Below are positions 1-64,000 of a stretch of 64,000 bases of DNA, in pieces. Numbering within the stretch: position 1 is the first letter of the stretch; each line of letters opens with the position of its first letter. The stretch covers positions 1 to 64,000 of the forward strand of contig NZ_LQPM01000034.1 in NCBI RefSeq assembly GCF_002101815.1. Reading direction: 5' to 3'. Source of the DNA: Mycobacterium paraense (GTDB taxonomy: Bacteria > Actinomycetota > Actinomycetes > Mycobacteriales > Mycobacteriaceae). A program made the position numbers and the translations under genes. The notes beneath the pieces are model-generated. The model saw only the letters and a program-made list of their open reading frames with translations, made no database searches and was not told where the DNA came from.

Positions 1-1123
1 GTGTCGGGGCGGCGGTGGGCGCGGCGGCGGGCGACGGGCGGTGGGATTGGGTGAGCCGGTCGCCCGCCCAGACGCCACCCGCGATCAGTAGGGCGACGCC
101 GGCCAGGGCGGGCACCAGGACGGCGGGGCGCCGGCTCCACCGCCTCTTCGGGCGCAGCGGCGCGGTGGGCGCGGCGACGCCGAACGAGGGCTGGGTGATC
201 TCGTTGTCGGGGCGCGGCGGAATCTGCCCGGCGTATGCGTAACCCGGGCCCGCCTGCTGGCCGAGGTGGGCGGCGAACTCCCCGCAGCTGCCGAATCGGT
301 GCGACGGCTCCTTGGCCATCGCGGTGGCGAACACCGCGTCGAGCGCGGCGAGCTCCGGCCGCCGCGCACCGAGGGAGGGCGGCGCGGCGTTGACGTGCTG
401 GCTGATCACCACGGCGGGATTGGAATCGACGTAGGGCGCCGCGCCGGTCAGCAGGTGAAAAGCCGTGCACGCCAACGCATATTGGTCGGCGCGCCCGTCG
501 ATCGGCTCGCCCTTGAGCTGCTCGGGCGCCGCGTAGGCCGCCGTGCCCACCGTCATGTTGGTCGCGGTCAGCCCGGTGGCGTCCTCGATGCGCCGGGCGA
601 TGCCGAAGTCGGCCAGAAAGACCCGCCGCTCCTGGCCGTCGGGTTCGGTCAACAGAATGTTGGCGGGCTTGACGTCGCGGTGCAGCAGCCCGCGATGGTG
701 GGCGTAGTCCAGCGCCGAGGCGACCGCGGAGATGATGGACACCACCTCGTCGAGCGGCATTCCCCCGGGGCTGTTTTCGAGCAGCTGCCGGCCCGCGTCG
801 ATGCCGGGCACGTAGGCCATCGCGATCCAGAAGTGGCCGTCCTCCTCGCCGCGGTCGTGGACGCGCACGATGTTCGGGTGTGACAACCCGGCGGCCAGGT
901 CGGCCTCGCGCACGAAGCGGGCGCGGAACTCCGCGTCGGCGGTCAGCTCCGGCGGCAGCACCTTCAGCGCGTCCTCGCGCGGCAGCCGGGGGTGCGCCGC
1001 CAGGTACACCTGGCCCATGCCACCCGAGCCCAGCAGCCGTCGGATCGTGTATCCGGCAAACACCTGGCCGACCTCGAGCGACATGGCCAGATCGTAAGTC
1101 CTGTCTTCGGGGGTTTTGGGCAC
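1..1123 (-). CDS. Ser/Thr protein kinase, PknE/PknF-like (C-terminus cut by window edge)
   Basis: A transmembrane eukaryotic-type Ser/Thr kinase that would phosphorylate proteins in response to an extracellular signal. Numbered from the GTG at 1123, I see the glycine loop GSGGMG (32-37), the ATP-binding lysine in ALKVLP (K54), the catalytic HRDVKPAN (148-155), DFG (172-174) and APE (199-201), so the kinase looks active. A proline-rich juxtamembrane linker and one membrane segment (about 333-353) follow, then a Pro/Ala-rich start of the external part, which runs off the window. The GTG is preceded by AAAGGA at good spacing; an ATG at 1084 is an alternative. The external domain that would separate PknE from PknF or PknI types is missing, so I give no symbol. 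Confidence 0.93.
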
Positions 1124-1181
1124 TTCCGATCCTTTCGGCCAAAGGGCTATCGCCCGTCAGCAGAAAGGTTGCGGCACCGAA

Positions 1182-1220
1182 CTTGCCAGATCTTGGTGAA
1201 GTCCTTGCGGAATTCTTGCG
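1182..1220. promoter_or_regulatory. 39-bp conserved box, copy 1
   Basis: Non-coding box upstream of the kinase start, 34 of 39 bases identical to a second box at 12099-12137. Its core CTTGCGGAATTCTTGCG is a direct repeat of CTTGCG with an 11-bp period, the geometry used by OmpR/PhoB-type response regulators. The regulator is unknown and the regulatory role is inference. Confidence 0.45.
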
Positions 1221-1242
1221 CTGCGTCCGAGGATCGCCGGGC

Positions 1243-1285
1243 GTGGGGGCCGCGGATCACCGCCGCGTGCGCGGCCGGCCCCCAC
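1243..1285 (-). terminator. Hairpin downstream of the glutamine synthetase gene
   Basis: GTGGGGGCCGCG (1243-1254) can pair with the complementary GC-rich arm at 1270-1285. It begins 16 bases after the stop codon of the type III glutamine synthetase. There is no U tract, as is common for mycobacterial terminators. It also separates this gene from the kinase gene further along the same strand. Confidence 0.5.
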
Positions 1286-1300
1286 ACCCGACGACGTCTG

Positions 1301-3478
1301 TCACAGGATGTAGAGCATCTCCTGGTAGGTGGGAAGCGGCCACAGGTCGTCGGCCACAACGCTTTCCAGCGTATCGACGGCCGCGCGCACGGCTTCCATC
1401 GCCGGCAGCAGCGCCTGCTGGGCGTGCGTGGCCTCTTCGAGGGCCGACCCAGCCGAGTGATCCGACAGCGCGGACTTCAGCGCCGTCAATGCCGCGGACA
1501 AATCGGCGAGCGGAGCCGAAACCCCTTCCAATGCGGCCATACTCGGCTCCACGCCGGCCTTCTTCAGGGCCGCGACGTTCTGCGCGAGCTCGGTCTGGTA
1601 GCGGATCGCGGCCGGCAGGATGACCGTCGTCCCGATCTCGAGCGCGAGCTTCGCCTCGACCGCGATGGTCAGCGCGTACTGCTCCAGGCGGACCTCGTAG
1701 CGGCTGTGCAGCTCGCGGTGGTTGAAAACGCCGTACTTCTCGAAGAGTTCGATCGATTCCGGCTTGATCAGCTCGGGGATCGCGTCAAGCGTGGTCTTCA
1801 GGTTCGGCAGGCCCCGCTCGGCCGCCTCGATCTGCCAGTTCTCCGAATACCCGTCCCCGTTGAACACCACCGCGCCGTGTTCGGTGATGACGTCGGTGAG
1901 CAGCTTCTGGACCGCCGCATCGAAGTCGTCGCCGGCCGCGACGGCTTCCTCGAGGACAGAGGCCAGGTAGTCGAACGAGTCGGCCATGATCGTGTTGAGG
2001 ACGATCATCGGCACGGCGACGGTCTGCCCGGAGCCGGGAGCCCGGAATTCGAATCGGTTGCCGGTGAACGCGAAGGGGCTGGTGCGGTTGCGGTCGCCGG
2101 CATCGGTCGGCAGCGGGGGCAGCGTGTCGACACCGATGATCATGGTGCCCTTGCCCTTCGACGAGGTGGCCGCGCCCTTGGCGATCTGCTCGAACACGTC
2201 GGCGAGCTGCTCTCCGAGGAAGATCGAGATGATCGCCGGCGGAGCCTCGTTGGCGCCCAACCGGTGGTCGTTGGTGGCCGACGCGACCGACACCCGGAGC
2301 AGCCCGGCGAACTTGTGCACGGCGCGGATCACCGCGGCGCAGAACACCAGGAACTGGGCGTTCTCGTGCGGGGTGTCGCCCGGGACGAGCAGCGAACCCA
2401 GTTCGGCGTTGCCGACCGAGAAGTTGACGTGCTTGCCCGAGCCGTTGACACCGGCGAACGGCTTCTCGTGGAACAGGCATTCCATGCCGTGCTTCTTGGC
2501 GATCGTCTTGAAGATCGTCATGAGCAGTTGCTGGTGATCGGAGGCGATGTTGGCGCGCTCGAACATCGGGGCGACCTCGAACTGGCCCGGGGCCACCTCG
2601 TTGTGGCGGGTTTTAGCGGGGATGCCCAGTTTGAACAGCTCCCGCTCGGTGTCCATCATGAAGCCGAGGACCCGCTCGGGCACCGCGCCGAAGTAGTGGT
2701 CGTCGAACTCCTGCCCCTTGGGCGGCTTGGCACCGAACACCGTGCGCCCGGCGTTGACCAGGTCCGGCCGGGCCAGAAAGAAGTGCCGGTCGACCAGGAA
2801 GTACTCCTGCTCCGGGCCGCAGAAGGACACGACCTTGTTGAGGTCCTTGTGGCCGAACAGTCTCAGGATGCGCTCGGCGTGGATGCCCATGGCCTGCTGG
2901 CTGCGCAGCAGCGGCGTCTTGTAGTCCAGCGCCTCGCCCGTCATCGACACGAAAACCGTTGGGATGCAGAGCGTGTTGCCGTTGGGGTTCTCCAGGATGT
3001 AGGCCGGGCTGGTGACGTCCCAGCCGGTGTAGCCGCGCGCTTCGAAGGTGCTGCGCAGCCCACCCGAGGGGAAGCTGGAGGCGTCGGGCTCGCCCTGGAT
3101 GAGGGTCTTGCCGGCGAACTCTGCGAGCGTCTGCCCGTCCGAGATGGGCTCCAGGAAGCTGTCGTGCTTCTCGGCGGTCAGGCCGGTCATCGGGTAGAAC
3201 ACGTGGGCGTAGTGGGTGGCGCCCTTCTCCAGCGCCCAGTCCTTCATGGCCACCGCCACGGTGTCGGCGACCGCGGGGTCGAGCTTGGCGCCCTTCTCGA
3301 TGGTCGCCACGACGGACTTGAACACCGACTTGGGCAGCCGCGCCTGCATTTCGGCCTTGGTGAAGACGTTGGAGCCGAAGATCTCGCCCGGCGGCTCGCC
3401 GGGCACGAAGCTGATGGCCGGGGGGACATACGCCTCGACGTTGTTGATCGCCTGCAGGCGGACAGCGTTTCCGCTCAA
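1301..3478 (-). CDS. Type III glutamine synthetase (GlnN type)
   Basis: ATP-dependent amination of glutamate to glutamine in the cytoplasm. At 725 residues it has the length of the GSIII class rather than the roughly 450-480 residues of the mycobacterial GSI enzymes. GSIII hallmarks are visible: GPEQEYFL (221-228), [14 protein letters not shown] (291-304) and [12 protein letters not shown] (343-354), followed by a region containing [13 protein letters not shown]. The start is TTG at 3478, fixed by AGGA about six bases upstream; the longer frame to 3506 is in another phase. It is transcribed alone, with a hairpin after the stop. Established: GSIII enzymes are dodecamers known mostly from Bacteroides, cyanobacteria and some actinobacteria. 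The physiological role beside GSI in this organism is not shown by the sequence. Confidence 0.95.
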
Positions 3479-3574
3479 TTGAATTCCTATCGCTGAGGGG
3501 CCCCACGGTTCCCGTGGCGGACGACGGACGGCCCCACGATAGGAACGTTCGATGGCAAATCTGTTACGCCGGTG

Positions 3575-4072
3575 TCAACGCTGGGTCCGCGATGGTTGCG
3601 ATCGCGAGACGCGGGCCGGGTCGCGCCTGCCGCCGGCCAGGCGCAGCGGCAACGACCACCGCACCCCGATCGACGGGCGGCCCTGCAGCCGCACGATGCG
3701 CAGGGTGCCGGCGATCAGCACCGCCGCGAGCGGCAGCTCCCCCAGCGCCGCGGTGAGGACCGCCACCGCGAAGTCGCCACGCTTGGCGGTCAGTACGTCG
3801 AACCAGGCGTCGCACACGAGCAGAACCCCCGTGGTGAACGCGAACAGCGTCAGCAGGTGGTGCTGGGTGAAGCCGAGCACCGCGGTGGCGATCATGAACG
3901 CGAGCAGCAGGACGTCGAAGCCGACCCAGGTCAGCTGCCAATGCTGGGCGGTGTAGCTCTGCGGCAGCGTCATCCCCAGGAAGATGGTCCACGGGATCAA
4001 CGCGATCGCGGCGCACAGCGCCAGCCATTCGCGGAGCCGGCGGATCTGAACCAACCGCCGCGAACGCATCAC
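3575..4072 (-). CDS. Small four-helix membrane protein
   Basis: A 165-residue protein with four hydrophobic segments (roughly residues 15-35, 45-65, 72-90 and 100-122) and a basic C-terminal tail, so an inner-membrane protein with both ends probably inside. I recognise no catalytic motif. The phrase WFDVLTAKRGDF between helices three and four looks like a conserved loop. It follows the MFS carrier gene by 72 bases on the same strand and may be co-transcribed with it, but the gap is wide enough for a separate promoter. Function unknown. Confidence 0.7.
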   Translation of the reverse strand: MMRSRRLVQIRRLREWLALCAAIALIPWTIFLGMTLPQSYTAQHWQLTWVGFDVLLLAFMIATAVLGFTQHHLLTLFAFTTGVLLVCDAWFDVLTAKRGDFAVAVLTAALGELPLAAVLIAGTLRIVRLQGRPSIGVRWSLPLRLAGGRRDPARVSRSQPSRTQR

Positions 4073-4144
4073 GGTGCAATTGAACCAATCGCCGCCCCGA
4101 CGCGCTCGCCGGGCGGCGGCGCCGGCAATACCCGCAACCCGCGG

Positions 4145-5662
4145 TCAGGTTTGAGGGCCGCCCCCGCGAGGATCTGCTTGCGCCGCGCCGTCCGTCGACT
4201 CGTCCTCGCGCTCGGCGTCGGCCACCGTCAAGGGCAATGCCAGCTCTTCCAGCGGGCGCCGTTCGGCCGCGACGCCCAGCCACAGCTCGATCAGGCCCGC
4301 GACGGCCATCACCGCCGCCCCGATAAGGAACGACCACATCACCTGGCCGCGCTGCCCGGAGTTGATCAACTGGCCGAACAGCAGCGGGCCGGTGATGCCG
4401 CCGATCGCGGTCCCGACCGCGTAGAAGAACGCGATCGCCAGCGCCCGGGTCTCCATCGGGAAGATCTCGCTGACGGTCAAATAGGCCGCGCTCGCCCCCG
4501 CCGAGGCCAAAAAGAAGGCCACCGCGAGGACGGCGATGAACATCCAGGCGCCGCCGGTCCCCGTGACGAACAGCACCGCCAAGACGACGGCCACGGCGGC
4601 CGAACCGATATACGTCGCGGTGATCATCGGTTTGCGGCCCACGGTGTCGAACAGGTGCCCGAGGGCCAGCGGGCCGACGAAATTGCTCAGCGCCCAAAGG
4701 ATGAAGAACAGCGGCACCTTCGCGGACGGGACCCCGTAGAAGCCACTCAGCAGCGTGCCGAGGTTGAACGTGACCCCGTTGTAGAGGAACGCCTGCCCGA
4801 TGAACAGCGCCAGCCCGAGCACCGCGCGCCGCGGGTACAGCGTGAATGCCACCTTGGCGATCTCGCGAAACGAAATCGTCTCGCGTTGGCGGACTTTGAG
4901 CGGGCGGCCGCCCGGCGGCGGCAGCGGTTCGCCGGTGTCGCGCTGCACTTCCCCCTCGATCTCGCCGACGACCCGTTCGGCCTCGTCGGCGCGGCCGTGG
5001 ATGAACAACCACCGCGGGCTTTCCGGGACGTTGCGCCGGACCAGCAGCACGAAGATGCCGAAGATGGCGCCGACGCCGAAGGCCAGCCGCCACCCGATGT
5101 TCGCCGGGAAATTCGAGGTGTCCAGGAGGACCAGCGCGCCGGCGGCGCCCGCCGCCGACCCCAGCCAGTAGGTCCCGTTGATCACCAGGTCCACGCGCCC
5201 GCGCACGCGCGCGGGGATCAACTCGTCGATCGCCGAATTGATCGCCGCGTATTCGCCCCCGATGCCGGAGCCGGTGAAGAAGCGCGCGAGGAAGAAATAC
5301 CAAGGCGCGAACGCGAAAGCGGTCGCGACGGTGGCGGCCAGGTACACCGCCAGGGTCAGGATGAACAGGTTGCGCCGGCCGAAGCGGTCCGTCAGATGAC
5401 CGAAGAACAACGCGCCCAGGCAGGCCCCGGCGATGTAGAACGCTGCCGCCGTACCGATCTGCGCGGCGTTGAGTCCGATGCCGCTGCCCTTCTCGGTGAG
5501 GCGGGACGACACGTTGCCGACCATCGTGACCTCGAGGCCGTCGAGGACCCAGACGCCGCCGAGGCCGATGACCACGCGCCAGTGAAACCGCGACCAGGGC
5601 AACCGGTCCAGCCGGGCCGGCACGTGGGTGGTGATGGTTCCGGTTTGCACGCCTGCGCTCAT
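4145..5662 (-). CDS. MFS transporter, sugar/metabolite:H+ symporter type
   Basis: A 505-residue major facilitator superfamily carrier with about twelve hydrophobic segments. The family loop motif GHLTDRFGRR lies at 88-97, between helices two and three, and a second partial copy (GHLFDTVGRKP) follows the central loop, showing the duplicated six-plus-six layout. The ATG at 5662 sits just ahead of the first charged stretch. It starts only 54 bases after the osmolyte gene ngg on the same strand, so it may belong to that transcript; whether it moves the osmolyte, a precursor or something unrelated cannot be told. The acidic C-terminal tail is cytoplasmic. Confidence 0.88.
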   Translation of the reverse strand: MSAGVQTGTITTHVPARLDRLPWSRFHWRVVIGLGGVWVLDGLEVTMVGNVSSRLTEKGSGIGLNAAQIGTAAAFYIAGACLGALFFGHLTDRFGRRNLFILTLAVYLAATVATAFAFAPWYFFLARFFTGSGIGGEYAAINSAIDELIPARVRGRVDLVINGTYWLGSAAGAAGALVLLDTSNFPANIGWRLAFGVGAIFGIFVLLVRRNVPESPRWLFIHGRADEAERVVGEIEGEVQRDTGEPLPPPGGRPLKVRQRETISFREIAKVAFTLYPRRAVLGLALFIGQAFLYNGVTFNLGTLLSGFYGVPSAKVPLFFILWALSNFVGPLALGHLFDTVGRKPMITATYIGSAAVAVVLAVLFVTGTGGAWMFIAVLAVAFFLASAGASAAYLTVSEIFPMETRALAIAFFYAVGTAIGGITGPLLFGQLINSGQRGQVMWSFLIGAAVMAVAGLIELWLGVAAERRPLEELALPLTVADAEREDESTDGAAQADPRGGGPQT

Positions 5663-5716
5663 CTGACTCCTATCGGGGTGAGCAGAGAATTACCCACCCA
5701 AGCGGTGGGGCAAGCC

Positions 5717-7513
5717 TCAATCCCGGTCCGGGCGTGACTCCTCGGGGGTCCAGGCCAGCGGCTGGCCGGGCTGGCCCGGGAAAAGGTAGTCGATGAAAGC
5801 CGCGGCGGTGGGCTGGGGTTCGTGGTTGGCCAGCCCGGGTCGCTCGTTGGCTTCGATGAATGCGTATTCGGCGCCGGTGACGTCGGGGACGAGCAGGTCG
5901 ATCCCCGTGACGGGGATGCCGATCGCCTCGGCCGCGGCCACCGCGACGCGACACAGTTCCTGGTTCACCACGGCGGTGACGTCGTGGATGGTGCCGCCCT
6001 GATGCAGGTTGGCGGTGCGCCGCACGCGGAGCCGGGTGCCCTGGGGCAGCACGTCATCCAGCGTCCAACCGGCCTCGGCGACGGTCGCCTCGGTGAGGTC
6101 GTCGATCGGGATCCTGGACTCGCCACCGGTGGCCGCCGACCGTCGCCGGCTCTCGGCCGCGATCAGGTCGCGGATGCTGTGCTCGCCCGTGCCGATGATC
6201 TCCGGCGGCATCCGCAGGGCGGCGGCGACCACCCGGCCGTCGATCACCACGAGCCGCAGGTCGTCGCCGGACACCCGCTCCTCGATCAACACCTCCGGGT
6301 AGTGCTGCCGCGCCCGCGTCACGGCCGCGGCCAGCTCGTCGGGCCCCTTCTCCGCGGGCACGCCCACGGTGATGCCCTTGCCCTGCTCGCCGCGGGTCGG
6401 TTTGACGACGACCTCCCCCACCTCCTGCAGGAAGGAGTAGTCGCCGTCGTCGAAGGTGGCCAGGCGCGCGCGCGGCACCGTGATGCCCGCCTCGGAGACC
6501 AGGCGCCGCGTCAAACGCTTGTCGTCGCAACGGCACATCGCGACCGCCGAGGTGAATTCGGACAGCGATTCGCGGGTGATCACGCTGCGTCCGCCGTGGG
6601 TGAGTCGCATCTCGCCCGTCTCGGCGTCGAGGACCTCGACCCAGATCCCGCGGCGCATCGCCTCGTCGGCGATGATCCGCGCGTAGGGGTTGAGATCCTC
6701 GACGGTTTCCGGGGGCGCGGTGAACAGCGGCTCGTTGATCGCGTTCTTCCGTTTGATCGCCAGCACCGGAACCCTGACGAAGCCGAGCTTTTCGTAGAGG
6801 CCGATGGCCGCGGCGTTGTCGTGCGCCACCGACAGATCCATGTAGGCGCGGCCGGCGCGGCGGAAATGGTCGGCCAGCGCCCGGGTCAGGGCCTCACCCA
6901 CCCCGGGCAGCGCAGCGGCGGGATCGACGGCCAGTGTCCACAGGCTCGAGCCCTCCTCCGGATCGGAGAAGAGCAGCTCGTGGTCGACGCCCGTCACCGT
7001 GCCCACCACGGCGCCGTCGTCGTCCCGCACGGCGACCAGGTAGGTCACCGCCTCCGCGTGCAGGTGGTTGTCCCAGATCGTTTCGACCGGCGCCGGGACC
7101 ATGCCGCAGCGCACGAACACGCGGTTCATGGCGTCGGCGTCGGCCGCGTCGGCCAGGGTGCGCACGGTCATGCCGATCGGCGACGGCGTGGTGTCCTCAT
7201 CGTCCGGGTGAAAGCGCAGCCGATAGGTGTGGCTGGGGTCGATGAACAGCTCGGTCGGCGCCCCGGCGACCACCACGTGGGACTCGCGCGCGTAGATGCA
7301 GATGTCGCGCCGGCCCGGGACCTCGCGGCGCAGCGTCTCGGCCAGGGTCTCCGCGTCCGCGAAGGTTTGGCCGAAAATGAGACGGCCCCAACCCATTTCG
7401 AGCTCGACGTCCTTGGCCATCGCGTCGACCAGCTCGGGGGGCGACGCGTCATGCAGGCCCATCGTGATGGCCTCGGTGTGATCGTGCTCCTCGGACGGGT
7501 CGACGGCCGTCAT
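5717..7513 (-). CDS. ngg: N-acetylglutaminylglutamine synthetase (GNAT + ATP-grasp)
   Basis: A 598-residue fusion that makes the acetylated dipeptide N-acetylglutaminylglutamine, the step before amidation by AsnO. An N-terminal GNAT acetyltransferase domain lies at about 115-255 (acetyl-CoA region around LPGVGEALTRALADHFRRAG and the C-terminal YEKLGFVRVP). A cyanophycin-synthetase-like ATP-grasp domain fills about 310-590 (VVKPTRGEQGKGITVGV and later FIEANERPGL). The ATG at 7513 overlaps the asnO stop by four bases (ATGA), which fixes the start; the frame extends further upstream only inside asnO. Family knowledge: this GNAT/ATP-grasp protein is a constant partner of the TIGR03104-type amidotransferase in osmolyte loci. 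The usual third partner, an M42 peptidase, is not here. Confidence 0.92.
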   Translation of the reverse strand: MTAVDPSEEHDHTEAITMGLHDASPPELVDAMAKDVELEMGWGRLIFGQTFADAETLAETLRREVPGRRDICIYARESHVVVAGAPTELFIDPSHTYRLRFHPDDEDTTPSPIGMTVRTLADAADADAMNRVFVRCGMVPAPVETIWDNHLHAEAVTYLVAVRDDDGAVVGTVTGVDHELLFSDPEEGSSLWTLAVDPAAALPGVGEALTRALADHFRRAGRAYMDLSVAHDNAAAIGLYEKLGFVRVPVLAIKRKNAINEPLFTAPPETVEDLNPYARIIADEAMRRGIWVEVLDAETGEMRLTHGGRSVITRESLSEFTSAVAMCRCDDKRLTRRLVSEAGITVPRARLATFDDGDYSFLQEVGEVVVKPTRGEQGKGITVGVPAEKGPDELAAAVTRARQHYPEVLIEERVSGDDLRLVVIDGRVVAAALRMPPEIIGTGEHSIRDLIAAESRRRSAATGGESRIPIDDLTEATVAEAGWTLDDVLPQGTRLRVRRTANLHQGGTIHDVTAVVNQELCRVAVAAAEAIGIPVTGIDLLVPDVTGAEYAFIEANERPGLANHEPQPTAAAFIDYLFPGQPGQPLAWTPEESRPDRD

Positions 7514-9315
7514 GCGGCCTGCCCGGTCACGCCGTGGCGCTGCAACCACAGCTCCAGCAGGGCGATCTGCCACAGCTCGTTGCCGCGCAGCGGGGTCAGC
7601 TTGCCGTTCGGGTCGGCCAGCAGCGCGTCGACCGCCTCGGCGTTGAACAGCCCGCGCTCCTTGGCCACCGGCGCGTACAGGGCATCCCGCACCAGCTCCA
7701 GGTAGGGCCCCTCGAGGTGGGTCAACGCGGGAACCGGGAAGTAGCCCTTGGGCCGGTCGATGACCTCCGACGGAATCACCCGTCGCGCAGCCTGTTTCAG
7801 GACTCCCTTGCCCTCGTGGGCGATCTTCAGCTCCGGGGGGCACGTCGCGGCCAGTTCGACCAACTCGTGGTCGAGGAAGGGAACCCGGCCCTCCAGCCCC
7901 CAGGCCATGGTCATGTTGTCGACCCGCTTGACCGGGTCGTCGACCAGCATCACCGTCGTGTCCAGCCGCAGCGCGCGGTCGATGCCGGTCTCGGCGCCGG
8001 CGCGGGCGAAGTGCTCGCTGACGAACCGCTCGCTCGGGTCGCCCTCAGCGAAATAGGCCGGCCCCAACAGGTCCCGGACGCCCAGCGCATCGCGATCGAA
8101 GAAGGCGCCGCGGTATTCGGCCACCGCCCCGCGCAGCGTCGCGGCCGCCGGCGAACCCATCGGCGGGTACCAGTGGTAGCCGGCGAACACCTCGTCGGCG
8201 CCCTGGCCGGACTGCACCACCTTCACGTGGCGCGCGACTTCCTGGCTGAGCAGGTAGAAGGCCACGCAGTCGTGGCTGACCATCGGCTCGCTCATCGCGC
8301 CGATCGCCCCGTCGAGCGCGGGCAGCATCCGGTCGGTGCCGATGCGGATCTGATGGTGGTCGGTGTCGAAGCGCTTGGCGATGATGTCCGACCAGCGGAA
8401 CTCGTCGCCCTCGACGCCGCCCGCCGACTCGAAGCCGATGGAAAAGGTCGACAGCCCGTGCTGACCGGCCTCGGCGAGCAGCCCGACGATCAGGCTGGAG
8501 TCGACGCCGCCGGACAGCAGGCAGCCGACCGGGACGTCGGCGACGAGCCGGCGCTCGACCGCGACGCGCAGCGCGGACAGCACCGCGTCCTCCCAGTCGC
8601 GCTCGGACCAGTCGGCACGGTCCTCCCGCCGGCTGAAGTCGGGCGACCAGTAGGTGGTGGTGGTGCGCCGGCCGTCGGGCTCGATGGCGACCAGCGAGCC
8701 GGGCGGGACCTTGCGCACGCCGCGCAGGATCGTCAGCGGCGCCGGCACCACCGAGTGGAAGGTCATGTAGTGGTGCAGGGCGACCGGATCGATGCGGGTG
8801 TCCACGCCGCCGCCGGCCAGCAGCGCCGGCAGCGTCGAGGCGAACCGGATCCGGTGGGCGTCCTCGGTCAGGTACAGCGGTTTGATGCCGAGCCGGTCGC
8901 GGCCGAGCAAAACCCGGCCGCTGTCGCGTTCGACGATCGCGAAGGCGAACATCCCGTGCAGGTGGCTGACGAAGTCGTCGCCCCAGCGGTGGTAGGCCTT
9001 GAGCAGGACCTCGGTGTCACTGTGCGAAAAGAACCGGTAGCCGTGCCCGGCGAGCTCGCGCCGCAGTTCCTGGTAGTTGTAGATGCAGCCGTTCCACGCG
9101 ATCGTGAGGCCCAGTTCGGCGTCGAACATCGGCTGGGCGCCGGCTTCGGTCAGGTCAATGATTCGGAGTCGACGATGACCGAGGGCAGCCCGGCCCTGTG
9201 ACCAGGCCCCCGCCGCGTCCGGCCCCCTTGGTGCCATCACGGCGGCCATCGCTGACACCGCCGCTAGATCGGGAACCCGGCCGTCGAGTCGAACCTCACC
9301 GGTGAGTCCACACAC
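7510..9315 (-). CDS. asnO: N-acetylglutaminylglutamine amidotransferase (asparagine synthase family)
   Basis: A glutamine-dependent amidotransferase of 601 residues that converts the C-terminal carboxylate of N-acetylglutaminylglutamine to the amide, giving the osmoprotectant NAGGN. The N-terminal class II glutaminase domain begins MCGLTGEVRLDG, with the nucleophile Cys2. The synthetase domain carries the PP-loop SGGVDSS at 268-274. Because Cys2 must be the N-terminal residue after Met removal, the GTG at 9315 is the start. The frame runs on to 9423, but a longer protein would bury the nucleophile. The ribosome-binding signal is awkward: AAAGGA abuts the GTG directly, while a weaker TAGGG lies at about -14. 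It overlaps ngg by four bases. Confidence 0.93.
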   Translation of the reverse strand: MCGLTGEVRLDGRVPDLAAVSAMAAVMAPRGPDAAGAWSQGRAALGHRRLRIIDLTEAGAQPMFDAELGLTIAWNGCIYNYQELRRELAGHGYRFFSHSDTEVLLKAYHRWGDDFVSHLHGMFAFAIVERDSGRVLLGRDRLGIKPLYLTEDAHRIRFASTLPALLAGGGVDTRIDPVALHHYMTFHSVVPAPLTILRGVRKVPPGSLVAIEPDGRRTTTTYWSPDFSRREDRADWSERDWEDAVLSALRVAVERRLVADVPVGCLLSGGVDSSLIVGLLAEAGQHGLSTFSIGFESAGGVEGDEFRWSDIIAKRFDTDHHQIRIGTDRMLPALDGAIGAMSEPMVSHDCVAFYLLSQEVARHVKVVQSGQGADEVFAGYHWYPPMGSPAAATLRGAVAEYRGAFFDRDALGVRDLLGPAYFAEGDPSERFVSEHFARAGAETGIDRALRLDTTVMLVDDPVKRVDNMTMAWGLEGRVPFLDHELVELAATCPPELKIAHEGKGVLKQAARRVIPSEVIDRPKGYFPVPALTHLEGPYLELVRDALYAPVAKERGLFNAEAVDALLADPNGKLTPLRGNELWQIALLELWLQRHGVTGQAA

Positions 9316-9532
9316 TCCTTTGACCCTACCGGGACCCGTTCCGGCGCGTACAGTGCGGCCGCGGCGATGGGTAGCCACCGCCGATCCGGTTCTTGCGTTT
9401 TCGTTTCCCGGATAGGGCCGCAAGCCTTATCGTTTCCTGGACCACAGTTTGCTGGGAGGCTGATGTGGACGGGACGCCGTTCGGCCGGTACCGCTCGACT
9501 GCTCCGCTCCACCGACACGCCCGGCCGCGCTG

Positions 9533-10438
9533 ATGCTCACCGAGGACTCGCTGCGGATCCTGGAATGGGATCGGCGGATGCCGCTCAACTTCGACCTGGG
9601 CCCGCTGCACGTGCACCTGTACGCGCGATCGGTGTTCTTCATGTGGGTCACCGTGGTGATCCTGGTGGTCGCCGGCGTCGCGGTGCTCGCGTCGCGCAGG
9701 CGGGAGCTGATCCGGCGGTGGACGACGTGGGTGATGATCGCGCCGGTGGTCGGGATCCCGATCTGGATCGGCCGGGGAACCACCGCGGCGCTGGCCGCCG
9801 CGCTGGCGGTGGTGGCGGTCTTCGAGTACGCGCGCCTGGTCAAACTCGGCAAGGTCGACACGTACCTGCTGCTGGGCCTGGCCGTGCTCTATCCGCTCGC
9901 GGCGTGGCTGCACCCGCCGCTGCTGCGCCTGGCGCCGATCATCGTGCTGGCGTGCGCCCTGCCGTCGGTGTTCAGCGGCGACGTCGAGAACGGCGGCAGG
10001 CGCACCACGTTCACCGCGTTCGGTTCGGTGTGGATCTGCTGGTCGTTGGCGCACCTGGTGACGCTGTGGTCGGACGCCTACCTGGTGTGCTTCGCGGCGG
10101 CGGCCACCGACGTCGCGGCCTGGTGCGGCGGCAAGGGGCTGCGGTTCTTCGGGTGGGCCCGAAAGCCGTTGTCGCCGTTGAGCCCGAACAAGACGGTCGG
10201 CGGCCTGGTCGGCGCGGTCATCGGCGCGTTTCTGGTGCTGATGCTGCTGGGGACGGTCACCGTCGGGCTGTGGATCGCAGTGGCGTTCGGCGGCGTGCTG
10301 GGCGACCTGGTCGAGTCGATGGTGAAGCGGCAGGCGCAGGTCAAAGACGCCGGCACGTGGCTGCCGGGCTTCGGCGGCCTGCTCGACCGGATCGACTCGC
10401 TACTGCTGGTGCTGCCCCTGGCGTACCTGCTGGCGTGA
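9533..10438 (+). CDS. CdsA/YnbB-like phosphatidate cytidylyltransferase paralogue
   Basis: A 301-residue polytopic membrane protein (about eight hydrophobic segments) ending in the CDP-diglyceride synthetase signature at 262-288: S-x2-KR-x4-KDAG, then a PGFGGLLDRID block. In canonical CdsA the residue before GG is His; here it is Phe. Predicted reaction: CTP plus a phosphatidic-acid-like lipid gives CDP-lipid plus pyrophosphate. It faces a CDP-alcohol phosphatidyltransferase and an acyltransferase across an 8-base convergent gap, so a dedicated lipid route is likely. The housekeeping cdsA of mycobacteria sits elsewhere (near frr), which argues that this is a paralogue. The ATG at 9533 is the first in frame. 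Confidence 0.87.
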   Translation: MLTEDSLRILEWDRRMPLNFDLGPLHVHLYARSVFFMWVTVVILVVAGVAVLASRRRELIRRWTTWVMIAPVVGIPIWIGRGTTAALAAALAVVAVFEYARLVKLGKVDTYLLLGLAVLYPLAAWLHPPLLRLAPIIVLACALPSVFSGDVENGGRRTTFTAFGSVWICWSLAHLVTLWSDAYLVCFAAAATDVAAWCGGKGLRFFGWARKPLSPLSPNKTVGGLVGAVIGAFLVLMLLGTVTVGLWIAVAFGGVLGDLVESMVKRQAQVKDAGTWLPGFGGLLDRIDSLLLVLPLAYLLA

Positions 10439-10446
10439 CCGGCCGC

Positions 10447-11085
10447 TCACGCGGCGTACGCCAGCTGCTCGAGCGGCTTCGTCGTGTCGTCGCCCCGGAG
10501 GGCCAGCACCTGCGCCCGCAGCTGCGCCGCCGAGGCGGTGTGCGGGTCGACGGGTGCGCCGATGCGCACCTGCATCGGCGCGTGGGAGATGAAGCTGGCC
10601 CCCTTGGGGAGCACCTCGGCGGTGCCCAGCACGGCGACCGGAACGATGGGCACGCCGCAGTCGCGCGCCAGGCGCACTGCGCCGGAACGGAATTCGGCGA
10701 CGCTGCCATCCGCGGAGCGGGTGCCCTCCGGGTAGATGACGACGGTGCGCCCGGCCTTGAGCGCCGGACGCGCCGCCGCCAGCAACTGCGCGTAGGTGTC
10801 GGTCCCGGACCGCCGCACCGGCAGCACACCGATCAGCGACGAGGCCACGAAACGGCGCACCGGCACGTCGAACCAGTAGTCCGCGGCCGCGGCGAACACC
10901 GGCTGGGCGCCGGCGGGCAGCGCGGCCAGCAGCACCGCGGTGTCGGCGTGCGACGAGTGGTTGGCCACCACGACGCAGCCGCCCGGCACGCGCCACCGAC
11001 CCGTGACGGTCAGCCCGCCCGAAACGGCGCATACCGCCCGCCACAGCCGGTGCCGCAGCACGCTGGTGATTCGGGTCGCACTCAT
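10447..11085 (-). CDS. PlsC-type 1-acylglycerol-phosphate acyltransferase
   Basis: A 212-residue acyltransferase of the PlsC/LPLAT family, which moves an acyl chain onto a lysophosphatidic-acid-like acceptor at the inner membrane face. The HX4D catalytic motif is HSSHAD at 43-48 and the acceptor-binding block is YPEGTRS around 118-124. Its ATG at 11085 overlaps the stop of the upstream phosphatidyltransferase (ATGA), so the two are translationally coupled. The reading frame continues far upstream but only as a shadow of the neighbour. Acceptor and chain specificity cannot be read from the sequence. Confidence 0.9.
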   Translation of the reverse strand: MSATRITSVLRHRLWRAVCAVSGGLTVTGRWRVPGGCVVVANHSSHADTAVLLAALPAGAQPVFAAAADYWFDVPVRRFVASSLIGVLPVRRSGTDTYAQLLAAARPALKAGRTVVIYPEGTRSADGSVAEFRSGAVRLARDCGVPIVPVAVLGTAEVLPKGASFISHAPMQVRIGAPVDPHTASAAQLRAQVLALRGDDTTKPLEQLAYAA

Positions 11086-11924
11086 GACGCCGACACCTCG
11101 CCCCGCTGCTTCGCCGCCAGCTCGCGACGGGCCGCCCGCAGCCGCAGCGTCGCGGTGATCAGCGATCCGTTCACCAGCTGCGTGCAGACCACGGGCAGGA
11201 TGACCGGGAAGGCGGTGGCCAGCAAGACGAAAAGGCAGCGTTCGGTCTTGCCGAGCGGGCCGCCGTTGCGCCGCTGCGCCCCGGCCGCCGCGGCGGCCAG
11301 CGACGCGAAGGTGGGCAGCGTCGCGGCCAGGGCCGCCACCAGCACCAGCAGCACCGGCCAGGACAAGAAATGCAGCCCGGGGCCGCGCTGCCGCGCCGCC
11401 CACACCGCCAGCCCGGCGAAGGTCAGCAGATCCGAGGTGCGGTCGCCGATCTCGTTGAGGACGAACCCCCACGGCCGGCTCACGCCGCGGGCGCGAGCGA
11501 CCGCGCCGTCGAGATTGGCTCCGGCCAGCCGCAGCGCGAGGAACAGCGCCGCCAGCGGCCACCAACCCAGCGCGACGGCGGCGCCGGCCGCGCCCGCCGC
11601 CACGACGCCGGCCGCGGTGAAGACGTCCGGGGAGATGCGCCGCTCCACGGCGACGTTCAGGATCGGCGTCAACCGGCGGGTGTACCACGGCTTCAGCGCG
11701 TAGAGGCCCTGCCATTTCCGGGAGGCACGTTCGACGGAGGCCGCGGGCAGCGGGACGACCGCGGCGCCGACAACCTGGACCCGGGGAAGCGTGTCCGTCG
11801 CGGCGAGCGCGCGCGACCCCGTCGTGTAGCAGCCGCGGTGGGCGATGCGGGGCTCGCTCGTGGGCGTCAGCGCTCCGATGCTGCGCGTGCGCAGCGTCGG
11901 CGCGTTGTCGAGGTCGGTGCTCAC
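11082..11924 (-). CDS. CDP-alcohol phosphatidyltransferase, YnbA-like variant
   Basis: A 280-residue membrane enzyme that would exchange CMP from a CDP-lipid for an alcohol head group. The CDP-alcohol phosphotransferase motif is present in a variant form: NLDGAVAR (137-144) and NEIGDRTSD (157-165). Counted against the classical D-x2-DG-x2-AR-x8-G-x3-D-x3-D, the first and third aspartates are replaced, but the NxLDG...NEx(G)D..SD form is what I recall from E. coli YnbA-type proteins, which also pair with a CdsA paralogue (YnbB). A long N-terminal tail of about 75 residues precedes the first membrane segment. It is translationally coupled to the PlsC-like gene. Product lipid unknown. Confidence 0.88.
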   Translation of the reverse strand: MSTDLDNAPTLRTRSIGALTPTSEPRIAHRGCYTTGSRALAATDTLPRVQVVGAAVVPLPAASVERASRKWQGLYALKPWYTRRLTPILNVAVERRISPDVFTAAGVVAAGAAGAAVALGWWPLAALFLALRLAGANLDGAVARARGVSRPWGFVLNEIGDRTSDLLTFAGLAVWAARQRGPGLHFLSWPVLLVLVAALAATLPTFASLAAAAAGAQRRNGGPLGKTERCLFVLLATAFPVILPVVCTQLVNGSLITATLRLRAARRELAAKQRGEVSAS

Positions 11925-12226
11925 GGGGTGTTTCCTCTCGGTGGGTGGTCTGTAGTTGTGTGCTAGTCGACCCCGCCCGCTCGGCTACCGGTCCCAACAT
12001 CTCCGACCGCCGCGCGGTGGGCCGCTCGCTCAGGTAAGAGCCACCGCTCCCCCGCGGTCGGACACTTTCTTGCGCAGCACGTACATAACTCCCCGCCGCT
12101 TGCCGGTTCGTCGTGAAGTTCTTGCGGAATTCTTGCGGCCGCTCGGAGAGAGAAAAGCCGAGACTTCAGCTACCGTTCAATCAAGTCGTTCTTGACTTCA
12201 CGCCGATTTACCAGCATCGGAAGGCC
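11925..12226. other. Divergent intergenic region
   Basis: About 300 bases between the minus-strand phosphatidyltransferase and the plus-strand DUF732 gene. It must contain promoters for both. The only strong feature I see is the 39-bp box at 12099-12137; a weak TACCGT at about 12170 could be a -10 element for the DUF732 gene. No convincing reading frame: the in-frame extension of the DUF732 gene to 12113 merely translates the box. Confidence 0.5.
12099..12137. promoter_or_regulatory. 39-bp conserved box, copy 2
   Basis: Second copy of the box at 1182-1220, same strand orientation, 34 of 39 positions identical, with an identical 17-base core CTTGCGGAATTCTTGCG preceded by GTGAAGT. It lies 175 bases upstream of the minus-strand lipid operon and 90 bases upstream of the plus-strand DUF732 gene. 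Relative to a minus-strand gene on its left it has the same orientation as copy 1 has to the kinase. Confidence 0.45.
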
Positions 12227-12592
12227 ATGAATATCGGTCGCACTCAGTGGTCGGCGGCATGCGCGGGCTTGCTGACGGCCGCCGCGCTGATCTGCGCGGC
12301 GCCGGCCGCGGCGGATGCGACCGACGACGCGTTCGTCGCGGCCCTGGCCAAGAACGGTATTTCCCTGTCCGACCGCAATGCCGCGGTGTCGCTGGGTCAC
12401 TCGGTGTGCGCCGGATTCGATCAGGGCCAACCGTCGACCGAAGTGGCGATGAGAATCGTCCGGGAGACCCCGCTTTCGCCCAAACAGGCCGGCTATTTCG
12501 TGGGCGTTTCGGTGGCCGCCTATTGCCCCCAATATCGCGGGAAGACCGACAACTCGTTCAACTGGGCGGTGCCGTTCCCGCCGATGATGTGA
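12227..12592 (+). CDS. DUF732 secreted protein (first of a pair)
   Basis: A 121-residue exported protein. A signal peptide of about 29 residues ends at AAPAAADA, and the mature part is a DUF732 domain, with the family's two conserved cysteines in SVCAGFDQG and AAYCPQY. The ATG at 12227 has GGAAGG five bases upstream and opens directly on the signal peptide, so I prefer it to the longer frame. A tandem paralogue follows after 77 bases. DUF732 proteins are abundant in mycobacteria; their function is unknown. The C-terminus PFPPMM is unusual for the family and is missing from the neighbour. Confidence 0.87.
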   Translation: MNIGRTQWSAACAGLLTAAALICAAPAAADATDDAFVAALAKNGISLSDRNAAVSLGHSVCAGFDQGQPSTEVAMRIVRETPLSPKQAGYFVGVSVAAYCPQYRGKTDNSFNWAVPFPPMM

Positions 12593-12669
12593 GCCCGCGG
12601 GACCCTTTCCCCCCGCTGCGGCGGCGTTATTTTGGGATCGGCGCAGTTTCGCCCGCACAAAGGGGAACC

Positions 12670-13008
12670 ATGACCCACCGGAGGGGTGCTCGCGGGACGT
12701 GGTCGGCGTTCGTTGCCGTCCTGCTGTCGTCCGGCGCCCTGCTCGCCGCGGCGCCGGCGGCCGCGGACGAGACCGATGACGCCTTCATCGCCGCGCTGAT
12801 CAACCAGGGCCTCCCGGTTCCCGACAACGACGCCGCGATCCAGGAGGGCCGCACCATGTGCGCCATGCTGGACCAGGGCACCACGCGCCCCTTGCTGGTG
12901 ATGAGGCTGATGAAGGACACCAATCTCACGGCCAGGCAAGCGGGTTTTTTCCTGGGCATTTCCACGGCCGCTTATTGCCCGCAGTACCGGACCACGGTGT
13001 CCGGATAG
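12670..13008 (+). CDS. DUF732 secreted protein (second of a pair)
   Basis: A 112-residue exported protein with a signal peptide cleaved near APAAADE and a DUF732 domain with cysteines in TMCAMLDQG and AAYCPQY. It shares blocks with the upstream paralogue (ADxTDDAFxAAL, a shared QAG-FxG stretch and AAYCPQYR), consistent with a tandem duplication. The ATG at 12670 follows AGGGGAACC. It ends three bases before the convergent ferredoxin-type gene on the other strand. Function unknown. Confidence 0.87.
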   Translation: MTHRRGARGTWSAFVAVLLSSGALLAAAPAAADETDDAFIAALINQGLPVPDNDAAIQEGRTMCAMLDQGTTRPLLVMRLMKDTNLTARQAGFFLGISTAAYCPQYRTTVSG

Positions 13009-13011
13009 GCG

Positions 13012-14043
13012 CTACCGTCCCCGGACCCCGCCGTCGACGACCTTGACCGGCTTGTGCGGATAGCGGCGCTCGGCGTGCGCCTTCGCCCGCGAGTTGGGCA
13101 GCACGTACAGCGTTTCCTTCTTGTCCTGCAACGGTTTCAGGACCAGGTCCATGAACCCTTTGCGGTTTTCGAGGTACGGCTCGATGACGTCCTCCCCCGC
13201 CGGGCACACGGCCAGGCAGTAGGCCGCCTTGTAGTTGGGCTTGAACGCCAGGCTCTGCCACATCGAGGCGTTCTCCGAATCGCTTACCCGCGAACGAAAG
13301 TCGGCCGCGTCGGTGCTGTCGGCGACGGTCTGCACCCAGTCGGTGAACCCGCCCATGAACTCGCGGTAGTTGTGCACCGAGCAGGAGACGAAGTCGAAAT
13401 CGCCGTCCTTGCCGATCGCGCCGACGGGACAGGCCGCCACGCACAGCTTGCATTCCAGGCACGGGCTGTAGTCGAGCGGCCGGCCGTAGCTGCTGATCGG
13501 TGCGTCCACCAGGATCGTGCCGAGCAGGATGAAGTTGCCGAACTTGGGGTGAATCACGTTGCGGTGGATGCCCATTACGCCCAGGCCGGCGGCCACGGCG
13601 ACGGGCTTGTGCGCCACCACCCAGATCCGGCCGGGAAAGTTGTCCATCTCCATCGGAAAGGTCGCCGACGGGTTCAGCGCCCGATAGCCGGCGTCCTGCA
13701 GCCGTCGCACGATGCGGTGGGCCGCTTCGTTGAGCACCTCGCCGCTGCGGTGGAACTCCTGGTTCGCCACGCTGCGCGCGGTCGAGCGCACGTTGTCGCG
13801 GTTCATCTTGACGACGAGCGAGATGTAGCTCTTGGTGCCCGGCAGCGCGGCCTCGACGTGCTCGGCCTCGGAGGCCAGGTCGGGGTTGTCGATGCCGGCG
13901 AACGCGACGTCGTCGGCGCCGGCGGCCAGGCAGATCTCGCGCAGCCAGTCGGCGTCCAGCGCGCCGGGCCGCCGCGTCGTGCGCGAGCGCACCCGTCGCA
14001 CCGTGGGGTGCTCGGCCAACCGGCCGGGAAGCTTTTCCGTCAT
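13012..14043 (-). CDS. QueG/reductive-dehalogenase-like 4Fe-4S protein
   Basis: A 343-residue cytoplasmic iron-sulfur protein. A double 4Fe-4S region is visible: CLECKLCVAACPVGAIG, a further CSVH, and CLAVCPAGED towards the C-terminus, the arrangement of epoxyqueuosine-reductase and reductive-dehalogenase type proteins. It lacks a Tat signal and a membrane anchor. No queuosine gene is nearby, so a tRNA role is not supported by context; an oxidoreductase of unknown substrate is the safe call. I choose the ATG at 14043 rather than the one six codons upstream because a TACTAT element sits seven bases before it, which suits a leaderless mRNA. Confidence 0.82.
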   Translation of the reverse strand: MTEKLPGRLAEHPTVRRVRSRTTRRPGALDADWLREICLAAGADDVAFAGIDNPDLASEAEHVEAALPGTKSYISLVVKMNRDNVRSTARSVANQEFHRSGEVLNEAAHRIVRRLQDAGYRALNPSATFPMEMDNFPGRIWVVAHKPVAVAAGLGVMGIHRNVIHPKFGNFILLGTILVDAPISSYGRPLDYSPCLECKLCVAACPVGAIGKDGDFDFVSCSVHNYREFMGGFTDWVQTVADSTDAADFRSRVSDSENASMWQSLAFKPNYKAAYCLAVCPAGEDVIEPYLENRKGFMDLVLKPLQDKKETLYVLPNSRAKAHAERRYPHKPVKVVDGGVRGR

Positions 14044-14050
14044 GCTGGGT

Positions 14051-14056
14051 ATAGTA
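14051..14056 (-). promoter_or_regulatory. -10 element for a leaderless mRNA
   Basis: TACTAT on the minus strand followed by seven bases and the ATG of the iron-sulfur protein gene; transcription starting seven bases downstream would begin at the start codon itself. The element overlaps a short palindrome (AGTA-N5-TACT), which could be an operator. No clear -35 element is seen. Confidence 0.4.
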
Positions 14057-14122
14057 CACAATACTCAGTAATGAGACAGAGCGCGGTGGGGTCCGCGAGG
14101 GTTAACGAAGTTTGACTTCGGT

Positions 14123-14377
14123 GTGAACGCATGCGAGCCTTACGCCGTGATCGAGTTGAGCGAGCAGCAGATCATCGACGGGGTGGCCGATCGATTGACC
14201 AGCAAGTATCCGTCCGTTTCGGGGGAAACCGTGACCGCGGTCGTGCGGGACGTTCACGCCCGCTTCGAAGGCCGGCCGGTGCGGGAGTACGTTCCGCTCC
14301 TCGTGGAGCGGTTCGCCGGCCAGGAAGTCGAGCTGCTGGCCACGCGGACCACGCTCGAACAAGCCGTCGCCGTTTGA
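14123..14377 (+). CDS. Three-helix-bundle small protein
   Basis: An 84-residue acidic helical protein without membrane segment or signal. The segment ELSEQQIIDGVADRL, then a helix around VTAVVRDVHARFEG and a third around LVERFAGQEVELLA match the 'three-helix bundle dimerization domain' family common in mycobacteria. The start is uncertain: GTG at 14123 or GTG at 14147, the latter giving VIELSEQQ and probably closer to family length. It is divergent from the iron-sulfur gene and convergent with the MMPL gene. Function unknown. Confidence 0.65.
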   Translation: MNACEPYAVIELSEQQIIDGVADRLTSKYPSVSGETVTAVVRDVHARFEGRPVREYVPLLVERFAGQEVELLATRTTLEQAVAV

Positions 14378-14395
14378 TCCCCGGCCGCGCCGCGG

Positions 14396-16684
14396 CTAGC
14401 TCTGGACGCCGAACAGCACGCGGCGACTCAGCATCCGCCAGTCGGGTTGGGCATCGCCGGGGCCGCGGTCCGCGGTTTCTCTGATCCCGAACCGTTCATG
14501 CAGCCGCGCCAGCGATTCGGGCGCCCACCAGTTGGCCCGGCCGAGCACATGCATGACCGCGGGCACCAGCAGCGTCCGCACCAACGTGGCATCGACCAGC
14601 ACCGCCACCGTGAGCCCGAATCCGAACAGCCGCATGAGCGACACCTGGGCGGCCATCAGCGCCACGAATGAGATCGCCATGATCAGCGCCGCGGCCGTGA
14701 TCACCCGCCCGGTGTGGGCCACGCCGAGCGCGATGCTCTTGTCGTTCGCCCCCCAACCGCGGTGCGACGCCAGCCAGTACTCGCGGATCCGCGCGATCAG
14801 GAACACCTCGTAGTCCATCGAAAGCCCAAAGGTGATGCAGAACAACAAGACTGGCAGATCCACCCCGATCGTGCCGGTCGCGGCGGTGCCGAGCCCGCCC
14901 AGGTGGCCCTGCTGGAACACCCACACCACCGCGCCGAACGCCGCGGCCAGCGACAGGGTGTTCGTCACCAGCGCCTCGAAGGGCAACACCACGCTCCCGG
15001 TCAGCAAGAACACCAGCACCAGGGTGATCACGGCGATGATCGCGAGCACCAGCGGCAGGCGCGTGGTGATCGCGTGCACGGTGTCGCGATCGCTCTGTGC
15101 GGCGCCGGTGAACTGCACCGGCCTGCCCGCCGGGGTGGCGACGGCGTGCAGCCGGTCGAGCTGAGCGGCCGACGCGGCCGAATACAGCGGTGCGGCGGTG
15201 CTCACCGTCAGGAAGGCGCTCCGGTCCTTGAAGTCGGTGGGCGCGGCGGGCGGTCCGGCCGGCCTGCCGCCGACGAACGTGCCGCCCGGCGACGACACCG
15301 ATGTCACGTCGGGCACCCGCGACAGGGCGGCCGCGTAGGCAGCGAGATCGGCGGCGCTGATGCCGGTCGCGTTGGGCAGCACCACGGTGACGTCGGGGAT
15401 CCCGCTGCCCGGGAAGTCGGTGCGCAGCTGGTCGCCGACCTGACGCGCCGAGGCCGAGGTGGGCAGCACCCGGTCGTCGGCGACGCCCCATCGCACATCG
15501 CGGAAGGGCGACCCGAGCAACAGCAGCAGCGCGACGATGGCGATGACGATCGGCGCCGCATGGCGCGTAACGGATCTCGTCCAGCGATACCAGAACCACT
15601 GCTCGTAGGGCGCGGGCTGGGGTTCCGGCCGCCGCAGGATCCGGCGCAACAGCCGGTGCGCGTCCAGCGAGTCGAGCCGTTCGCCCAGCAGCACGATCGC
15701 GGCCGGCGTCACGACGACGGCCGCGGCCACCGCGAACGCGATCACCGCGACGCCCGCGTAGGCGAACGATTTCAGGAAGTATTGCGGGAACAGCACCATC
15801 GTGGCCATCGACAGCGCGACCGTCGTGGCCGAGAACAGCACCGTGCGGCCGGCCGTGGCCATCGCGCGGATCAGCGCCGCCTCGCGAGTCTGGCCCTCCG
15901 CCAACTCATCCCGGTATCGGCTGAGGATCAGCAGCGTGTAGTCGATGGCAAGTGCCGCGCCCATCGCGACCGTCAGGTTCAGCGCGAAGATCGACACGTT
16001 GGCGAACAGCGACACCGCCCGCAGCGACGCCATGGCACCGAGAATCGCGAATCCGCCGACGACCACCGGCAGCGCCGCGGCGAACAAGCCCCCGAAAATC
16101 CAGATCAGCACCAGAAAGCTCAGCGGCAGTGCCAGCGACTCCATCACCAGCAGGTCCGTGCGAGTTTGATCGTCCACCTGCCAGAAGACGGTGGCGTCGC
16201 CCCCGGCGCGCACCGTGACGCCGTCGCGGTCGTGAACGAGTTCGTGGGACAGCCGCTCGGCGGCCTTCTGCGCGTGGGCCTCGCCGCCGGTGATCGCGGC
16301 CACGATCAGCCCCGTCTTGCCGTCCTTGCTGATGAACGCGCGCGCCGCCGCCGCGGGCACGGTCCACGCGGATTGCACCTGCCCGACGTTCGGCGAATCC
16401 TGCAGCCGTGCAACGAGATCGGTGCCTACCGCCCTGGCCCGCGGGCCTTCCGCGCCGGCGTCGGAGGTGACGGTGATCAGCATGACCATGTCGCCCTGGC
16501 CGAACTTCTGGGAGAGCAATGCCGACGCCTGCGCCGACTCCGAGCCGGGGTCGAACCAGCCGCCGGGCAACAGCGTCTTGCTCACCGGGATGCCGAAGAT
16601 CGCGGCGCCGATCATGACCAGAACCGCCAGGGCGATGACGCGGCGGGGCGCGGCGAGGGCGAGACGAGCGGATGCGTACAGCAC
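14396..16684 (-). CDS. MMPL/RND family transporter
   Basis: A 762-residue inner-membrane transporter of the MmpL type, which in mycobacteria export lipids, siderophores or drugs to the periplasm. Two repeats are visible, each with one membrane helix, a large external domain and a five-helix block; GAALAIDYTLLILSRYRDE and FGLSMDYEVFLIARIREY carry the DY pairs used for proton coupling. It is shorter than the large MmpLs (about 950 residues) and has no mmpS partner here. The start codon is GTG at 16684. Substrate unknown. Confidence 0.92.
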   Translation of the reverse strand: MLYASARLALAAPRRVIALAVLVMIGAAIFGIPVSKTLLPGGWFDPGSESAQASALLSQKFGQGDMVMLITVTSDAGAEGPRARAVGTDLVARLQDSPNVGQVQSAWTVPAAAARAFISKDGKTGLIVAAITGGEAHAQKAAERLSHELVHDRDGVTVRAGGDATVFWQVDDQTRTDLLVMESLALPLSFLVLIWIFGGLFAAALPVVVGGFAILGAMASLRAVSLFANVSIFALNLTVAMGAALAIDYTLLILSRYRDELAEGQTREAALIRAMATAGRTVLFSATTVALSMATMVLFPQYFLKSFAYAGVAVIAFAVAAAVVVTPAAIVLLGERLDSLDAHRLLRRILRRPEPQPAPYEQWFWYRWTRSVTRHAAPIVIAIVALLLLLGSPFRDVRWGVADDRVLPTSASARQVGDQLRTDFPGSGIPDVTVVLPNATGISAADLAAYAAALSRVPDVTSVSSPGGTFVGGRPAGPPAAPTDFKDRSAFLTVSTAAPLYSAASAAQLDRLHAVATPAGRPVQFTGAAQSDRDTVHAITTRLPLVLAIIAVITLVLVFLLTGSVVLPFEALVTNTLSLAAAFGAVVWVFQQGHLGGLGTAATGTIGVDLPVLLFCITFGLSMDYEVFLIARIREYWLASHRGWGANDKSIALGVAHTGRVITAAALIMAISFVALMAAQVSLMRLFGFGLTVAVLVDATLVRTLLVPAVMHVLGRANWWAPESLARLHERFGIRETADRGPGDAQPDWRMLSRRVLFGVQS

Positions 16685-16755
16685 GCTAGCGGGATCTCAT
16701 TTCGTGTTCGATGAGTTCACCGTAGATGGGCCAGTCCCAAGTCGCGCAGGCGGTC

Positions 16756-17373
16756 TCAGCCCTTCCTGACGATGTTGTCGGTGCCCCCGACCGAGATCTG
16801 TGGCGCTCCCCCGTGATAGGTCACGTGGTTCGCGGAGCCATCGGTGTCGATCACGTCCGCGTTGTCCGCGACCACCTTGTTGCGCGATCCCCGGACGATG
16901 AGATGGGCGCAGTGTCCGGCCACGTAGGCCGAGTTCCCGCTGCCGGCGATCGTCAGTTCGGCGCGATCACAGAGCACCGTGAAGGTGTCGCTGGTGGGCT
17001 CCTCGGTGAGGTTCCCGCCCGGACCCACGGTCAGGGCGCTGGACAGGTCCGCGGTGGGTTCGGCGCCCGGCAAGGCGGTGGCCGGCGGCGAGTGCTTCTC
17101 CACCCGGTATGGATGGAAGACCAGAATGGCCACCAGCAGGATGCCGGGGATCAGGACGATCCCCCACATGCTGCTCAGCCGGCGCCGCCGGTTCAGCTGC
17201 CGGCGCAGCAGTTCGTAGTTGGGCGGACTCATGCCCGGCGGCGGTGGCACCCATGCGGGCGGCGCGGATCCGACCTCGTCGCCCGCCGGGACATTCTCCC
17301 GCGGGCCGCCTTTCGCGTCGGCGAGGCGGCGTTCCAACTCCCTGATTCGCTTCTCGGGATCGTCGGGGTCCAT
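16756..17373 (-). CDS. DUF3060 membrane-anchored protein
   Basis: A 205-residue protein with a charged cytoplasmic coiled-coil start (DPEKRIRELERRLAD), a proline-rich linker, one membrane segment at about 88-105 and an external C-terminal half with the repetitive DUF3060 pattern. That pattern is a ladder of hydrophobic strands and Gly-Ser-x-Asn turns (IAGSGNSAYVAG, VRGSRNKVVADNADV, TDGSANHVTY), suggesting a small beta-helix; two cysteines sit in CDRAEL and HCAHL. The ATG at 17373 is chosen because the upstream extension is Arg/Trp-rich junk. Function unknown; family members are typical of mycobacteria. Confidence 0.8.
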   Translation of the reverse strand: MDPDDPEKRIRELERRLADAKGGPRENVPAGDEVGSAPPAWVPPPPGMSPPNYELLRRQLNRRRRLSSMWGIVLIPGILLVAILVFHPYRVEKHSPPATALPGAEPTADLSSALTVGPGGNLTEEPTSDTFTVLCDRAELTIAGSGNSAYVAGHCAHLIVRGSRNKVVADNADVIDTDGSANHVTYHGGAPQISVGGTDNIVRKG

Positions 17374-17567
17374 GACCGGAATGCTCCCACAAGTCGCGGC
17401 CCGGGACGTGGGCTTACGCGCGCCGGCTGAAACCCGACCGGCACTTGTCTGCCGCGCCCACGTCGTCGCTCGCCATGGCCAGCTACTGCCCAGGCCGCCG
17501 ATGAGTTTGCGCCGCACGCCGCCTCTGTATAGGCGTTCAGAGTGTTTGCCTTCGAGAGGAACCCGAG

Positions 17568-18491
17568 ATGACACAGCAGACACCCACGCGCTACCTGATC
17601 GCGGGTGCGGGTGGAAGCCATGGAGCCACGGGCAATTACGCGGCGCGACTGCTGCTCGCCCGCGGGCTGACGGTTCGCGCGTTCGTTCGTCGCGCCGACG
17701 AACGCGCCGACCTACTCAGGCAGCTCGGCGCCGAGATCGCCGTCGGCGACCTCCGCGACTACCGCGACGTGCGCGCCGCGCTGGAGGGTGTGCAGCGCGC
17801 CTACTTCACGTATCCGCTCGCCGAGGGCCTCCTGGAGGCCACCGCGACCTTCGCCGTGGCCGGCGCCGAGGCGGGCGTGCAATCGGTGGTGAACATGTCC
17901 CAGATCACCGCGGGCCCCGATCATCGCAGCCCCGCGGCTCGCGCACACTGGCTGGCCGAGCGGGTGCTGGACTGGTCGGGAATCGGTGTCACGCACCTGC
18001 GGCCCCCGTTCTTTCTGGAGAATCTCTTCAACGTCGCGGCCCCGACCGTTCGCTCTGAGAACAAGATCTATCTTCCGTACGGCGACGGGGCCCACGCCCC
18101 GATCGGGGGTGAAGACATCGCGCGCGTGGTAGTCGGCATCCTGACCGATCCGGCCGCGCACCGCGGAAAGACGTATGTGCCCACCGGGCCGGCGTCGTTG
18201 ACGGTGGCGGAACAGGCCCAGGTGTTCAGCCGGGTGCTGGGCCGCCCCGTCGAATACGTCGACATTCCCGGCGAGGCCTGGAGGCAGGCCCTCGCACAGG
18301 TCCCCGTCATGACGCCGTATTTGATCGAGCACCTCTCGCGGGTGGCCGAGAGTCACCAACACGGTGTTTTCGACACCGTGACCGACGTCGTGGAATCAAT
18401 TGGCGGCGTGGCGCCCCAGTCGCTGGAAGCCTTCGTTCGGCAGCACCGAACCGCGTTCGGCGCGCCGCAGGAGGCCCACCTCGATGCCTAG
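17568..18491 (+). CDS. NmrA-like NAD(P)-binding protein
   Basis: A 307-residue Rossmann-fold protein of the NmrA/atypical SDR group. The dinucleotide-binding motif is AGAGGSHGATG near residue 11-21 instead of the usual GATGxxG, and the following FVRRADE fits an NADP-type arginine pair. There is no YxxxK catalytic pair, as in NmrA-type sensors and quinone-reductase-like QorB proteins. The ATG at 17568 follows a purine-rich GAGAGGAACCCGAG. It stands alone, divergent from the DUF3060 gene. Redox sensor or reductase; not resolved. Confidence 0.85.
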   Translation: MTQQTPTRYLIAGAGGSHGATGNYAARLLLARGLTVRAFVRRADERADLLRQLGAEIAVGDLRDYRDVRAALEGVQRAYFTYPLAEGLLEATATFAVAGAEAGVQSVVNMSQITAGPDHRSPAARAHWLAERVLDWSGIGVTHLRPPFFLENLFNVAAPTVRSENKIYLPYGDGAHAPIGGEDIARVVVGILTDPAAHRGKTYVPTGPASLTVAEQAQVFSRVLGRPVEYVDIPGEAWRQALAQVPVMTPYLIEHLSRVAESHQHGVFDTVTDVVESIGGVAPQSLEAFVRQHRTAFGAPQEAHLDA

Positions 18492-18891
18492 TCGAGCCAG
18501 GTCGGGATTCTGGCGCGACCGACCGGCAAGGCGGCGCCGTCGTCGAGGTGCGTTCGTCGCGGCGCAGGCCGGCTCGGCGACATACCGTTCGTGTCGATCG
18601 TCGCGCTCCGCGTATACCTGTGGCGCCGCAAAGAGCCAGTCGGCCAGATTAATTCGAGGTGAACACCGAAAGGCTGCACGGCTAACGTCGCCGCCGAAAA
18701 CTCTCTGGCACGAAAACAGAACGCCGCGAACAACGCCCGCGGATATAGAGTGCTGCGTAGAGCACTGTTACGACCACGACGACGGTCACCACGGTGGCGT
18801 GCCCACGGCCGGCCACCGATTCCCGTTGCGGCTCAAGGAGGTTCGCGGCCAGAATCGCCCTTCACACCCCTCCGTCCGGAAGGTGCGCAAC
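18492..18891. other. 400-base intergenic region upstream of lldP
   Basis: No convincing gene. It contains an 18-base palindrome at 18749-18766 and, overlapping its left edge, a TATAGA that could be a -10 element. The region is less GC-rich in its middle part (around 18650-18780), as expected for a long promoter region of a regulated permease. Confidence 0.45.
18749..18766. promoter_or_regulatory. Palindrome, possible operator for lldP
   Basis: AGTGCT, six bases, AGCACT: perfect six-base arms lying 126 bases upstream of the lactate permease start. A dimeric regulator site is possible; it does not match the GntR/LldR-type operator I know (TTGTCAGACAA-like). Confidence 0.3.
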
Positions 18892-20529
18892 ATGTATCGC
18901 CAGATCCTTGATCCCGTCGCCCACTCGCTGGCGTGGAGCTCACTCGTGGCGGCGTTGCCGCTGGCATCGCTATTCGTGATGCTCGGTGTGTTGCGGGTGC
19001 GGGCCTGGCTGGCGTCGGTCGCCTCGCTGGCCGTCGCGATCGTGATCGCGATTGCGGTCTACGGGATGCCGATCGGCCAGGCGGCGCTGGCGGGCACCGA
19101 GGGCGCCGTGTTCGGCTTCTTCCCGATCCTCTGGATCGTGATCAACGCGATCTGGGTTTACCAGATGACGGTCGAGACAGGCCATTTCGACGTGTTGCGA
19201 CGCAGCTTTGCGACGGTCAGTGACGATCACCGGATCCAGGCGATCATCATCGCGTTTTCGTTCGGCGCGTTGCTCGAGGCGCTGGCCGGGTTCGGCACGC
19301 CCGTGGCGGTCACCTCGGTGATGCTGCTCGCGCTGGGCTTCAAACCGATCAAGGCGGCCGTGCTGGCGCTGGTCGCCAACACCGCGCCGGTGGCATTCGG
19401 CGCGATGGCCACGCCCATCATCACCCTCGCCAAGACATCAGGGTTGCCGACCGACACGCTCGGCGCGATGGTCGGGCGCCAAACACCGATCCTGGCGGTT
19501 TTCGTCCCCCTCGCGCTGGTCGCCATCGTCGACGGCCGGCGCGGCGTCCGCGAAGCATGGATCCCCGCGCTGGCGGGCGGCGTGGTTTTCGGCCTGGGCC
19601 AGTACGCGACGTCGAACTTCGTGTCGGTGCCATTGGCCGACGTGATCGCGTCGCTGTTGTCCGCGGGAGCCGTCGTGTCGGTGGTTCGCCTCAGTCCTTC
19701 GCGTCCCGAGCACGTCGGCGCCCCGGTCACTGCCGGCGGTGTCGCCGACGCGCCGGCCCCCGAGCCCACTGAGCGCGTCACGAGTCCCGACCCACGCGGG
19801 GAGGTGTTGCGCGCGTACGCGCCCTACGCGATCGTCATCGCCGTCTTCGTGGTCTGCCAGATCGCCCCGGTGAAAAAGCTCCTCGACGAGGCGACCTCCG
19901 TCGTGCATTGGCCGGGTCTACACCTCTACACGGCCAAGGGCACCCCGTCGTCGCTGCCGAACTTCACCCTGAATCTGCTGACTACGCCGGGCACGCAGAT
20001 GCTGGTGGCCGGGGTGTTCACCATGGTGACGCTGCGCCTGTCCGTGGGCAGGGCGCTGAAGGCCTACGGGGCGACGCTGCACCAGCTGCGCTGGGCCATC
20101 GTCACCGTAATGGCCGTGCTGGCACTGGCTTTCGTGATGAACGCGTCCGGGCAGACCATCACCCTGGGCACGTGGATGGCCGGGGCGGGGGGCGCGTTCG
20201 CGATCCTATCCCCCATCCTGGGCTGGCTCGGTGTGGCGGTGACGGGGTCCGACACCTCCTCGAACTCGCTCTTCGGCGCGCTGCAGGTGACCGCGGCGAC
20301 CAAGGCGGGGCTATCCCCGGTGCTGATGGCCGCCGGCAACAGCTCCGGCGGTGTGCTCGGCAAGATGATCTCGCCGCAGAACCTCGCCATCGGGGCGGCC
20401 GCGGTGGGTGTGCACGGCAAGGAGGGCGACATCTTCCGCCGGGTGTTCATCTGGAGCCTGGTGTTCCTGGCGTTCGTCTGCGCCCTGTCCGGGCTGCAGG
20501 CCTCGGTGCTGTCGTGGATGGTGCCCTGA
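18892..20529 (+). CDS. lldP: L-lactate permease (LctP/LldP family)
   Basis: A 545-residue transporter with twelve or more membrane segments that imports L-lactate (and often glycolate or D-lactate) with protons. LctP family features are clear: FGALLEALAGFGTPVAVTSV in the first half and VTGSDTSSNSLFGALQ plus AAGNSSGGVLGKMISPQN in the second. The length matches the family (about 550). The ATG at 18892 has GGAAGG at good distance; the longer open frame upstream is Arg-rich and not coding-like. No lactate dehydrogenase gene is adjacent. The 400-base upstream region with a palindrome suggests regulation by substrate. Confidence 0.94.
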   Translation: MYRQILDPVAHSLAWSSLVAALPLASLFVMLGVLRVRAWLASVASLAVAIVIAIAVYGMPIGQAALAGTEGAVFGFFPILWIVINAIWVYQMTVETGHFDVLRRSFATVSDDHRIQAIIIAFSFGALLEALAGFGTPVAVTSVMLLALGFKPIKAAVLALVANTAPVAFGAMATPIITLAKTSGLPTDTLGAMVGRQTPILAVFVPLALVAIVDGRRGVREAWIPALAGGVVFGLGQYATSNFVSVPLADVIASLLSAGAVVSVVRLSPSRPEHVGAPVTAGGVADAPAPEPTERVTSPDPRGEVLRAYAPYAIVIAVFVVCQIAPVKKLLDEATSVVHWPGLHLYTAKGTPSSLPNFTLNLLTTPGTQMLVAGVFTMVTLRLSVGRALKAYGATLHQLRWAIVTVMAVLALAFVMNASGQTITLGTWMAGAGGAFAILSPILGWLGVAVTGSDTSSNSLFGALQVTAATKAGLSPVLMAAGNSSGGVLGKMISPQNLAIGAAAVGVHGKEGDIFRRVFIWSLVFLAFVCALSGLQASVLSWMVP

Positions 20530-20581
20530 TTCTTCGGAAAAGATTGCCACGGGCGTCCCGCGCGGCGCTAAGCTGCTGATC

Positions 20582-21319
20582 GTGGGCAAAGGTGTGTTAG
20601 CCATCGGCAGGAGCCGCTGGCTGGCGTTGGCGGCCTCCCTCGTGGTCTCGGCCGCCATCATCTATGCCCAGGGCGCCAAGCCGCTGCATGCCGAAAGCGC
20701 CAAAGCGCCTTGCTGCGTTGACAATCCGGCCGCCGGCCCGACACCGCCGGCGCCCGCCCCGGCCGGTCCGCCGTCCATGGTGGCCGGGGCACCGTCGGCG
20801 GCCGCCGGACCGGCGCCGCAGATCGCCACTCCCGCGGAGGTGGAAAAGCTGGCGGCGGGGGCCCCCGCGGCGGCCCAGCAGTTCCTGTTCCCGTTGTCGC
20901 CCGGCGTCGCGTCCGAGCAGCGGCTGCAGGTCAAGACCATCTGGGCGGCCCGCGCCATCAGCGTGCTGTTTCCGGAGATCACCACCATCTACGGGTACCG
21001 GGAGGATCCGCTGCCGTGGCACCCCAACGGCCTGGCGATCGACGTGATGATTCCCAACCACTCCTCCCCCGACGGCATCCAGCTGGGCAACGAAATCGCC
21101 GGGTATGCGCTGGCGAATGCGAAGCGGTGGGGCATCAACCACGTGATCTGGCGGCAGAAGATTTACCCCGGGGTCGGCTCACCCAGCTGGACGGCGGACT
21201 ACGGCAACGAAACCCTCAACCACTACGACCACGTCCATATCGCCACCAACGGCGGCGGATACCCGACCGGTCACGAGACCTACTACATCGGCTCCATGAC
21301 CCCGGCGCCGTCACAGTGA
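20582..21319 (+). CDS. Secreted protein with a C-terminal M15/VanY-like domain
   Basis: A 245-residue exported protein: N-terminal hydrophobic segment (about 12-30), an Ala/Pro-rich low-complexity linker with a CC pair, then a C-terminal globular domain of about 120 residues. That domain shows a metal-site-like pattern resembling M15 peptidases: HPNGLAIDVMIPN (HxxGxAxD type), the conserved VIWRQKIY and YDHVHI near the end. Such domains act on cell-wall peptides or occur as catalytically uncertain ARB_07466-like domains in mycobacteria. The start is uncertain; GTG at 20582 precedes the signal segment, with no strong Shine-Dalgarno sequence. Peptidoglycan peptidase activity is inference. Confidence 0.75.
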   Translation: MGKGVLAIGRSRWLALAASLVVSAAIIYAQGAKPLHAESAKAPCCVDNPAAGPTPPAPAPAGPPSMVAGAPSAAAGPAPQIATPAEVEKLAAGAPAAAQQFLFPLSPGVASEQRLQVKTIWAARAISVLFPEITTIYGYREDPLPWHPNGLAIDVMIPNHSSPDGIQLGNEIAGYALANAKRWGINHVIWRQKIYPGVGSPSWTADYGNETLNHYDHVHIATNGGGYPTGHETYYIGSMTPAPSQ

Positions 21320-21436
21320 TGAATTGACGGCGCGGGCCCCAATCCCGTTGGGCTCCAAGGATCCTCCAAGGCCTCTTCCCCAGACTGCGCATGGCCGGCT
21401 CGGCGAGAGTCGATAGCACGAAGGAATGAGGGCGGC

Positions 21437-21763
21437 ATGGCGAAGGTAACCGACCCGGGTGGCGTGGTCTGGTCTGTGCGTCGGCGCCGGTGGTATGGGC
21501 TGTCCTGGTGGATGTTCAGCGATTCCGGGGGCGGCGGCCTCGGGTCGTTGGTCACGAGCGTCGTGGTCCTCGGGCTGTGGTGGCCCTTCTGGTTCGTGGC
21601 GCATTGGCTCGGAGTGCCGTGGCGGATCGTGATCAAGCGCGACGGCAAAAAGGTAGGCGAAGAGCGCGTGCGGGGCTGGGTGAGGTCGCGGCGGCGCATC
21701 CGGGAAATCCTGGAATCGGCCGCGTCGGGGACCCAGCCGCAATCCCTTGCGGCGCCGGCCTAG
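21437..21763 (+). CDS. Small membrane protein of unknown function
   Basis: A 108-residue protein with tryptophan-rich hydrophobic segments (about 40-65) between basic stretches (VRRRRWYG and VRSRRRIREILES), so a likely single- or double-pass membrane protein with a basic cytoplasmic tail. The ATG at 21437 follows GGAATGAGG. Its TAG stop shares the sequence CTAG with the stop of the convergent PE gene. I recognise no family. Confidence 0.6.
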   Translation: MAKVTDPGGVVWSVRRRRWYGLSWWMFSDSGGGGLGSLVTSVVVLGLWWPFWFVAHWLGVPWRIVIKRDGKKVGEERVRGWVRSRRRIREILESAASGTQPQSLAAPA

Positions 21764-22875
21764 CCGAACAGACCCAGCAGGCCACCGGTGAGCACCGGGG
21801 GCACGGTCAGTTGGCCGCCGCCGAGGCTCGAGGGCAGGCTCAGCACACCACCGGTGACGACCGACGGGATGCCGACGTCGCCGCCGCCGAGGCTCGAGGG
21901 CAGGCTCAGCACGCCACCCGTGAGGATCGACGGGATGCCGACGTCGCCGCCGCCGGCGATCGGCGGCAGGATCAGCACACCACCGGTGAGGATCGACGGC
22001 ACGCTCAGCTGGCCGCCGCCCAGGACCGGCGGCAGGGTGACCGCGCCACCGTTGACGATCGACGTCAAGACGGTGGTGATCGGCGGCACCGTGAAGATGC
22101 CGCCGCCGAGGCTCTCGGGCAGGCTCAGCAGGCCACCGGTGAGGATCGACGGCAGGCCCAGCACCCCGCCACCGAGGGACGCGGGCAGGTTCAGCACGCC
22201 GCCGACGAGGATCGACGGCACGCTCAGCTCCCCGCCGCCGAGGAAGGAGGGCAGATCCACCACGCCGCCGTTGATGATCGGACTCAGCGCGGTGAGGACC
22301 GCCGGCCCGACGCTGGAGATCGGCGGCACGGTCAATTGCGCGCCGCCCAGGACCGGCGGCAGGCTCAGCACACCACCGGCGACGAGCGAAGGCACGCTCA
22401 GCACGCCACCGCCCAGGATCGGCGGCAGGCTCACCACGCCGCCATCGAGGGACAGGCTCGCGCTGCCGCCCAGGATCGAGGTCAGGCTCAGGTCGACGGC
22501 GGCCGCGCGGCCGGCGCCGGCCGCGCTCTGAACGGAGAGCCCAAGGAATCCTTGGAGGGGCGAGTTCATCGCGCCCATCGCGGCCGCCGCGGCATTGGCC
22601 GCCTCGGTGCCGAGGTAGGCATCCGCGCCCGCCTTAATCAGTCCGACAAATTCGCCGTGAAACGCGTTGGCTTGGGCATTGATTATTTGAAATTCCTGGC
22701 CGAAATCGTTGAACATGGCCGCGACCAAGGCGGACACCTCGTCCTGGGCCGCGGCGGCCACCGCAGTCGTGGGCGCCGCGGCGGATGCGGCGGACCCGGC
22801 CAACAACGAGCGGATACCTGCCAAATTCTGGGCCGCCGCTCCGACCTCGTCTGGAGCGGTCACCAGATATGACAC
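21760..22875 (-). CDS. PE-family protein with a C-terminal 11-residue repeat domain
   Basis: A 371-residue PE protein, expected to be exported by a type VII (ESX) system. Residues 1-97 are a typical PE domain: MSYLVTAPDEV, PTTAVAAAAQDEVSAL, then the YxxxE-like export signal region YLGTE. Residues 147-371 are an unusual repeat: about eighteen copies of an 11-residue unit of the form x-L-S-[LV]-P-[PS]-x-L-x-G-G, in two alternating subtypes and interrupted by two longer insertions. Neither the Gly-Asn-rich PGRS pattern nor a PE-PPE hydrolase domain is present. The ATG at 22875 has GGGGAGG six bases upstream. No PPE or ESX gene is adjacent. Confidence 0.9.
   Translation of the reverse strand: MSYLVTAPDEVGAAAQNLAGIRSLLAGSAASAAAPTTAVAAAAQDEVSALVAAMFNDFGQEFQIINAQANAFHGEFVGLIKAGADAYLGTEAANAAAAAMGAMNSPLQGFLGLSVQSAAGAGRAAAVDLSLTSILGGSASLSLDGGVVSLPPILGGGVLSVPSLVAGGVLSLPPVLGGAQLTVPPISSVGPAVLTALSPIINGGVVDLPSFLGGGELSVPSILVGGVLNLPASLGGGVLGLPSILTGGLLSLPESLGGGIFTVPPITTVLTSIVNGGAVTLPPVLGGGQLSVPSILTGGVLILPPIAGGGDVGIPSILTGGVLSLPSSLGGGDVGIPSVVTGGVLSLPSSLGGGQLTVPPVLTGGLLGLFG
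21763..22437 (-). repeat. 33-bp coding repeat array in the PE gene
   Basis: DNA encoding the 11-residue units of the PE protein; near-identical 33-base units are visible, for example the twin units around 21829-21960. Alternation of LGGG and LTGG endings gives a 66-base super-unit. Copy number is likely to vary between strains through slippage or recombination. Confidence 0.85.
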
Positions 22876-23049
22876 ATGCGCCTCCCCGTGGGTCGGATGC
22901 GACGGTCGCCCGATGACCTAAGTGACATGAGCGTAATAGGAAAGCGTCGAAATAGCTACGAAAACTCGGCTTTTCAGCAATTGCCGTGATCTAAATGAAC
23001 GGGGCGAATTCTGCGCCTCTTAATGGTCGGAAATCTCAACAACTTCTTA

Positions 23050-23062
23050 GGCGCATCGCGCC
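23050..23062 (-). terminator. Short hairpin after the SDR gene
   Basis: GGCGC-ATC-GCGCC immediately downstream of the stop codon of the short-chain dehydrogenase gene. Small and without a U tract, so only a candidate. Confidence 0.35.
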
Positions 23063-23845
23063 TCATTGAGCGGTCCACCCGCCGTCGATCGAATAACTCG
23101 CTCCGGTGATGGTGCCGGCCGCATCGCCGGCCAGGAACACGGCGAGGGCACCGATGTCTTCCGGGGTGGTGTAGCGGGCCATCGGCTGCTTTTCCGCAAC
23201 GAATTCCCGCTTGGCATCGTCGAAGGGCTTGCCGGTCGCGTGGGCGCGCGTTTCGACCTGACCCGCGACCAGGGGTGTCATCACCCAGCCGGGGCAGATC
23301 GCGTTGCACGTGATGTTGTGGTCGGCGGTTTCGATCGCCACCACCTTGGTCAGTCCGATCAACCCGTGCTTGGCCGCGACATACGCCGCCTTCCCGGCGC
23401 TGGCGACGAGGCCGTGGGCCGAGGCGATGTTGATTATTCGGCCCCAACCCCGGCGTTTCATTCCCGGGACCGCGCAGCGACAAGTGTGGAAGGCGGCCGA
23501 CAAATTCGTGGCGATCACGGCGTCCCACTTCTCGACGGGAAAGTCCTCCACCTCCGCCACGAACTGGATGCCCGCGTTGTTGACGAGGACATCGATGGCC
23601 CCGAAGGCGTTTTCGGCGCCGCTGATCATCTCGGCGATCTGCTCCGGCTTGGTCACGTCAGCGCCCGAGTAGGCGGCCGCCACCCCGAACGTCTCCTCGA
23701 TGCCGCGCCGCTGTTGCTCCACGGCCCCGGGGTCACCGAAACCGTTGAGGGTCACATTCGCGCCCTCCGCCGCGAAGGCGCGCGCGATGCCCAGGCCGAT
23801 GCCTGACGTGGAACCCGTTACGAGAACGGACTTTCCGCGGATCAT
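23063..23845 (-). CDS. 3-hydroxybutyrate dehydrogenase-like SDR
   Basis: A 260-residue classical short-chain dehydrogenase, probably oxidising D-3-hydroxybutyrate to acetoacetate with NAD. Visible: cofactor motif TGSTSGIGLGIA (11-22), the NNAG block, catalytic Ser in INIASAHG and YVAAK (Tyr and Lys). The phrase SAHGLVASAGKAAYVAAKHG and the C-terminal SIDGGWTAQ are those of the 3-hydroxybutyrate dehydrogenase subfamily. The ATG at 23845 opens the first beta strand. Only 16 bases separate it from the STAS gene upstream on the same strand, so read-through is possible, but a functional link is not obvious. Confidence 0.88.
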   Translation of the reverse strand: MIRGKSVLVTGSTSGIGLGIARAFAAEGANVTLNGFGDPGAVEQQRRGIEETFGVAAAYSGADVTKPEQIAEMISGAENAFGAIDVLVNNAGIQFVAEVEDFPVEKWDAVIATNLSAAFHTCRCAVPGMKRRGWGRIINIASAHGLVASAGKAAYVAAKHGLIGLTKVVAIETADHNITCNAICPGWVMTPLVAGQVETRAHATGKPFDDAKREFVAEKQPMARYTTPEDIGALAVFLAGDAAGTITGASYSIDGGWTAQ

Positions 23846-23861
23846 CGGGTTTCCGCCGGCG

Positions 23862-24185
23862 TCAGCGTTCGATGGACGGCGCGGGTTCGGTGGTGACGAG
23901 TTCGGTGAGGCCGCTGACGTTGAGGATCGGCATCAGCAGCGGGTGGGCGACGAGGCGGATGTCGTCGGCGCGGGCAAACAGGGCGTTGATGGCGGCGCTG
24001 TCGAGGTACTCCACGGCACTGAGGTCGACGGTGAGGGTTTCGCCGCTGTCACCGGCTTCGCTGGTGGCGGTGGTGAGGGCCTTGTTGAAGGCGTCGATGT
24101 TGCTCAGGTCGATTTCGCCGGCCGCGGTCAGGACGAGATTGCCGTCGTCGCGGCGCGCGGTGTCGAGGGTGAGCGGCGTGGTCAT
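23862..24185 (-). CDS. STAS-domain anti-sigma factor antagonist
   Basis: A 107-residue single STAS domain, the SpoIIAA/RsbV type switch protein that binds an anti-sigma kinase when unphosphorylated. The phosphorylatable serine would be in VEYLDSAAINALF (usual form DSxGxxxL, here DSAAIN). Its ATG shares one base with the stop of the upstream GAF-PP2C-HATPase gene (TGATG), so both are made together; the phosphatase domain of that partner is the natural activator of this protein. The sigma factor controlled is not encoded here; SigF is the usual guess in mycobacteria but is inference. Confidence 0.88.
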   Translation of the reverse strand: MTTPLTLDTARRDDGNLVLTAAGEIDLSNIDAFNKALTTATSEAGDSGETLTVDLSAVEYLDSAAINALFARADDIRLVAHPLLMPILNVSGLTELVTTEPAPSIER

Positions 24186-26758
24186 CAGGTGATCCTCGCG
24201 GATAGGTGAACTGTGGTTCCGGCGGCCCCGGGTCTGATGGTGACGTCCTGCATGAGGCCGCGCATGAGCGCGATGCCCCGGCCGCGGTTGGCGCTGGCGG
24301 CGGGTTGCGGTGGTTTCCACGAGCCGGTGTCGGTGATGGTCAGCTGCACCCGGTCTACGAGCGCGGTCGCCCCGAGGACGATCATGCCCTCGGGGGCGTG
24401 GCGATGACCGTGCTCGATGGCGTTGGCGACGGCTTCGCCGGCGGCGACGAGCACGTCCACCGTCTGATCCGGGTCCACCCGGGCCTGGGTCAGCCAGGTG
24501 CGCAGCGCGGTGCGCGCGGGGGCGAGCTGGCTGACGTCCGCGGGAAACGTCAGCTCCAGCGGCGCGGGATGCCGGTAGAGCAGCAGGACGACGTCGTCCT
24601 GGTAGCCGCCGCTCGGCGCAAGTCCGGACATGACTTGGTCCGCCAGATCCTCGAGCGTGGAGGTGCGGCCGTCCTGAAGGAGGCCGGCGGCGCGGGAGAT
24701 GCCCTGGTGCAGGGGGCTACGGCGACGTTCGACCAGGCCGTCGGTGTAGAGCAGCAGGGTCGCGCGCGCCGGGATGGTGACGTGGGCCTCGGGGCGGGGC
24801 CAGCTGGATCGCACTCCCAGCGCGATGGTGTGGCCGTCGTCGAGCATCTCGGTGGTGCCGTCGGAGTGGACCAGGATCGGCGGCGGGTGGCCGGCGCTGG
24901 AGTACACCAGTTCGCCGGTATCGCGGTTGAGCACCGCGCAGACGGCGGTGGTGCATTGGGCGCCCGGCAGCCGCGCCGCGAACCGGTCCATCCCGGCGAG
25001 CGCGGCGGCCGGGCTGGGGTTCTCGAACAGCAGGGCGCGGCAGGCGCTGCGCATCTGACCCATCACGGTGGCCGCGGCAAGGCCATGGCCGACGCAGTCG
25101 CCGACGACCATCGCGATGCGCCCGTCGTCCAGATCGACGATGTCGAACCAGTCACCGCCCACCTGCAAGGGTCGGCTGGCGGCCTGGTAGCGCACCGCGA
25201 ACCCGTGCGGCAACTCGGCGGGACCCAGGATCGCGTGCTGCAGCGCCAGGGCGGTCTCGCGCTGCTGATCCACCTGGTGCACGCGCTGCAGGCCCTGGCC
25301 GAGCCGGCCCGCGAGCACGGTGAGCAGGGTCTGGTCCTCGAGAGTAAACGGGCGCTGCTCGGCCAAGTCCAGCCACACGACGAGCACACCCTCGGGATGC
25401 TGTAGCGCGATCCCGGCCGTCCCGGGCTGAGTCGCGTTGGGGGTGAGGAGGTCGCCCTCGCGCAGGGAACCGAGCATCTTTCGCGTGTCGGCGGGTAGGT
25501 CGGCCCATTGCGTGGGCTCCCCGACCGACACCACTTGCGGTGCGCTGTAAACGGTTTCGGTGGAGGAACTGTGGGCCGGGAAGGTGACTGCCAGGACGCG
25601 CCGGGCCCGCCATAGCCGGCGCAGCTCCTCGGCGGCGGCGCGCAGCGCGTCGTCGACGGTGTCCGCTTGGGCGAGTTCCTGATTGAGCGCATGTTCCCGA
25701 CCGGCGGCCAGCGCCAAAGCGATGGCGGCGTGCCGGGCGAAGTCGCTGACCAGTTCCAGGTAATCGGTGTCGAACGGGGCCTGCTGCGGGTGGCGCGCGA
25801 CGGCGATGACGCCAAGCACCCTGTCGTCGGCAATCAGCGGCATGACCGTCGCCGAGCGTTCACCGACATCGGTGAACCCCTCGATCGGGTACTGGAACGA
25901 ATCGGTGATCAGCGGCAGCCCGCGCCGCGCCACGCCGCCCGTGGTGGATCCCTCCATCGGAACCTGCCGGCCGATCACCTCAGCGGAGTACCGGCCCGCG
26001 GTGGCGGCCACGACGAGGGTGTCGACTTCGTCGGCGGGCAGGTCCGGCTCTTTGGGGATCAGCAAGATCGCCTGTTCGGCGTCGGCCAGCTCCAGCGCCC
26101 GGTTCACGATCAGTTGCAGCGGTCCCGTCTGCGGGGCCCCGGACAGCAGCGCGGTCGTGATCTCGCGGCTGGCCTTCGTCCATTTCGCCGATTCGCGTTC
26201 CCGCTCGAACAGCCGCGCGTTGTCGATGGCGGCGGCCGCGGCGGTGGCCATTGCCCGCACCGCGCCCTCCTGAATGTCGGAGAACACCCGGCCCGGCCGA
26301 TCGTCGGCCAAATAGAGGCTGCCGAAGTCGGCCGCCCGCACGGTGATCGGTATTCCGAGGAGGGCCCGTATCGGCGTGCCGCGCACGTCCAGCCCGCTTG
26401 TCTGCGGGTCACCGCTGACGTCGTCGACGCGCAGCCCCCGACCAACCGGCAGCTCGCCCAGCCGCCGCGCCGTGTCGTCGTCGATACCCGCGTGCACGAA
26501 GGAGACCAGGGCGCCGTCGGACGAGCGGATCCCCAGGGCGCCGTACGGGGCACCGGTCAGCTCCATCGCCGCATCGACGATGCGGTGCAACGTCACCTCG
26601 AAGTCCAGATCGGAGCCGATCTCGACGATGACCCGCACCAGTTGTTCCAGCTGGTCGCGGGCCGCCACCAGCTCGTCGAGCTGTTCGTGCACAGGGCCCT
26701 CCAGCTCACGCCGGCCCTGCCAGGTGAACGTGGAGTCGTCCCGTTCGTCGGCCCCCAT
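24185..26758 (-). CDS. GAF-PP2C(SpoIIE)-HATPase regulator
   Basis: An 857-residue cytoplasmic signalling protein. Domains in order: GAF at about 45-195, a second GAF at about 215-375, a third GAF-like region at about 380-500, a SpoIIE/PP2C phosphatase at about 510-710 ([21 protein letters not shown], later YTDGLVERR and [10 protein letters not shown]), and an anti-sigma-type HATPase at about 725-857 (E-x3-[17 protein letters not shown]). One chain thus carries a sensor, a phosphatase and a kinase that can act on the STAS protein encoded just downstream. M. tuberculosis Rv1364c has a similar phosphatase-kinase-STAS set in one chain with a PAS sensor. The ATG at 26758 is preceded at seven bases by TAAGTT, so the mRNA is probably leaderless. 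Confidence 0.9.
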
Positions 26759-26765
26759 GAAGACA

Positions 26766-26771
26766 AACTTA
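26766..26771 (-). promoter_or_regulatory. -10 element of the GAF-PP2C-HATPase operon
   Basis: TAAGTT on the minus strand, seven bases before the ATG at 26758, predicts a leaderless transcript. No -35 hexamer is convincing, and no SigF-type GGTTT/GGGTA pair is seen. Confidence 0.4.
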
Positions 26772-26956
26772 GTTGTTAAATGCGCGCCGTCTTCCATTTG
26801 GGGGCAGTTCGGTGGCATTTGGCGAAGTCGTCGTTCGCCTCCCGGCCAGTCCACCGTTGCGCTTTGGTCAGCGGGCCGTGGGCATCGAGGCTGCGCACAG
26901 ATCGCGATTTGCCTACAAACGCGCGCGCTGAGTGCAGTCTCGGCGTGATGGAGCCA

Positions 26957-27841
26957 TCAGGTCGAGGGGCTGACGCCGGCCTCCGCGAGGGCCGGCGGCC
27001 CCGTACTGATCACCCGTTGCGGTACGAACTCGACGCGGCGGCCGGTGTGGCCGTCGTCGCCCGCGGCCCCCGGGTCGCTCCAGCGGACCGCGGCGCTGCC
27101 GGAGAGCTGCAGCGCGATGCCGGTGCGGAAGTCCAAAAACAGCAGCGCCGCGGCGGGATCGGTCGAGAGGTTGCCGAGGCTGTTGAACATGTTGTTGCCG
27201 GGGTAGTCCGGCCACCACAGCCGACCGGGTGTGGCGCGAACGAAGCCCGGCGGCCCGCCGCGGTGGGAGGCGTCGTTGCCGGAGGTGGCGTGGGTGGTGC
27301 CGAGGAAGAACGTGTCCGCGGCGTTGATGAGGCGAAGGTCGCTGGGCCGCAACGTAGTTCCGGAGTGCAGCCGCACCCGGTTGTCGCCGGGCGGTCCATC
27401 GGCCCGGACCCGGCGCTGGTGGATGTATTGCGGGCAGTTGCCGTAGGCCTGGTCGACGTCGATGGCCAGTCCGCCCTCGGTGGAGGCGAGTCGACCGTTG
27501 ATCCGAACGCGCCGCCGGGTCAGGAAGTTCATGGCGACGACACCGACCGGCTGCCCGCAAGGTAGGCCGTGCAGGGGATCGACGCCCGGCAGCGACGCGT
27601 GGATCTGCAGGGTGGTCGGCGACGCGACCTGTAGGAAACCGGCCGGCCCGAGCAGCGGTGAGGTCCACAGCCGCCCGGTCGCATCGCGGGCGGCTAAAGC
27701 CGCGAACGTCATGTCGGAGAGGGCGGCGGCCGTTCCGCCACTCAGCTGGCGCCGGCCGACCATCGGCGCGAGCCGGGCGGCCTGCGCCTCGACGCCGGCT
27801 TGTCGTTGCACGGTCAGCTCGCCGCTGTGGAAACCTGTCAT
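26957..27841 (-). CDS. Pyridoxamine-phosphate-oxidase-fold flavin protein
   Basis: A 294-residue protein of the PPOX/FMN-binding split-barrel type. A segment TFAALAARDATGRLWTSPLLG followed by INGRL and a later second barrel half (DTFFLGTTH, then GGPPGFVR, WWPDYPGNNMFNSLGNL and DPAAALLFLDF) resembles the large PPOX proteins that oxidise or reduce unknown substrates with FMN. The ATG at 27841 lies four bases after the stop of the aldo/keto reductase gene, so the two form an operon under the palindromic operator at 28827. Substrate unknown. Confidence 0.82.
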   Translation of the reverse strand: MTGFHSGELTVQRQAGVEAQAARLAPMVGRRQLSGGTAAALSDMTFAALAARDATGRLWTSPLLGPAGFLQVASPTTLQIHASLPGVDPLHGLPCGQPVGVVAMNFLTRRRVRINGRLASTEGGLAIDVDQAYGNCPQYIHQRRVRADGPPGDNRVRLHSGTTLRPSDLRLINAADTFFLGTTHATSGNDASHRGGPPGFVRATPGRLWWPDYPGNNMFNSLGNLSTDPAAALLFLDFRTGIALQLSGSAAVRWSDPGAAGDDGHTGRRVEFVPQRVISTGPPALAEAGVSPST

Positions 27842-27845
27842 CTGC

Positions 27846-28784
27846 TCAGCTGCCTTGCGGGACTTCGGCGAATCCGGGTTGCCCGGCATCGACGACGGAA
27901 TTGAACCGGTAGCGAGTTTCGAGGCGCTCGTTGATCTCTCGGATCGCGTTCTCGGGAAGGGCAGTGACGTCGAAGTTTTCGCGGATGCGCGCGGGCGTCA
28001 CTGATGCCGTGAGTACCGCGCTGCCGCGCTGGATGCCCCACGCCAAAAGCACTTGGGCGGGGGTCTTTCCGAGGCTGGAGGCGATCGACACGATCAGCGG
28101 GTCGTCGAGCAACCGCGGTTCCAGCGCATGCCCCAGCGAGGCGAATGCCAGCAGGATGATGCCGTGCGTCGCGCACAATTCGTGAAGTTCCCACTGCGGG
28201 TGGTAGGGGTGCGACTCGACCTCGACGACCGCGGGCTTGATCCGGGCGCTTTCCATGACGTTGCGGGTGCCGGCGGCGTCGATGTCCGACAGCCCGATCG
28301 CTCGCGTAAGACCTTCGTCGACAAGGGATTCCATTGCCGCCCAGGTTTCCTCGAGCGTGACCCCGTCGTCGTAGACGACAGCACCGCGGGCGTCGCGGGG
28401 ATCCTGGTCGTCACCGGGCCGGAACGCGAACGGCGTGTGCACCAGATACAGATCGACCGCCTCCAGCCCGAGGCGGCCCAGGCTGGCCTGCAGCGCGGGC
28501 CTGACCCGTTCGGGTCGATGGTTGTTGTTCCAGAGTTTGGTGGTGACGAACAGTTCCTCGCGGCGCACGGTCCCGTCCGCGAACAATTCTTTGAGCGCCG
28601 CACCGACGTCGGCTTCGTTGCGGTACCGCTCGGCGGCGTCGAGATGGCGGAACCCGACCTGCACCGCGGCCTTGACGGCGTCGCGCGTCCTGGTGTTGTC
28701 GGACAGCGACGTCCCAAAGCCGAGCGCGGGCATCGCACCGCTGCCGTTGTTTAAGGCGAATCTGTGCCGGCTGAGGTCTGTCAT
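27846..28784 (-). CDS. Aldo/keto reductase
   Basis: A 312-residue NADPH-dependent carbonyl reductase of the AKR superfamily. The catalytic tetrad is complete: Asp and Tyr in HLDAAERYRNE, Lys in TTKLWNNN and His in LVHTPF. The C-terminal cofactor pocket reads SVTPARIRENFDV. It heads a two-gene operon with the PPOX protein. GAGGA precedes the ATG at 28784, and an 18-base palindrome about 43 bases upstream matches the operator in front of the nearby TetR gene. It probably reduces a toxic or xenobiotic aldehyde or ketone that is sensed by that TetR (inference). Confidence 0.92.
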   Translation of the reverse strand: MTDLSRHRFALNNGSGAMPALGFGTSLSDNTRTRDAVKAAVQVGFRHLDAAERYRNEADVGAALKELFADGTVRREELFVTTKLWNNNHRPERVRPALQASLGRLGLEAVDLYLVHTPFAFRPGDDQDPRDARGAVVYDDGVTLEETWAAMESLVDEGLTRAIGLSDIDAAGTRNVMESARIKPAVVEVESHPYHPQWELHELCATHGIILLAFASLGHALEPRLLDDPLIVSIASSLGKTPAQVLLAWGIQRGSAVLTASVTPARIRENFDVTALPENAIREINERLETRYRFNSVVDAGQPGFAEVPQGS

Positions 28785-28826
28785 GGGGCCATCCTCGCTA
28801 GTCGGTTGCCGCTGGCCGCGCTGCGA

Positions 28827-28844
28827 TAGACGACCAGTCGTCTA
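28827..28844. promoter_or_regulatory. TetR operator upstream of the AKR-PPOX operon
   Basis: TAGACGACCAGTCGTCTA: perfect eight-base arms around a two-base centre, upstream of the aldo/keto reductase. Sixteen of eighteen bases agree with the operator at 29485-29502 in front of the TetR gene, giving the consensus TAGnCGACCnGTCGnCTA. Confidence 0.75.
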
Positions 28845-28882
28845 CTTAACCGGGTTCCGTGGCCGCGTATTCCCGGGACGGA

Positions 28883-29473
28883 TTAGTGCAGCAGGGCCGG
28901 GACGGTGACCGCTTCGAAGCGGTCATAGGGGGCGCGGCTGCGGGTCACCTTCCCGCGCAGGGCAGCGCCCTCCCATGCCTCGGTGAGCTGGGCGGCCAGC
29001 TCGCCGGCATCGAGGTCGCTGCGGATACCCCCGGAGCCGCGCTGGCCGGAACGCACACACGTGCTCAGCGCCGCATCCCAGCGGTCGAGGATGCGGACGA
29101 GCTCGGTGCGCACCGGCTCGCTCGAGCCGCCCAGCTCCAGCGACAGGTTGCCGACGAGGCAGCCGAGCAGGAAGTCGCCGGCCTCGTGCTCGTCGGCGAG
29201 CGCATGGAAGAACCGCGTGATTCGTTCCTGCGCCGTCCCGTCCGTTTCCAGGATCGGCAGCAGCCGCGCCTCGATGTCGGCCCAGTGATGCTCGAGGATC
29301 GCCGCGGCGAAGGCCTCTTTGCTGTCGAAATACGCGTAGAACGACCCCTTCGGCACGCCGGCGGCGTCGGTGATGTCCTTGACGCCGCTGGCGGTGAAAC
29401 CTCGGGCGTGCACGAGGTCGAGCCCCGCCTCGAGCAGGCGGCGGCGCACCTCGGGGTTCGGCGGGCGCGGCAT
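28883..29473 (-). CDS. TetR-family repressor
   Basis: A 196-residue transcriptional repressor. The N-terminal helix-turn-helix covers about residues 8-55, with the recognition region TASGVKDITDAAGVPKGSFYAYFDSKEAF; the rest is a ligand-binding, dimerising helical domain of the TetR_C type (EHEAGDFLLGCLVGNLSLEL). The ATG at 29473 is set by the family start; the longer frame is Arg-rich. It carries a perfect palindrome 12 bases upstream of its own ATG, implying autoregulation, and a matching palindrome before the aldo/keto reductase operon on its downstream side. Inducer unknown. Confidence 0.92.
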   Translation of the reverse strand: MPRPPNPEVRRRLLEAGLDLVHARGFTASGVKDITDAAGVPKGSFYAYFDSKEAFAAAILEHHWADIEARLLPILETDGTAQERITRFFHALADEHEAGDFLLGCLVGNLSLELGGSSEPVRTELVRILDRWDAALSTCVRSGQRGSGGIRSDLDAGELAAQLTEAWEGAALRGKVTRSRAPYDRFEAVTVPALLH

Positions 29474-29484
29474 ACCGCCAAGAG

Positions 29485-29502
29485 TAGCCGACCGGTCGGC
29501 TA
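29485..29502. promoter_or_regulatory. TetR operator at its own promoter
   Basis: TAGCCGACCGGTCGGCTA is a perfect 18-base palindrome. On the minus strand TACTCT, which could be the -10 element, overlaps its downstream edge and lies seven bases from the ATG, so binding would block a leaderless transcript of the tetR gene. Confidence 0.75.
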
Positions 29503-29525
29503 TCTTCGTGGCGGTCGGCGGCCTG

Positions 29526-29864
29526 TCAGCAGGCTTTGACGTACCTGCGGACCAGCTCGTCCTCGCCGAACGTGCTGGTGCGCTGCAGGCCGTTGTCGTC
29601 GCGGGTGAAAAACGTCCACTGGCGCGGGGTGCTCTGGGGCCCACCGATCAGTTTCACGGTGAGGCGCAATGTGGTTTCCCGCAAAGTGCCGATGATGTCA
29701 CCGACCCGGACCTGCGACGGATGGATCTGGGGTGCGTCGCACCAATTCTCTATAGGCAACTGTCGTCCATCCTTTAGCTGTTGCCGCAACCCTACGTGGG
29801 ATTTACGTTCCGCGCTGAGCACCCGACCGATTCGCCCGGCGGCGAGGAGCGTAGCGTCAACCAC
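29526..29864 (-). CDS. Conserved-looking hypothetical protein
   Basis: A 112-residue soluble protein with no signal or membrane segment. The C-terminal two thirds look like a small beta-rich fold (VRVGDIIGTLRETTLRLTVKLIGG, then QWTFFTRDDNGLQRTSTFG). I recognise no family. The GTG at 29864 may be too far upstream; no good Shine-Dalgarno sequence is visible. It precedes the tetR gene by 52 bases on the same strand, so it could share a transcript with it. Confidence 0.55.
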   Translation of the reverse strand: MVDATLLAAGRIGRVLSAERKSHVGLRQQLKDGRQLPIENWCDAPQIHPSQVRVGDIIGTLRETTLRLTVKLIGGPQSTPRQWTFFTRDDNGLQRTSTFGEDELVRRYVKAC

Positions 29865-29992
29865 GAGCCGTTTCGTTTGTCAGCGGTGGTCTACCGCCAT
29901 CCGCGCGTGCGGGCGATGCAGAACGTGAAGGACCAGCCCGTGAATCGCACAGCGTCAACCGTTTGTACAGTCCCACGTCGGTCGGCTGAGCG

Positions 29993-30442
29993 ATGACCTA
30001 TCCGCGCGCGGGCCGGCGCCGCAGCGAACCCGTCCGGCTCTCCGTGGCTCACCAATTGGGTGGGGCGATCGATGGTGCGTGGTGGCCCCGCGCGGACCGG
30101 ATCACCAACGAATTGCCCACCCTCGTAACGGCCCTGACTCCCCTGCTCGGCGAGATCGACGCCATCAACGTCAACTGGCCACCGCTGCAACGACCGCCCG
30201 ACTTCAATTGGGCGGGTTGGGAACACAAGCGCCAGCACGTGATGACGTTGAGCGGCGGTCTGGCACACGTCAACCTGCTGGTCGTCCCGTATGCCACCTA
30301 CACTGCGCTCGCGGTGATGGTGTTGCGCCGCGCCGCCGATCTGCCCGTCGACTCCTGCGACCAAGGCAAGCAGGCGTTTCTGACCGCCGGCCTGATCCTG
30401 CAGGCCGCCCGGCAACAGCTCGCCGCGGCCATCACCGAATAG
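29993..30442 (+). CDS. DUF5994 family protein
   Basis: A 149-residue soluble protein with the DUF5994 pattern: RLSVAHQLGGAIDGAWWPR near the start, IDAINVNWPPLQRPPDFNW in the middle and VVPYATYTALAVMVLRRA later. The family is frequent in actinobacteria and has no known activity. The ATG at 29993 fits family length. It is divergent from the hypothetical gene at 29864 and is followed after 40 bases by an acetyltransferase gene. Confidence 0.82.
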   Translation: MTYPRAGRRRSEPVRLSVAHQLGGAIDGAWWPRADRITNELPTLVTALTPLLGEIDAINVNWPPLQRPPDFNWAGWEHKRQHVMTLSGGLAHVNLLVVPYATYTALAVMVLRRAADLPVDSCDQGKQAFLTAGLILQAARQQLAAAITE

Positions 30443-30482
30443 CTCGGTGCGCCTGCCGAATTGGTAGTGCGACACTACCCGC

Positions 30483-31028
30483 ATGGCAGCAAGCGACAGC
30501 ACGGTGCGCTCGGCGATCCCGGCCGATGCCGCCCGTTGCGCGGCGATTTACCGGCCCTACGTCGAGGACACGGCGATCACCTTCGAAGTCGAGGTCCCGA
30601 CGGTGGCGCAGATGGCAGCCCGCATCGAGGCGGCCCGGGCGACCCACGATTGGCTTGTCGCCGAGGACGCCGCCGGGCGCGTGATCGGCTACGCCTACGC
30701 GCACGCGTTCAATCCCCGCGCCGCGTATCAATGGTCGGCCGAAACCAGCATCTATATCGACGATGGGCATCATCGTTCGGGCGCCGGCCGCAAGCTCTAC
30801 ACGCGGCTGCTGGACCGGCTGGCCGAGCGCGGTTACCGCCGCGCCTTCGCCGGCATCACCCAACCGAACGAATCCAGCAACGCATTTCATCGATCCTTCG
30901 GGTTTCGCGACGCGGGCCTCTACCGTCGCGTCGGATGGAAGCACGACAGCTGGCACGACGTCGCGTGGATGCAGCTCGACCTGTCGCCTACTGGCGAGCC
31001 GGACGGCCCGCCAACGCCGATCGTCTAG
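30483..31028 (+). CDS. GNAT acetyltransferase, phosphinothricin-acetyltransferase type
   Basis: A 181-residue GNAT enzyme of the PAT/Bar type, using acetyl-CoA to acetylate an amino group of a small molecule such as phosphinothricin, methionine sulfoximine or another amino acid analogue. The family start VRSAIPADAARCAAIYRPYVEDTAITFE and the acetyl-CoA loop GHHRSGAGRKLYTRLLDRL (about 98-116) are clear, as is the closing FHRSFGFRDAGLYRRVGWKH. A glutamine synthetase inhibitor as substrate is plausible from the family but unproven. The stop overlaps that of the convergent SnoaL-like gene by four bases. Confidence 0.88.
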   Translation: MAASDSTVRSAIPADAARCAAIYRPYVEDTAITFEVEVPTVAQMAARIEAARATHDWLVAEDAAGRVIGYAYAHAFNPRAAYQWSAETSIYIDDGHHRSGAGRKLYTRLLDRLAERGYRRAFAGITQPNESSNAFHRSFGFRDAGLYRRVGWKHDSWHDVAWMQLDLSPTGEPDGPPTPIV

Positions 31029-31393
31029 TCATCTCCTTGCGCGGCAACGCGATACGTTCCATGGCCCTCGACGACCAGGCCGCCGCTGAATCGAAGCACC
31101 TCGCTGACGAGGCCGCCGTCCTGGTTGCGGTAGGCGATGACGATGGTGTCGATGCCGTCATAGACGCCCTCGACGACGAACCGCAGGTTCGGTTTGCGCT
31201 GCAACGCCAGGGCCCAGTAGCCGCGGAGCGCGGGCTTGCCACGAACGACGCCCGCCGTTTCGGGCAGCAGCTTGGCGGCCACCGGCGACGTGAACACGAC
31301 CTCGTCGTCGAAATGCTGCAGCACCGACTCCACATCGTGGGCATTCCATGCCTCCACCCACTGCTCGGCGAAAGCAACCGCGTCAGGCTTCAC
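31025..31393 (-). CDS. SnoaL-like (NTF2 fold) protein
   Basis: A 122-residue cone-shaped alpha+beta barrel protein: WVEAWNAHDVESVLQHFDDEVVF at the start, then GKPALRGYW and alternating strands with a hydrophobic pocket. Such proteins are isomerases, hydrolases or binding proteins; the Asp/His pair that defines enzymes is not clear here. The ATG at 31393 is supported by family length. It is divergent from gabD2. Confidence 0.82.
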   Translation of the reverse strand: MKPDAVAFAEQWVEAWNAHDVESVLQHFDDEVVFTSPVAAKLLPETAGVVRGKPALRGYWALALQRKPNLRFVVEGVYDGIDTIVIAYRNQDGGLVSEVLRFSGGLVVEGHGTYRVAAQGDD

Positions 31394-31461
31394 GGTGGTG
31401 GACTGTAGTCGCGGCTATAGGCTGGTGCTTTGGACGCTGTGCATTTCCGAGGGGTTACGAC

Positions 31462-33018
31462 ATGTCCGCACCATCAGCCGAGGTCTTCGACCGATTGCGC
31501 CAGCTCGCCGCCATCAAGGACGTCGAGGCACGCGAGACCAAGACGATCGATGAGGTCTTCACCGGTAAACCGCTGACCACGATCCCCATCGGCAGGGCCG
31601 AGGACGTCGAAGCGGCCTTCGCCGAGGCCCGCGCGGCGCAGGTCGAGTGGGCGAACCGTCCGGTGACCGACCGCGTCGACGTCATCCGCCGCTATCGCGA
31701 CCTGGTCGTCGAGAACCGTGAGTTCCTGATGGACCTGCTGCAAGCCGAGGCCGGCAAGGCCCGTTGGGCGGCGCAGGAGGAAATCATCGACCTGATGGCC
31801 AACGCGAACTACTACGTCAGCGTCGCCGCCGACCTGCTGAAGCCGCGCAAGGTCCAAGCGCTGCTCCCGGGGGTCGGCAAGACCACCGTCGCCTATCAGC
31901 CCAAGGGCGTCGTCGGCGTGATCTCGCCGTGGAACTACCCGATGACCTTGACGGCCTCGGACTCGGTGCCGGCGCTGCTGGCGGGCAACGCGGTGGTGCT
32001 CAAGCCGGACAGTCAGACGCCGTATTGCGCGCTGGCGTGCGCCGAGCTGCTGTACAGGGCGGGGTTGCCGCGGGCGCTCTACGCGATCGTCCCCGGTCCG
32101 GGCTCGGTGGTCGGCACCGCGATCATCGACAACTGCGACTACCTGATGTTCACCGGCTCGACCGCCACCGGCAGGCAGCTCGCCGAGCACTGTGGCCGTC
32201 GGCTGATCGGCTTCTCGGCGGAGCTCGGCGGCAAGAACGCCATGATCGTCACGCGCGGGGCCAACCTCGACAAGGCCGCGCGCGCCGCCACCCGGGCGTG
32301 CTTCTCCAATGCGGGCCAGTTGTGCATCTCCATCGAGCGGATCTACGTCGAGAAGGACATCGCCGACGAATTCACCAGTAAGTTCGGCGCCGCCGTCCGA
32401 AACATGAAGCTGGGCACCGCGTATGACTTCTCGGTGGACATGGGCAGCTTGATCTCCGCGAGTCAGCTGGACACGGTGACCGACCACGTCGACGACGCGA
32501 AAGCCAAGGGCGCCAAGGTGATTACGGGTGGCAAGGCCCGGAGTGACATCGGGCCGCTGTTCTACGAGCCGACGGTGCTCACCGACGTCACACCGGAGAT
32601 GGAATGCGCGGCCAACGAGACGTTCGGGCCGCTCGTGTCCATTTATCCCGTCGCCGACGTGGACGAGGCAGTCCACAAGGCGAATGACACCGAGTACGGG
32701 CTAAACGCCAGCGTGTTCGCGGGGTCGGCCGCGGAGGGCGAGCAGATCGCCGCGCGGCTGCGGTCGGGGACGGTGAACGTCAACGAGGGGTACGCGTTCG
32801 CGTGGGGCAGCCTCGGCGCGCCGATGGGCGGGATGGGCCAGTCCGGCGTCGGCCGCCGGCACGGTCCCGAGGGCCTGCTGAAGTACACCGAATCGCAGAC
32901 GATCGCGGCGGCTCGCGTGTTCAATCTCGATCCGCCGCTTGGTGTTCCGTCGACCCTGTGGCAGAAGTCGCTGGTGCCCGTGGTCCGCGCGGTGATGCGG
33001 CTGCCCGGGCGGAAGTGA
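31462..33018 (+). CDS. gabD2: Succinate-semialdehyde dehydrogenase (NADP+) 2
   Basis: An aldehyde dehydrogenase of 518 residues, the length I know for M. tuberculosis GabD2 (Rv1731). It oxidises succinic semialdehyde to succinate, feeding the TCA cycle or its GABA bypass. The catalytic glutamate lies in AELGGKNAM, the nucleophilic cysteine in NAGQLCISIERI, and the cofactor region around ISPWNYPMTL and FTGSTATGRQLA. The ATG at 31462, after GAGGGGTTACGAC, gives the expected N-terminus; upstream codons are Arg-rich. No GABA transaminase is adjacent. Confidence 0.95.
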   Translation: MSAPSAEVFDRLRQLAAIKDVEARETKTIDEVFTGKPLTTIPIGRAEDVEAAFAEARAAQVEWANRPVTDRVDVIRRYRDLVVENREFLMDLLQAEAGKARWAAQEEIIDLMANANYYVSVAADLLKPRKVQALLPGVGKTTVAYQPKGVVGVISPWNYPMTLTASDSVPALLAGNAVVLKPDSQTPYCALACAELLYRAGLPRALYAIVPGPGSVVGTAIIDNCDYLMFTGSTATGRQLAEHCGRRLIGFSAELGGKNAMIVTRGANLDKAARAATRACFSNAGQLCISIERIYVEKDIADEFTSKFGAAVRNMKLGTAYDFSVDMGSLISASQLDTVTDHVDDAKAKGAKVITGGKARSDIGPLFYEPTVLTDVTPEMECAANETFGPLVSIYPVADVDEAVHKANDTEYGLNASVFAGSAAEGEQIAARLRSGTVNVNEGYAFAWGSLGAPMGGMGQSGVGRRHGPEGLLKYTESQTIAAARVFNLDPPLGVPSTLWQKSLVPVVRAVMRLPGRK

Positions 33019-33020
33019 CA

Positions 33021-33049
33021 TTGCGATGACCTACTACCCGGCGTAGTAT
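33021..33049 (+). promoter_or_regulatory. Promoter with overlapping palindromic operator
   Basis: TTGCGA (33021-33026), a 17-base spacer, and TAGTAT (33044-33049) form a good housekeeping-type promoter for the DUF4383 gene. A 17-base palindrome TACTAC-CCGGC-GTAGTA (33032-33048) covers the spacer and -10 region, where a dimeric repressor would compete with polymerase. Confidence 0.55.
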
Positions 33050-33084
33050 TCGGGGCGATCCCACCGTGCACAAGGAGGTGCAAC

Positions 33085-33519
33085 GTGAGGTGGAGTTTCG
33101 CCCAGATCGGGCTGCTGATCATCTGTGTTTTGCACGTCGCGCAGGCGGTGATCGGCTTCATTCTTGAGCCGAGCTTCGCGACCGGGCCCGGTGCACCCAC
33201 TGTTCAACTGTTCGGAATGGACTACAACGGCTGGCATGCCGTCGCCGGGCTGGCCCTGTTCGCGCCGGGTTTGGTGTTCGCGACGCGCAAGTCGTGGGCG
33301 GTGCTGTATCTCTTGTTCGCGGCGGTAGCCGGTGCGCTGCCGGGTATTTGGGCGTTCTTCTCGCATCAGGTGGCGTTTGTCTTCACGTTTCCCAACAATA
33401 CGACCGACGCGGTGGTGCATTTGGTGACCGCCGGCGTGATGCTCGCGGTGGCGGCCATCCAGATTCGCATGGACGGTGGGCCGCGGAACTCGCTCGCCGA
33501 TCTTCGGAAAGCTCGGTAA
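33085..33519 (+). CDS. DUF4383-like four-helix membrane protein
   Basis: A 144-residue inner-membrane protein with four hydrophobic segments (about 5-25, 48-68, 73-95, 105-128), in the pattern of DUF4383 proteins: FGMDYNGWHAVAGL after helix one and FPNNTTDAVVHLVTAGVML before helix four. The start codon is GTG at 33085, fixed by an almost perfect Shine-Dalgarno sequence AAGGAGGT. Function unknown. The promoter carries a palindrome, so expression is probably controlled by a repressor not encoded nearby. Confidence 0.85.
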   Translation: MRWSFAQIGLLIICVLHVAQAVIGFILEPSFATGPGAPTVQLFGMDYNGWHAVAGLALFAPGLVFATRKSWAVLYLLFAAVAGALPGIWAFFSHQVAFVFTFPNNTTDAVVHLVTAGVMLAVAAIQIRMDGGPRNSLADLRKAR

Positions 33520-33599
33520 CCAAGAATCTTTTTAGGACTCGCCAAGCCGCGCGTCCGATCGTGAGTTCGTCCACTCCAAACGACTCATGAGGTTCCGCA

Positions 33600-33983
33600 A
33601 TGACTCGCCACCGCATCTACGCCTTGATCGCCTTGACCGCCGCCGCTTTCTTCGGCGCTGCGTTCCTGGCGTCGCCCGCCGCGCAGGCGGCCGCCGTCGA
33701 CCGTTACGTCGTGATCGCCTACTCCCCCATCACCGGCTGGGCCGGCTGGACCACCAACGGCACCACCATGGAGGAGGCTACCCACATCGCGCTGGGTAAA
33801 TGCCAGGTGCATGGCCCCGGCTGCACCGTCGCGTCGTGGTCTCAAAACGGTTGCACCGCTTTGGCTCTCGCCCCTCACGGGTGGGCCGCCGACTGGGGCA
33901 TGACGCCGACGGCCGCCCAGGACGGCGCGCTGGCGAAGATCTCGTCGGGCCGCGTCGTCGAGGTTCAGTGCGCCGGGCAGTGA
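33600..33983 (+). CDS. DUF4189 secreted protein
   Basis: A 127-residue exported protein: signal peptide of about 31 residues ending at AAQAAAV, then a DUF4189 domain with the conserved AYSPITGWAGW-like strand, EEATHIALGKC and three further cysteines (GCTVAS, NGCTAL, VQCAGQ), probably forming two disulfides. The family is widespread among mycobacterial secreted proteins with no known activity. ATG at 33600 with a weak GAGG upstream. Confidence 0.85.
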   Translation: MTRHRIYALIALTAAAFFGAAFLASPAAQAAAVDRYVVIAYSPITGWAGWTTNGTTMEEATHIALGKCQVHGPGCTVASWSQNGCTALALAPHGWAADWGMTPTAAQDGALAKISSGRVVEVQCAGQ

Positions 33984-34097
33984 CGTACCGTTACATGAAC
34001 CGCAAGATCCGCGGCTTTTGATTTCTGGCCCGCCCTTGAAACGAATTTCCCGCGCAGCGTTGTGACCGGCCGGGTAGGAAGCACCCACGGCACTTGG

Positions 34098-34382
34098 TCA
34101 GGACGGGCGGGACAGCCAATCACCTCTAAGGCGACGCTGGACACGTTCAAGATCTGCCGCCGTTGCCGGTTTGTCACTGAACCACGCGATGGTCGCGCCG
34201 ATATCGGCGATTTTCAACTCGCCGCGGGCCACCAGGTCTTTGGCCACTGCCGCTACCTCGTCCTCGGATAACCGACGCCGCAACAATGCCAGCAGCGCTC
34301 TGCAGTCGGTCTTGGGGATGCCGTGCGGGTAGCCGGCGCGGATGAACGCCACAAACCTGGCCGCCAAATCACTCAAGCTCAC
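34098..34382 (-). CDS. DUF3349 protein
   Basis: A 94-residue helical protein: MSLSDLAARFVAFIRAGYPHGIP at the start, then RRRLSEDEVAAVAKDLVARG and an IGATIAWFSDKPAT segment, which is the DUF3349 pattern seen in several small mycobacterial proteins of similar length. Soluble, no cysteine cluster beyond TDCRALL. ATG at 34382 suits the family. No operon partner; function unknown. Confidence 0.85.
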   Translation of the reverse strand: MSLSDLAARFVAFIRAGYPHGIPKTDCRALLALLRRRLSEDEVAAVAKDLVARGELKIADIGATIAWFSDKPATAADLERVQRRLRGDWLSRPS

Positions 34383-34610
34383 CTGACACCCCCGCGACAG
34401 TCGCTAAAGCTACGGATCAGCGCGGCTAACAGCCTAACGCGGGCCCCGGACGCTTCGCCAGCCTCGCGGAGATGTGAAGCGCGGGATGTGCTGCAGGCAC
34501 ACAAAAGCGAGGCCCTCGAGATTCACTCGGCAGAGGTGTACGAGCGCTATATCAAGTACCTGACCGCTGCGCCAAGATGTTCCGGATCGGTTATATGGAC
34601 GTCAACCACT

Positions 34611-34892
34611 TCACCCTAGTGAAGTAGGGAATCGGACGTCAGCGTTAATCTGTTGTGGTGGTGCCACTTTCGTTGCGATATGCGAAACCTTCGCAATGGT
34701 TCCGCCGAACGACGGGTGCACGCCGCCGGCCCACGCATGAACCTCGACCTCACTGCCGACGACTTGTTTCTTCACCCGCATGTCTCGTGTGTAAAGACTT
34801 CCCACAAAGCGGCCCAGCTCGATGTCAATCCGGAGCAGCGATCCGTCCGCCAGTCGACGATGTCCGGTCCGCATTGTGGAGATGGTGCTCAT
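34611..34892 (-). CDS. Possible small protein, unrecognised
   Basis: A 93-residue reading frame from ATG 34892: MSTISTMRTGHRRLADG, then an amphipathic stretch with balanced charges (RIDIELGRFVGSLYTRD) and a beta-like middle (VGSEVEVHAWAGGVHPSFGG). The composition looks more protein-like than the overlapping frames, but the frame is open well upstream and the region is less GC-rich than its surroundings. No family recognised; start and reality are both uncertain. Confidence 0.4.
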   Translation of the reverse strand: MSTISTMRTGHRRLADGSLLRIDIELGRFVGSLYTRDMRVKKQVVGSEVEVHAWAGGVHPSFGGTIAKVSHIATKVAPPQQINADVRFPTSLG

Positions 34893-35058
34893 ATATGTAC
34901 GACGTTGAGAACATCCAGTAAGTTCATCCGGGCCTCGTCCGGGCTTCAGGCCATCAGGCGGAGCCTTGCGCCGTGCCGCGCGGGAGCGGGCGGTCCTGCC
35001 CTCGCTAGGCGTGGGCGCGGGACCGATCCCGCTGGGCGTTTCGTGGGGGCTTCGTCCG

Positions 35059-35271
35059 CTATATCTGTCGACGCCGACGAGGCATCTGTCGACGCCGACG
35101 AGGCCGGAACGCGTCTTTGACCTTTTCACCCGCGTCTCGCAGGTGAGCCGCACGCTGATCAGCCCTGCCCTCAGCCTCCAACGCCGGATCGTTCATCGCG
35201 CGGCCGACTGCCGCCTTCACCTTGCCCGTGACCTGGTCGATCTTGTTTCGGGCTTTATTCGCACCGCTCAC
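35059..35271 (-). CDS. CsbD-like stress protein
   Basis: A 70-residue charged helical protein. KARNKIDQVTGKVKAAVGRA followed by LEAEGRADQRAAHLRDAGEKVKDAF is the CsbD pattern of general-stress proteins, small and of unknown mechanism. The last 15 residues (RPRRRRQMPRRRRQI) do not belong to the family and are encoded by a 21-base tandem duplication, so this is probably a changed C-terminus. The start at 35271 (GTG) is consistent with the family start SGANKARNK; AAGGA lies upstream. Confidence 0.75.
   Translation of the reverse strand: MSGANKARNKIDQVTGKVKAAVGRAMNDPALEAEGRADQRAAHLRDAGEKVKDAFRPRRRRQMPRRRRQI
35063..35104. repeat. 21-bp tandem duplication at the CsbD 3' end
   Basis: The unit ATCTGTCGACGCCGACGAGG plus C occurs twice, back to back and without mismatch. 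It encodes the two PRRRRQ(I/M) copies at the end of the CsbD-like protein, and its perfect identity points to a recent event. Confidence 0.9.
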
Positions 35272-35495
35272 TGGCGTGTCCTTCTCTTCGGTTACGAATA
35301 GTGCGCTAATCGGCGGTTACCCATTTTCGGCCTGACCCACCCCGCCTTGCTACACAGCGGCGCGACCGAAAGCCTTGATCCGCAGGGCTGCAGACCCGCT
35401 CCGTCAGTCGACATCCCGACGTTGCCGCGCTGCGCTTCGGCAATCCTGGAAAAACAGCTCGACAGCGAACGTCCGCTGGAACAGCCTTGGCTGGC

Positions 35496-36686
35496 CTATT
35501 GGGTGCCGAAAGCGAAAACCGTTGCCGAATCGTAGGTTTGGCCCGGGTTCAGGGTTGTGCTCGGGAAATTCGGGTGATTCGGCGAATCCGGGTAGTGCTG
35601 GGTCTCCACTGTGAATCCCGCACCCTGCCGATAGATGTGCCCGCCGGTGCCCGTGAGCGCCCCGTCGAGGAAGTTGGCGGTGTAGAACTGCACCCCGGGT
35701 TCGGTGGTGGAGACCGTCAGCGTGCGCCCGGTCTGCGGATCGACGGCCCGGGCCGCCTGGACCAGCCCGGTGTTGCCGCCGCGGTTGATCACCCAGTTGT
35801 GGTCGTAGCCGTGGGCCAGCAGCAGCTGCGGGTCGTTCGCCGTGATATGCGCGCCGATCGCTGTCGCCGAGGTGAAGTCGAACGGTGTGCCCTTCACTGG
35901 AGCGATCTCCCCCGTCGGGATCTGCGTGGCGTCGGTCGGGGTGTAGTTGTCGGCGTTGATGGTGATCGTTTGGTTGTAGACGTCGAGCGTGTCCTCGCCG
36001 GCCAGGTTGAAGTAGCTGTGGTTGGTCAGGTTGAGCACGGCCGGGGCATCGGTGGTCGCGTGGTAGTCGATGCGCAGTTCGTTGTTCGGGTTTACGGTGT
36101 AGCTGACCGTGGTCGTCAGGTTCCCGGGATAGCCCATTTCTCCTGCGGGGCTGACGTATTGGAGCTGCAGGCCGACACTGTCGGTCCCGTTCTGCGGGCT
36201 CGCCTGCCACACCTTCGTGTCGAAGCCCGCGGTGCCGCCGTGCAGGCTGTTGCCGTTGTTGTTGAGCGGCACGTGATACTCGGTGCCGTTCAGCGAGAAG
36301 GTTCCCTTGGCGATCCGGTTGGCGTAGCGGCCCACGATCGCGCCGAAGTAGGTTTTGCCGGAGCCGGTGTTGCGCAGGTAGCCGTCAAGGGTCGGAAATC
36401 CGAGCACCACATTGTCGACATGTCCGGTGCGATCGGGAACCTCGATCGACTGGACGATGCCGCCGTAGGTGAGGATTCGCACGCGCATGCCGTTTCCGCT
36501 GTCGAGCGTGTAGCGGCTCACCGGCGCCCCGCTCATTTCGCCGAACGGTTCGCTGGTGATCGACCGCGGCCTCGCGGGCGGCGACGCGCTGCCGCTACCC
36601 ACCGCGGTCTTCGCCGCGGTGCTGCAGGCCGCAAGGCTCGCGACACAGGCGATGGCGATCAATCGAGGTAATGCGTTGCCGCGCAT
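35496..36686 (-). CDS. Lipoprotein aldose 1-epimerase (galactose mutarotase family)
   Basis: A 396-residue secreted lipoprotein: signal peptide with lipobox SLAAC (cysteine near residue 21), a Ser/Ala/Pro linker, then a complete GalM-type beta-sandwich. Family motifs: YFGAIVGRYANRIAKG, NNNGNSLHGG (substrate His), NLTNHSYFNLAG (catalytic His), a DHNWVIN loop and the catalytic Glu in the C-terminal STTEPGVQFYTANF. It would interconvert anomers of free aldoses outside the membrane. The ATG at 36686 is preferred to the longer frame because it opens directly on the signal peptide. Other mycobacteria carry such lipoproteins; the physiological sugar is unknown. Confidence 0.93.
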   Translation of the reverse strand: MRGNALPRLIAIACVASLAACSTAAKTAVGSGSASPPARPRSITSEPFGEMSGAPVSRYTLDSGNGMRVRILTYGGIVQSIEVPDRTGHVDNVVLGFPTLDGYLRNTGSGKTYFGAIVGRYANRIAKGTFSLNGTEYHVPLNNNGNSLHGGTAGFDTKVWQASPQNGTDSVGLQLQYVSPAGEMGYPGNLTTTVSYTVNPNNELRIDYHATTDAPAVLNLTNHSYFNLAGEDTLDVYNQTITINADNYTPTDATQIPTGEIAPVKGTPFDFTSATAIGAHITANDPQLLLAHGYDHNWVINRGGNTGLVQAARAVDPQTGRTLTVSTTEPGVQFYTANFLDGALTGTGGHIYRQGAGFTVETQHYPDSPNHPNFPSTTLNPGQTYDSATVFAFGTQ

Positions 36687-36735
36687 GGGCGCTCCTTGCG
36701 CTCTGGCAATCCGACTTGCCCCGACCGGAGCCTCG

Positions 36736-37239
36736 CTAAGCATCGTTGATGAGGTTCGCGAGGTAAACGGGCAACCGGCCAGCGCCGAAGTCGTAGAACC
36801 GTGCCCACAGGGGCTCGATCGAGATGCGCACCATCTGCTTATACGTGGAGCGCACGTTGTGTTCGAACTCGGCGAGCCCGGGTTCGTCCATTGAGCTCCT
36901 CGCCGCCGCGAGGTACTCCTCGGTGACGCCGTCGACGGTTTCCAGCGTCGCGAGGCCGCGGACCAACAGGGCCCTTGCCTCTTCCGGCGTGGAGCCGGTG
37001 TCGATCGTCAGTGCGACTTGCGGGCGGGACGAGATCGCGCGGGCTTTCGGTGAGGTCGGCGCCGTCGAGACGACGATGCGTTCGCCGGTCCAGTAGAACC
37101 CGACCGGGATCACCCGCGGGAAGCCATCGTGTCCGTTGTAAGCGAGCCGGGCCATAGAGCCGGAGAGCAGCTTCTGGGCGCCGGGGTGGCCCAGCTCCCG
37201 GGCCAATTCGTGCTTGTTCACCACATCTATGTCGTACAC
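36736..37239 (-). CDS. PPOX-class FMN/F420-binding protein
   Basis: A 167-residue split-barrel protein: LLSGSMARLAYNGHDGFPRVIPVGFYW is the typical first hairpin with the PVxFxW block, followed by IVVSTAPTSPKARAI and VALTIDTG. Such proteins bind FMN or F420 and reduce small molecules. The start is uncertain: GTG at 37239 in front of YDIDVVNKHEL fits best, with alternatives at 37224 and 37221. It lies 17 bases after the alpha/beta hydrolase gene on the same strand and is probably co-transcribed with it. Substrate unknown. Confidence 0.78.
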   Translation of the reverse strand: MYDIDVVNKHELARELGHPGAQKLLSGSMARLAYNGHDGFPRVIPVGFYWTGERIVVSTAPTSPKARAISSRPQVALTIDTGSTPEEARALLVRGLATLETVDGVTEEYLAAARSSMDEPGLAEFEHNVRSTYKQMVRISIEPLWARFYDFGAGRLPVYLANLINDA

Positions 37240-37256
37240 CGTCTGATGTTCGCGCC

Positions 37257-38174
37257 CTATCCCTTGGGCCGGGCGAGTCGGTCGATGTGGGCGAGGAAGT
37301 GCTGTAGCACTTCCTCGGGCGCCTCGATTTGCGGCCAGTGCCCGATGTCGTCGGCGAGCATCACCACATCGGGGTTGGGTATCACCTCGGCGTAGCGGCG
37401 GGCCATGTGGGCACCGGAGTTCGGGTCGATCGGCCCGTCGATCAGCCGCATCGGAACCGCGGTCTGCCGCATGGCGCGCACCCACCGGTTGCGGTGCTTG
37501 TAGCGGTCGTTGATGAACCGGCCGACCTTGTGCAGCACGCGGCGGCCGTCGTTGTAATCCAGGATCTGGTTGAATACGTCCATCATGTGCCGGGTCGGCT
37601 TGGTGTTCGGCCCGAACATCTCGCGCAGCGTCGGTTCGAGGAGCCGGCGAGCAAGCGGGGTGTTCTGCACCTGGCTGAAGACGTCGCCCAGCGGGGTGCC
37701 CGACATCAGCTTCTGCGCGGCCCTGGGCGTGTACGACTCGATGAACATGCCGCCGTTGAGCCAGGTGATCGAGTCGATCTGTGGCGAGCCGTAGGCCTGT
37801 TGGCCGAATTCGTGGCGGGCCAACAGTTCCTGGCCCACCGAGTCGCCGATGTCGTGGGCCAAAATGTGCGCGTGGTCGATGTTGAGGTGCTGTAGGAGAG
37901 CCTCGTGCACGTCGGCGTGGTCTAGGACCGAGTACTCGTAGGCCACCGGTTTCGCGGAGAACCCCATGCCGATCATGTCCGGGGCGATGACGGTGAACCG
38001 TTGCGTCAGCGTCGGCCAGATCGGCGCCCAGTCGAACGTGTTGAACGGATAGCCGTGGATCAGCAGCAGTGGAGGCCCGCTGCCCTCGACGCGGTAGAAG
38101 ATGTCGAAGCCGAGGTAATCGAAGTACTCCCCCGAGTCCAGCCAGCGTTTCAGTTCAGCGTCCATGGTGGTCAT
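37257..38174 (-). CDS. Alpha/beta hydrolase with aspartate-nucleophile motif
   Basis: A 305-residue alpha/beta fold hydrolase. The oxyanion motif HGYPFNTFDW, the nucleophile elbow AHDIGDSVG and the C-terminal IGHWPQIEAP histidine are visible. The elbow carries Asp (HDxG) where esterases have Ser, as in haloalkane dehalogenases and epoxide hydrolases, so an ester-covalent Asp mechanism on a halide or epoxide is likely; MEST-like proteins share this elbow. Start: ATG at 38174, or the adjacent ATG at 38177, after GAAGGC; the frame further upstream is not coding-like. It is probably co-transcribed with the PPOX gene and divergent from the metallophosphoesterase-NACHT gene. Confidence 0.88.
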   Translation of the reverse strand: MTTMDAELKRWLDSGEYFDYLGFDIFYRVEGSGPPLLLIHGYPFNTFDWAPIWPTLTQRFTVIAPDMIGMGFSAKPVAYEYSVLDHADVHEALLQHLNIDHAHILAHDIGDSVGQELLARHEFGQQAYGSPQIDSITWLNGGMFIESYTPRAAQKLMSGTPLGDVFSQVQNTPLARRLLEPTLREMFGPNTKPTRHMMDVFNQILDYNDGRRVLHKVGRFINDRYKHRNRWVRAMRQTAVPMRLIDGPIDPNSGAHMARRYAEVIPNPDVVMLADDIGHWPQIEAPEEVLQHFLAHIDRLARPKG

Positions 38175-38273
38175 CATGCCTTCGGCATACCGATGGCTCG
38201 CACTCGCTGCGCAGCGTCGCCTGGCGCAAATGACGGCGGCGGCGCCATCGCGGTAGTAGCTCATAAGTCGGCC

Positions 38274-38302
38274 TTGGCTACTTGAGGGATCTTCACTAGG
38301 AT
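38274..38302 (+). promoter_or_regulatory. Promoter of the metallophosphoesterase-NACHT gene
   Basis: TTGGCT (38274-38279), a 17-base spacer, TAGGAT (38297-38302): a good sigma-70-type promoter, putting transcription start near 38309 and leaving a leader of about 16 bases before the GTG at 38325. The gene therefore has its own promoter inside the 150-base divergent gap. Confidence 0.6.
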
Positions 38303-38324
38303 TGCTGCACCGAGGCCTACAGAA

Positions 38325-41216
38325 GTGGCGAAGATGGTAAACGAAAAGGTCCATTGGGCATGGCTGCACCTCTCCGACATACATTTCGGTCATGGCAGTA
38401 AGCCGTACCAAGAGGAGCAAGAAGCGGTAATCACTGAAATTCTTTCTGCTGTTGAAGTACTTGTCGAAATCGGTGCGCCGAAGCCTGCAGCTATTCTACT
38501 AACCGGCGACATAGCATTCTCCGGCGGAATGGCACGTGGACCCCAGGAATACGCCGACGCTGTGGACCTGGTTTCGAAGTTAAGAAATCTGCTCGATAAT
38601 CACTTACCGGTGTTTGCCGTACCGGGAAACCACGATGTTCAGAGAACGCCGGACATCAAGGCCAATAACGAGAAGGATCTGCCAAATAACACGACTCGCC
38701 TCCTTCGCGCCTTACGTGATGCAAAGTCAGGTGAAAACCTCGACGATGTAATCCGTAATACCGCAGATACTGATCTAATTGCACCACGTTTTCAGAACTA
38801 TAATGAGTTTTGCCAAAAAATCGGCTCCCCCGTCGACGAGAACGCAGACGGCCTGTGGCTTGAAAGAGTCGATATTGGCGGAAATCTGAAAGTTCACCTT
38901 GCCGGCATGAATACGGCACTACTGTGTAATGACGATACAGATAAAGAAAAATTGAGCCTAGCGAAAGCTGCGAGCAATGCGGCCTTCCTGAACATACCAA
39001 AGGGCGATCTTGTCTTCGCCCTCACACATCATCCGGTTGATTGGCTGAATGCGGCGAACGGACCGTATCTAGCTCGGATGATGCGCAAATATGCTCACGT
39101 GCACCTTCACGGCCACATGCACGACCCAGAGACCCAAAGAATAACGTACGGCGCAGGAGGATCTCTTGTGACCGTTGCGGCGGGCGCCGTGCACCCTGAT
39201 GAAGCTGAAAACCGAGCTGGCACCCCTGCGACTTTTAGCGTGGGAGCCATCGTCGAACTGGACGACGGGTCTATAGCCATCCGAATCTGGCCTCGGCGAT
39301 GGGCCGGAAAACAGGTCCGTTGGGCCGCGGACTCCGAACAACTACCCGAGGGCTCGCCTTTCGTCGAGCACGTAATTCGGTCTCCGGTCCGGGCCGCACC
39401 GGTCCCGCTGCCTGGTGACCCCCTCCGGCGATTCGCCCGAAGCGCGGTTGCCGAGCTTGGGCGACGGCGAACTGCATTCCCAACAGACATGAGCGTCGAG
39501 GAACTTCGCGCCGCTGGCCTCGTAGTTACGACGCGCTTCGGCCGTCGAGGAGCGAAAGACCAGTCAGAACTGATGTCGGCTGGCAGCGTTATCGCCGACT
39601 ATTCCGAGAAGAACATTCTGATTTTGGGCGCCCCGGGCGCGGGAAAGACTGTGATCCTGTACGAAATTAGCAAAGGACTATTAGAGCAAACCGAGCGAGT
39701 CCCGATAGTTGTCGACATTGCCAAATTCAAAGATTCCAAAATACAGTTATCAGATTTGGTCCAAATAGGCGAGGTTAATCTTTCGAGTCTCGAAGAAAAA
39801 GTTAGATCATCGGGAGCCTTCATAGTTGACGGTATTGACGAAGCGCTCTCAGCAGGAGTAGCGGCTACGACCATCAGCTCGCATCTAAAGGCATTAGCAA
39901 AGATGGGCCAGCTAATAGTTTCCTGTCGAGAGAACGACTATGATTACACTCTTTCCGGCTACGTTCCCTTTGATATATTTGATCACATCTGGTATGTGCA
40001 TGACTGGGATCCCATGCAATTCGAACAGTTCGTTGCTCAACTGAACGAGGGCCACGTCTTTGTCGATCAGTCGCTGACTAGTCGGGTTCAAGCAGACCCC
40101 AACCTCGCTGCACTGGTACGCAGGCCATTACTCGCTCGCATGTTGACTTTCCTTGCCGATAATGGCGAACTTCCATCAGATCGCACGTCCCTGTATTCGG
40201 AATATATGAACCGACTCGGCTCGGCGACGGATGTGCGTGTTCGTGCCGTAGGATGCAATGATATTCCGAGTGCGGTGGATCTGTGGCAAGACTTATCTTG
40301 GCACATATGCCGCTCACAACTTGAACCTGACTCACTTTATCCCGCAGATTTAGCGCAATTCGCGCTCGATCAACACGCTTCAGCGCAATGCGTGCGCCGA
40401 GCCCTAGCCGGCATACTCGACATACAAGACGGCCCCTCCGCATATTTCCATTATTCATTCTATGAATTCTTAACGGCGCGGTATATATCGTCGGCACTTC
40501 AGCGCAACATGGGGTCAGATCCGGAATCATGCATAAGCCTTCTCAGGCGCGATCTCACGCCCGAAATCCGGCACCACCTCGTGGATCTACTGACGCGTTC
40601 CGGCATAGACCTAACCGAATGGCCTCACCATCTGGCCAAGATGTATAAAGATCCCGCGACGGAACATCTCCAGGACGGGCTAACGGTGAAAAACCTGTTG
40701 GCATACTTGGCATCTCGGCTCGAAGTGCCCGCCCATGAATCACTGGTGGAACTCCTGAGGGACGAGACGAATCTATTTCTCCGAAATAGTCTATCCTGGG
40801 CCCTTGCCCAGCAAAACAATTGGACGTACACAAGCAAGTACTTCGACGAACTTCAATCCGATCATAATTTAGCGTCTTACAACCGCGGTTACACGCTTTA
40901 CTACTTTGGAGACCTGCCCGAGTCCAAGGGGCCGCCCTATTCCGACGATCGCCCCGACAGAGCCTGGTTGAGAACACGCGGAGCCTTAAATCAGCGCTAC
41001 AACGCCGCCACGTACCCATCGCTGGCGCCCGCTCGCAAAGCGGTTGACATGTATACCTTCTGCGACATCGCCTGTGTTCGTAATGAATCCTTGACGGCCG
41101 AGGAGGTGGAGCGGTTCAGACGACTTGTTTCCTCGCTAGCGGCCGTCAAAGCGCCACCGAACGTAGTCGCGCAGCTGACCAAAAAACTGGACGAGACGGT
41201 CGCTGCCCGCTATTGA
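38325..41216 (+). CDS. Metallophosphoesterase-NACHT (STAND NTPase) fusion, candidate defence protein
   Basis: A 963-residue two-part protein. Residues 10-330 are a calcineurin-like metallophosphoesterase with every metal-site motif: DIHFG (18-22), GDIAFSG (61-67), GNHD (101-104), THHP (234-237) and HGHMH (262-266). From about 425 a NACHT-type NTPase follows: Walker A GAPGAGKT (435-442), Walker B AFIVDGIDEA (498-507), SCRENDY (533-539), RRPLLARMLTFL (599-610) and the C-terminal NACHT block HYSFYEFLTARY (near 705-716), then about 250 helical residues that could sense a trigger. There is no signal or membrane segment. NACHT proteins oligomerise on sensing a trigger; the phosphoesterase would be the effector, acting on nucleotides, nucleic acid or a phosphoester. 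The DNA is much less GC-rich than its neighbours, with many A/T-ending codons, suggesting transfer. GTG at 38325 or ATG at 38334 is the start. It stands alone, between conserved genes and a tRNA-Pro. Confidence 0.9.
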   Translation: MAKMVNEKVHWAWLHLSDIHFGHGSKPYQEEQEAVITEILSAVEVLVEIGAPKPAAILLTGDIAFSGGMARGPQEYADAVDLVSKLRNLLDNHLPVFAVPGNHDVQRTPDIKANNEKDLPNNTTRLLRALRDAKSGENLDDVIRNTADTDLIAPRFQNYNEFCQKIGSPVDENADGLWLERVDIGGNLKVHLAGMNTALLCNDDTDKEKLSLAKAASNAAFLNIPKGDLVFALTHHPVDWLNAANGPYLARMMRKYAHVHLHGHMHDPETQRITYGAGGSLVTVAAGAVHPDEAENRAGTPATFSVGAIVELDDGSIAIRIWPRRWAGKQVRWAADSEQLPEGSPFVEHVIRSPVRAAPVPLPGDPLRRFARSAVAELGRRRTAFPTDMSVEELRAAGLVVTTRFGRRGAKDQSELMSAGSVIADYSEKNILILGAPGAGKTVILYEISKGLLEQTERVPIVVDIAKFKDSKIQLSDLVQIGEVNLSSLEEKVRSSGAFIVDGIDEALSAGVAATTISSHLKALAKMGQLIVSCRENDYDYTLSGYVPFDIFDHIWYVHDWDPMQFEQFVAQLNEGHVFVDQSLTSRVQADPNLAALVRRPLLARMLTFLADNGELPSDRTSLYSEYMNRLGSATDVRVRAVGCNDIPSAVDLWQDLSWHICRSQLEPDSLYPADLAQFALDQHASAQCVRRALAGILDIQDGPSAYFHYSFYEFLTARYISSALQRNMGSDPESCISLLRRDLTPEIRHHLVDLLTRSGIDLTEWPHHLAKMYKDPATEHLQDGLTVKNLLAYLASRLEVPAHESLVELLRDETNLFLRNSLSWALAQQNNWTYTSKYFDELQSDHNLASYNRGYTLYYFGDLPESKGPPYSDDRPDRAWLRTRGALNQRYNAATYPSLAPARKAVDMYTFCDIACVRNESLTAEEVERFRRLVSSLAAVKAPPNVVAQLTKKLDETVAARY

Positions 41217-41325
41217 CTGCGGCGTCCGCCTCTGCGCCGTAGTCCCATCGGAGAACTCTGCGCGATCTCATCGTGGACCAACCAGCGATTATCAACCCAT
41301 CGCCGCACCCAAGGGCCCCGCGCGC

Positions 41326-41358
41326 AAAAAACCCCCGCAGCTAACGCAAGTTCGGGGC
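41326..41358 (-). terminator. Intrinsic terminator of the tRNA-Pro gene
   Basis: On the minus strand CCCCG, a 15-base loop region with short internal pairing (AAC/GTT), CGGGG, then a run of six T after one extra G. It lies about 30 bases after the tRNA 3' end. A U-tailed terminator is uncommon in mycobacteria. It also lies downstream of the NACHT gene, which ends at 41216 on the other strand. Confidence 0.6.
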
Positions 41359-41386
41359 CATTCCGATGTCGTGCTTCACCACACCG

Positions 41387-41460
41387 TCGGGCTGACAGGA
41401 TTTGAACCTGCGACCACTTGACCCCCAGTCAAGTGCGCTACCAAACTGCGCCACAGCCCG
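41387..41460 (-). tRNA. tRNA-Pro (anticodon GGG)
   Basis: A complete cloverleaf reads on the minus strand: seven perfect acceptor pairs (CGGGCTG with CAGCCCG), a D arm GCGC/GCGC, the anticodon stem CTTGA/TCAAG around loop CTGGGGG giving anticodon GGG, and a T arm GCAGG-TTCAAAT-CCTGT (last pair a G-T wobble). Discriminator base A; CCA is not encoded. It decodes CCC (and CCU). It lies beside the AT-richer NACHT gene; tRNA genes often mark integration hot spots, but I found no duplicated tRNA end on the far side of that gene. Confidence 0.95.
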
Positions 41461-41638
41461 CATGCCGCCGCGATCACCGGCAGCAGGTCGACAGCCTACC
41501 GCAGCCGAGCCGCGGCCTGACGAATGCCCGAGCCAGCTGCGAGTCTGCCTCACGCCAAGCAGTTGTCGCTATGAGGCGGGCACATCGCCAATTCCCTCCG
41601 AGCCGAGGCGGAAGTGACGGCTGGGACTGCCACGACGC

Positions 41639-43039
41639 TCAGCGCCGCTTCGCTCCCCGCTTCTCGCGGACCCGCACGTTGATCCGGATCGGGCTGCCCT
41701 CGAACCCGAACGTCTCGCGCAGCCGGCGCTCCAGGAACCGCCGGTAGCCGGCCTCCAAGAAACCCGTAGTGAAGAGCACGAACGTCGGCGGACGCGCGGT
41801 GGCCTGGGTGGCGAACAGGATGCGTGGCTGCTTCCCACCGCGGACGGGCGGCGGCGTGGCCGCGACCACTTCCTTGATCCAGGCGTTCAAAGGGCCGGTC
41901 GCGATCCGCGTGTCCCACGATTCCAGCGCGCTCTCCATCGCCGGCACCAGCTTCTGCACGGCGCGGCCCGTCTTGGCGGAGATGTTGACCCGCTGCGCCC
42001 ACCGCAGCTGCGCCAGCTCGCGGTCGATCTCGCGCTCCAGCAGCTCGCGGCGATCCTCGTCGACCAGGTCCCACTTGTTGAAGGCCAGCACCAGGGCGCG
42101 GCCGGCCTCGATCACCATCGACAGCACCCGCTGATCCTGTTCGGTCAGGGTCTGCGACGCGTCGATCAGCACGACCACCACCTCGGCCGCATCGATGGCC
42201 GAGTGGGTGCGCACCGACGCGTAGAACTCGTGCCCGCTGGCCTGGCCCACCTTGCGCCGCAACCCCGCCGTGTCGACGAACCGCCAGACCTTGCCGCCCA
42301 ACTCGATGAGCGAGTCCACCGGATCCACGGTCGTCCCGGCGACATCGTGCACCACCGAACGCTGGTCGCCCGCAAGCTTGTTCAGCAGCGAGCTCTTGCC
42401 GACATTGGGCTTGCCGACCAGCGCCACCCGTCGCGGCCCGCCGGGCGCCGGCGCGGCTTCGGACACCTCGGGCAGCGCGGCCAGCACCTCGTCGAGCAGA
42501 TCGGCGACGCCGCGGCCGTGCATGGCGCTGATGGCGTGCGGCTGGCCGAGCCCCAGCGACCACAACTCCGCGACGTCGGCCTCGGCCTTCTCGCTGTCCA
42601 CCTTGTTGGCCGCCAAGAACACCGGCTTTCCCGAGCGCAGCAGGATGCGCGCGGCGGCCTCGTCGGCCGCGGTGGCGCCGACGGTTGCGTCGACCACCAG
42701 GATCACCGCGTCGGCGGTGCGCATGGCCACCGACGCCTGCTCGGCCACCAACTGCTGCAGCCCCTTGGCGTCGGGCTCCCACCCGCCGGTGTCCTGCACG
42801 ACGAACCGCCGCCCGGTCCACAGCGCGTCGTAGGAAACGCGGTCGCGCGTCACGCCGGGAATGTCCTGCACCACCGCCTCGCGCCGCCCGAGGATTCGGT
42901 TGACCAAAGTCGACTTGCCGACGTTGGGCCGGCCCACCACGGCGACGACGGGAGCCGGGCCGGGTTCGTCGACATCCGAAACCCCGGAATCGGTGAGCGC
43001 CCAATCGCTTTCGTCGGCCCAGGTGCCGTCCTGCGTCAT
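41639..43039 (-). CDS. der: GTPase Der (EngA), 50S ribosome assembly
   Basis: A 466-residue GTPase with two tandem G domains and a C-terminal KH-like domain, essential for late 50S subunit assembly. P-loops GRPNVGKST and GKPNVGKSS, the two DTAG/DTGG switch regions (VQDTGGWE and [10 protein letters not shown]) and both NKxD motifs (ANKVDS, FNKWDL) are present; the C-terminus ends in basic [10 protein letters not shown], which suits rRNA binding. The first 25 residues form an acidic tail typical of actinobacterial Der. The ATG at 43039 overlaps the cmk stop by four bases, continuing the coupled chain scpA-scpB-rluB-cmk-der. Confidence 0.97.
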
Positions 43040-43719
43040 CGCACCGCCCCGCTCTTCTGCCGCACCAGCTCGAGCAGATGCGCGATCACCTCTGCCTCGG
43101 TCATGTCGCTCGTGTCGACGACCAGCGCGTCCGGGGCGGCGCGCAGCGGCGACACCGCCCGGGTGGAATCGAGGTGGTCGCGGCGGCGCACGTCGGCCAG
43201 CACGCCGTCATAGTCGTCGACCAAACCCGACGCGACGTTCTGGTCGTTGCGGCGCGCGGCGCGCGTTTCGGCCGAGGCGGTGAGGAAGATCTTCACCGGC
43301 GCGTCGGGCAGCACCACGGTTCCGATGTCCCTGCCCTCGACGACGACGCTGCCCGGGCCCTCGGCCATGGACCGCTGCAGCTCCACCAGCCGGGCGCGCA
43401 CGGCCGGCACCGACGACACCGCCGAGACCGCCCGGGTGACCTCGTCGCCGCGGATCTCGACCGAAACATCCTCTCCCGCAAGGTAACAGCGGTCCGAGTC
43501 GGGATCGTAGCTGACCGACAGCTCCACCGTAGACGCCAGAGACGCGACGCCCTCGGCGTCGGCGGGATCGACCCCGCCGCGCAGCACCGCCAGTGTCACG
43601 ATTCGGTACATCGCCCCGGTGTCCAGGTAGCGGGCCCCCAGCGCACGCGCCAAACCCCTTGACACCGAGGACTTCCCGGTGCCCGCGGGGCCGTCGATGG
43701 CGACCACCAAAGCACTCAC
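43036..43719 (-). CDS. cmk: Cytidylate kinase
   Basis: A 227-residue (d)CMP kinase: ATP plus CMP gives CDP. P-loop [16 protein letters not shown] near the start, then [13 protein letters not shown] (CMP-binding arginine/aspartate area), [21 protein letters not shown], and the lid stretch [12 protein letters not shown]. Length is normal for the family. It overlaps both neighbours (rluB stop and der start) by four bases, so it is translated as part of one operon. The pairing of cmk with der and rluB is conserved in mycobacteria. Confidence 0.97.
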
Positions 43720-44459
43720 AAGCCGACCGCCTTGTAGAGCGAACCGATCTCGTCGCGCCGCAAGGCCCGGATGCTGCCGGGGCGCTGCTCCCCCAGCGAC
43801 ACCGCGCCGATGTCGGTGCGCACCAGCGCCTCCACCGGGAAACCGGCGGCGGCCAACAGCCGGCGCACGATGCGGTTGCGCCCCTCGTGCAATGTCAGGC
43901 GCACCAACGTCTTTCCGGGAATCGCATCGACGACCGCGAAGTCATCGACCCGCGCCGGCCCGTCGTCCAGCGAGATTCCGGCCCGCAGCTTCTTGCCCAG
44001 CCCGCGCGGCACGGTTCCGCTCACCGTCGCCAGATACGTCTTGGGCACCTCGTGCGAGGGGTGCATCAACCGGTGCGCCAGCTCGCCGTCGTTGGTCAGC
44101 AGGATCAGCCCCTCGGTGTCCGCATCGAGCCGGCCGACGTGAAATAGCTTCTTGGTGCCGCGAACCCGGCGCTCGACCAGGTCGCCGATGCACGGCCGAC
44201 CCCGGTCGTCCGACATGGTCGAGTGCATGCCGCGCGGCTTGTTCAGGGCGAAGTACACCAGCGAGTCGTCGACGAGCACCCGCACGCCGTCCACGCGGAT
44301 CACCGACGTGTCCGGGTCGACCCGGGTGCCCAGCTCGGTCACCACCTCGCCGTCCACCTCGACGCGGCCGTCGACGATCAACTTCTCGGCGGCCCGCCGC
44401 GACGCAATTCCGGCCTGGGACAAGACTTTTTGTAGGCGGACCCCTTCAGATTCGGCCAT
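43716..44459 (-). CDS. rluB: 23S rRNA pseudouridine synthase, RluB/RsuA family
   Basis: A 247-residue pseudouridine synthase. N-terminal S4 domain ([29 protein letters not shown]), then the catalytic domain with the motif [19 protein letters not shown], whose GRLDxxT aspartate is the nucleophile. By position in the operon it is the Rv1711 counterpart; RluB-type enzymes modify U2605 of 23S rRNA in E. coli, the target here is inferred. The ATG at 44459 shares a base with the scpB stop (TGATG); the TTG one codon before is a less likely start. Confidence 0.93.
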
Positions 44460-45157
44460 CAATCCTTGTCCACATCGAAGGACAGCGACTCCTCGGAGGC
44501 CGAACCGCCCGCGAGTTTGATGAAACGTGGCTCGCTGTCCAGGGATTCGCTCAGGTCCTCGATCGTGTCGACGTCGGGAAGCAGCGGCGCGATGTCGGGC
44601 AGGTCTGCCAGCGACGTCAACCCCAGCCGCTCGAGGAACAGCTCGGTGGTGGCGAACGTCGTGGCGCCGGTGTCGTCGTCGACACCGGCCTCGGTGATCA
44701 GGCCGCGCGCCAGCAGGGTGCGCATGACGGCGTCGACGTTGACGCCGCGCACCGCGCTGACCCGCGCGCGCGTGACCGGCTGGCGATAGGCGACCACGGC
44801 CAGCGTCTCCAGTGCCGCCCGGGTGAGCTTGGATCGCGCCCCGTCGAGCAGCAGCTTCTCGACGTACGGCGCGAACCGGGCGCGGGTGTACATCCGCCAG
44901 CCCTCGCTGTTTTGCCGCAGGTCGATGCCGCTGTCGCGTTCGGTGAGTTCCTCGGCCATCTGCTGCAGCCGGGCCGCGATGCGGTAGACGGGCTGTCCGG
45001 TGGCCGCGCCCAGCGCCTCGGCGGTGACCGGCGTGTCCACCACCAGCAGCAGCGCTTCCAGCACGGAGCCGAGTTCCTCGGCGTCCATCGGCGCCGCCTC
45101 GGCGATCTCGATGCCCAGATCGATCTCGGGCAGCTCTTCTGGCAACTCGTCGGTCAT
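44459..45157 (-). CDS. scpB: Segregation and condensation protein B
   Basis: A 232-residue condensin subunit that works with ScpA and SMC in chromosome compaction and segregation. Two winged-helix domains: ELGSVLEALLLVVDTPVTAEALG onwards, and the second with AALETLAVVAYRQPVTRARVSAVRGVNVDAVMRTLLARGLI, the strongest family block. The acidic N-terminus (TDELPEELPEIDLG) and an acidic C-terminal tail are common in actinobacteria. The ATG at 45157 overlaps the scpA stop (ATGA). Confidence 0.95.
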   Translation of the reverse strand: MTDELPEELPEIDLGIEIAEAAPMDAEELGSVLEALLLVVDTPVTAEALGAATGQPVYRIAARLQQMAEELTERDSGIDLRQNSEGWRMYTRARFAPYVEKLLLDGARSKLTRAALETLAVVAYRQPVTRARVSAVRGVNVDAVMRTLLARGLITEAGVDDDTGATTFATTELFLERLGLTSLADLPDIAPLLPDVDTIEDLSESLDSEPRFIKLAGGSASEESLSFDVDKD

Positions 45158-45954
45158 TCGTCCCGCACTTCTACCGGACGCTCCCCGGTCCACGAAATTT
45201 GGAGCACGCCAAGCGGCTCTGACTGGTCGAATGCTACCGCCCGGCTCCGATACAGCTCGAGCAGCGCGAGGAAGCGCCCGACGACCTCCATCGGCGCCTC
45301 ACAGTCGGCGACCAGCTCCGAAAACGTCGCCCACTGGCCACTGCCCCGGGCCTCCAAAAACGCCAGCAGCTTCTCGGCCTGCTCGGGGACCGAGACCTGC
45401 AGCTCGTGCAGGTGACCGATGGCCACCGTCGGGACCGGGCGCGGGGTGAACGCGACGGCGGCGATCTGGGCGAACCGCTCGGCGTCGACGCCGAGCATCA
45501 CCTCGGGCAGCAGCTCGGTGAACCGGTCCTCCAGCGACACCGCGCGCGGGTAGCTGCGCAGCGCGGCGGCCTCCAGCTCGGCGAACATCTCGGCGACGTG
45601 CTTGAAGGCGCGGTATTGCAGCAGCCGTGCGAACAGCAGGTCGCGGACCTCGAGCAGCGCCAGGTCCTCGTCGTCGTCGACCTGCCCCGCCGGCAGCAGG
45701 CGGGCGGCCTTGAGGTCGAGCAGCGTCGCGGCGATCACCAGGAACGCCGTGGTCTCCTCCAGGCCCAGCTGGGAGCCGATCGCCTTGGTGTAGGCGATGA
45801 AGTCGTCGGTGACCTGGTGCAGCGCCACCTCGGTGACGTCGAGGCGATGGGCGAAGATCAGCTGCAGCAGCAGATCGAACGGCCCCTCGAAATTGGTCAG
45901 GCGGACCTGGAAGCCGTTCTTGGCTGGCGCCTCACCGTTGGCGGTGCCGTTCAC
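45154..45954 (-). CDS. scpA: Segregation and condensation protein A
   Basis: A 266-residue kleisin that bridges the SMC heads. Family start FQVRLTNFEGPFDLLLQLIFAHRLDVTEV is clear, with a central helical linker and a C-terminal winged helix (ATFSELVADCEAPMEVVGRFLALLELYRSRAVAFDQ) that binds the SMC cap. GTG at 45954 is the start and overlaps the ParA-like stop by four bases, so the ParA-like ATPase, ScpA and ScpB are made from one transcript. Confidence 0.95.
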   Translation of the reverse strand: MNGTANGEAPAKNGFQVRLTNFEGPFDLLLQLIFAHRLDVTEVALHQVTDDFIAYTKAIGSQLGLEETTAFLVIAATLLDLKAARLLPAGQVDDDEDLALLEVRDLLFARLLQYRAFKHVAEMFAELEAAALRSYPRAVSLEDRFTELLPEVMLGVDAERFAQIAAVAFTPRPVPTVAIGHLHELQVSVPEQAEKLLAFLEARGSGQWATFSELVADCEAPMEVVGRFLALLELYRSRAVAFDQSEPLGVLQISWTGERPVEVRDE

Positions 45955-46814
45955 GCGCCGAATCGGTGGATGAATTCGCGGGCCAGCGCGCGGTAGGCGA
46001 TGGCGCCGGTCGATCGGGGTGCCCAGGTGGTGATGGGCTCGCCCGCCACGCTGGTCTCCGGGAACCGGACGGTCCGGGTGATCACGGTGTCGAACACCAG
46101 GTCCCCGAACCGCTCCACGACGCGGGCCATGACCTCGCGCGAGTTGACGGTGCGCGGGTCATAGCGGGTGAGCAGGATGCCGCTGATCTCCAGCTTGGGG
46201 TTGAGCCGGTCGCGCACCTTGTCGACGGTGTCGGTGAGCAGCGCCAGCCCGCGCAGCGAGAAGAACTCGCACTCGGTGGGGATCACGACGCCGTCCGCGC
46301 AGGCCAGCCCGTTGACGGTGAGCAGGCCCAGCGACGGCTGGCAGTCGATCAGGACATAGTCGTAGCGGTCCAGCACCGGATACAGCGCGCGGCCCAGGGT
46401 CTGTTCGCGGCCGACCTCGTTGACCAGCTGGATCTCGGCGGCCGACAGGTCGATGTTGCTGGGCACCAGGTCCATGTGGTTGACCCGGGTTTTGAGCAGC
46501 ACGTCGTCGATCGACACCCGCGGCTCGACCAGCACGTTGTGGATCGTCTTCTCCAGCTCGTAGTGCGGCACGCCCAGGCCCGCGGACAGCGCGCCCTGCG
46601 GGTCCATGTCCACCAGCAGCACGCGCCGGCCGTACTCGGCGAGCGCGGCGCCCAGGTTGATCGTCGAGGTGGTCTTCCCGACGCCGCCCTTCTGGTTGCA
46701 CATCGCCACGACCTTGGCCGGGCCGTGCGAGGTGCGCGGCGTCGGCTCGGGGATCGCCCGCGGCGGGCGTCCCGTCAAGCCGATCTCGACGCCGTTGTCC
46801 GGGTGCTCGGTCAT
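45951..46814 (-). CDS. ParA/Soj-like chromosome-partitioning ATPase (Rv1708-like)
   Basis: A 287-residue P-loop ATPase of the ParA/MinD group. The deviant Walker A with signature lysine reads CNQKGGVGKTTSTINLG, followed by LLVDMDPQGALSAG and the Walker B region YVLIDCQPSLGLLTVNG. The first 30 residues are a flexible Pro-rich tail. It is the second, scp-linked ParA of mycobacteria rather than the parAB copy near the origin; no parB is adjacent. ATG at 46814, with GTG at 46817 directly upstream as an alternative. A role in segregation together with ScpAB is inferred from the operon. Confidence 0.92.
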   Translation of the reverse strand: MTEHPDNGVEIGLTGRPPRAIPEPTPRTSHGPAKVVAMCNQKGGVGKTTSTINLGAALAEYGRRVLLVDMDPQGALSAGLGVPHYELEKTIHNVLVEPRVSIDDVLLKTRVNHMDLVPSNIDLSAAEIQLVNEVGREQTLGRALYPVLDRYDYVLIDCQPSLGLLTVNGLACADGVVIPTECEFFSLRGLALLTDTVDKVRDRLNPKLEISGILLTRYDPRTVNSREVMARVVERFGDLVFDTVITRTVRFPETSVAGEPITTWAPRSTGAIAYRALAREFIHRFGA

Positions 46815-47014
46815 CACGCCCGGCGTGTTCGGGAGGTGAACATCGCTCGAAAGTCTAACGGCTTCGCGCAGTTAAGCCGGGCGCCGCGCGGGCGAGTCAC
46901 CAGCCAATATGGGCGGAAATCGCTGGTGAAACGCACCTTTGCGCGCAGGGCTAACTTCAGTCACACCAGCACCATTGGGCACGGCGCGCGGGGGCGTCAC
47001 TATCGTGGATTGAC

Positions 47015-47779
47015 ATGGATCTCAAGCGACGGCTGCCCATCCTGCGTTGGTCGGTGTTGCGGATGGCCGCGGGCGTGCGCCACATCACCACGACGGGTCA
47101 GATCGGCGACGGCCGCGAGGCCGCCGCCACCGAATACGTGCTGCGGAACGCCCGCGCCGGCGATATCGACGACGTGCTCGCCGCCATGGACAGGTTCGCC
47201 TACGAGAAGTCGATGCTGATGAGCATCGGTGACGAGAAGGGGCTCCTGCTTGACGCGGCCGTGCGGCGCGCCGATCCCGCGCTGGCGCTCGAGCTGGGCA
47301 CCTATTGCGGCTACGGCGCGCTGCGGATCGCCCGCGCCGCGCCCCACGCCACGGTGTTTTCCGTCGAGCTCGCCGAGGCCAACGCCGCCAACGCGCGGCG
47401 GATCTGGGCGCACGCCGGGGTCGCCGACCGGGTGACGTGCGTCGTCGGCACCATCGGTGACGGCGGGCGCACCCTGGACACGCTGGCCAACGAGCACGGA
47501 TTCGCTTCCGGCGCAATCGATTTCGTGTTCCTCGACCACGACAAGGACGCCTACCTGGACGACCTGCTGAGCATCGTCGATCGGGGCTGGCTGCACCGGG
47601 GCGCGATCGTGGTCGCCGACAACGTCAGGATTCCCGGCGCGCCGAAGTACCGCGAGTACATGCGTCAACAGCAGGGCAAGGGTTGGAAGACCGTCGAGCA
47701 CAAGACGCACGTCGAGTACCAGTCGCTGGTGTCCGACCTGGTGCTGGAGTCGGAATTCCTGGGCCCAACGTCGACTTGA
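47015..47779 (+). CDS. Catechol O-methyltransferase-like enzyme
   Basis: A 254-residue SAM-dependent O-methyltransferase of the COMT type (Rv1703c-like). SAM motif LELGTYCGYGALRIARAAP, an acidic ribose contact in FSVELAEAN, and the metal-binding aspartates in VFLDHDKDAYLDD and VADNVRIPG support a Mg-dependent enzyme acting on a catechol or similar diol. The physiological substrate in mycobacteria is unknown. The ATG at 47015 is followed by a basic N-terminal helix. Its TGA stop lies in the left arm of a dispersed palindrome, which may act as terminator between this gene and the convergent xerD. Confidence 0.9.
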   Translation: MDLKRRLPILRWSVLRMAAGVRHITTTGQIGDGREAAATEYVLRNARAGDIDDVLAAMDRFAYEKSMLMSIGDEKGLLLDAAVRRADPALALELGTYCGYGALRIARAAPHATVFSVELAEANAANARRIWAHAGVADRVTCVVGTIGDGGRTLDTLANEHGFASGAIDFVFLDHDKDAYLDDLLSIVDRGWLHRGAIVVADNVRIPGAPKYREYMRQQQGKGWKTVEHKTHVEYQSLVSDLVLESEFLGPTST

Positions 47780-47819
47780 TGTCGGGAATCGGCCCGCATT
47801 GGCGCAACAAGTCGACGTT
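47767..47819. repeat. Dispersed intergenic palindrome, copy 1
   Basis: Arms AACGTCGACTTG (47767-47778) and CAAGTCGACGTT (47808-47819) around a 29-base loop, between the convergent ends of the O-methyltransferase and xerD genes. The inverse complement of the element at 53512-53572 aligns to it without gaps over the arms and loop. Likely a bidirectional terminator as well as a repeat family. Confidence 0.7.
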
Positions 47820-47831
47820 CGGCGGGAGGGG

Positions 47832-48766
47832 TTAGGTGGCCCGCGGGTGCGCCCCGGCCCACACCTCGCGCAGCGCGTGCACGGTGACCAGCGTGTAGAT
47901 CTGCGTCGTCGTCACCGACGCATGGCCGAGTAGCTCCTGCACGACGCGCACGTCCGCCCCGCCCTCGAGCAGGTGCGTGGCGAAGGAATGCCGCAGCATG
48001 TGCGGCGACACCCCCGAGGTGATGCCGGCGCGCTCGGCGGCGTCCTGCAGCACCTGCCACGCGCTCTGCCGCGACAGCCGGCCGCCGCGGGCGTTGAGGA
48101 AGATGGCCGGCGTGCCGCGGCCGCGGCGCGCCAGATCGGGGCGGCCGCGCACCAGGTACGCGTCCAGCGCCTGCACGGCGGGCCGCCCGATCGGCACCAG
48201 CCGCTGCTTGCCGCCCTTGCCGCGCAGCAGGACCGACCGCGCCTCGGTGTCGATGTCGTCGACGTCGAGGCCGACGGCCTCGGAGATCCGAGATCCGGTG
48301 GAGTACAACAACTCCAGCAGCGCGCGGTTGCGCAGCGTCAGCGGGCCGTCGCTCGGGCTGTCGCCGCCGGCACCCTCGAGCAGGGCCAGCACCTCGTCGA
48401 TGGTCAGGCTCTTGGGCAGCCGCCGGCCCGGGGTCGGCGGCCGCACGGCCCGCGCCACGTCCAGCTCGGCCAGCCCCTCGGCGGCGGCGAACCGGTGCAG
48501 GCCGCGCACCGCGATCAGCGCCCGCGCCGCCGACACCGCCGAGAGCGCGGCCGTCCCGTTGTCGGGGTCGCCGCGGCGCAGCGCCACCAGGAACTCGCTG
48601 ACGTCGTCCTCGCCGACCTTGGCCAGGTCGTGAATGCCGCGGTCGGACAGGTGCTTGCTGTAGCGACGCAGGTCGCGTTGGTACGAGCTCAGCGTGTTCT
48701 TGGCGACGCCCCGCTCGATCGTCAGGTGGTCGAGGTAGCCCTGCAGTTGCGTGTCCAGGGCCGCCG

Positions 48767-48770
<4 letters not shown>
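47832..48770 (-). CDS. xerD: Site-specific tyrosine recombinase XerD
   Basis: A 312-residue recombinase that with XerC resolves chromosome dimers at dif near FtsK. N-terminal SAM-like DNA-binding domain ([25 protein letters not shown]), then the catalytic domain with the R-H-R-H-Y set: Arg in [10 protein letters not shown], His and Arg in [15 protein letters not shown], His in [10 protein letters not shown] and Tyr in IYTLV. Orthologous position (Rv1701) supports XerD rather than XerC or a phage integrase. The ATG at 48770 overlaps the NUDIX stop (ATGA). Confidence 0.95.
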
Positions 48771-51182
<2,412 letters not shown>

Positions 51183-51257
51183 TTAACTAGATGGGCCTGC
51201 CGACCCACGGAAACCCACCCTAACATCCACCGCGCCGTGTCGCGGGGAACACGCCCG

Positions 51258-52202
51258 CTACTGCGGCACGGTGATCGAGGTTGCCCCGTGCCCGGTGCCG
51301 TACTGGCCGACGTGGCCGCCGTTGATCAGGTCGTGCAGGCCCAGCACCGCGGTGATGCGCCCGGGCGCGGCGTCGACGTCGTCGACGGTGCTGATGGCCG
51401 ACGACATGCCGGTGTCGGCGCGGGTCACGGCGACCGCGGCGCCGCCCGTCGCCGAACCGTCGCGCCCCGCCAGCAACGTGCCCGAGCCGTGCGGGGCGAG
51501 GGCGGCGGAAAACCGGGCCACGCTGACGCCCTGGTTGCCGGCGTCCTGCGGCAGCCCGCCACCGGTGACGATCAGCGCGGCGTTGGCCGCCCCCACCCGG
51601 TCGGCGGGCTGGTAGGTGATGAAGCCGGTGTCGCGCAGCGAGGCCAGCACGGTGTCGCGCTGCGTGTCGTCCACCGGCGGCACGGCCGGGTTGGCATTGA
51701 CCAGCAGCGCGATGCCCAGCAGGTCGCCGGCCTGCGAACCCTGATCGACGAGCTTGGTGCTCAACTGCTGACCGGCGGGCAGGATCGACGAGTTCACCAC
51801 CGTGCGCAGCTTCTCCGCGGAGTTGGCGTCGACGAACTCCTGCGTCAGCGAAACCGTTCCGGTGATCGTCCCGCCGGCCTGGCCGACGAACTTCGAGACC
51901 GCGGCGACGTCGTCGTCCTTGGCGTCAGGGGTGCGGAAGACGACGACGGACTTTCCGCCCAGCGCGTCATGCACGATCCGGCCCGCCAGCTGGTTGTCGA
52001 AATTGTTTGCGGCGGCCAGCTTTTCGTTCATCACGTTCTTCTGGTCGTTGAGCCCGTTGATCTGGGTGTACAGGTCGCGCTTCTCGTCACGCAGGCTGGA
52101 CAGCAGGGTGTCCGACAAGAATCCGGAGCCCAGCACGACTCCCACGGCCAGCGCCAGGAAGACGGCCGCCAGCGACAGGGCATGTTGGCGTAACGAGATC
52201 AT
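51258..52202 (-). CDS. mctB: Outer-membrane channel/copper efflux protein MctB (SteB-like)
   Basis: A 314-residue exported protein with an N-terminal hydrophobic segment (about 7-28), a coiled coil (SSLRDEKRDLYTQINGLNDQKNV) and a beta-rich C-terminal domain. It is the Rv1698 ortholog by sequence pattern and position. Published work describes Rv1698 as a copper-transport protein (MctB), while the corynebacterial homologue, SteB, works with SteA in cell division. The adjacent steA gene, 19 bases upstream on the same strand, is consistent with both. ATG at 52202. Confidence 0.88.
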   Translation of the reverse strand: MISLRQHALSLAAVFLALAVGVVLGSGFLSDTLLSSLRDEKRDLYTQINGLNDQKNVMNEKLAAANNFDNQLAGRIVHDALGGKSVVVFRTPDAKDDDVAAVSKFVGQAGGTITGTVSLTQEFVDANSAEKLRTVVNSSILPAGQQLSTKLVDQGSQAGDLLGIALLVNANPAVPPVDDTQRDTVLASLRDTGFITYQPADRVGAANAALIVTGGGLPQDAGNQGVSVARFSAALAPHGSGTLLAGRDGSATGGAAVAVTRADTGMSSAISTVDDVDAAPGRITAVLGLHDLINGGHVGQYGTGHGATSITVPQ

Positions 52203-52221
52203 TTAACGCACCGTCCTCGAA

Positions 52222-53403
52222 CTAGGTGACCAGGTGCTGCACCCACAGCGAGAAGTGGTTCCAGTAGTGGGTGACCCAGTGCAGCACCACACCGTCGGTG
52301 CGGGACACCCACAGCGCCACGATGACCGCGATCAGCATGGTCAGCGCCAGCAGCGCGATGGCGCCCGCCGAAATGTGGTTGCGGTACAACGTGGCAACGG
52401 CCTTGGCGTCCACCACCTTCTCCCCCACCCGAAGCCTGGTCAGAAACGTCGAGGGGTTGCTCTGGGTGCGGTTGCGGTCGAAGAACGTCTCGATGTTGGC
52501 GGTGTGGCCGGCCGTCACGAGCAGCGCGGCGCCGTGGTGGTCGGCCAGCAGCAGGGCCAGGTCGACCGCCGACCCCGCGGCCGGGAACGTCATCGCGCCG
52601 ACGCCGAGGTCCTGGATCCGCTCCAGCCCGGGCGCGTGGCCGTCGGCGTCGGCGGGCAGGACGACATGCGCACCGCACTTGAGGGCGTCGGTGCTGATCT
52701 TGTCGGGGTCGCCGACGATGATCTGGGGGCGATACCCGGCCTTGCGCAACACATCCGCGCCGGTGTCCACGCCGATGAGCACCGGCTGGTACTCCTTGAT
52801 GAACGGCTTGAGCGAGCGCAGCTCGTCCTCGGCGCCGGGCTCGTCGGCCACGATCACCACGTGCCGGCGGCGCAGGTCGACGTCGATGTCGGGGATGCCG
52901 ATCCCGTCGATCAGCAGCGGGCTCTCGCTCTTGATGAACTCAATCGTGTTGCCCGCGAAGGCCTCCAGGTGGGCGGCCAGGCCGCTCTTGGCCTCGCGCA
53001 TCAGGTCGGCGATGTCGTGGTCGGTGCGTTCGGTGCCGCGAACCAGGCGGCGATCGCCGGAGTACACGCCGCCCTCGTAGAGGCGAATCTTGGCGCCGTC
53101 CTTGACCTTCTTGAAGACCTCGGGCCCGGTCTCGTCGATCAGCGTCACGCCGTTGTTGACCAGCACCTCGGGGCCGAGGTTCGGGTAGCGGCCGGAGACC
53201 GACGGCGAGGCGTTGACGACGGCGGCGATGTCGGCCTCCACCAGCGCGTCGGCCGTGATGCGATCCAGATCCAAGATGTCGAGGACCACGATGTCGCCGG
53301 GACACACCCTGCGCAGCAGGCGGTCGATGTTCCGGTCGACCCGGGCGGTGCCGGTGAGGCCGGGCCGGGACGTGTTACGCGAAAGCAGACCTGACATCTT
53401 CAT
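52222..53403 (-). CDS. steA: SteA-like cell-division protein with a thiamin-pyrophosphokinase-like domain
   Basis: A 393-residue protein, the length of Rv1697. The N-terminal part (DRNIDRLLRRVCPGDIVVLDILDLDRITADALVEA, later YPNLGPEVLVNNGVTLID) is the SteA domain; the central part (VVIVADEPGAEDELRSLKPFIKEYQPVLIGVDTGAD and IIVGDPDKIS) resembles thiamin pyrophosphokinase. One membrane segment lies near the C-terminus (ALLALTMLIAVIVALWV). The corynebacterial counterpart sits at the cytokinetic ring. The ATG at 53403 opens MKMSGLLSR; upstream residues are not conserved in style. Co-transcribed with mctB. Confidence 0.9.
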   Translation of the reverse strand: MKMSGLLSRNTSRPGLTGTARVDRNIDRLLRRVCPGDIVVLDILDLDRITADALVEADIAAVVNASPSVSGRYPNLGPEVLVNNGVTLIDETGPEVFKKVKDGAKIRLYEGGVYSGDRRLVRGTERTDHDIADLMREAKSGLAAHLEAFAGNTIEFIKSESPLLIDGIGIPDIDVDLRRRHVVIVADEPGAEDELRSLKPFIKEYQPVLIGVDTGADVLRKAGYRPQIIVGDPDKISTDALKCGAHVVLPADADGHAPGLERIQDLGVGAMTFPAAGSAVDLALLLADHHGAALLVTAGHTANIETFFDRNRTQSNPSTFLTRLRVGEKVVDAKAVATLYRNHISAGAIALLALTMLIAVIVALWVSRTDGVVLHWVTHYWNHFSLWVQHLVT

Positions 53404-53511
53404 GGGGGCGATTCTGTCGGTGAAGCCCGGGCCAGGCGAGTAGGCGCGCCGTAACATTAGCCTCAGAAGTTATCTAGAGTCACATCAGTAACAGGTCGAT
53501 GTCGGGATGGT

Positions 53512-53572
53512 CTCGAGCGTCGACTTGTTGCGCGAAAACGGCCAAGATGCCGACAACAAGTCGACGCTCGAG
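53512..53572. repeat. Dispersed intergenic palindrome, copy 2
   Basis: Arms CTCGAGCGTCGACTTGTTG (53512-53530) and CAACAAGTCGACGCTCGAG (53554-53572), nineteen perfect pairs around a 23-base loop, starting three bases after the recN stop codon. Read on the minus strand it aligns with the element at 47767-47819. Likely terminator for recN. Confidence 0.75.
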
Positions 53573-53575
53573 GCG

Positions 53576-55336
53576 CTAGTCCCTGTCGTTCTGCGCCGTC
53601 TCGAGCAGCTCGCGGGCGTGCGCCCGGCCGCTGTCGGAGTCGCCCAGCCCAGCCAGCATGCGTGCCAGCTCGGCCACCCGGTCGTCGCCGGTGACCCGCC
53701 GCACCACGCTGGTGCCCTTGGGCCCGGCGCTGTGCACCACCAGGTGCACGTCGGCGTACGCGGCGACCTGCGGCAGGTGCGTGACCACGATGACCTGGTG
53801 GGTGCGGGCCAGCCGCGCCAGCCGCCGCCCGATCTGCACGGCGGCCCGGCCACCGACGCCGGCGTCGACCTCGTCGAACACCATCGTGGTGCCGGCCGCC
53901 TCTTTACGGAGAGTCGCCAGCGCGACTTCTAATGCCAGCATCACGCGGGACAACTCGCCGCCGGACGCGCTCTTGGCCAGCGGCAGCACCGTCATGCCGC
54001 GGTGGGCGGCGAAGCCGAACTCGACCTGGTCGACGCCGTCGCCGCCGGCGCGCACCAGCTCGCCGGACGGCAGCACCAGCGTGGCGGGGTCGTCCGGGCC
54101 GGCCGCGACGTCCAGGGCCACGTCGATCGTGAATTCGGCGTCGGCCATCGCCAGCCCGGACAGTTCCGCGGTCACCTCCTTGGCCAGCCGCTTGGCGGCC
54201 TTGCGCCGCAGCTTGCTGAGATCGACTGCCCCATCGGATAATTCGCGGGCCAGCTCGTCGACCCTGCGTTCCAGCGCCGCCAGCCCTTCCTCGGAGACGT
54301 CGAGTTGCGCCAGGCGTTCGCGGGACTCCCGCGCCCACTCCAGCACCCCGTCGATGTCGGCGGCGTACTTGCGGGTCAGCGTGCGCAGCTCCGCCTGGCG
54401 GGCCAGCTTGGATTCCAGCGCGCTGGCGTCCACCGGCAGTTCGTCCAGGAACCCGCCGAGCTCCTGCGCGGCGTCGGCGACCACGGTGAGCGCCTCGCCG
54501 ATCTGTCCGGCCAACGCGCGCAGCGTCGCGTCGTCGGTGGATTCGAGTGCGGCCCTTGCCTTTCCGAGGCCGTCGGTGGCACTCTGGCCGAGCCCGTCGG
54601 CGTCGTCGGCCGACAGGGCGGCGCGCGCCGTGGCGGCGGCCTCGCGCAGCGTGTCCAGTTCGGACAGGCGCAGGATGTCGGCGACCAGCGCGTCGTCTTC
54701 GCCGGGTTGCGGGTCGACGGTGTCGATCTCGTTCAAGGCGAACTTCAGCCGGTCGGCCTCCTGGGCCAGCTCGCGGGCCCGCTCCCGGCGGTCGATCAGG
54801 TCGCGCCGCGCGGTCAGCCACGCGTCGCGCAGCTTGCGGTAGCGCTCCAGCGCCGGGCCGGCGCCGGCGAAGCGGTCCAGCGCGCCGCGCTGCTCCTCGG
54901 GGCGCATCAGCCGCAGCTGGTCGTTTTGGCCGTGCAGGGTCAGCAGTTCCGTGGTGAAGTCGCCCAGGGATTTGGCCGGCACGCTGCGGCCGCCGAGATA
55001 CGCGCGGGACGGGCCGTCGCGGCTGACCGAGCGCAGCGCGATCACGCTGCCGTCCTCGTCGCGCTCGCCGCCCAGGTCTTCCAGCATCGCATCCAGCTGC
55101 GTCGCCGTCTCATCGTCGAGATCGCTTGTGGCGAACCGACCTTCGACGACGGCGCGGTCGGCGCCGGACCGCACGCGGGCGGGGTCGGCGCGGGCCCCGC
55201 CGAGCAGGTGCAGCCCGGTCACCACCATCGTCTTGCCGGTGCCGGTCTCGCCGGTCAGCACCGTCAGCCCGCGGCCGAACTCCCCGACCGCGGCGCTGAT
55301 CGCGCCCAGCGATTCAATTCTGATTTCCGTCAGCAT
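53576..55336 (-). CDS. recN: DNA repair protein RecN
   Basis: A 586-residue SMC-like ATPase of double-strand break repair. Head motifs: Walker A TGETGTGKTMVVTG near residue 30, ABC signature ASGGELSRVMLALE and Walker B TMVFDEVDAGVGGRAA; a long, charged coiled-coil middle section lies between them. The N-terminus MLTEIRIESLGAI is canonical and fixes the ATG at 55336. It follows nadK by 24 bases on the same strand, inside the operon tlyA-nadK-recN that is conserved in mycobacteria. Confidence 0.96.
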   Translation of the reverse strand: MLTEIRIESLGAISAAVGEFGRGLTVLTGETGTGKTMVVTGLHLLGGARADPARVRSGADRAVVEGRFATSDLDDETATQLDAMLEDLGGERDEDGSVIALRSVSRDGPSRAYLGGRSVPAKSLGDFTTELLTLHGQNDQLRLMRPEEQRGALDRFAGAGPALERYRKLRDAWLTARRDLIDRRERARELAQEADRLKFALNEIDTVDPQPGEDDALVADILRLSELDTLREAAATARAALSADDADGLGQSATDGLGKARAALESTDDATLRALAGQIGEALTVVADAAQELGGFLDELPVDASALESKLARQAELRTLTRKYAADIDGVLEWARESRERLAQLDVSEEGLAALERRVDELARELSDGAVDLSKLRRKAAKRLAKEVTAELSGLAMADAEFTIDVALDVAAGPDDPATLVLPSGELVRAGGDGVDQVEFGFAAHRGMTVLPLAKSASGGELSRVMLALEVALATLRKEAAGTTMVFDEVDAGVGGRAAVQIGRRLARLARTHQVIVVTHLPQVAAYADVHLVVHSAGPKGTSVVRRVTGDDRVAELARMLAGLGDSDSGRAHARELLETAQNDRD

Positions 55337-55360
55337 TCGGTGAGCACCTGACGAGCGTCG

Positions 55361-56281
55361 TTACTTTCCGCGCCAACCGGTCACCGGCAGGCGGAATTTG
55401 CGCACCAAGCGGTCGGTGAACGGCGCGCTGTCCAGCCGCGCCCATTTGACCGGCGTGTCACAGCGGGTCACCTCGATCCGGCTGCCGGCCGGGATCACCA
55501 TCTCGCGGCGGCCGTCGCAGAACACCAGCGCGTCGTGCCCGCCCGCCTCGGTCTCGATCGCAATGGTCGCCTCGGGGCTGGTGACCATGGGCCGGCCGAA
55601 CAGCGCGTGAGCGTTGTTGGGTACCACCAGGATTGCCTCCAGGTCGGGCCACAGCACCGGGCCGCCGGCCGAGAACGCGTAGGCGGTGGAGCCGGTCGGC
55701 GTCGACACCAGCACGCCGTCGCAGCCGAAGGCGGACACCGGCCGCCCGTCCACCTCGACGACGACCCCGAGCACACCCAGCCGCGGGCCCTTCTCCAGGC
55801 TGACTTCGTTGAGCGCCCACCCGTGTTCGACGTGACCCTTGTTCAGCACCGCGACGTCCAGCGTCAGGCGGTTCTCCACCCGGTAGTCGCGGGCCACCAC
55901 GTGCTCGAGCACCCGGTCGATGGCCTCCGCCTCGGCCTCGGCCAGGAATCCGATCCGGCCCAGATTCACGCCCAGCACGGGAATCCCGGCGTTTCGGGCC
56001 AGCTCGGCGGCCCGCAGGAAGGTGCCGTCACCGCCCAGCACCAGCACCAGTTCGCAGCCCTCGGCGGCCGACGGCTCGGCGTCGACCACCTCGATCTCGG
56101 TCCCCATCGCCCGCATATCGTCGGGCGCCAGGTGCAGCGACCCCCGGTCGACCGCCTCGGCGGACAGCAGCCGGAGCCCAACTCCGTTGTCGCCCAGCAC
56201 TTTTTGCACGCGACGCGCGGTCTCGGTCGCCTCGTCGCGGCCGGTGTGCACCACCAGCAGCACGGTTCGGTGATCGGTCAT
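55361..56281 (-). CDS. nadK: NAD kinase
   Basis: A 306-residue NAD kinase (PpnK type) that makes NADP, in mycobacteria with ATP or polyphosphate. Family motifs: [13 protein letters not shown] (GGDGT), [12 protein letters not shown], the conserved NE in [10 protein letters not shown], and [16 protein letters not shown]. The ATG at 56281 overlaps the tlyA stop (ATGA). Position between tlyA and recN is the conserved mycobacterial arrangement. Confidence 0.96.
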
Positions 56282-57087
56282 TCCGGGCCCTCTGCCACGG
56301 CCCGCGTCACCGCGTCCACCAGCCCATCAGCAGTCAGCCCCCGCTCGGTCTCGGCGCGCAACCACAGGAAGTATTCGACATTGCCCGACGGGCCCGGCAG
56401 CGGGCTCGCGGTGACGTCGACGGTGTGCCAGCCCAGTGCCCCGGCGCGGCGCGCGACGGCCAGCACCGCGTCGGCCCGCAGGCCCGGGTCGCGAACGACC
56501 CCGCCGGCGCCGACCTGGCCCCTGCCCACCTCAAACTGCGGCTTCACCATGGGAACGATATCCGCGCGGGGGCAGGCGCATCCAATCAACGCGGGCAACA
56601 CGCTGGCCAGCGAGATGAAAGACAGGTCGGCCACCACCAGGTCGACCGGCCCGCCGATGGCCTCCGGGGTCAGGTCGCGGGCGTTGGTCCGCTCGACGAC
56701 GGTCACCCGCGGGTCGCTGCGCAGCGACCAGGCCAGCTGGCCGTAGCCGACGTCGGCGGCCACCACCGCGGCGGCCCCGCGGTCCAGCAGCACCTCGGTG
56801 AACCCGCCCGTCGACGCGCCGGCGTCCAGGCAGCGGCGGCCCGCGACCGCGATGCCGAACGCGTCCAGGGCGCCGATGAGCTTGTGCGCGCCGCGCGACA
56901 CCCAGCCGCGTTCGCGGTCGTCGGCGACGGTCAGCGCCGCGGTGACGTCGACGGCGGTGGCCGGCTTGCGGGCCGGCATGCCGTCGATGCTCACCTTGCC
57001 CGCGTCGATCAACTCCGCGGCCTGCTGGCGGGACCTTGCGAGCCCGCGGCGGACGAGCTCGGCATCGACGCGGGCACGCCGTGCCAC
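56278..57087 (-). CDS. tlyA: 16S/23S rRNA 2'-O-methyltransferase TlyA
   Basis: A 269-residue enzyme that methylates ribose 2'-O of C1409 in 16S and C1920 in 23S rRNA; its loss gives capreomycin resistance in mycobacteria. N-terminal S4 domain ([30 protein letters not shown]), then an FtsJ-type Rossmann fold with SAM motif [18 protein letters not shown] and later [12 protein letters not shown] and [17 protein letters not shown] at 57087 gives [11 protein letters not shown]. It opens the tlyA-nadK-recN set; the short acidic protein gene lies nine bases before it. Confidence 0.95.
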
Positions 57088-57095
57088 CGTCGCAC

Positions 57096-57281
57096 TCAGC
57101 CCTTCTCCGCCGACTCCAGCGCCGCCAGCAGCACGTCGTGCGCCTCCGAGAGGCGGCGGGCTATCTCTTCGAGCTCGGTGAGAGACGGCTGGCGCTCGGG
57201 GTTTTCCGGATCCCCGACCTCGGACAGCTGGGCAACCAGGGCGTCGATTTCAGCGCGGAGCTGATCGGGATCGATAGTCAT
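57096..57281 (-). CDS. Small acidic coiled-coil protein (Rv1693-like)
   Basis: A 61-residue acidic helical protein: DPDQLRAEIDALVAQLSEV and TELEEIARRLSEAHDVLLAALESAEKG form amphipathic helices. It sits exactly where Rv1693 sits in M. tuberculosis, between the HAD phosphatase and tlyA, and the conserved position supports a real gene. Nine bases separate it from tlyA, so it is co-transcribed. Function unknown. Confidence 0.82.
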   Translation of the reverse strand: MTIDPDQLRAEIDALVAQLSEVGDPENPERQPSLTELEEIARRLSEAHDVLLAALESAEKG

Positions 57282-57293
57282 CGCGTACCTACG

Positions 57294-58301
57294 TTAGTCG
57301 CCGTCGACCAAAGACCAGCGCTGCAGCGCATCGCGGGCCCGGTCGCCGTCGGCCTCGATCCGCAAAGACGCCGGGTCCTCGGCGCCCCACACCGCGCTGG
57401 CCACCGCGCGCACGACCGAGAGCCCGTCCCCCTCGTCGGCGCCGTTGGCGCTGACCGTCACCGCCGTGTCGACCACGTCGACGTGCCAGCCCGGCTGGGG
57501 CCGCACCGCGAGGAGGTCGCCGTCGGAGTGCAGCGAACGCAGGTCGTGGCCGATGTAGGTGGGCCGGCGGGCGGGGTCGGCGTAGACGGCGTCGCGCGCG
57601 GTGTTGACGCCGGTGAGCACCATCAGGCTGGGCAGCCGCGCGGCGTTGGCGCCCTCGATGTCGGTGTCCAGCCGGTCGCCGATGACCAGCGGCGCGCGAA
57701 ACTCGCCGCGGGCCACCGCGTCCTGCAGCAGCCGCGGCGCCGGCTTGCCCGCGACCCGCGGTTCGGCGCCGGTGGCCGCCCGCAGCGCGGCCACGAACGA
57801 CCCGTTGCCCGGCAGCAGGCCGCGCTCGGTGGGCAGCGTGGGGTCGACGTTGGCCGCGACCCATAGCGCGCCCGCGCGGATGGCCAGGGCGGCCTCGGCG
57901 AGGTCCGGCCAGCCGATGGTCGTGGACAGGCCCTGCACGACGGCGACGGGCTCGTCGTCGTAGCGCCGCACCGGGCGCAGCCCCACGGCGGCGATCTCGT
58001 TGGCCAGCGCGTCGGTGCCCACGATCAGCACGCGGGAGTCCGCCGGCAGCTGATCGGCGAGCAGCTTGGCCGCGCTTTGTGCGCTGGTGACGACGTCCGA
58101 GCCGGCGGCGGTGAAGCCGAGCTCGCGCAGGTGCAGCGCCACCTCGTCGGCGCTGCGGGACGCGTTGTTGGTCACGTAGAGCTTGCGGCCGCCCACCTCG
58201 TCCAGCGACTGCACCGCGCCCTGGGTCGGCTGAGCGCCGCGGAAGACGGTCCCATCGAGGTCGACTAGCAGGCAATCGTATTGTTGGGCAAGGCTTTTCA
58301 T
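57294..58301 (-). CDS. HAD phosphatase, glycerol-3-phosphate phosphatase type (Rv1692-like)
   Basis: A 335-residue HAD-superfamily phosphatase of the NagD type. Motif I LLVDLDGTVFRG, motif II YVTNNAS, the lysine in AGKPAPRLL and motif IV IGDRLDTDIEGAN are all present, with a C2 cap between motifs II and III. M. tuberculosis Rv1692 has been shown to release glycerol from glycerol 3-phosphate in phospholipid recycling; the same is inferred here. The ATG at 58301 is one base from the stop of the upstream tetratricopeptide-like gene. About 80 extra C-terminal residues follow the HAD core. Confidence 0.92.
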   Translation of the reverse strand: MKSLAQQYDCLLVDLDGTVFRGAQPTQGAVQSLDEVGGRKLYVTNNASRSADEVALHLRELGFTAAGSDVVTSAQSAAKLLADQLPADSRVLIVGTDALANEIAAVGLRPVRRYDDEPVAVVQGLSTTIGWPDLAEAALAIRAGALWVAANVDPTLPTERGLLPGNGSFVAALRAATGAEPRVAGKPAPRLLQDAVARGEFRAPLVIGDRLDTDIEGANAARLPSLMVLTGVNTARDAVYADPARRPTYIGHDLRSLHSDGDLLAVRPQPGWHVDVVDTAVTVSANGADEGDGLSVVRAVASAVWGAEDPASLRIEADGDRARDALQRWSLVDGD

Positions 58302-58302
58302 C

Positions 58303-59094
58303 TCAGGCCAGCTCGCCGACCCGCTCTTCGGCGTCGGTGACGCCTTCGACATCGGCGGCGGCCGAGCGCAAAAACCATTGCAGCGCTTCGTCATTGCGGC
58401 CGAGCGCCAGCAGCGTGTCGGCGTAGGCGTAGAACAACCGCGCCGCCGTCGAACCGGTGCGGTTCGGGTCCAGCTGGGGCGTGGACAACAGGGTCAGGGC
58501 CTGTTCCAGCTGCCCGAGGTCGGCGCGGGCGCCGGCGGCGACGATGCGCAACTCGTCGGCGTCGTCGCCGGACAGCTGGGCCGCCTCCTCGCCGCGCGCC
58601 AGTTCGATCGCCCGCTCCGGACGGCCGAGCCCGCGTTCGCAATCGGCGATGAGCGCGAGCAGCGGCGACTTGCTGCCCATCCTGCGGGCGGCGCGCAGCT
58701 CGGCCAGCGCCTGGGCCCAGTCGCCGCAGTGGTAGGCGGCGATCCCGACGGCCTCACGGACCGCGGCGATCCTGCTGGAGCGGGCCCGCGCCGCGCGCGC
58801 GTGGCTCAGCGCGGCCTCGGGGTCCTCGTCGATCAGCTCGCCGGCCGCGACCAGGTGGCGCGCCACCGCGTCGGCCGTGGCGCGGTCCAGGGTGCTCAGT
58901 TCGCGCCGGATCTCGGGCGCGAGCTGGCGGGCCTCCACGCCGGGCGGGATCGGGGGCGCGCCGGGCCGGTCGCCGTTGCCGTCCTGCTCGGCGCTGCGGG
59001 GCTGCACCGGGCGCGCGCGGCCCGGGCCCGACCACGACCCGGATGCCGGGCGGGGCCGCCGCCTGCTGTCGCGCCCCTGCCTGTCGTCAACCAC
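58303..59094 (-). CDS. Tetratricopeptide-like helical protein (Rv1691-like)
   Basis: A 263-residue cytoplasmic protein: a basic, Arg/Pro-rich first 45 residues, then helical hairpins with the TPR spacing (HARAARARSSRIAAVREAVGIAAYHCGDWAQALAELRAAR and FYAYADTLLALGRNDEALQWFLRSA). By position it is the Rv1691 equivalent. TPR folds carry protein-protein contacts; no partner is shown except the neighbouring phosphatase, with which it is translationally coupled. GTG at 59094 is the assumed start. Confidence 0.8.
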   Translation of the reverse strand: MVDDRQGRDSRRRPRPASGSWSGPGRARPVQPRSAEQDGNGDRPGAPPIPPGVEARQLAPEIRRELSTLDRATADAVARHLVAAGELIDEDPEAALSHARAARARSSRIAAVREAVGIAAYHCGDWAQALAELRAARRMGSKSPLLALIADCERGLGRPERAIELARGEEAAQLSGDDADELRIVAAGARADLGQLEQALTLLSTPQLDPNRTGSTAARLFYAYADTLLALGRNDEALQWFLRSAAADVEGVTDAEERVGELA

Positions 59095-59133
59095 CCTGCA
59101 AAGGATACGGACGCCCCGCGGCGAGGCCGTTGG

Positions 59134-59223
59134 GTGTGCGGTGACGGCTTCGAGTGCGCGTCCAGGGCGGCAAAACCGGCCAAATCCCGCCCTGAGTGCA
59201 CACCGAAAGCCGTCAGCTCACAC
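59134..59223. repeat. Long imperfect intergenic palindrome
   Basis: Nested inverted repeats: CAGGGCGG (59163-59170) with CCGCCCTG (59187-59194), and outside these GACGGCTT (59143-59150) with AAGCCGTC (59207-59214), flanked by GTGTG/CACAC. The whole lies between the Rv1691-like gene start and the lprJ-like gene end. Likely one of the dispersed mycobacterial intergenic palindromes; could terminate the minus-strand genes. Confidence 0.55.
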
Positions 59224-59242
59224 TCGTCGGAGCCGAGGACGG

Positions 59243-59602
59243 CTAGGCCGGGCCCCGGTCGGTCAGCAGCGGCGCCAGCACCGCGGGGCAATAGGTCGCG
59301 ATCGCGACGACGGTGAACACGCCCGCCGCGTCGCGGGGCATGCCGTAGCCGTCGGCCACCGCGGTGATCACCGAGTCGAACGACCCGCCGGGCTGCAGGA
59401 GCATCGGGCAGACCGACTGGCCCAGCGCCATCGCCGAGTCGGGCTGCGACACCGGGACGCCGGCGTTGGTGAGGGCCCGCAGGAACGCGTTGCCCCGCAG
59501 GTCGGCGTGGACGGGTGCCGCCAGCACCGCGGTCAAACCGGCCACGCCCGCACCCACCCCGACGACCCGCAGCACCCGCCTCGCGCTAGTCACCGTGACC
59601 AC
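59243..59602 (-). CDS. DUF732 secreted protein, LprJ-like position
   Basis: A 119-residue exported DUF732 protein. Signal peptide: hydrophobic stretch VVGVGAGVAGLTAVL, likely cleaved after APVHA; the mature domain has the family cysteines in SVCPMLLQPG and ATYCPAVL. It occupies the place of lprJ (Rv1690) next to tyrS, but I see no lipobox cysteine, so it is probably a soluble secreted protein here. ATG or GTG at 59602 begins MVTVTSARRVLRVV. Third DUF732 gene of the window. Confidence 0.82.
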   Translation of the reverse strand: MVTVTSARRVLRVVGVGAGVAGLTAVLAAPVHADLRGNAFLRALTNAGVPVSQPDSAMALGQSVCPMLLQPGGSFDSVITAVADGYGMPRDAAGVFTVVAIATYCPAVLAPLLTDRGPA

Positions 59603-59657
59603 AGTGGTCGCCGGCGGTCACGTCGGGGGCACGGCGCGATAAAGGTTTGGGCCGGTT

Positions 59658-60938
59658 CTAGACCTTCTCGATGCCGGCGATGTTGCGTTTGCCGCGCCGC
59701 AGCACCAGCCACCGGCCGTGCAAAAAGTCCGAGGGCTGCGGCTTCCAGTCCTCGCTGTCGATGCGCACGTTGTTGACCGAGACGCCGCCCTCGCCGATGG
59801 TGCGCCGTGCGGCCCCCTTGCTGGCCGACAGGCCGCTGGCCACCAGGAGGTCGACGATCCCGTCGGCACTGCCCGGCTTGAGCTCGGCGACCGACGCCTC
59901 GCGCAGCGCGGCGGCCAGCGTCGCCTCGTCCAGCCGGTCGAGTTCGCCCTGCCCGAACAGCGCCCGGCTGGCGTGCTCGACCGCCTCGGTCGCCGCCTCG
60001 CCGTGCACCAGCGCGGTCAGCTCGCGGGCCAGCCGGCGTTGGGCGGCGCGCTGCTGCGGGCGCTCCGCGGTGGCCCGCTCCAGTTCGGCCAGCTCGTCGG
60101 CCGACAGGAAGGTGAACCACCGCAGGTACCGGATCACGTCGGCGTCGGCGGTGTTGACGAAGTACTGGTACCAGGCGTACGGGCTGGTCATCTGGGGGTC
60201 CAGCCACAGGCTGCCGCCGCCGGTGGACTTGCCGAACTTGGTGCCGTCGGCGGCCGTCACCAGCGGGACCGTCAGCGCGTGCACCGCCGCGCCGAGCTTC
60301 TGGCGCACCAGCCGCACCCCGGCGATGATGTTGCCCCACTGGTCGGAGCCGCCGATCTGCAGGACGCAGCCGTAGCGCCGGTGCAATTCGACGTAGTCGT
60401 TGGCCTGCAGCAGCATGTAGCTGAACTCCGTGTAGGAGATCCCCTCGCCCTCCAGGCGCCTCCGCACGGTGTCGCGGTCCAGCATCACGTTGACCGAGAA
60501 GTGCTTGCCGATGTCGCGCAGGAACTCGACGGCCGACAGCGGCGCGGTCCAGTCCAGGTTGTTGACGACGACGGCAGCCGTCGGGGACTCGCCAAAATCC
60601 GAGAAGTCGACGAAGCGCTCCAGCTGGCCGCGGATCCGTTCGGTCCAGGCGGCGACGGTGTCGGCCTCGTTGAGGGTGCGCTCGCCGACGTCGCGGGGGT
60701 CGCCGATCATGCCGGTGGCGCCGCCGGCCAGCACGATCGGGCGATGCCCGGCGCGCTGGAACCGACGCAGCGCCAGCAGCGGGACCAGGTGGCCGGCGTG
60801 CAGGCTGGGCGCGGTGGGGTCGAAGCCGGCATAGACGGTCATCGGCCCACGCTGCGCTTCGGCGGCCAGCGCATCGAGGTCGGTGGACTGGGCGATGAGC
60901 CCGCGCCAGCCCAGCTCGTCGAGGATCCCGGAAGACAT
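59658..60938 (-). CDS. tyrS: Tyrosyl-tRNA synthetase
   Basis: A 426-residue class I synthetase charging tRNA-Tyr. [19 protein letters not shown] carries the HIGH-type motif (HAGH), GGSDQWGNI binds tyrosine/AMP, and KFGKST is the KMSKS loop. The C-terminal S4 domain ([35 protein letters not shown]) binds the tRNA. ATG at 60938. Its order next to the lprJ-like gene and mpg is the same as in M. tuberculosis (Rv1688-Rv1690), except for an inserted transporter. Confidence 0.97.
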
Positions 60939-61066
60939 CGCGCACGACTTTAGTCGTTCCCGGCGCCACGATTCGCCCGCGCGCCGCTCTCTAAGGCAAG
61001 CTAACTACGTGGCGCATCGTCGCGCTATCGCCTTCCCCCGTCAGCGCACCAACAACGCGGAGCGTC

Positions 61067-61945
61067 ATGGACAACCGATACTGGCCGCTGGTCGTCGCGA
61101 TCATCATGCTCGCCCTCGGGCTGACGCTCACGGTCGACGACTTCAAGCGGGCCGCCACGCTGCGCAAACCACTCGTGGTCGCGCTCGCCTGCCAGTCGCT
61201 GCTGCTACCGGGCCTGTGCCTGCTGATCGCCGAGGCCTTTCACCTCGAACCGCACCTGGCGGTCGGGCTGATGCTGATGGCGGCGACCCCGGGCGGGACC
61301 ATGTCGAACCTGCTCAGCCATCTGTTCAACGGCGACCTGGCGCTTAACCTCACCCTGACCGCAATCAACGCCGTGCTGTCGGTCGTCGCCCTGCCCGCGA
61401 TCCTGGCGGTGGCGATGACGTGGTTCCTGGGCGAGGGGCGGTTCCTCCCGCTGCAGCTGGACAAGTTCCTCGCGGTGATCGGCCTGGTGCTCGTCCCGAT
61501 CGCGATCGGGGTGGCCATCCGCCACCGCTTCCCCGAGCTGGCGCGGCGATTGCAGAAGCCGGTCCGCATCGCCGCGATCACGCTGCTGGTGCTCGCCATC
61601 GTCGCGGCCATCGCGGGGGGACGAACGACGCTGTGGCACAACATCGGCCTGCTGAGCGGGGCCGTCGTGGCCTTCTGCGCGGTGAGCCTGAGCGTCGGCT
61701 ACCTGGCGCCCCGCCTGATGCGGCTGGCCCCGCGGCAGGCCGTCGCGGTCAGCCTGGAGGTCGGCATGCACAACGCCGTCGTGGCGATGGGCATCGCCTT
61801 GAGCCCCCAGCTGCTGAACAGCGCCGTCATGGCCACGCCGGCCGCGGTATACAGCGCCGTCGCGCCGCTGCTGGCCGTGACGTTCATCCTCGTCGCCCGC
61901 CGGGTCGACCCGGCGTTTCGCACCAGCGCCCCCGTCGCCGTCTAG
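61067..61945 (+). CDS. Bile-acid:sodium symporter (BASS) family transporter
   Basis: A 292-residue membrane protein with nine or ten hydrophobic segments. The conserved BASS signature regions are visible: MLMAATPGGTMSNLLSHLFNGDLALN after helix three and VSLEVGMHNAVVAMGIAL in the C-terminal half, which together form the crossed helices with the two sodium sites. Bacterial members import organic acids, keto-acids or vitamins with sodium; the substrate here is not shown. ATG at 61067. It interrupts the tyrS-mpg neighbourhood known from M. tuberculosis and is divergent from tyrS. Confidence 0.9.
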   Translation: MDNRYWPLVVAIIMLALGLTLTVDDFKRAATLRKPLVVALACQSLLLPGLCLLIAEAFHLEPHLAVGLMLMAATPGGTMSNLLSHLFNGDLALNLTLTAINAVLSVVALPAILAVAMTWFLGEGRFLPLQLDKFLAVIGLVLVPIAIGVAIRHRFPELARRLQKPVRIAAITLLVLAIVAAIAGGRTTLWHNIGLLSGAVVAFCAVSLSVGYLAPRLMRLAPRQAVAVSLEVGMHNAVVAMGIALSPQLLNSAVMATPAAVYSAVAPLLAVTFILVARRVDPAFRTSAPVAV

Positions 61946-61996
61946 CCCGATGGTGGCGACCCGCAGCGCCCGGCTACGCCGCGCTTGCGATCGCCA

Positions 61997-62608
61997 CTAG
62001 TCACTCGTCCCGGGGGCGGGCGCGCGCGGGCTTCTCCGGTATGCCGAGACCTCCGGGCGGCCCCCGAGCCACAGCCGCCACGGCCGGTCGGCGGCCTGGC
62101 TGACCCCGACGCGGGGGCCGGACACGGCGGTCAGCGGGTCGTGCAGTTCCAGGGTCACCGGGCTCGCCGGGTCGAACAGGTCGATTCCGTTGTCGTCCAT
62201 GGTGATCCCCAGGGCCGAGCACAGGTTGCCGGGCCCGCGGGCCAGCGCCGCGGTGCGGACCAGCTCGCCGCGGCGGGCCCGCGCGACGTCGGTGCCATCC
62301 TCGATGGCCGCGGCGCGCAGCAGCACCGCGGCGGCGATGCCGTCGGGCCCGCAGGAGACGTTGGCGCACACGTGGATCCCGTGGCTGCGGTAGGTGTAGA
62401 GCCGCCCGGGCGGCCCGAACATCACGGCGTTGCGCCCGGAGCGGCCGCGGTAGGAGTGGGCCGCGGCGTCCGGCCAGGGACCGTCGGGCACTCCGCCGTA
62501 GGCCTCGACCTCGACCACGACCGCGCGCACCCCCCGTCCGGTCAGCGTGGCGCCGAGCAGCCGATGGGCGGCGGCGACGGGGTCCACCACCAGCCGGTCC
62601 GCAACCAC
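61997..62608 (-). CDS. mpg: 3-methyladenine DNA glycosylase (AAG/MPG family)
   Basis: A 203-residue base-excision repair enzyme that removes alkylated purines. The AAG fold is recognisable: [38 protein letters not shown] with catalytic Glu in VEVEAY, then [19 protein letters not shown] and [16 protein letters not shown] at 62608 with family-typical start [21 protein letters not shown]. It is the Rv1688 counterpart next to tyrS. Divergent from the ammonium transporter. Confidence 0.93.
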
Positions 62609-62677
62609 CCAACGAACCTACCGACACCGCCGACATGGCAATATCTCCGGTTGCCGCGTGGCGAAGGAGCCCAAAAC

Positions 62678-63949
<1,272 letters not shown>

Positions 63950-63950
63950 C

Positions 63951-63969
63951 CGCCAGAGTGCGTCTGGCG
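63951..63969 (+). terminator. Hairpin after amt
   Basis: CGCCAGA-GTGCG-TCTGGCG, seven perfect GC-rich pairs around a five-base loop, starting one base after the amt stop codon. No U tract. Its sequence is similar in style to other short mycobacterial intergenic palindromes. It also suggests amt is monocistronic. Confidence 0.6.
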
Positions 63970-64000
63970 ACGCATTTCGCGAGTGCGCCCGTCGCTAGTG

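What the first reader, a model, noticed from the sequence alone, without database searches (positions are those of the whole stretch)
38325..41216. Single-gene candidate defence system: metallophosphoesterase fused to a NACHT NTPase
Seen: complete calcineurin-like metal-site motifs (DIHFG, GDIAFSG, GNHD, THHP, HGHMH) in residues 10-330, then Walker A GAPGAGKT, Walker B FIVDGIDEA, SCRENDY and the C-terminal HYSFYEFLTARY block of NACHT proteins, plus about 250 residues of possible sensor. The DNA is conspicuously less GC-rich than the flanks, and the gene has its own promoter (TTGGCT-17-TAGGAT) and sits beside tRNA-Pro. Known: bacterial NACHT/STAND proteins are anti-phage sensors whose N-terminal effector is usually a nuclease, protease or membrane domain. 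Inference: here the effector is a phosphoesterase, perhaps degrading nucleotides or a signalling phosphoester after oligomerisation. I do not know a named defence system with this layout.
Basis: partly seen in the sequence, partly recalled or inferred. Interest (0 to 1): 0.92.

Follow-up and report, generated by a model that had tools for sequence, protein, structure and literature searches.

The report
NLR-like phage sensor with phosphoesterase effector
A recently acquired single gene encodes an immune-receptor-like ATPase fused to a metal-dependent phosphoesterase; this layout has already been shown to stop phages in an E. coli screen, but here the phosphoesterase sits on a different, otherwise uncharacterised ATPase/sensor lineage.

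Summary
ORF 38325-41216(+), 963 aa, has a complete calcineurin-like phosphoesterase (all metal ligands) and an NLR-like NACHT module (AlphaFold model pLDDT 82; best PDB folds NLRC4 and NOD2), followed by about 240 helical residues. The claim that no named system has this layout is wrong: DS-8 (DefensePredictor, Science 2026, PMC13092281) is a single metallophosphatase-NACHT protein whose anti-phage activity needs both domains. The gene is not a DS-8 ortholog (125 bits against a cutoff of 790; similarity almost confined to the effector). It is a chimera. The effector belongs to the DS-8/GASH phosphoesterase group and is slightly closer to GASH. The NACHT plus C-terminus belongs to a separate actinobacterial family (420 bits over its whole length) that elsewhere carries membrane, cyclase-like or small adaptor-like N-termini. 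A Bacteroidetes MAG carries trypsin-phosphoesterase-NACHT of the same family. The gene is in 1 of 199 congeners searched, has GC 7.4 SD below its surroundings, and lies against tRNA-Pro, a site where congeners carry integrases, tRNA-end repeats and defence-type genes. Most likely it is an oligomerising sensor that activates a phosphodiesterase on phage infection. Substrate and trigger are unknown. Verdict: new variant of a known kind.

The parts
38325..41216 (+). whole gene, metallophosphoesterase-NACHT-helical C-terminus, 963 aa
38325..39374 (+). N-terminal calcineurin-like phosphoesterase (effector), aa 1-350; metal ligands D18, H20, D62, N102, H235/H236, H264, H266 invariant
39375..39602 (+). 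linker and conserved helix with the LGRRRTAFPTDMS motif that opens the NACHT module, aa 351-426
39603..40529 (+). NACHT NTPase and winged-helix region (Walker A aa 435-442, Walker B aa 499-507, HYSFYEFLTAR from aa 709), about aa 427-735; borders approximate
40530..41213 (+). all-helical C-terminal region, presumed sensor, conserved through its NRGYxLYYxGD and VDxYTFxDI motifs, aa 736-963
38274..38302 (+). weak promoter-like TTGGCT-17-TAGGAT (8 of 12 matches), not significant
41386..41460 (-). tRNA-Pro(GGG); its 3' end faces the gene; recurrent integration site in the genus
37257..38240 (-). alpha/beta hydrolase gene that borders the slot; same gene borders a different cargo in the nearest congener

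Best explanation
A horizontally acquired, single-gene, NLR-like anti-phage protein. At rest the NACHT module is closed with ADP. A phage product (or the damage it causes) is recognised by the helical C-terminal region; nucleotide exchange lets the NACHT modules assemble into an oligomer, bringing the N-terminal phosphoesterases together and switching on a two-metal phosphodiesterase that destroys a nucleotide (a cyclic or dinucleotide signal, or the nucleotide pool) and halts infection, probably by abortive infection. Shown by sequence and model: both domains, intact active-site residues, NLR-like fold, horizontal origin, tRNA-Pro slot. Inferred: sensing, oligomerisation, phage defence (by analogy with DS-8 and STAND proteins), substrate class.
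For: The same layout is experimentally anti-phage in DS-8, where metal-site or NACHT mutations abolish defence. The effector scores 111 bits with the DS-8 model and 161/136 bits with profiles built here from GASH-system and DS-8-like effectors; GASH effectors are predicted nucleotidyl phosphodiesterases (Kaur 2020, PMC7159879). The best folds and sequence relatives of the effector among solved structures are YydB, SMPDL3, Lmo2642, Rv0805 and GpdQ, ahead of the Mre11/SbcD nucleases. The NACHT module models as NLRC4/NOD2. Present in 1 of 199 congeners; GC -7.4 SD; the same slot in congeners holds integrases, type IIG restriction enzyme, OLD/AriA-like ATPase, TOTE primase-helicase, HsdR fragment, PIN and GNAT genes.
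Against: No phage assay. The NACHT family's other members sit beside radical SAM, HAD and nucleotide-kinase genes rather than in recognised defence islands, so the module's native job could differ. No second att copy and no integrase next to this gene. Substrate is not determined by any result here.
Confidence: 0.62

Rival explanations
1. Same NLR-like defence logic, but the effector is a nuclease (Mre11/SbcD-like) that cuts phage or host DNA or RNA after oligomerisation.
For: Sequence matches to SbcD/Mre11 models; PADLOC labels a related effector model 'Endonuclease'.
Against: Closer sequence and fold matches to cyclic-nucleotide and phosphodiester hydrolases (Lmo2642, Rv0805, GpdQ, SMPDL3) than to Mre11.
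Confidence: 0.25
2. Not a defence gene: a NACHT regulator of a metabolic or signalling function, as its relatives next to radical SAM, HAD and nucleotide kinase genes might be; the phosphoesterase tunes a signal in uninfected cells.
For: Ten other family members have non-catalytic or cyclase-like N-termini, and most of the loci examined have conserved radical SAM/HAD/kinase neighbours.
Against: The query lacks those neighbours in its window and the B12 radical SAM gene in its genome; sporadic, AT-rich, at an integration hot spot carrying defence genes; DS-8 precedent.
Confidence: 0.12

Closest known systems
DS-8 (NCBIfam NF053861; DefensePredictor, Science 2026)
   Same: Single protein, N-terminal metallophosphatase followed by NACHT; effector domains homologous (111 bits)
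   Different: NACHT/C-terminal part not detectably the same beyond the P-loop region (15-17 bits); total 125 bits against the 790 cutoff
PADLOC candidate PDC-S60
   Same: Phosphoesterase-STAND single-gene candidates; effector matches at 94 bits
   Different: STAND part of PDC-S60 members found here (L010, L026) is nSTAND4-like; only the effector aligns
GASH / GAP1-N1 GTPase-centric systems (Kaur et al. 2020)
   Same: Closest effector group by profile (161 bits)
   Different: There the effector is a separate gene beside GASH, GTPase and GAP1 genes; none of these is next to the query
Animal NLRs NLRC4 and NOD2; bacterial NACHT and Avs proteins
   Same: NACHT core fold (Foldseek E about 1e-10 to NLRC4/NOD2, 1e-5 to Avs4)
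   Different: Effector is an enzyme, C-terminus is helical rather than LRR; overall TM-score only 0.47

Membership tests
DS-8 (NF053861) | N-terminal metallophosphatase with intact catalytic motifs | tested here: met
DS-8 (NF053861) | Score above the equivalog cutoff (790 bits) over the whole protein | tested here: not met
   125 bits; a true member (L041, Paenisporosarcina plasmid) gives 1101
DS-8 (NF053861) | NACHT and C-terminal region homologous to DS-8's | tested here: not met
   profile of DS-8-like NACHT regions: 15 bits, P-loop only; profile of the other actinobacterial family: 420 bits over the full module; hhalign weak
DS-8 (NF053861) | Anti-phage activity needing both active sites | not testable with these tools
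   needs phage assay
NACHT / NLR-like STAND NTPases | Walker A, Walker B with DGxDEA, winged-helix HxSFxE motif | tested here: met
NACHT / NLR-like STAND NTPases | NLR fold of the NBD-HD-WHD region | tested here: met
NACHT / NLR-like STAND NTPases | Score over Pfam NACHT cutoff (26.7 bits) | tested here: not met
   16.7 bits; relatives of the same family also fall below
GASH / GAP1-N1 systems | Homologous phosphoesterase effector | tested here: met
   161 bits
GASH / GAP1-N1 systems | Neighbouring GASH, GTPase and GAP1 genes | tested here: not met
   neighbours are an alpha/beta hydrolase, tRNA-Pro and der
tRNA-borne genomic island | Element abuts the 3' end of a tRNA that is used as integration site in relatives | tested here: met
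tRNA-borne genomic island | Second copy of the tRNA end and an integrase bounding this element | tested here: not met

The most novel reading that the evidence does not exclude
The NACHT/C-terminal family is the core of an undescribed multi-gene conflict system in which an NLR-like ATPase is paired with a radical SAM enzyme and either a HAD phosphatase or nucleotide kinases (thymidylate kinase, NDK, cytidylate-kinase-like, NUDIX), perhaps making a modified antiviral nucleotide in the manner of viperin. The query would then be a reduced, single-gene branch in which a phosphoesterase replaces that machinery.
Probability: 0.2. Interest if true: 0.72.

Novelty: new variant of a known kind. Interest (0 to 1): 0.5.

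Why it matters
It shows that the phosphoesterase effector of DS-8 and GASH systems has been fitted to at least one more, distinct NACHT lineage, and extends this kind of immunity to a high-GC actinobacterium whose genes can be tested in M. smegmatis. It marks the still unknown substrate of these effectors as a common question for three systems, and it exposes a rare NACHT family associated with radical SAM enzymes that has not been examined.

Tried and rejected
Whole-protein scan of genome contigs found no relative, so the NACHT module was searched separately. No match in phages or viral contigs, so a phage-borne origin is unsupported; the viral scan with the effector alignment could not run. 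DNA searches of E. coli genomes with DS-8-like genes found nothing, so a Paenisporosarcina family member served as the DS-8 reference. The effector tree is unresolved; the join of query and Bacteroidetes NACHT modules is weak (57/47) and may be long-branch attraction, so one or two fusion events cannot be told apart. Promoter claim rejected as not above chance. No attL remnant near 38180-38330.

Full report
Observation. The ORF at 38325-41216 (+) is real: 963 aa, GTG start. Pfam finds Metallophos (E 3e-12, aa 14-268); NACHT falls below its cutoff. Every active-site motif of the calcineurin-like fold aligns without loss in 21 relatives, 14 columns being invariant. Walker A (K441), Walker B DGIDEA and HYSFYE are conserved in homologs. 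The gene's GC is 53.6% against 69.6 +/- 2.2% for 724 stretches of the same length (z -7.4). tRNA-Pro(GGG) lies at 41386-41460 on the minus strand. The promoter-like pair exists but is not significant.

Structure. An AlphaFold2 model of aa 351-963 (12-row alignment) has pLDDT 82 and pTM 0.82. Foldseek's best solved matches are NLRC4 (E 9e-11) and NOD2 (E 1e-10), then NAIP5 and Avs4. TM-scores are about 0.47, so the NBD-HD-WHD core is NLR-like while the helical C-terminus is not an LRR. The effector model (pLDDT 76, pTM 0.82) matches a B. subtilis YydD-YydB model (chain B, E 3e-17; organism and gene identity from my own knowledge of the names), then SMPDL3B, Lmo2642, Rv0805, GpdQ and SMPDL3A, with Mre11 further down. 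A profile search of PDB sequences gives the same order: Lmo2642, GpdQ, Rv0805, then Mre11/SbcD. This favours a phosphodiesterase acting on small nucleotide substrates, without proving it.

Known systems. NCBIfam's best hit is DS8_antiphage (125 bits, cutoff 790) and PADLOC's is PDC-S60 (94 bits); both have their best stretch in the N-terminus. DS-8 comes from DefensePredictor (PMC13092281): a single protein with metallophosphatase and NACHT domains, anti-phage in E. coli, with defence lost when either of two catalytic residues or a NACHT ATPase residue is mutated; its substrate is unknown. Calcineurin effectors in STAND and GTPase-centred conflict systems were also predicted computationally (PMC8195603; PMC7159879).

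A chimera. A profile built from ten other actinobacterial proteins, without the query, matches the query's NACHT plus C-terminus at 420 bits over the whole module; a profile of DS-8-like NACHT regions gives 15 bits around the P-loop. The ten relatives carry different N-termini: HaaT-like membrane segments (L022, L023), a segment I read by eye as nucleotide-cyclase-like (L024, L031, L038), a small adaptor-like domain (L033, L036, L037) and an unclassified one (L032); L034 is cut at its contig end. The cyclase-like and adaptor-like labels are my reading of the sequences, not database hits. Only the query and a Bacteroidetes MAG (L035: trypsin-phosphoesterase in one ORF, the NACHT module continuing after one frameshift) have a phosphoesterase. 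The two NACHT modules join only weakly (57/47). The query's effector scores 161 bits with a profile of GASH-system effectors from proteobacterial plasmids and 136 bits with a DS-8-like one, so this effector has been used with at least three kinds of controllers: GASH/GTPase systems, DS-8/PDC-S60 STAND proteins, and this NACHT family.

Acquisition. The gene is found in 1 of 199 congeneric genomes and, as a full-length protein, in no other of 399 order-level genomes; the module profile found no other among 395 class-level genomes. The tRNA-Pro is an integration hot spot: in several congeners 40-45 bp copies of the tRNA 3' end lie 1-36 kb away on the same side, and phage integrases sit beside it in G011 and G018. 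Nearby cargo includes a type IIG restriction enzyme and an OLD/AriA-like ATPase (G011), a TOTE primase-helicase with a GNAT gene (G002), an HsdR fragment (G012) and a PIN gene (G015). In the nearest congener (G001, der 88% identical) the slot between tRNA-Pro and the same alpha/beta hydrolase holds an SDR-TetR-P450 cassette (functions read from the sequences) ended by a 43-bp tRNA copy. The query's own island has lost, or never had, an integrase and a second att copy.

Mechanism. Best reading: ADP-closed NLR-like sensor; phage-triggered opening and oligomerisation through NACHT; proximity activation of the two-metal phosphodiesterase; nucleotide destruction and arrest of infection. Shown here: domains, intact sites, fold, origin. 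Inferred from DS-8 and STAND biology: defence, oligomerisation, trigger, substrate. A nuclease effector is the main rival; a non-defence regulatory role is less likely but not excluded, because the relatives' neighbourhoods (next paragraph) are not classical defence islands.

Unexpected context. Most relatives sit in conserved neighbourhoods: five with a HAD hydrolase and a B12-binding radical SAM protein (L022, L023, L032, L036, L037), and four with another radical SAM protein: L024, L031 and L038 with a NUDIX-like gene (L031 also a thymidylate-kinase-like gene), and L035 with NDK, thymidylate kinase and cytidylate-kinase-like genes. None of these genes is in the window, and the B12 radical SAM protein has no match in the genome. 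DS-9 also couples this phosphoesterase type with a HAD phosphatase. This is the most open question raised.

Noticed in passing
L022, L023, L032, L036, L037 (HAD + B12 radical SAM); L024, L031, L038, L035 (another radical SAM, with NUDIX or nucleotide kinases): Relatives of the NACHT module lie in conserved clusters with radical SAM enzymes and nucleotide- or phosphate-handling enzymes; possibly an undescribed conflict system.
   Followed up: partly
L035:5603-9201: Bacteroidetes MAG encodes trypsin-phosphoesterase-NACHT of the same family, interrupted by one frameshift (assembly error or real); recalls the protease fusions of AVAST, Hachiman and Lamassu.
   Followed up: partly
window 41386-41460 and congener loci L076-L095: tRNA-Pro(GGG) is a recurrent integration site in the genus, with repeated partial tRNA copies, integrases and defence-type cargo.
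   Followed up: yes
L095:6939-10457 (-): 1172-aa AAA-type protein near the same tRNA-Pro in another congener, unmatched by PADLOC; possibly another large defence STAND protein.
   Followed up: no
window 41563-41628: Dispersed repeat with about 40 partial copies in the genome, many in closely spaced opposite-strand pairs; looks like a REP or MITE-like intergenic element.
   Followed up: partly
window 39100-39600: GC inside the gene is uneven: 0.62-0.68 around the effector-NACHT junction against about 0.5 on both sides; could be a trace of the fusion.
   Followed up: no
loci L098-L108, L111-L115: Very large actinobacterial reading frames (about 760-2170 aa in most) with weak matches to the same phosphoesterase profile.
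   Followed up: no
Bacillus subtilis control genome and PDB 9a6c_B: The DS-8 model has a sub-threshold hit in B. subtilis and the effector's best fold match is in the YydD-YydB model; YydB-YydD may be a two-gene relative.
   Followed up: no
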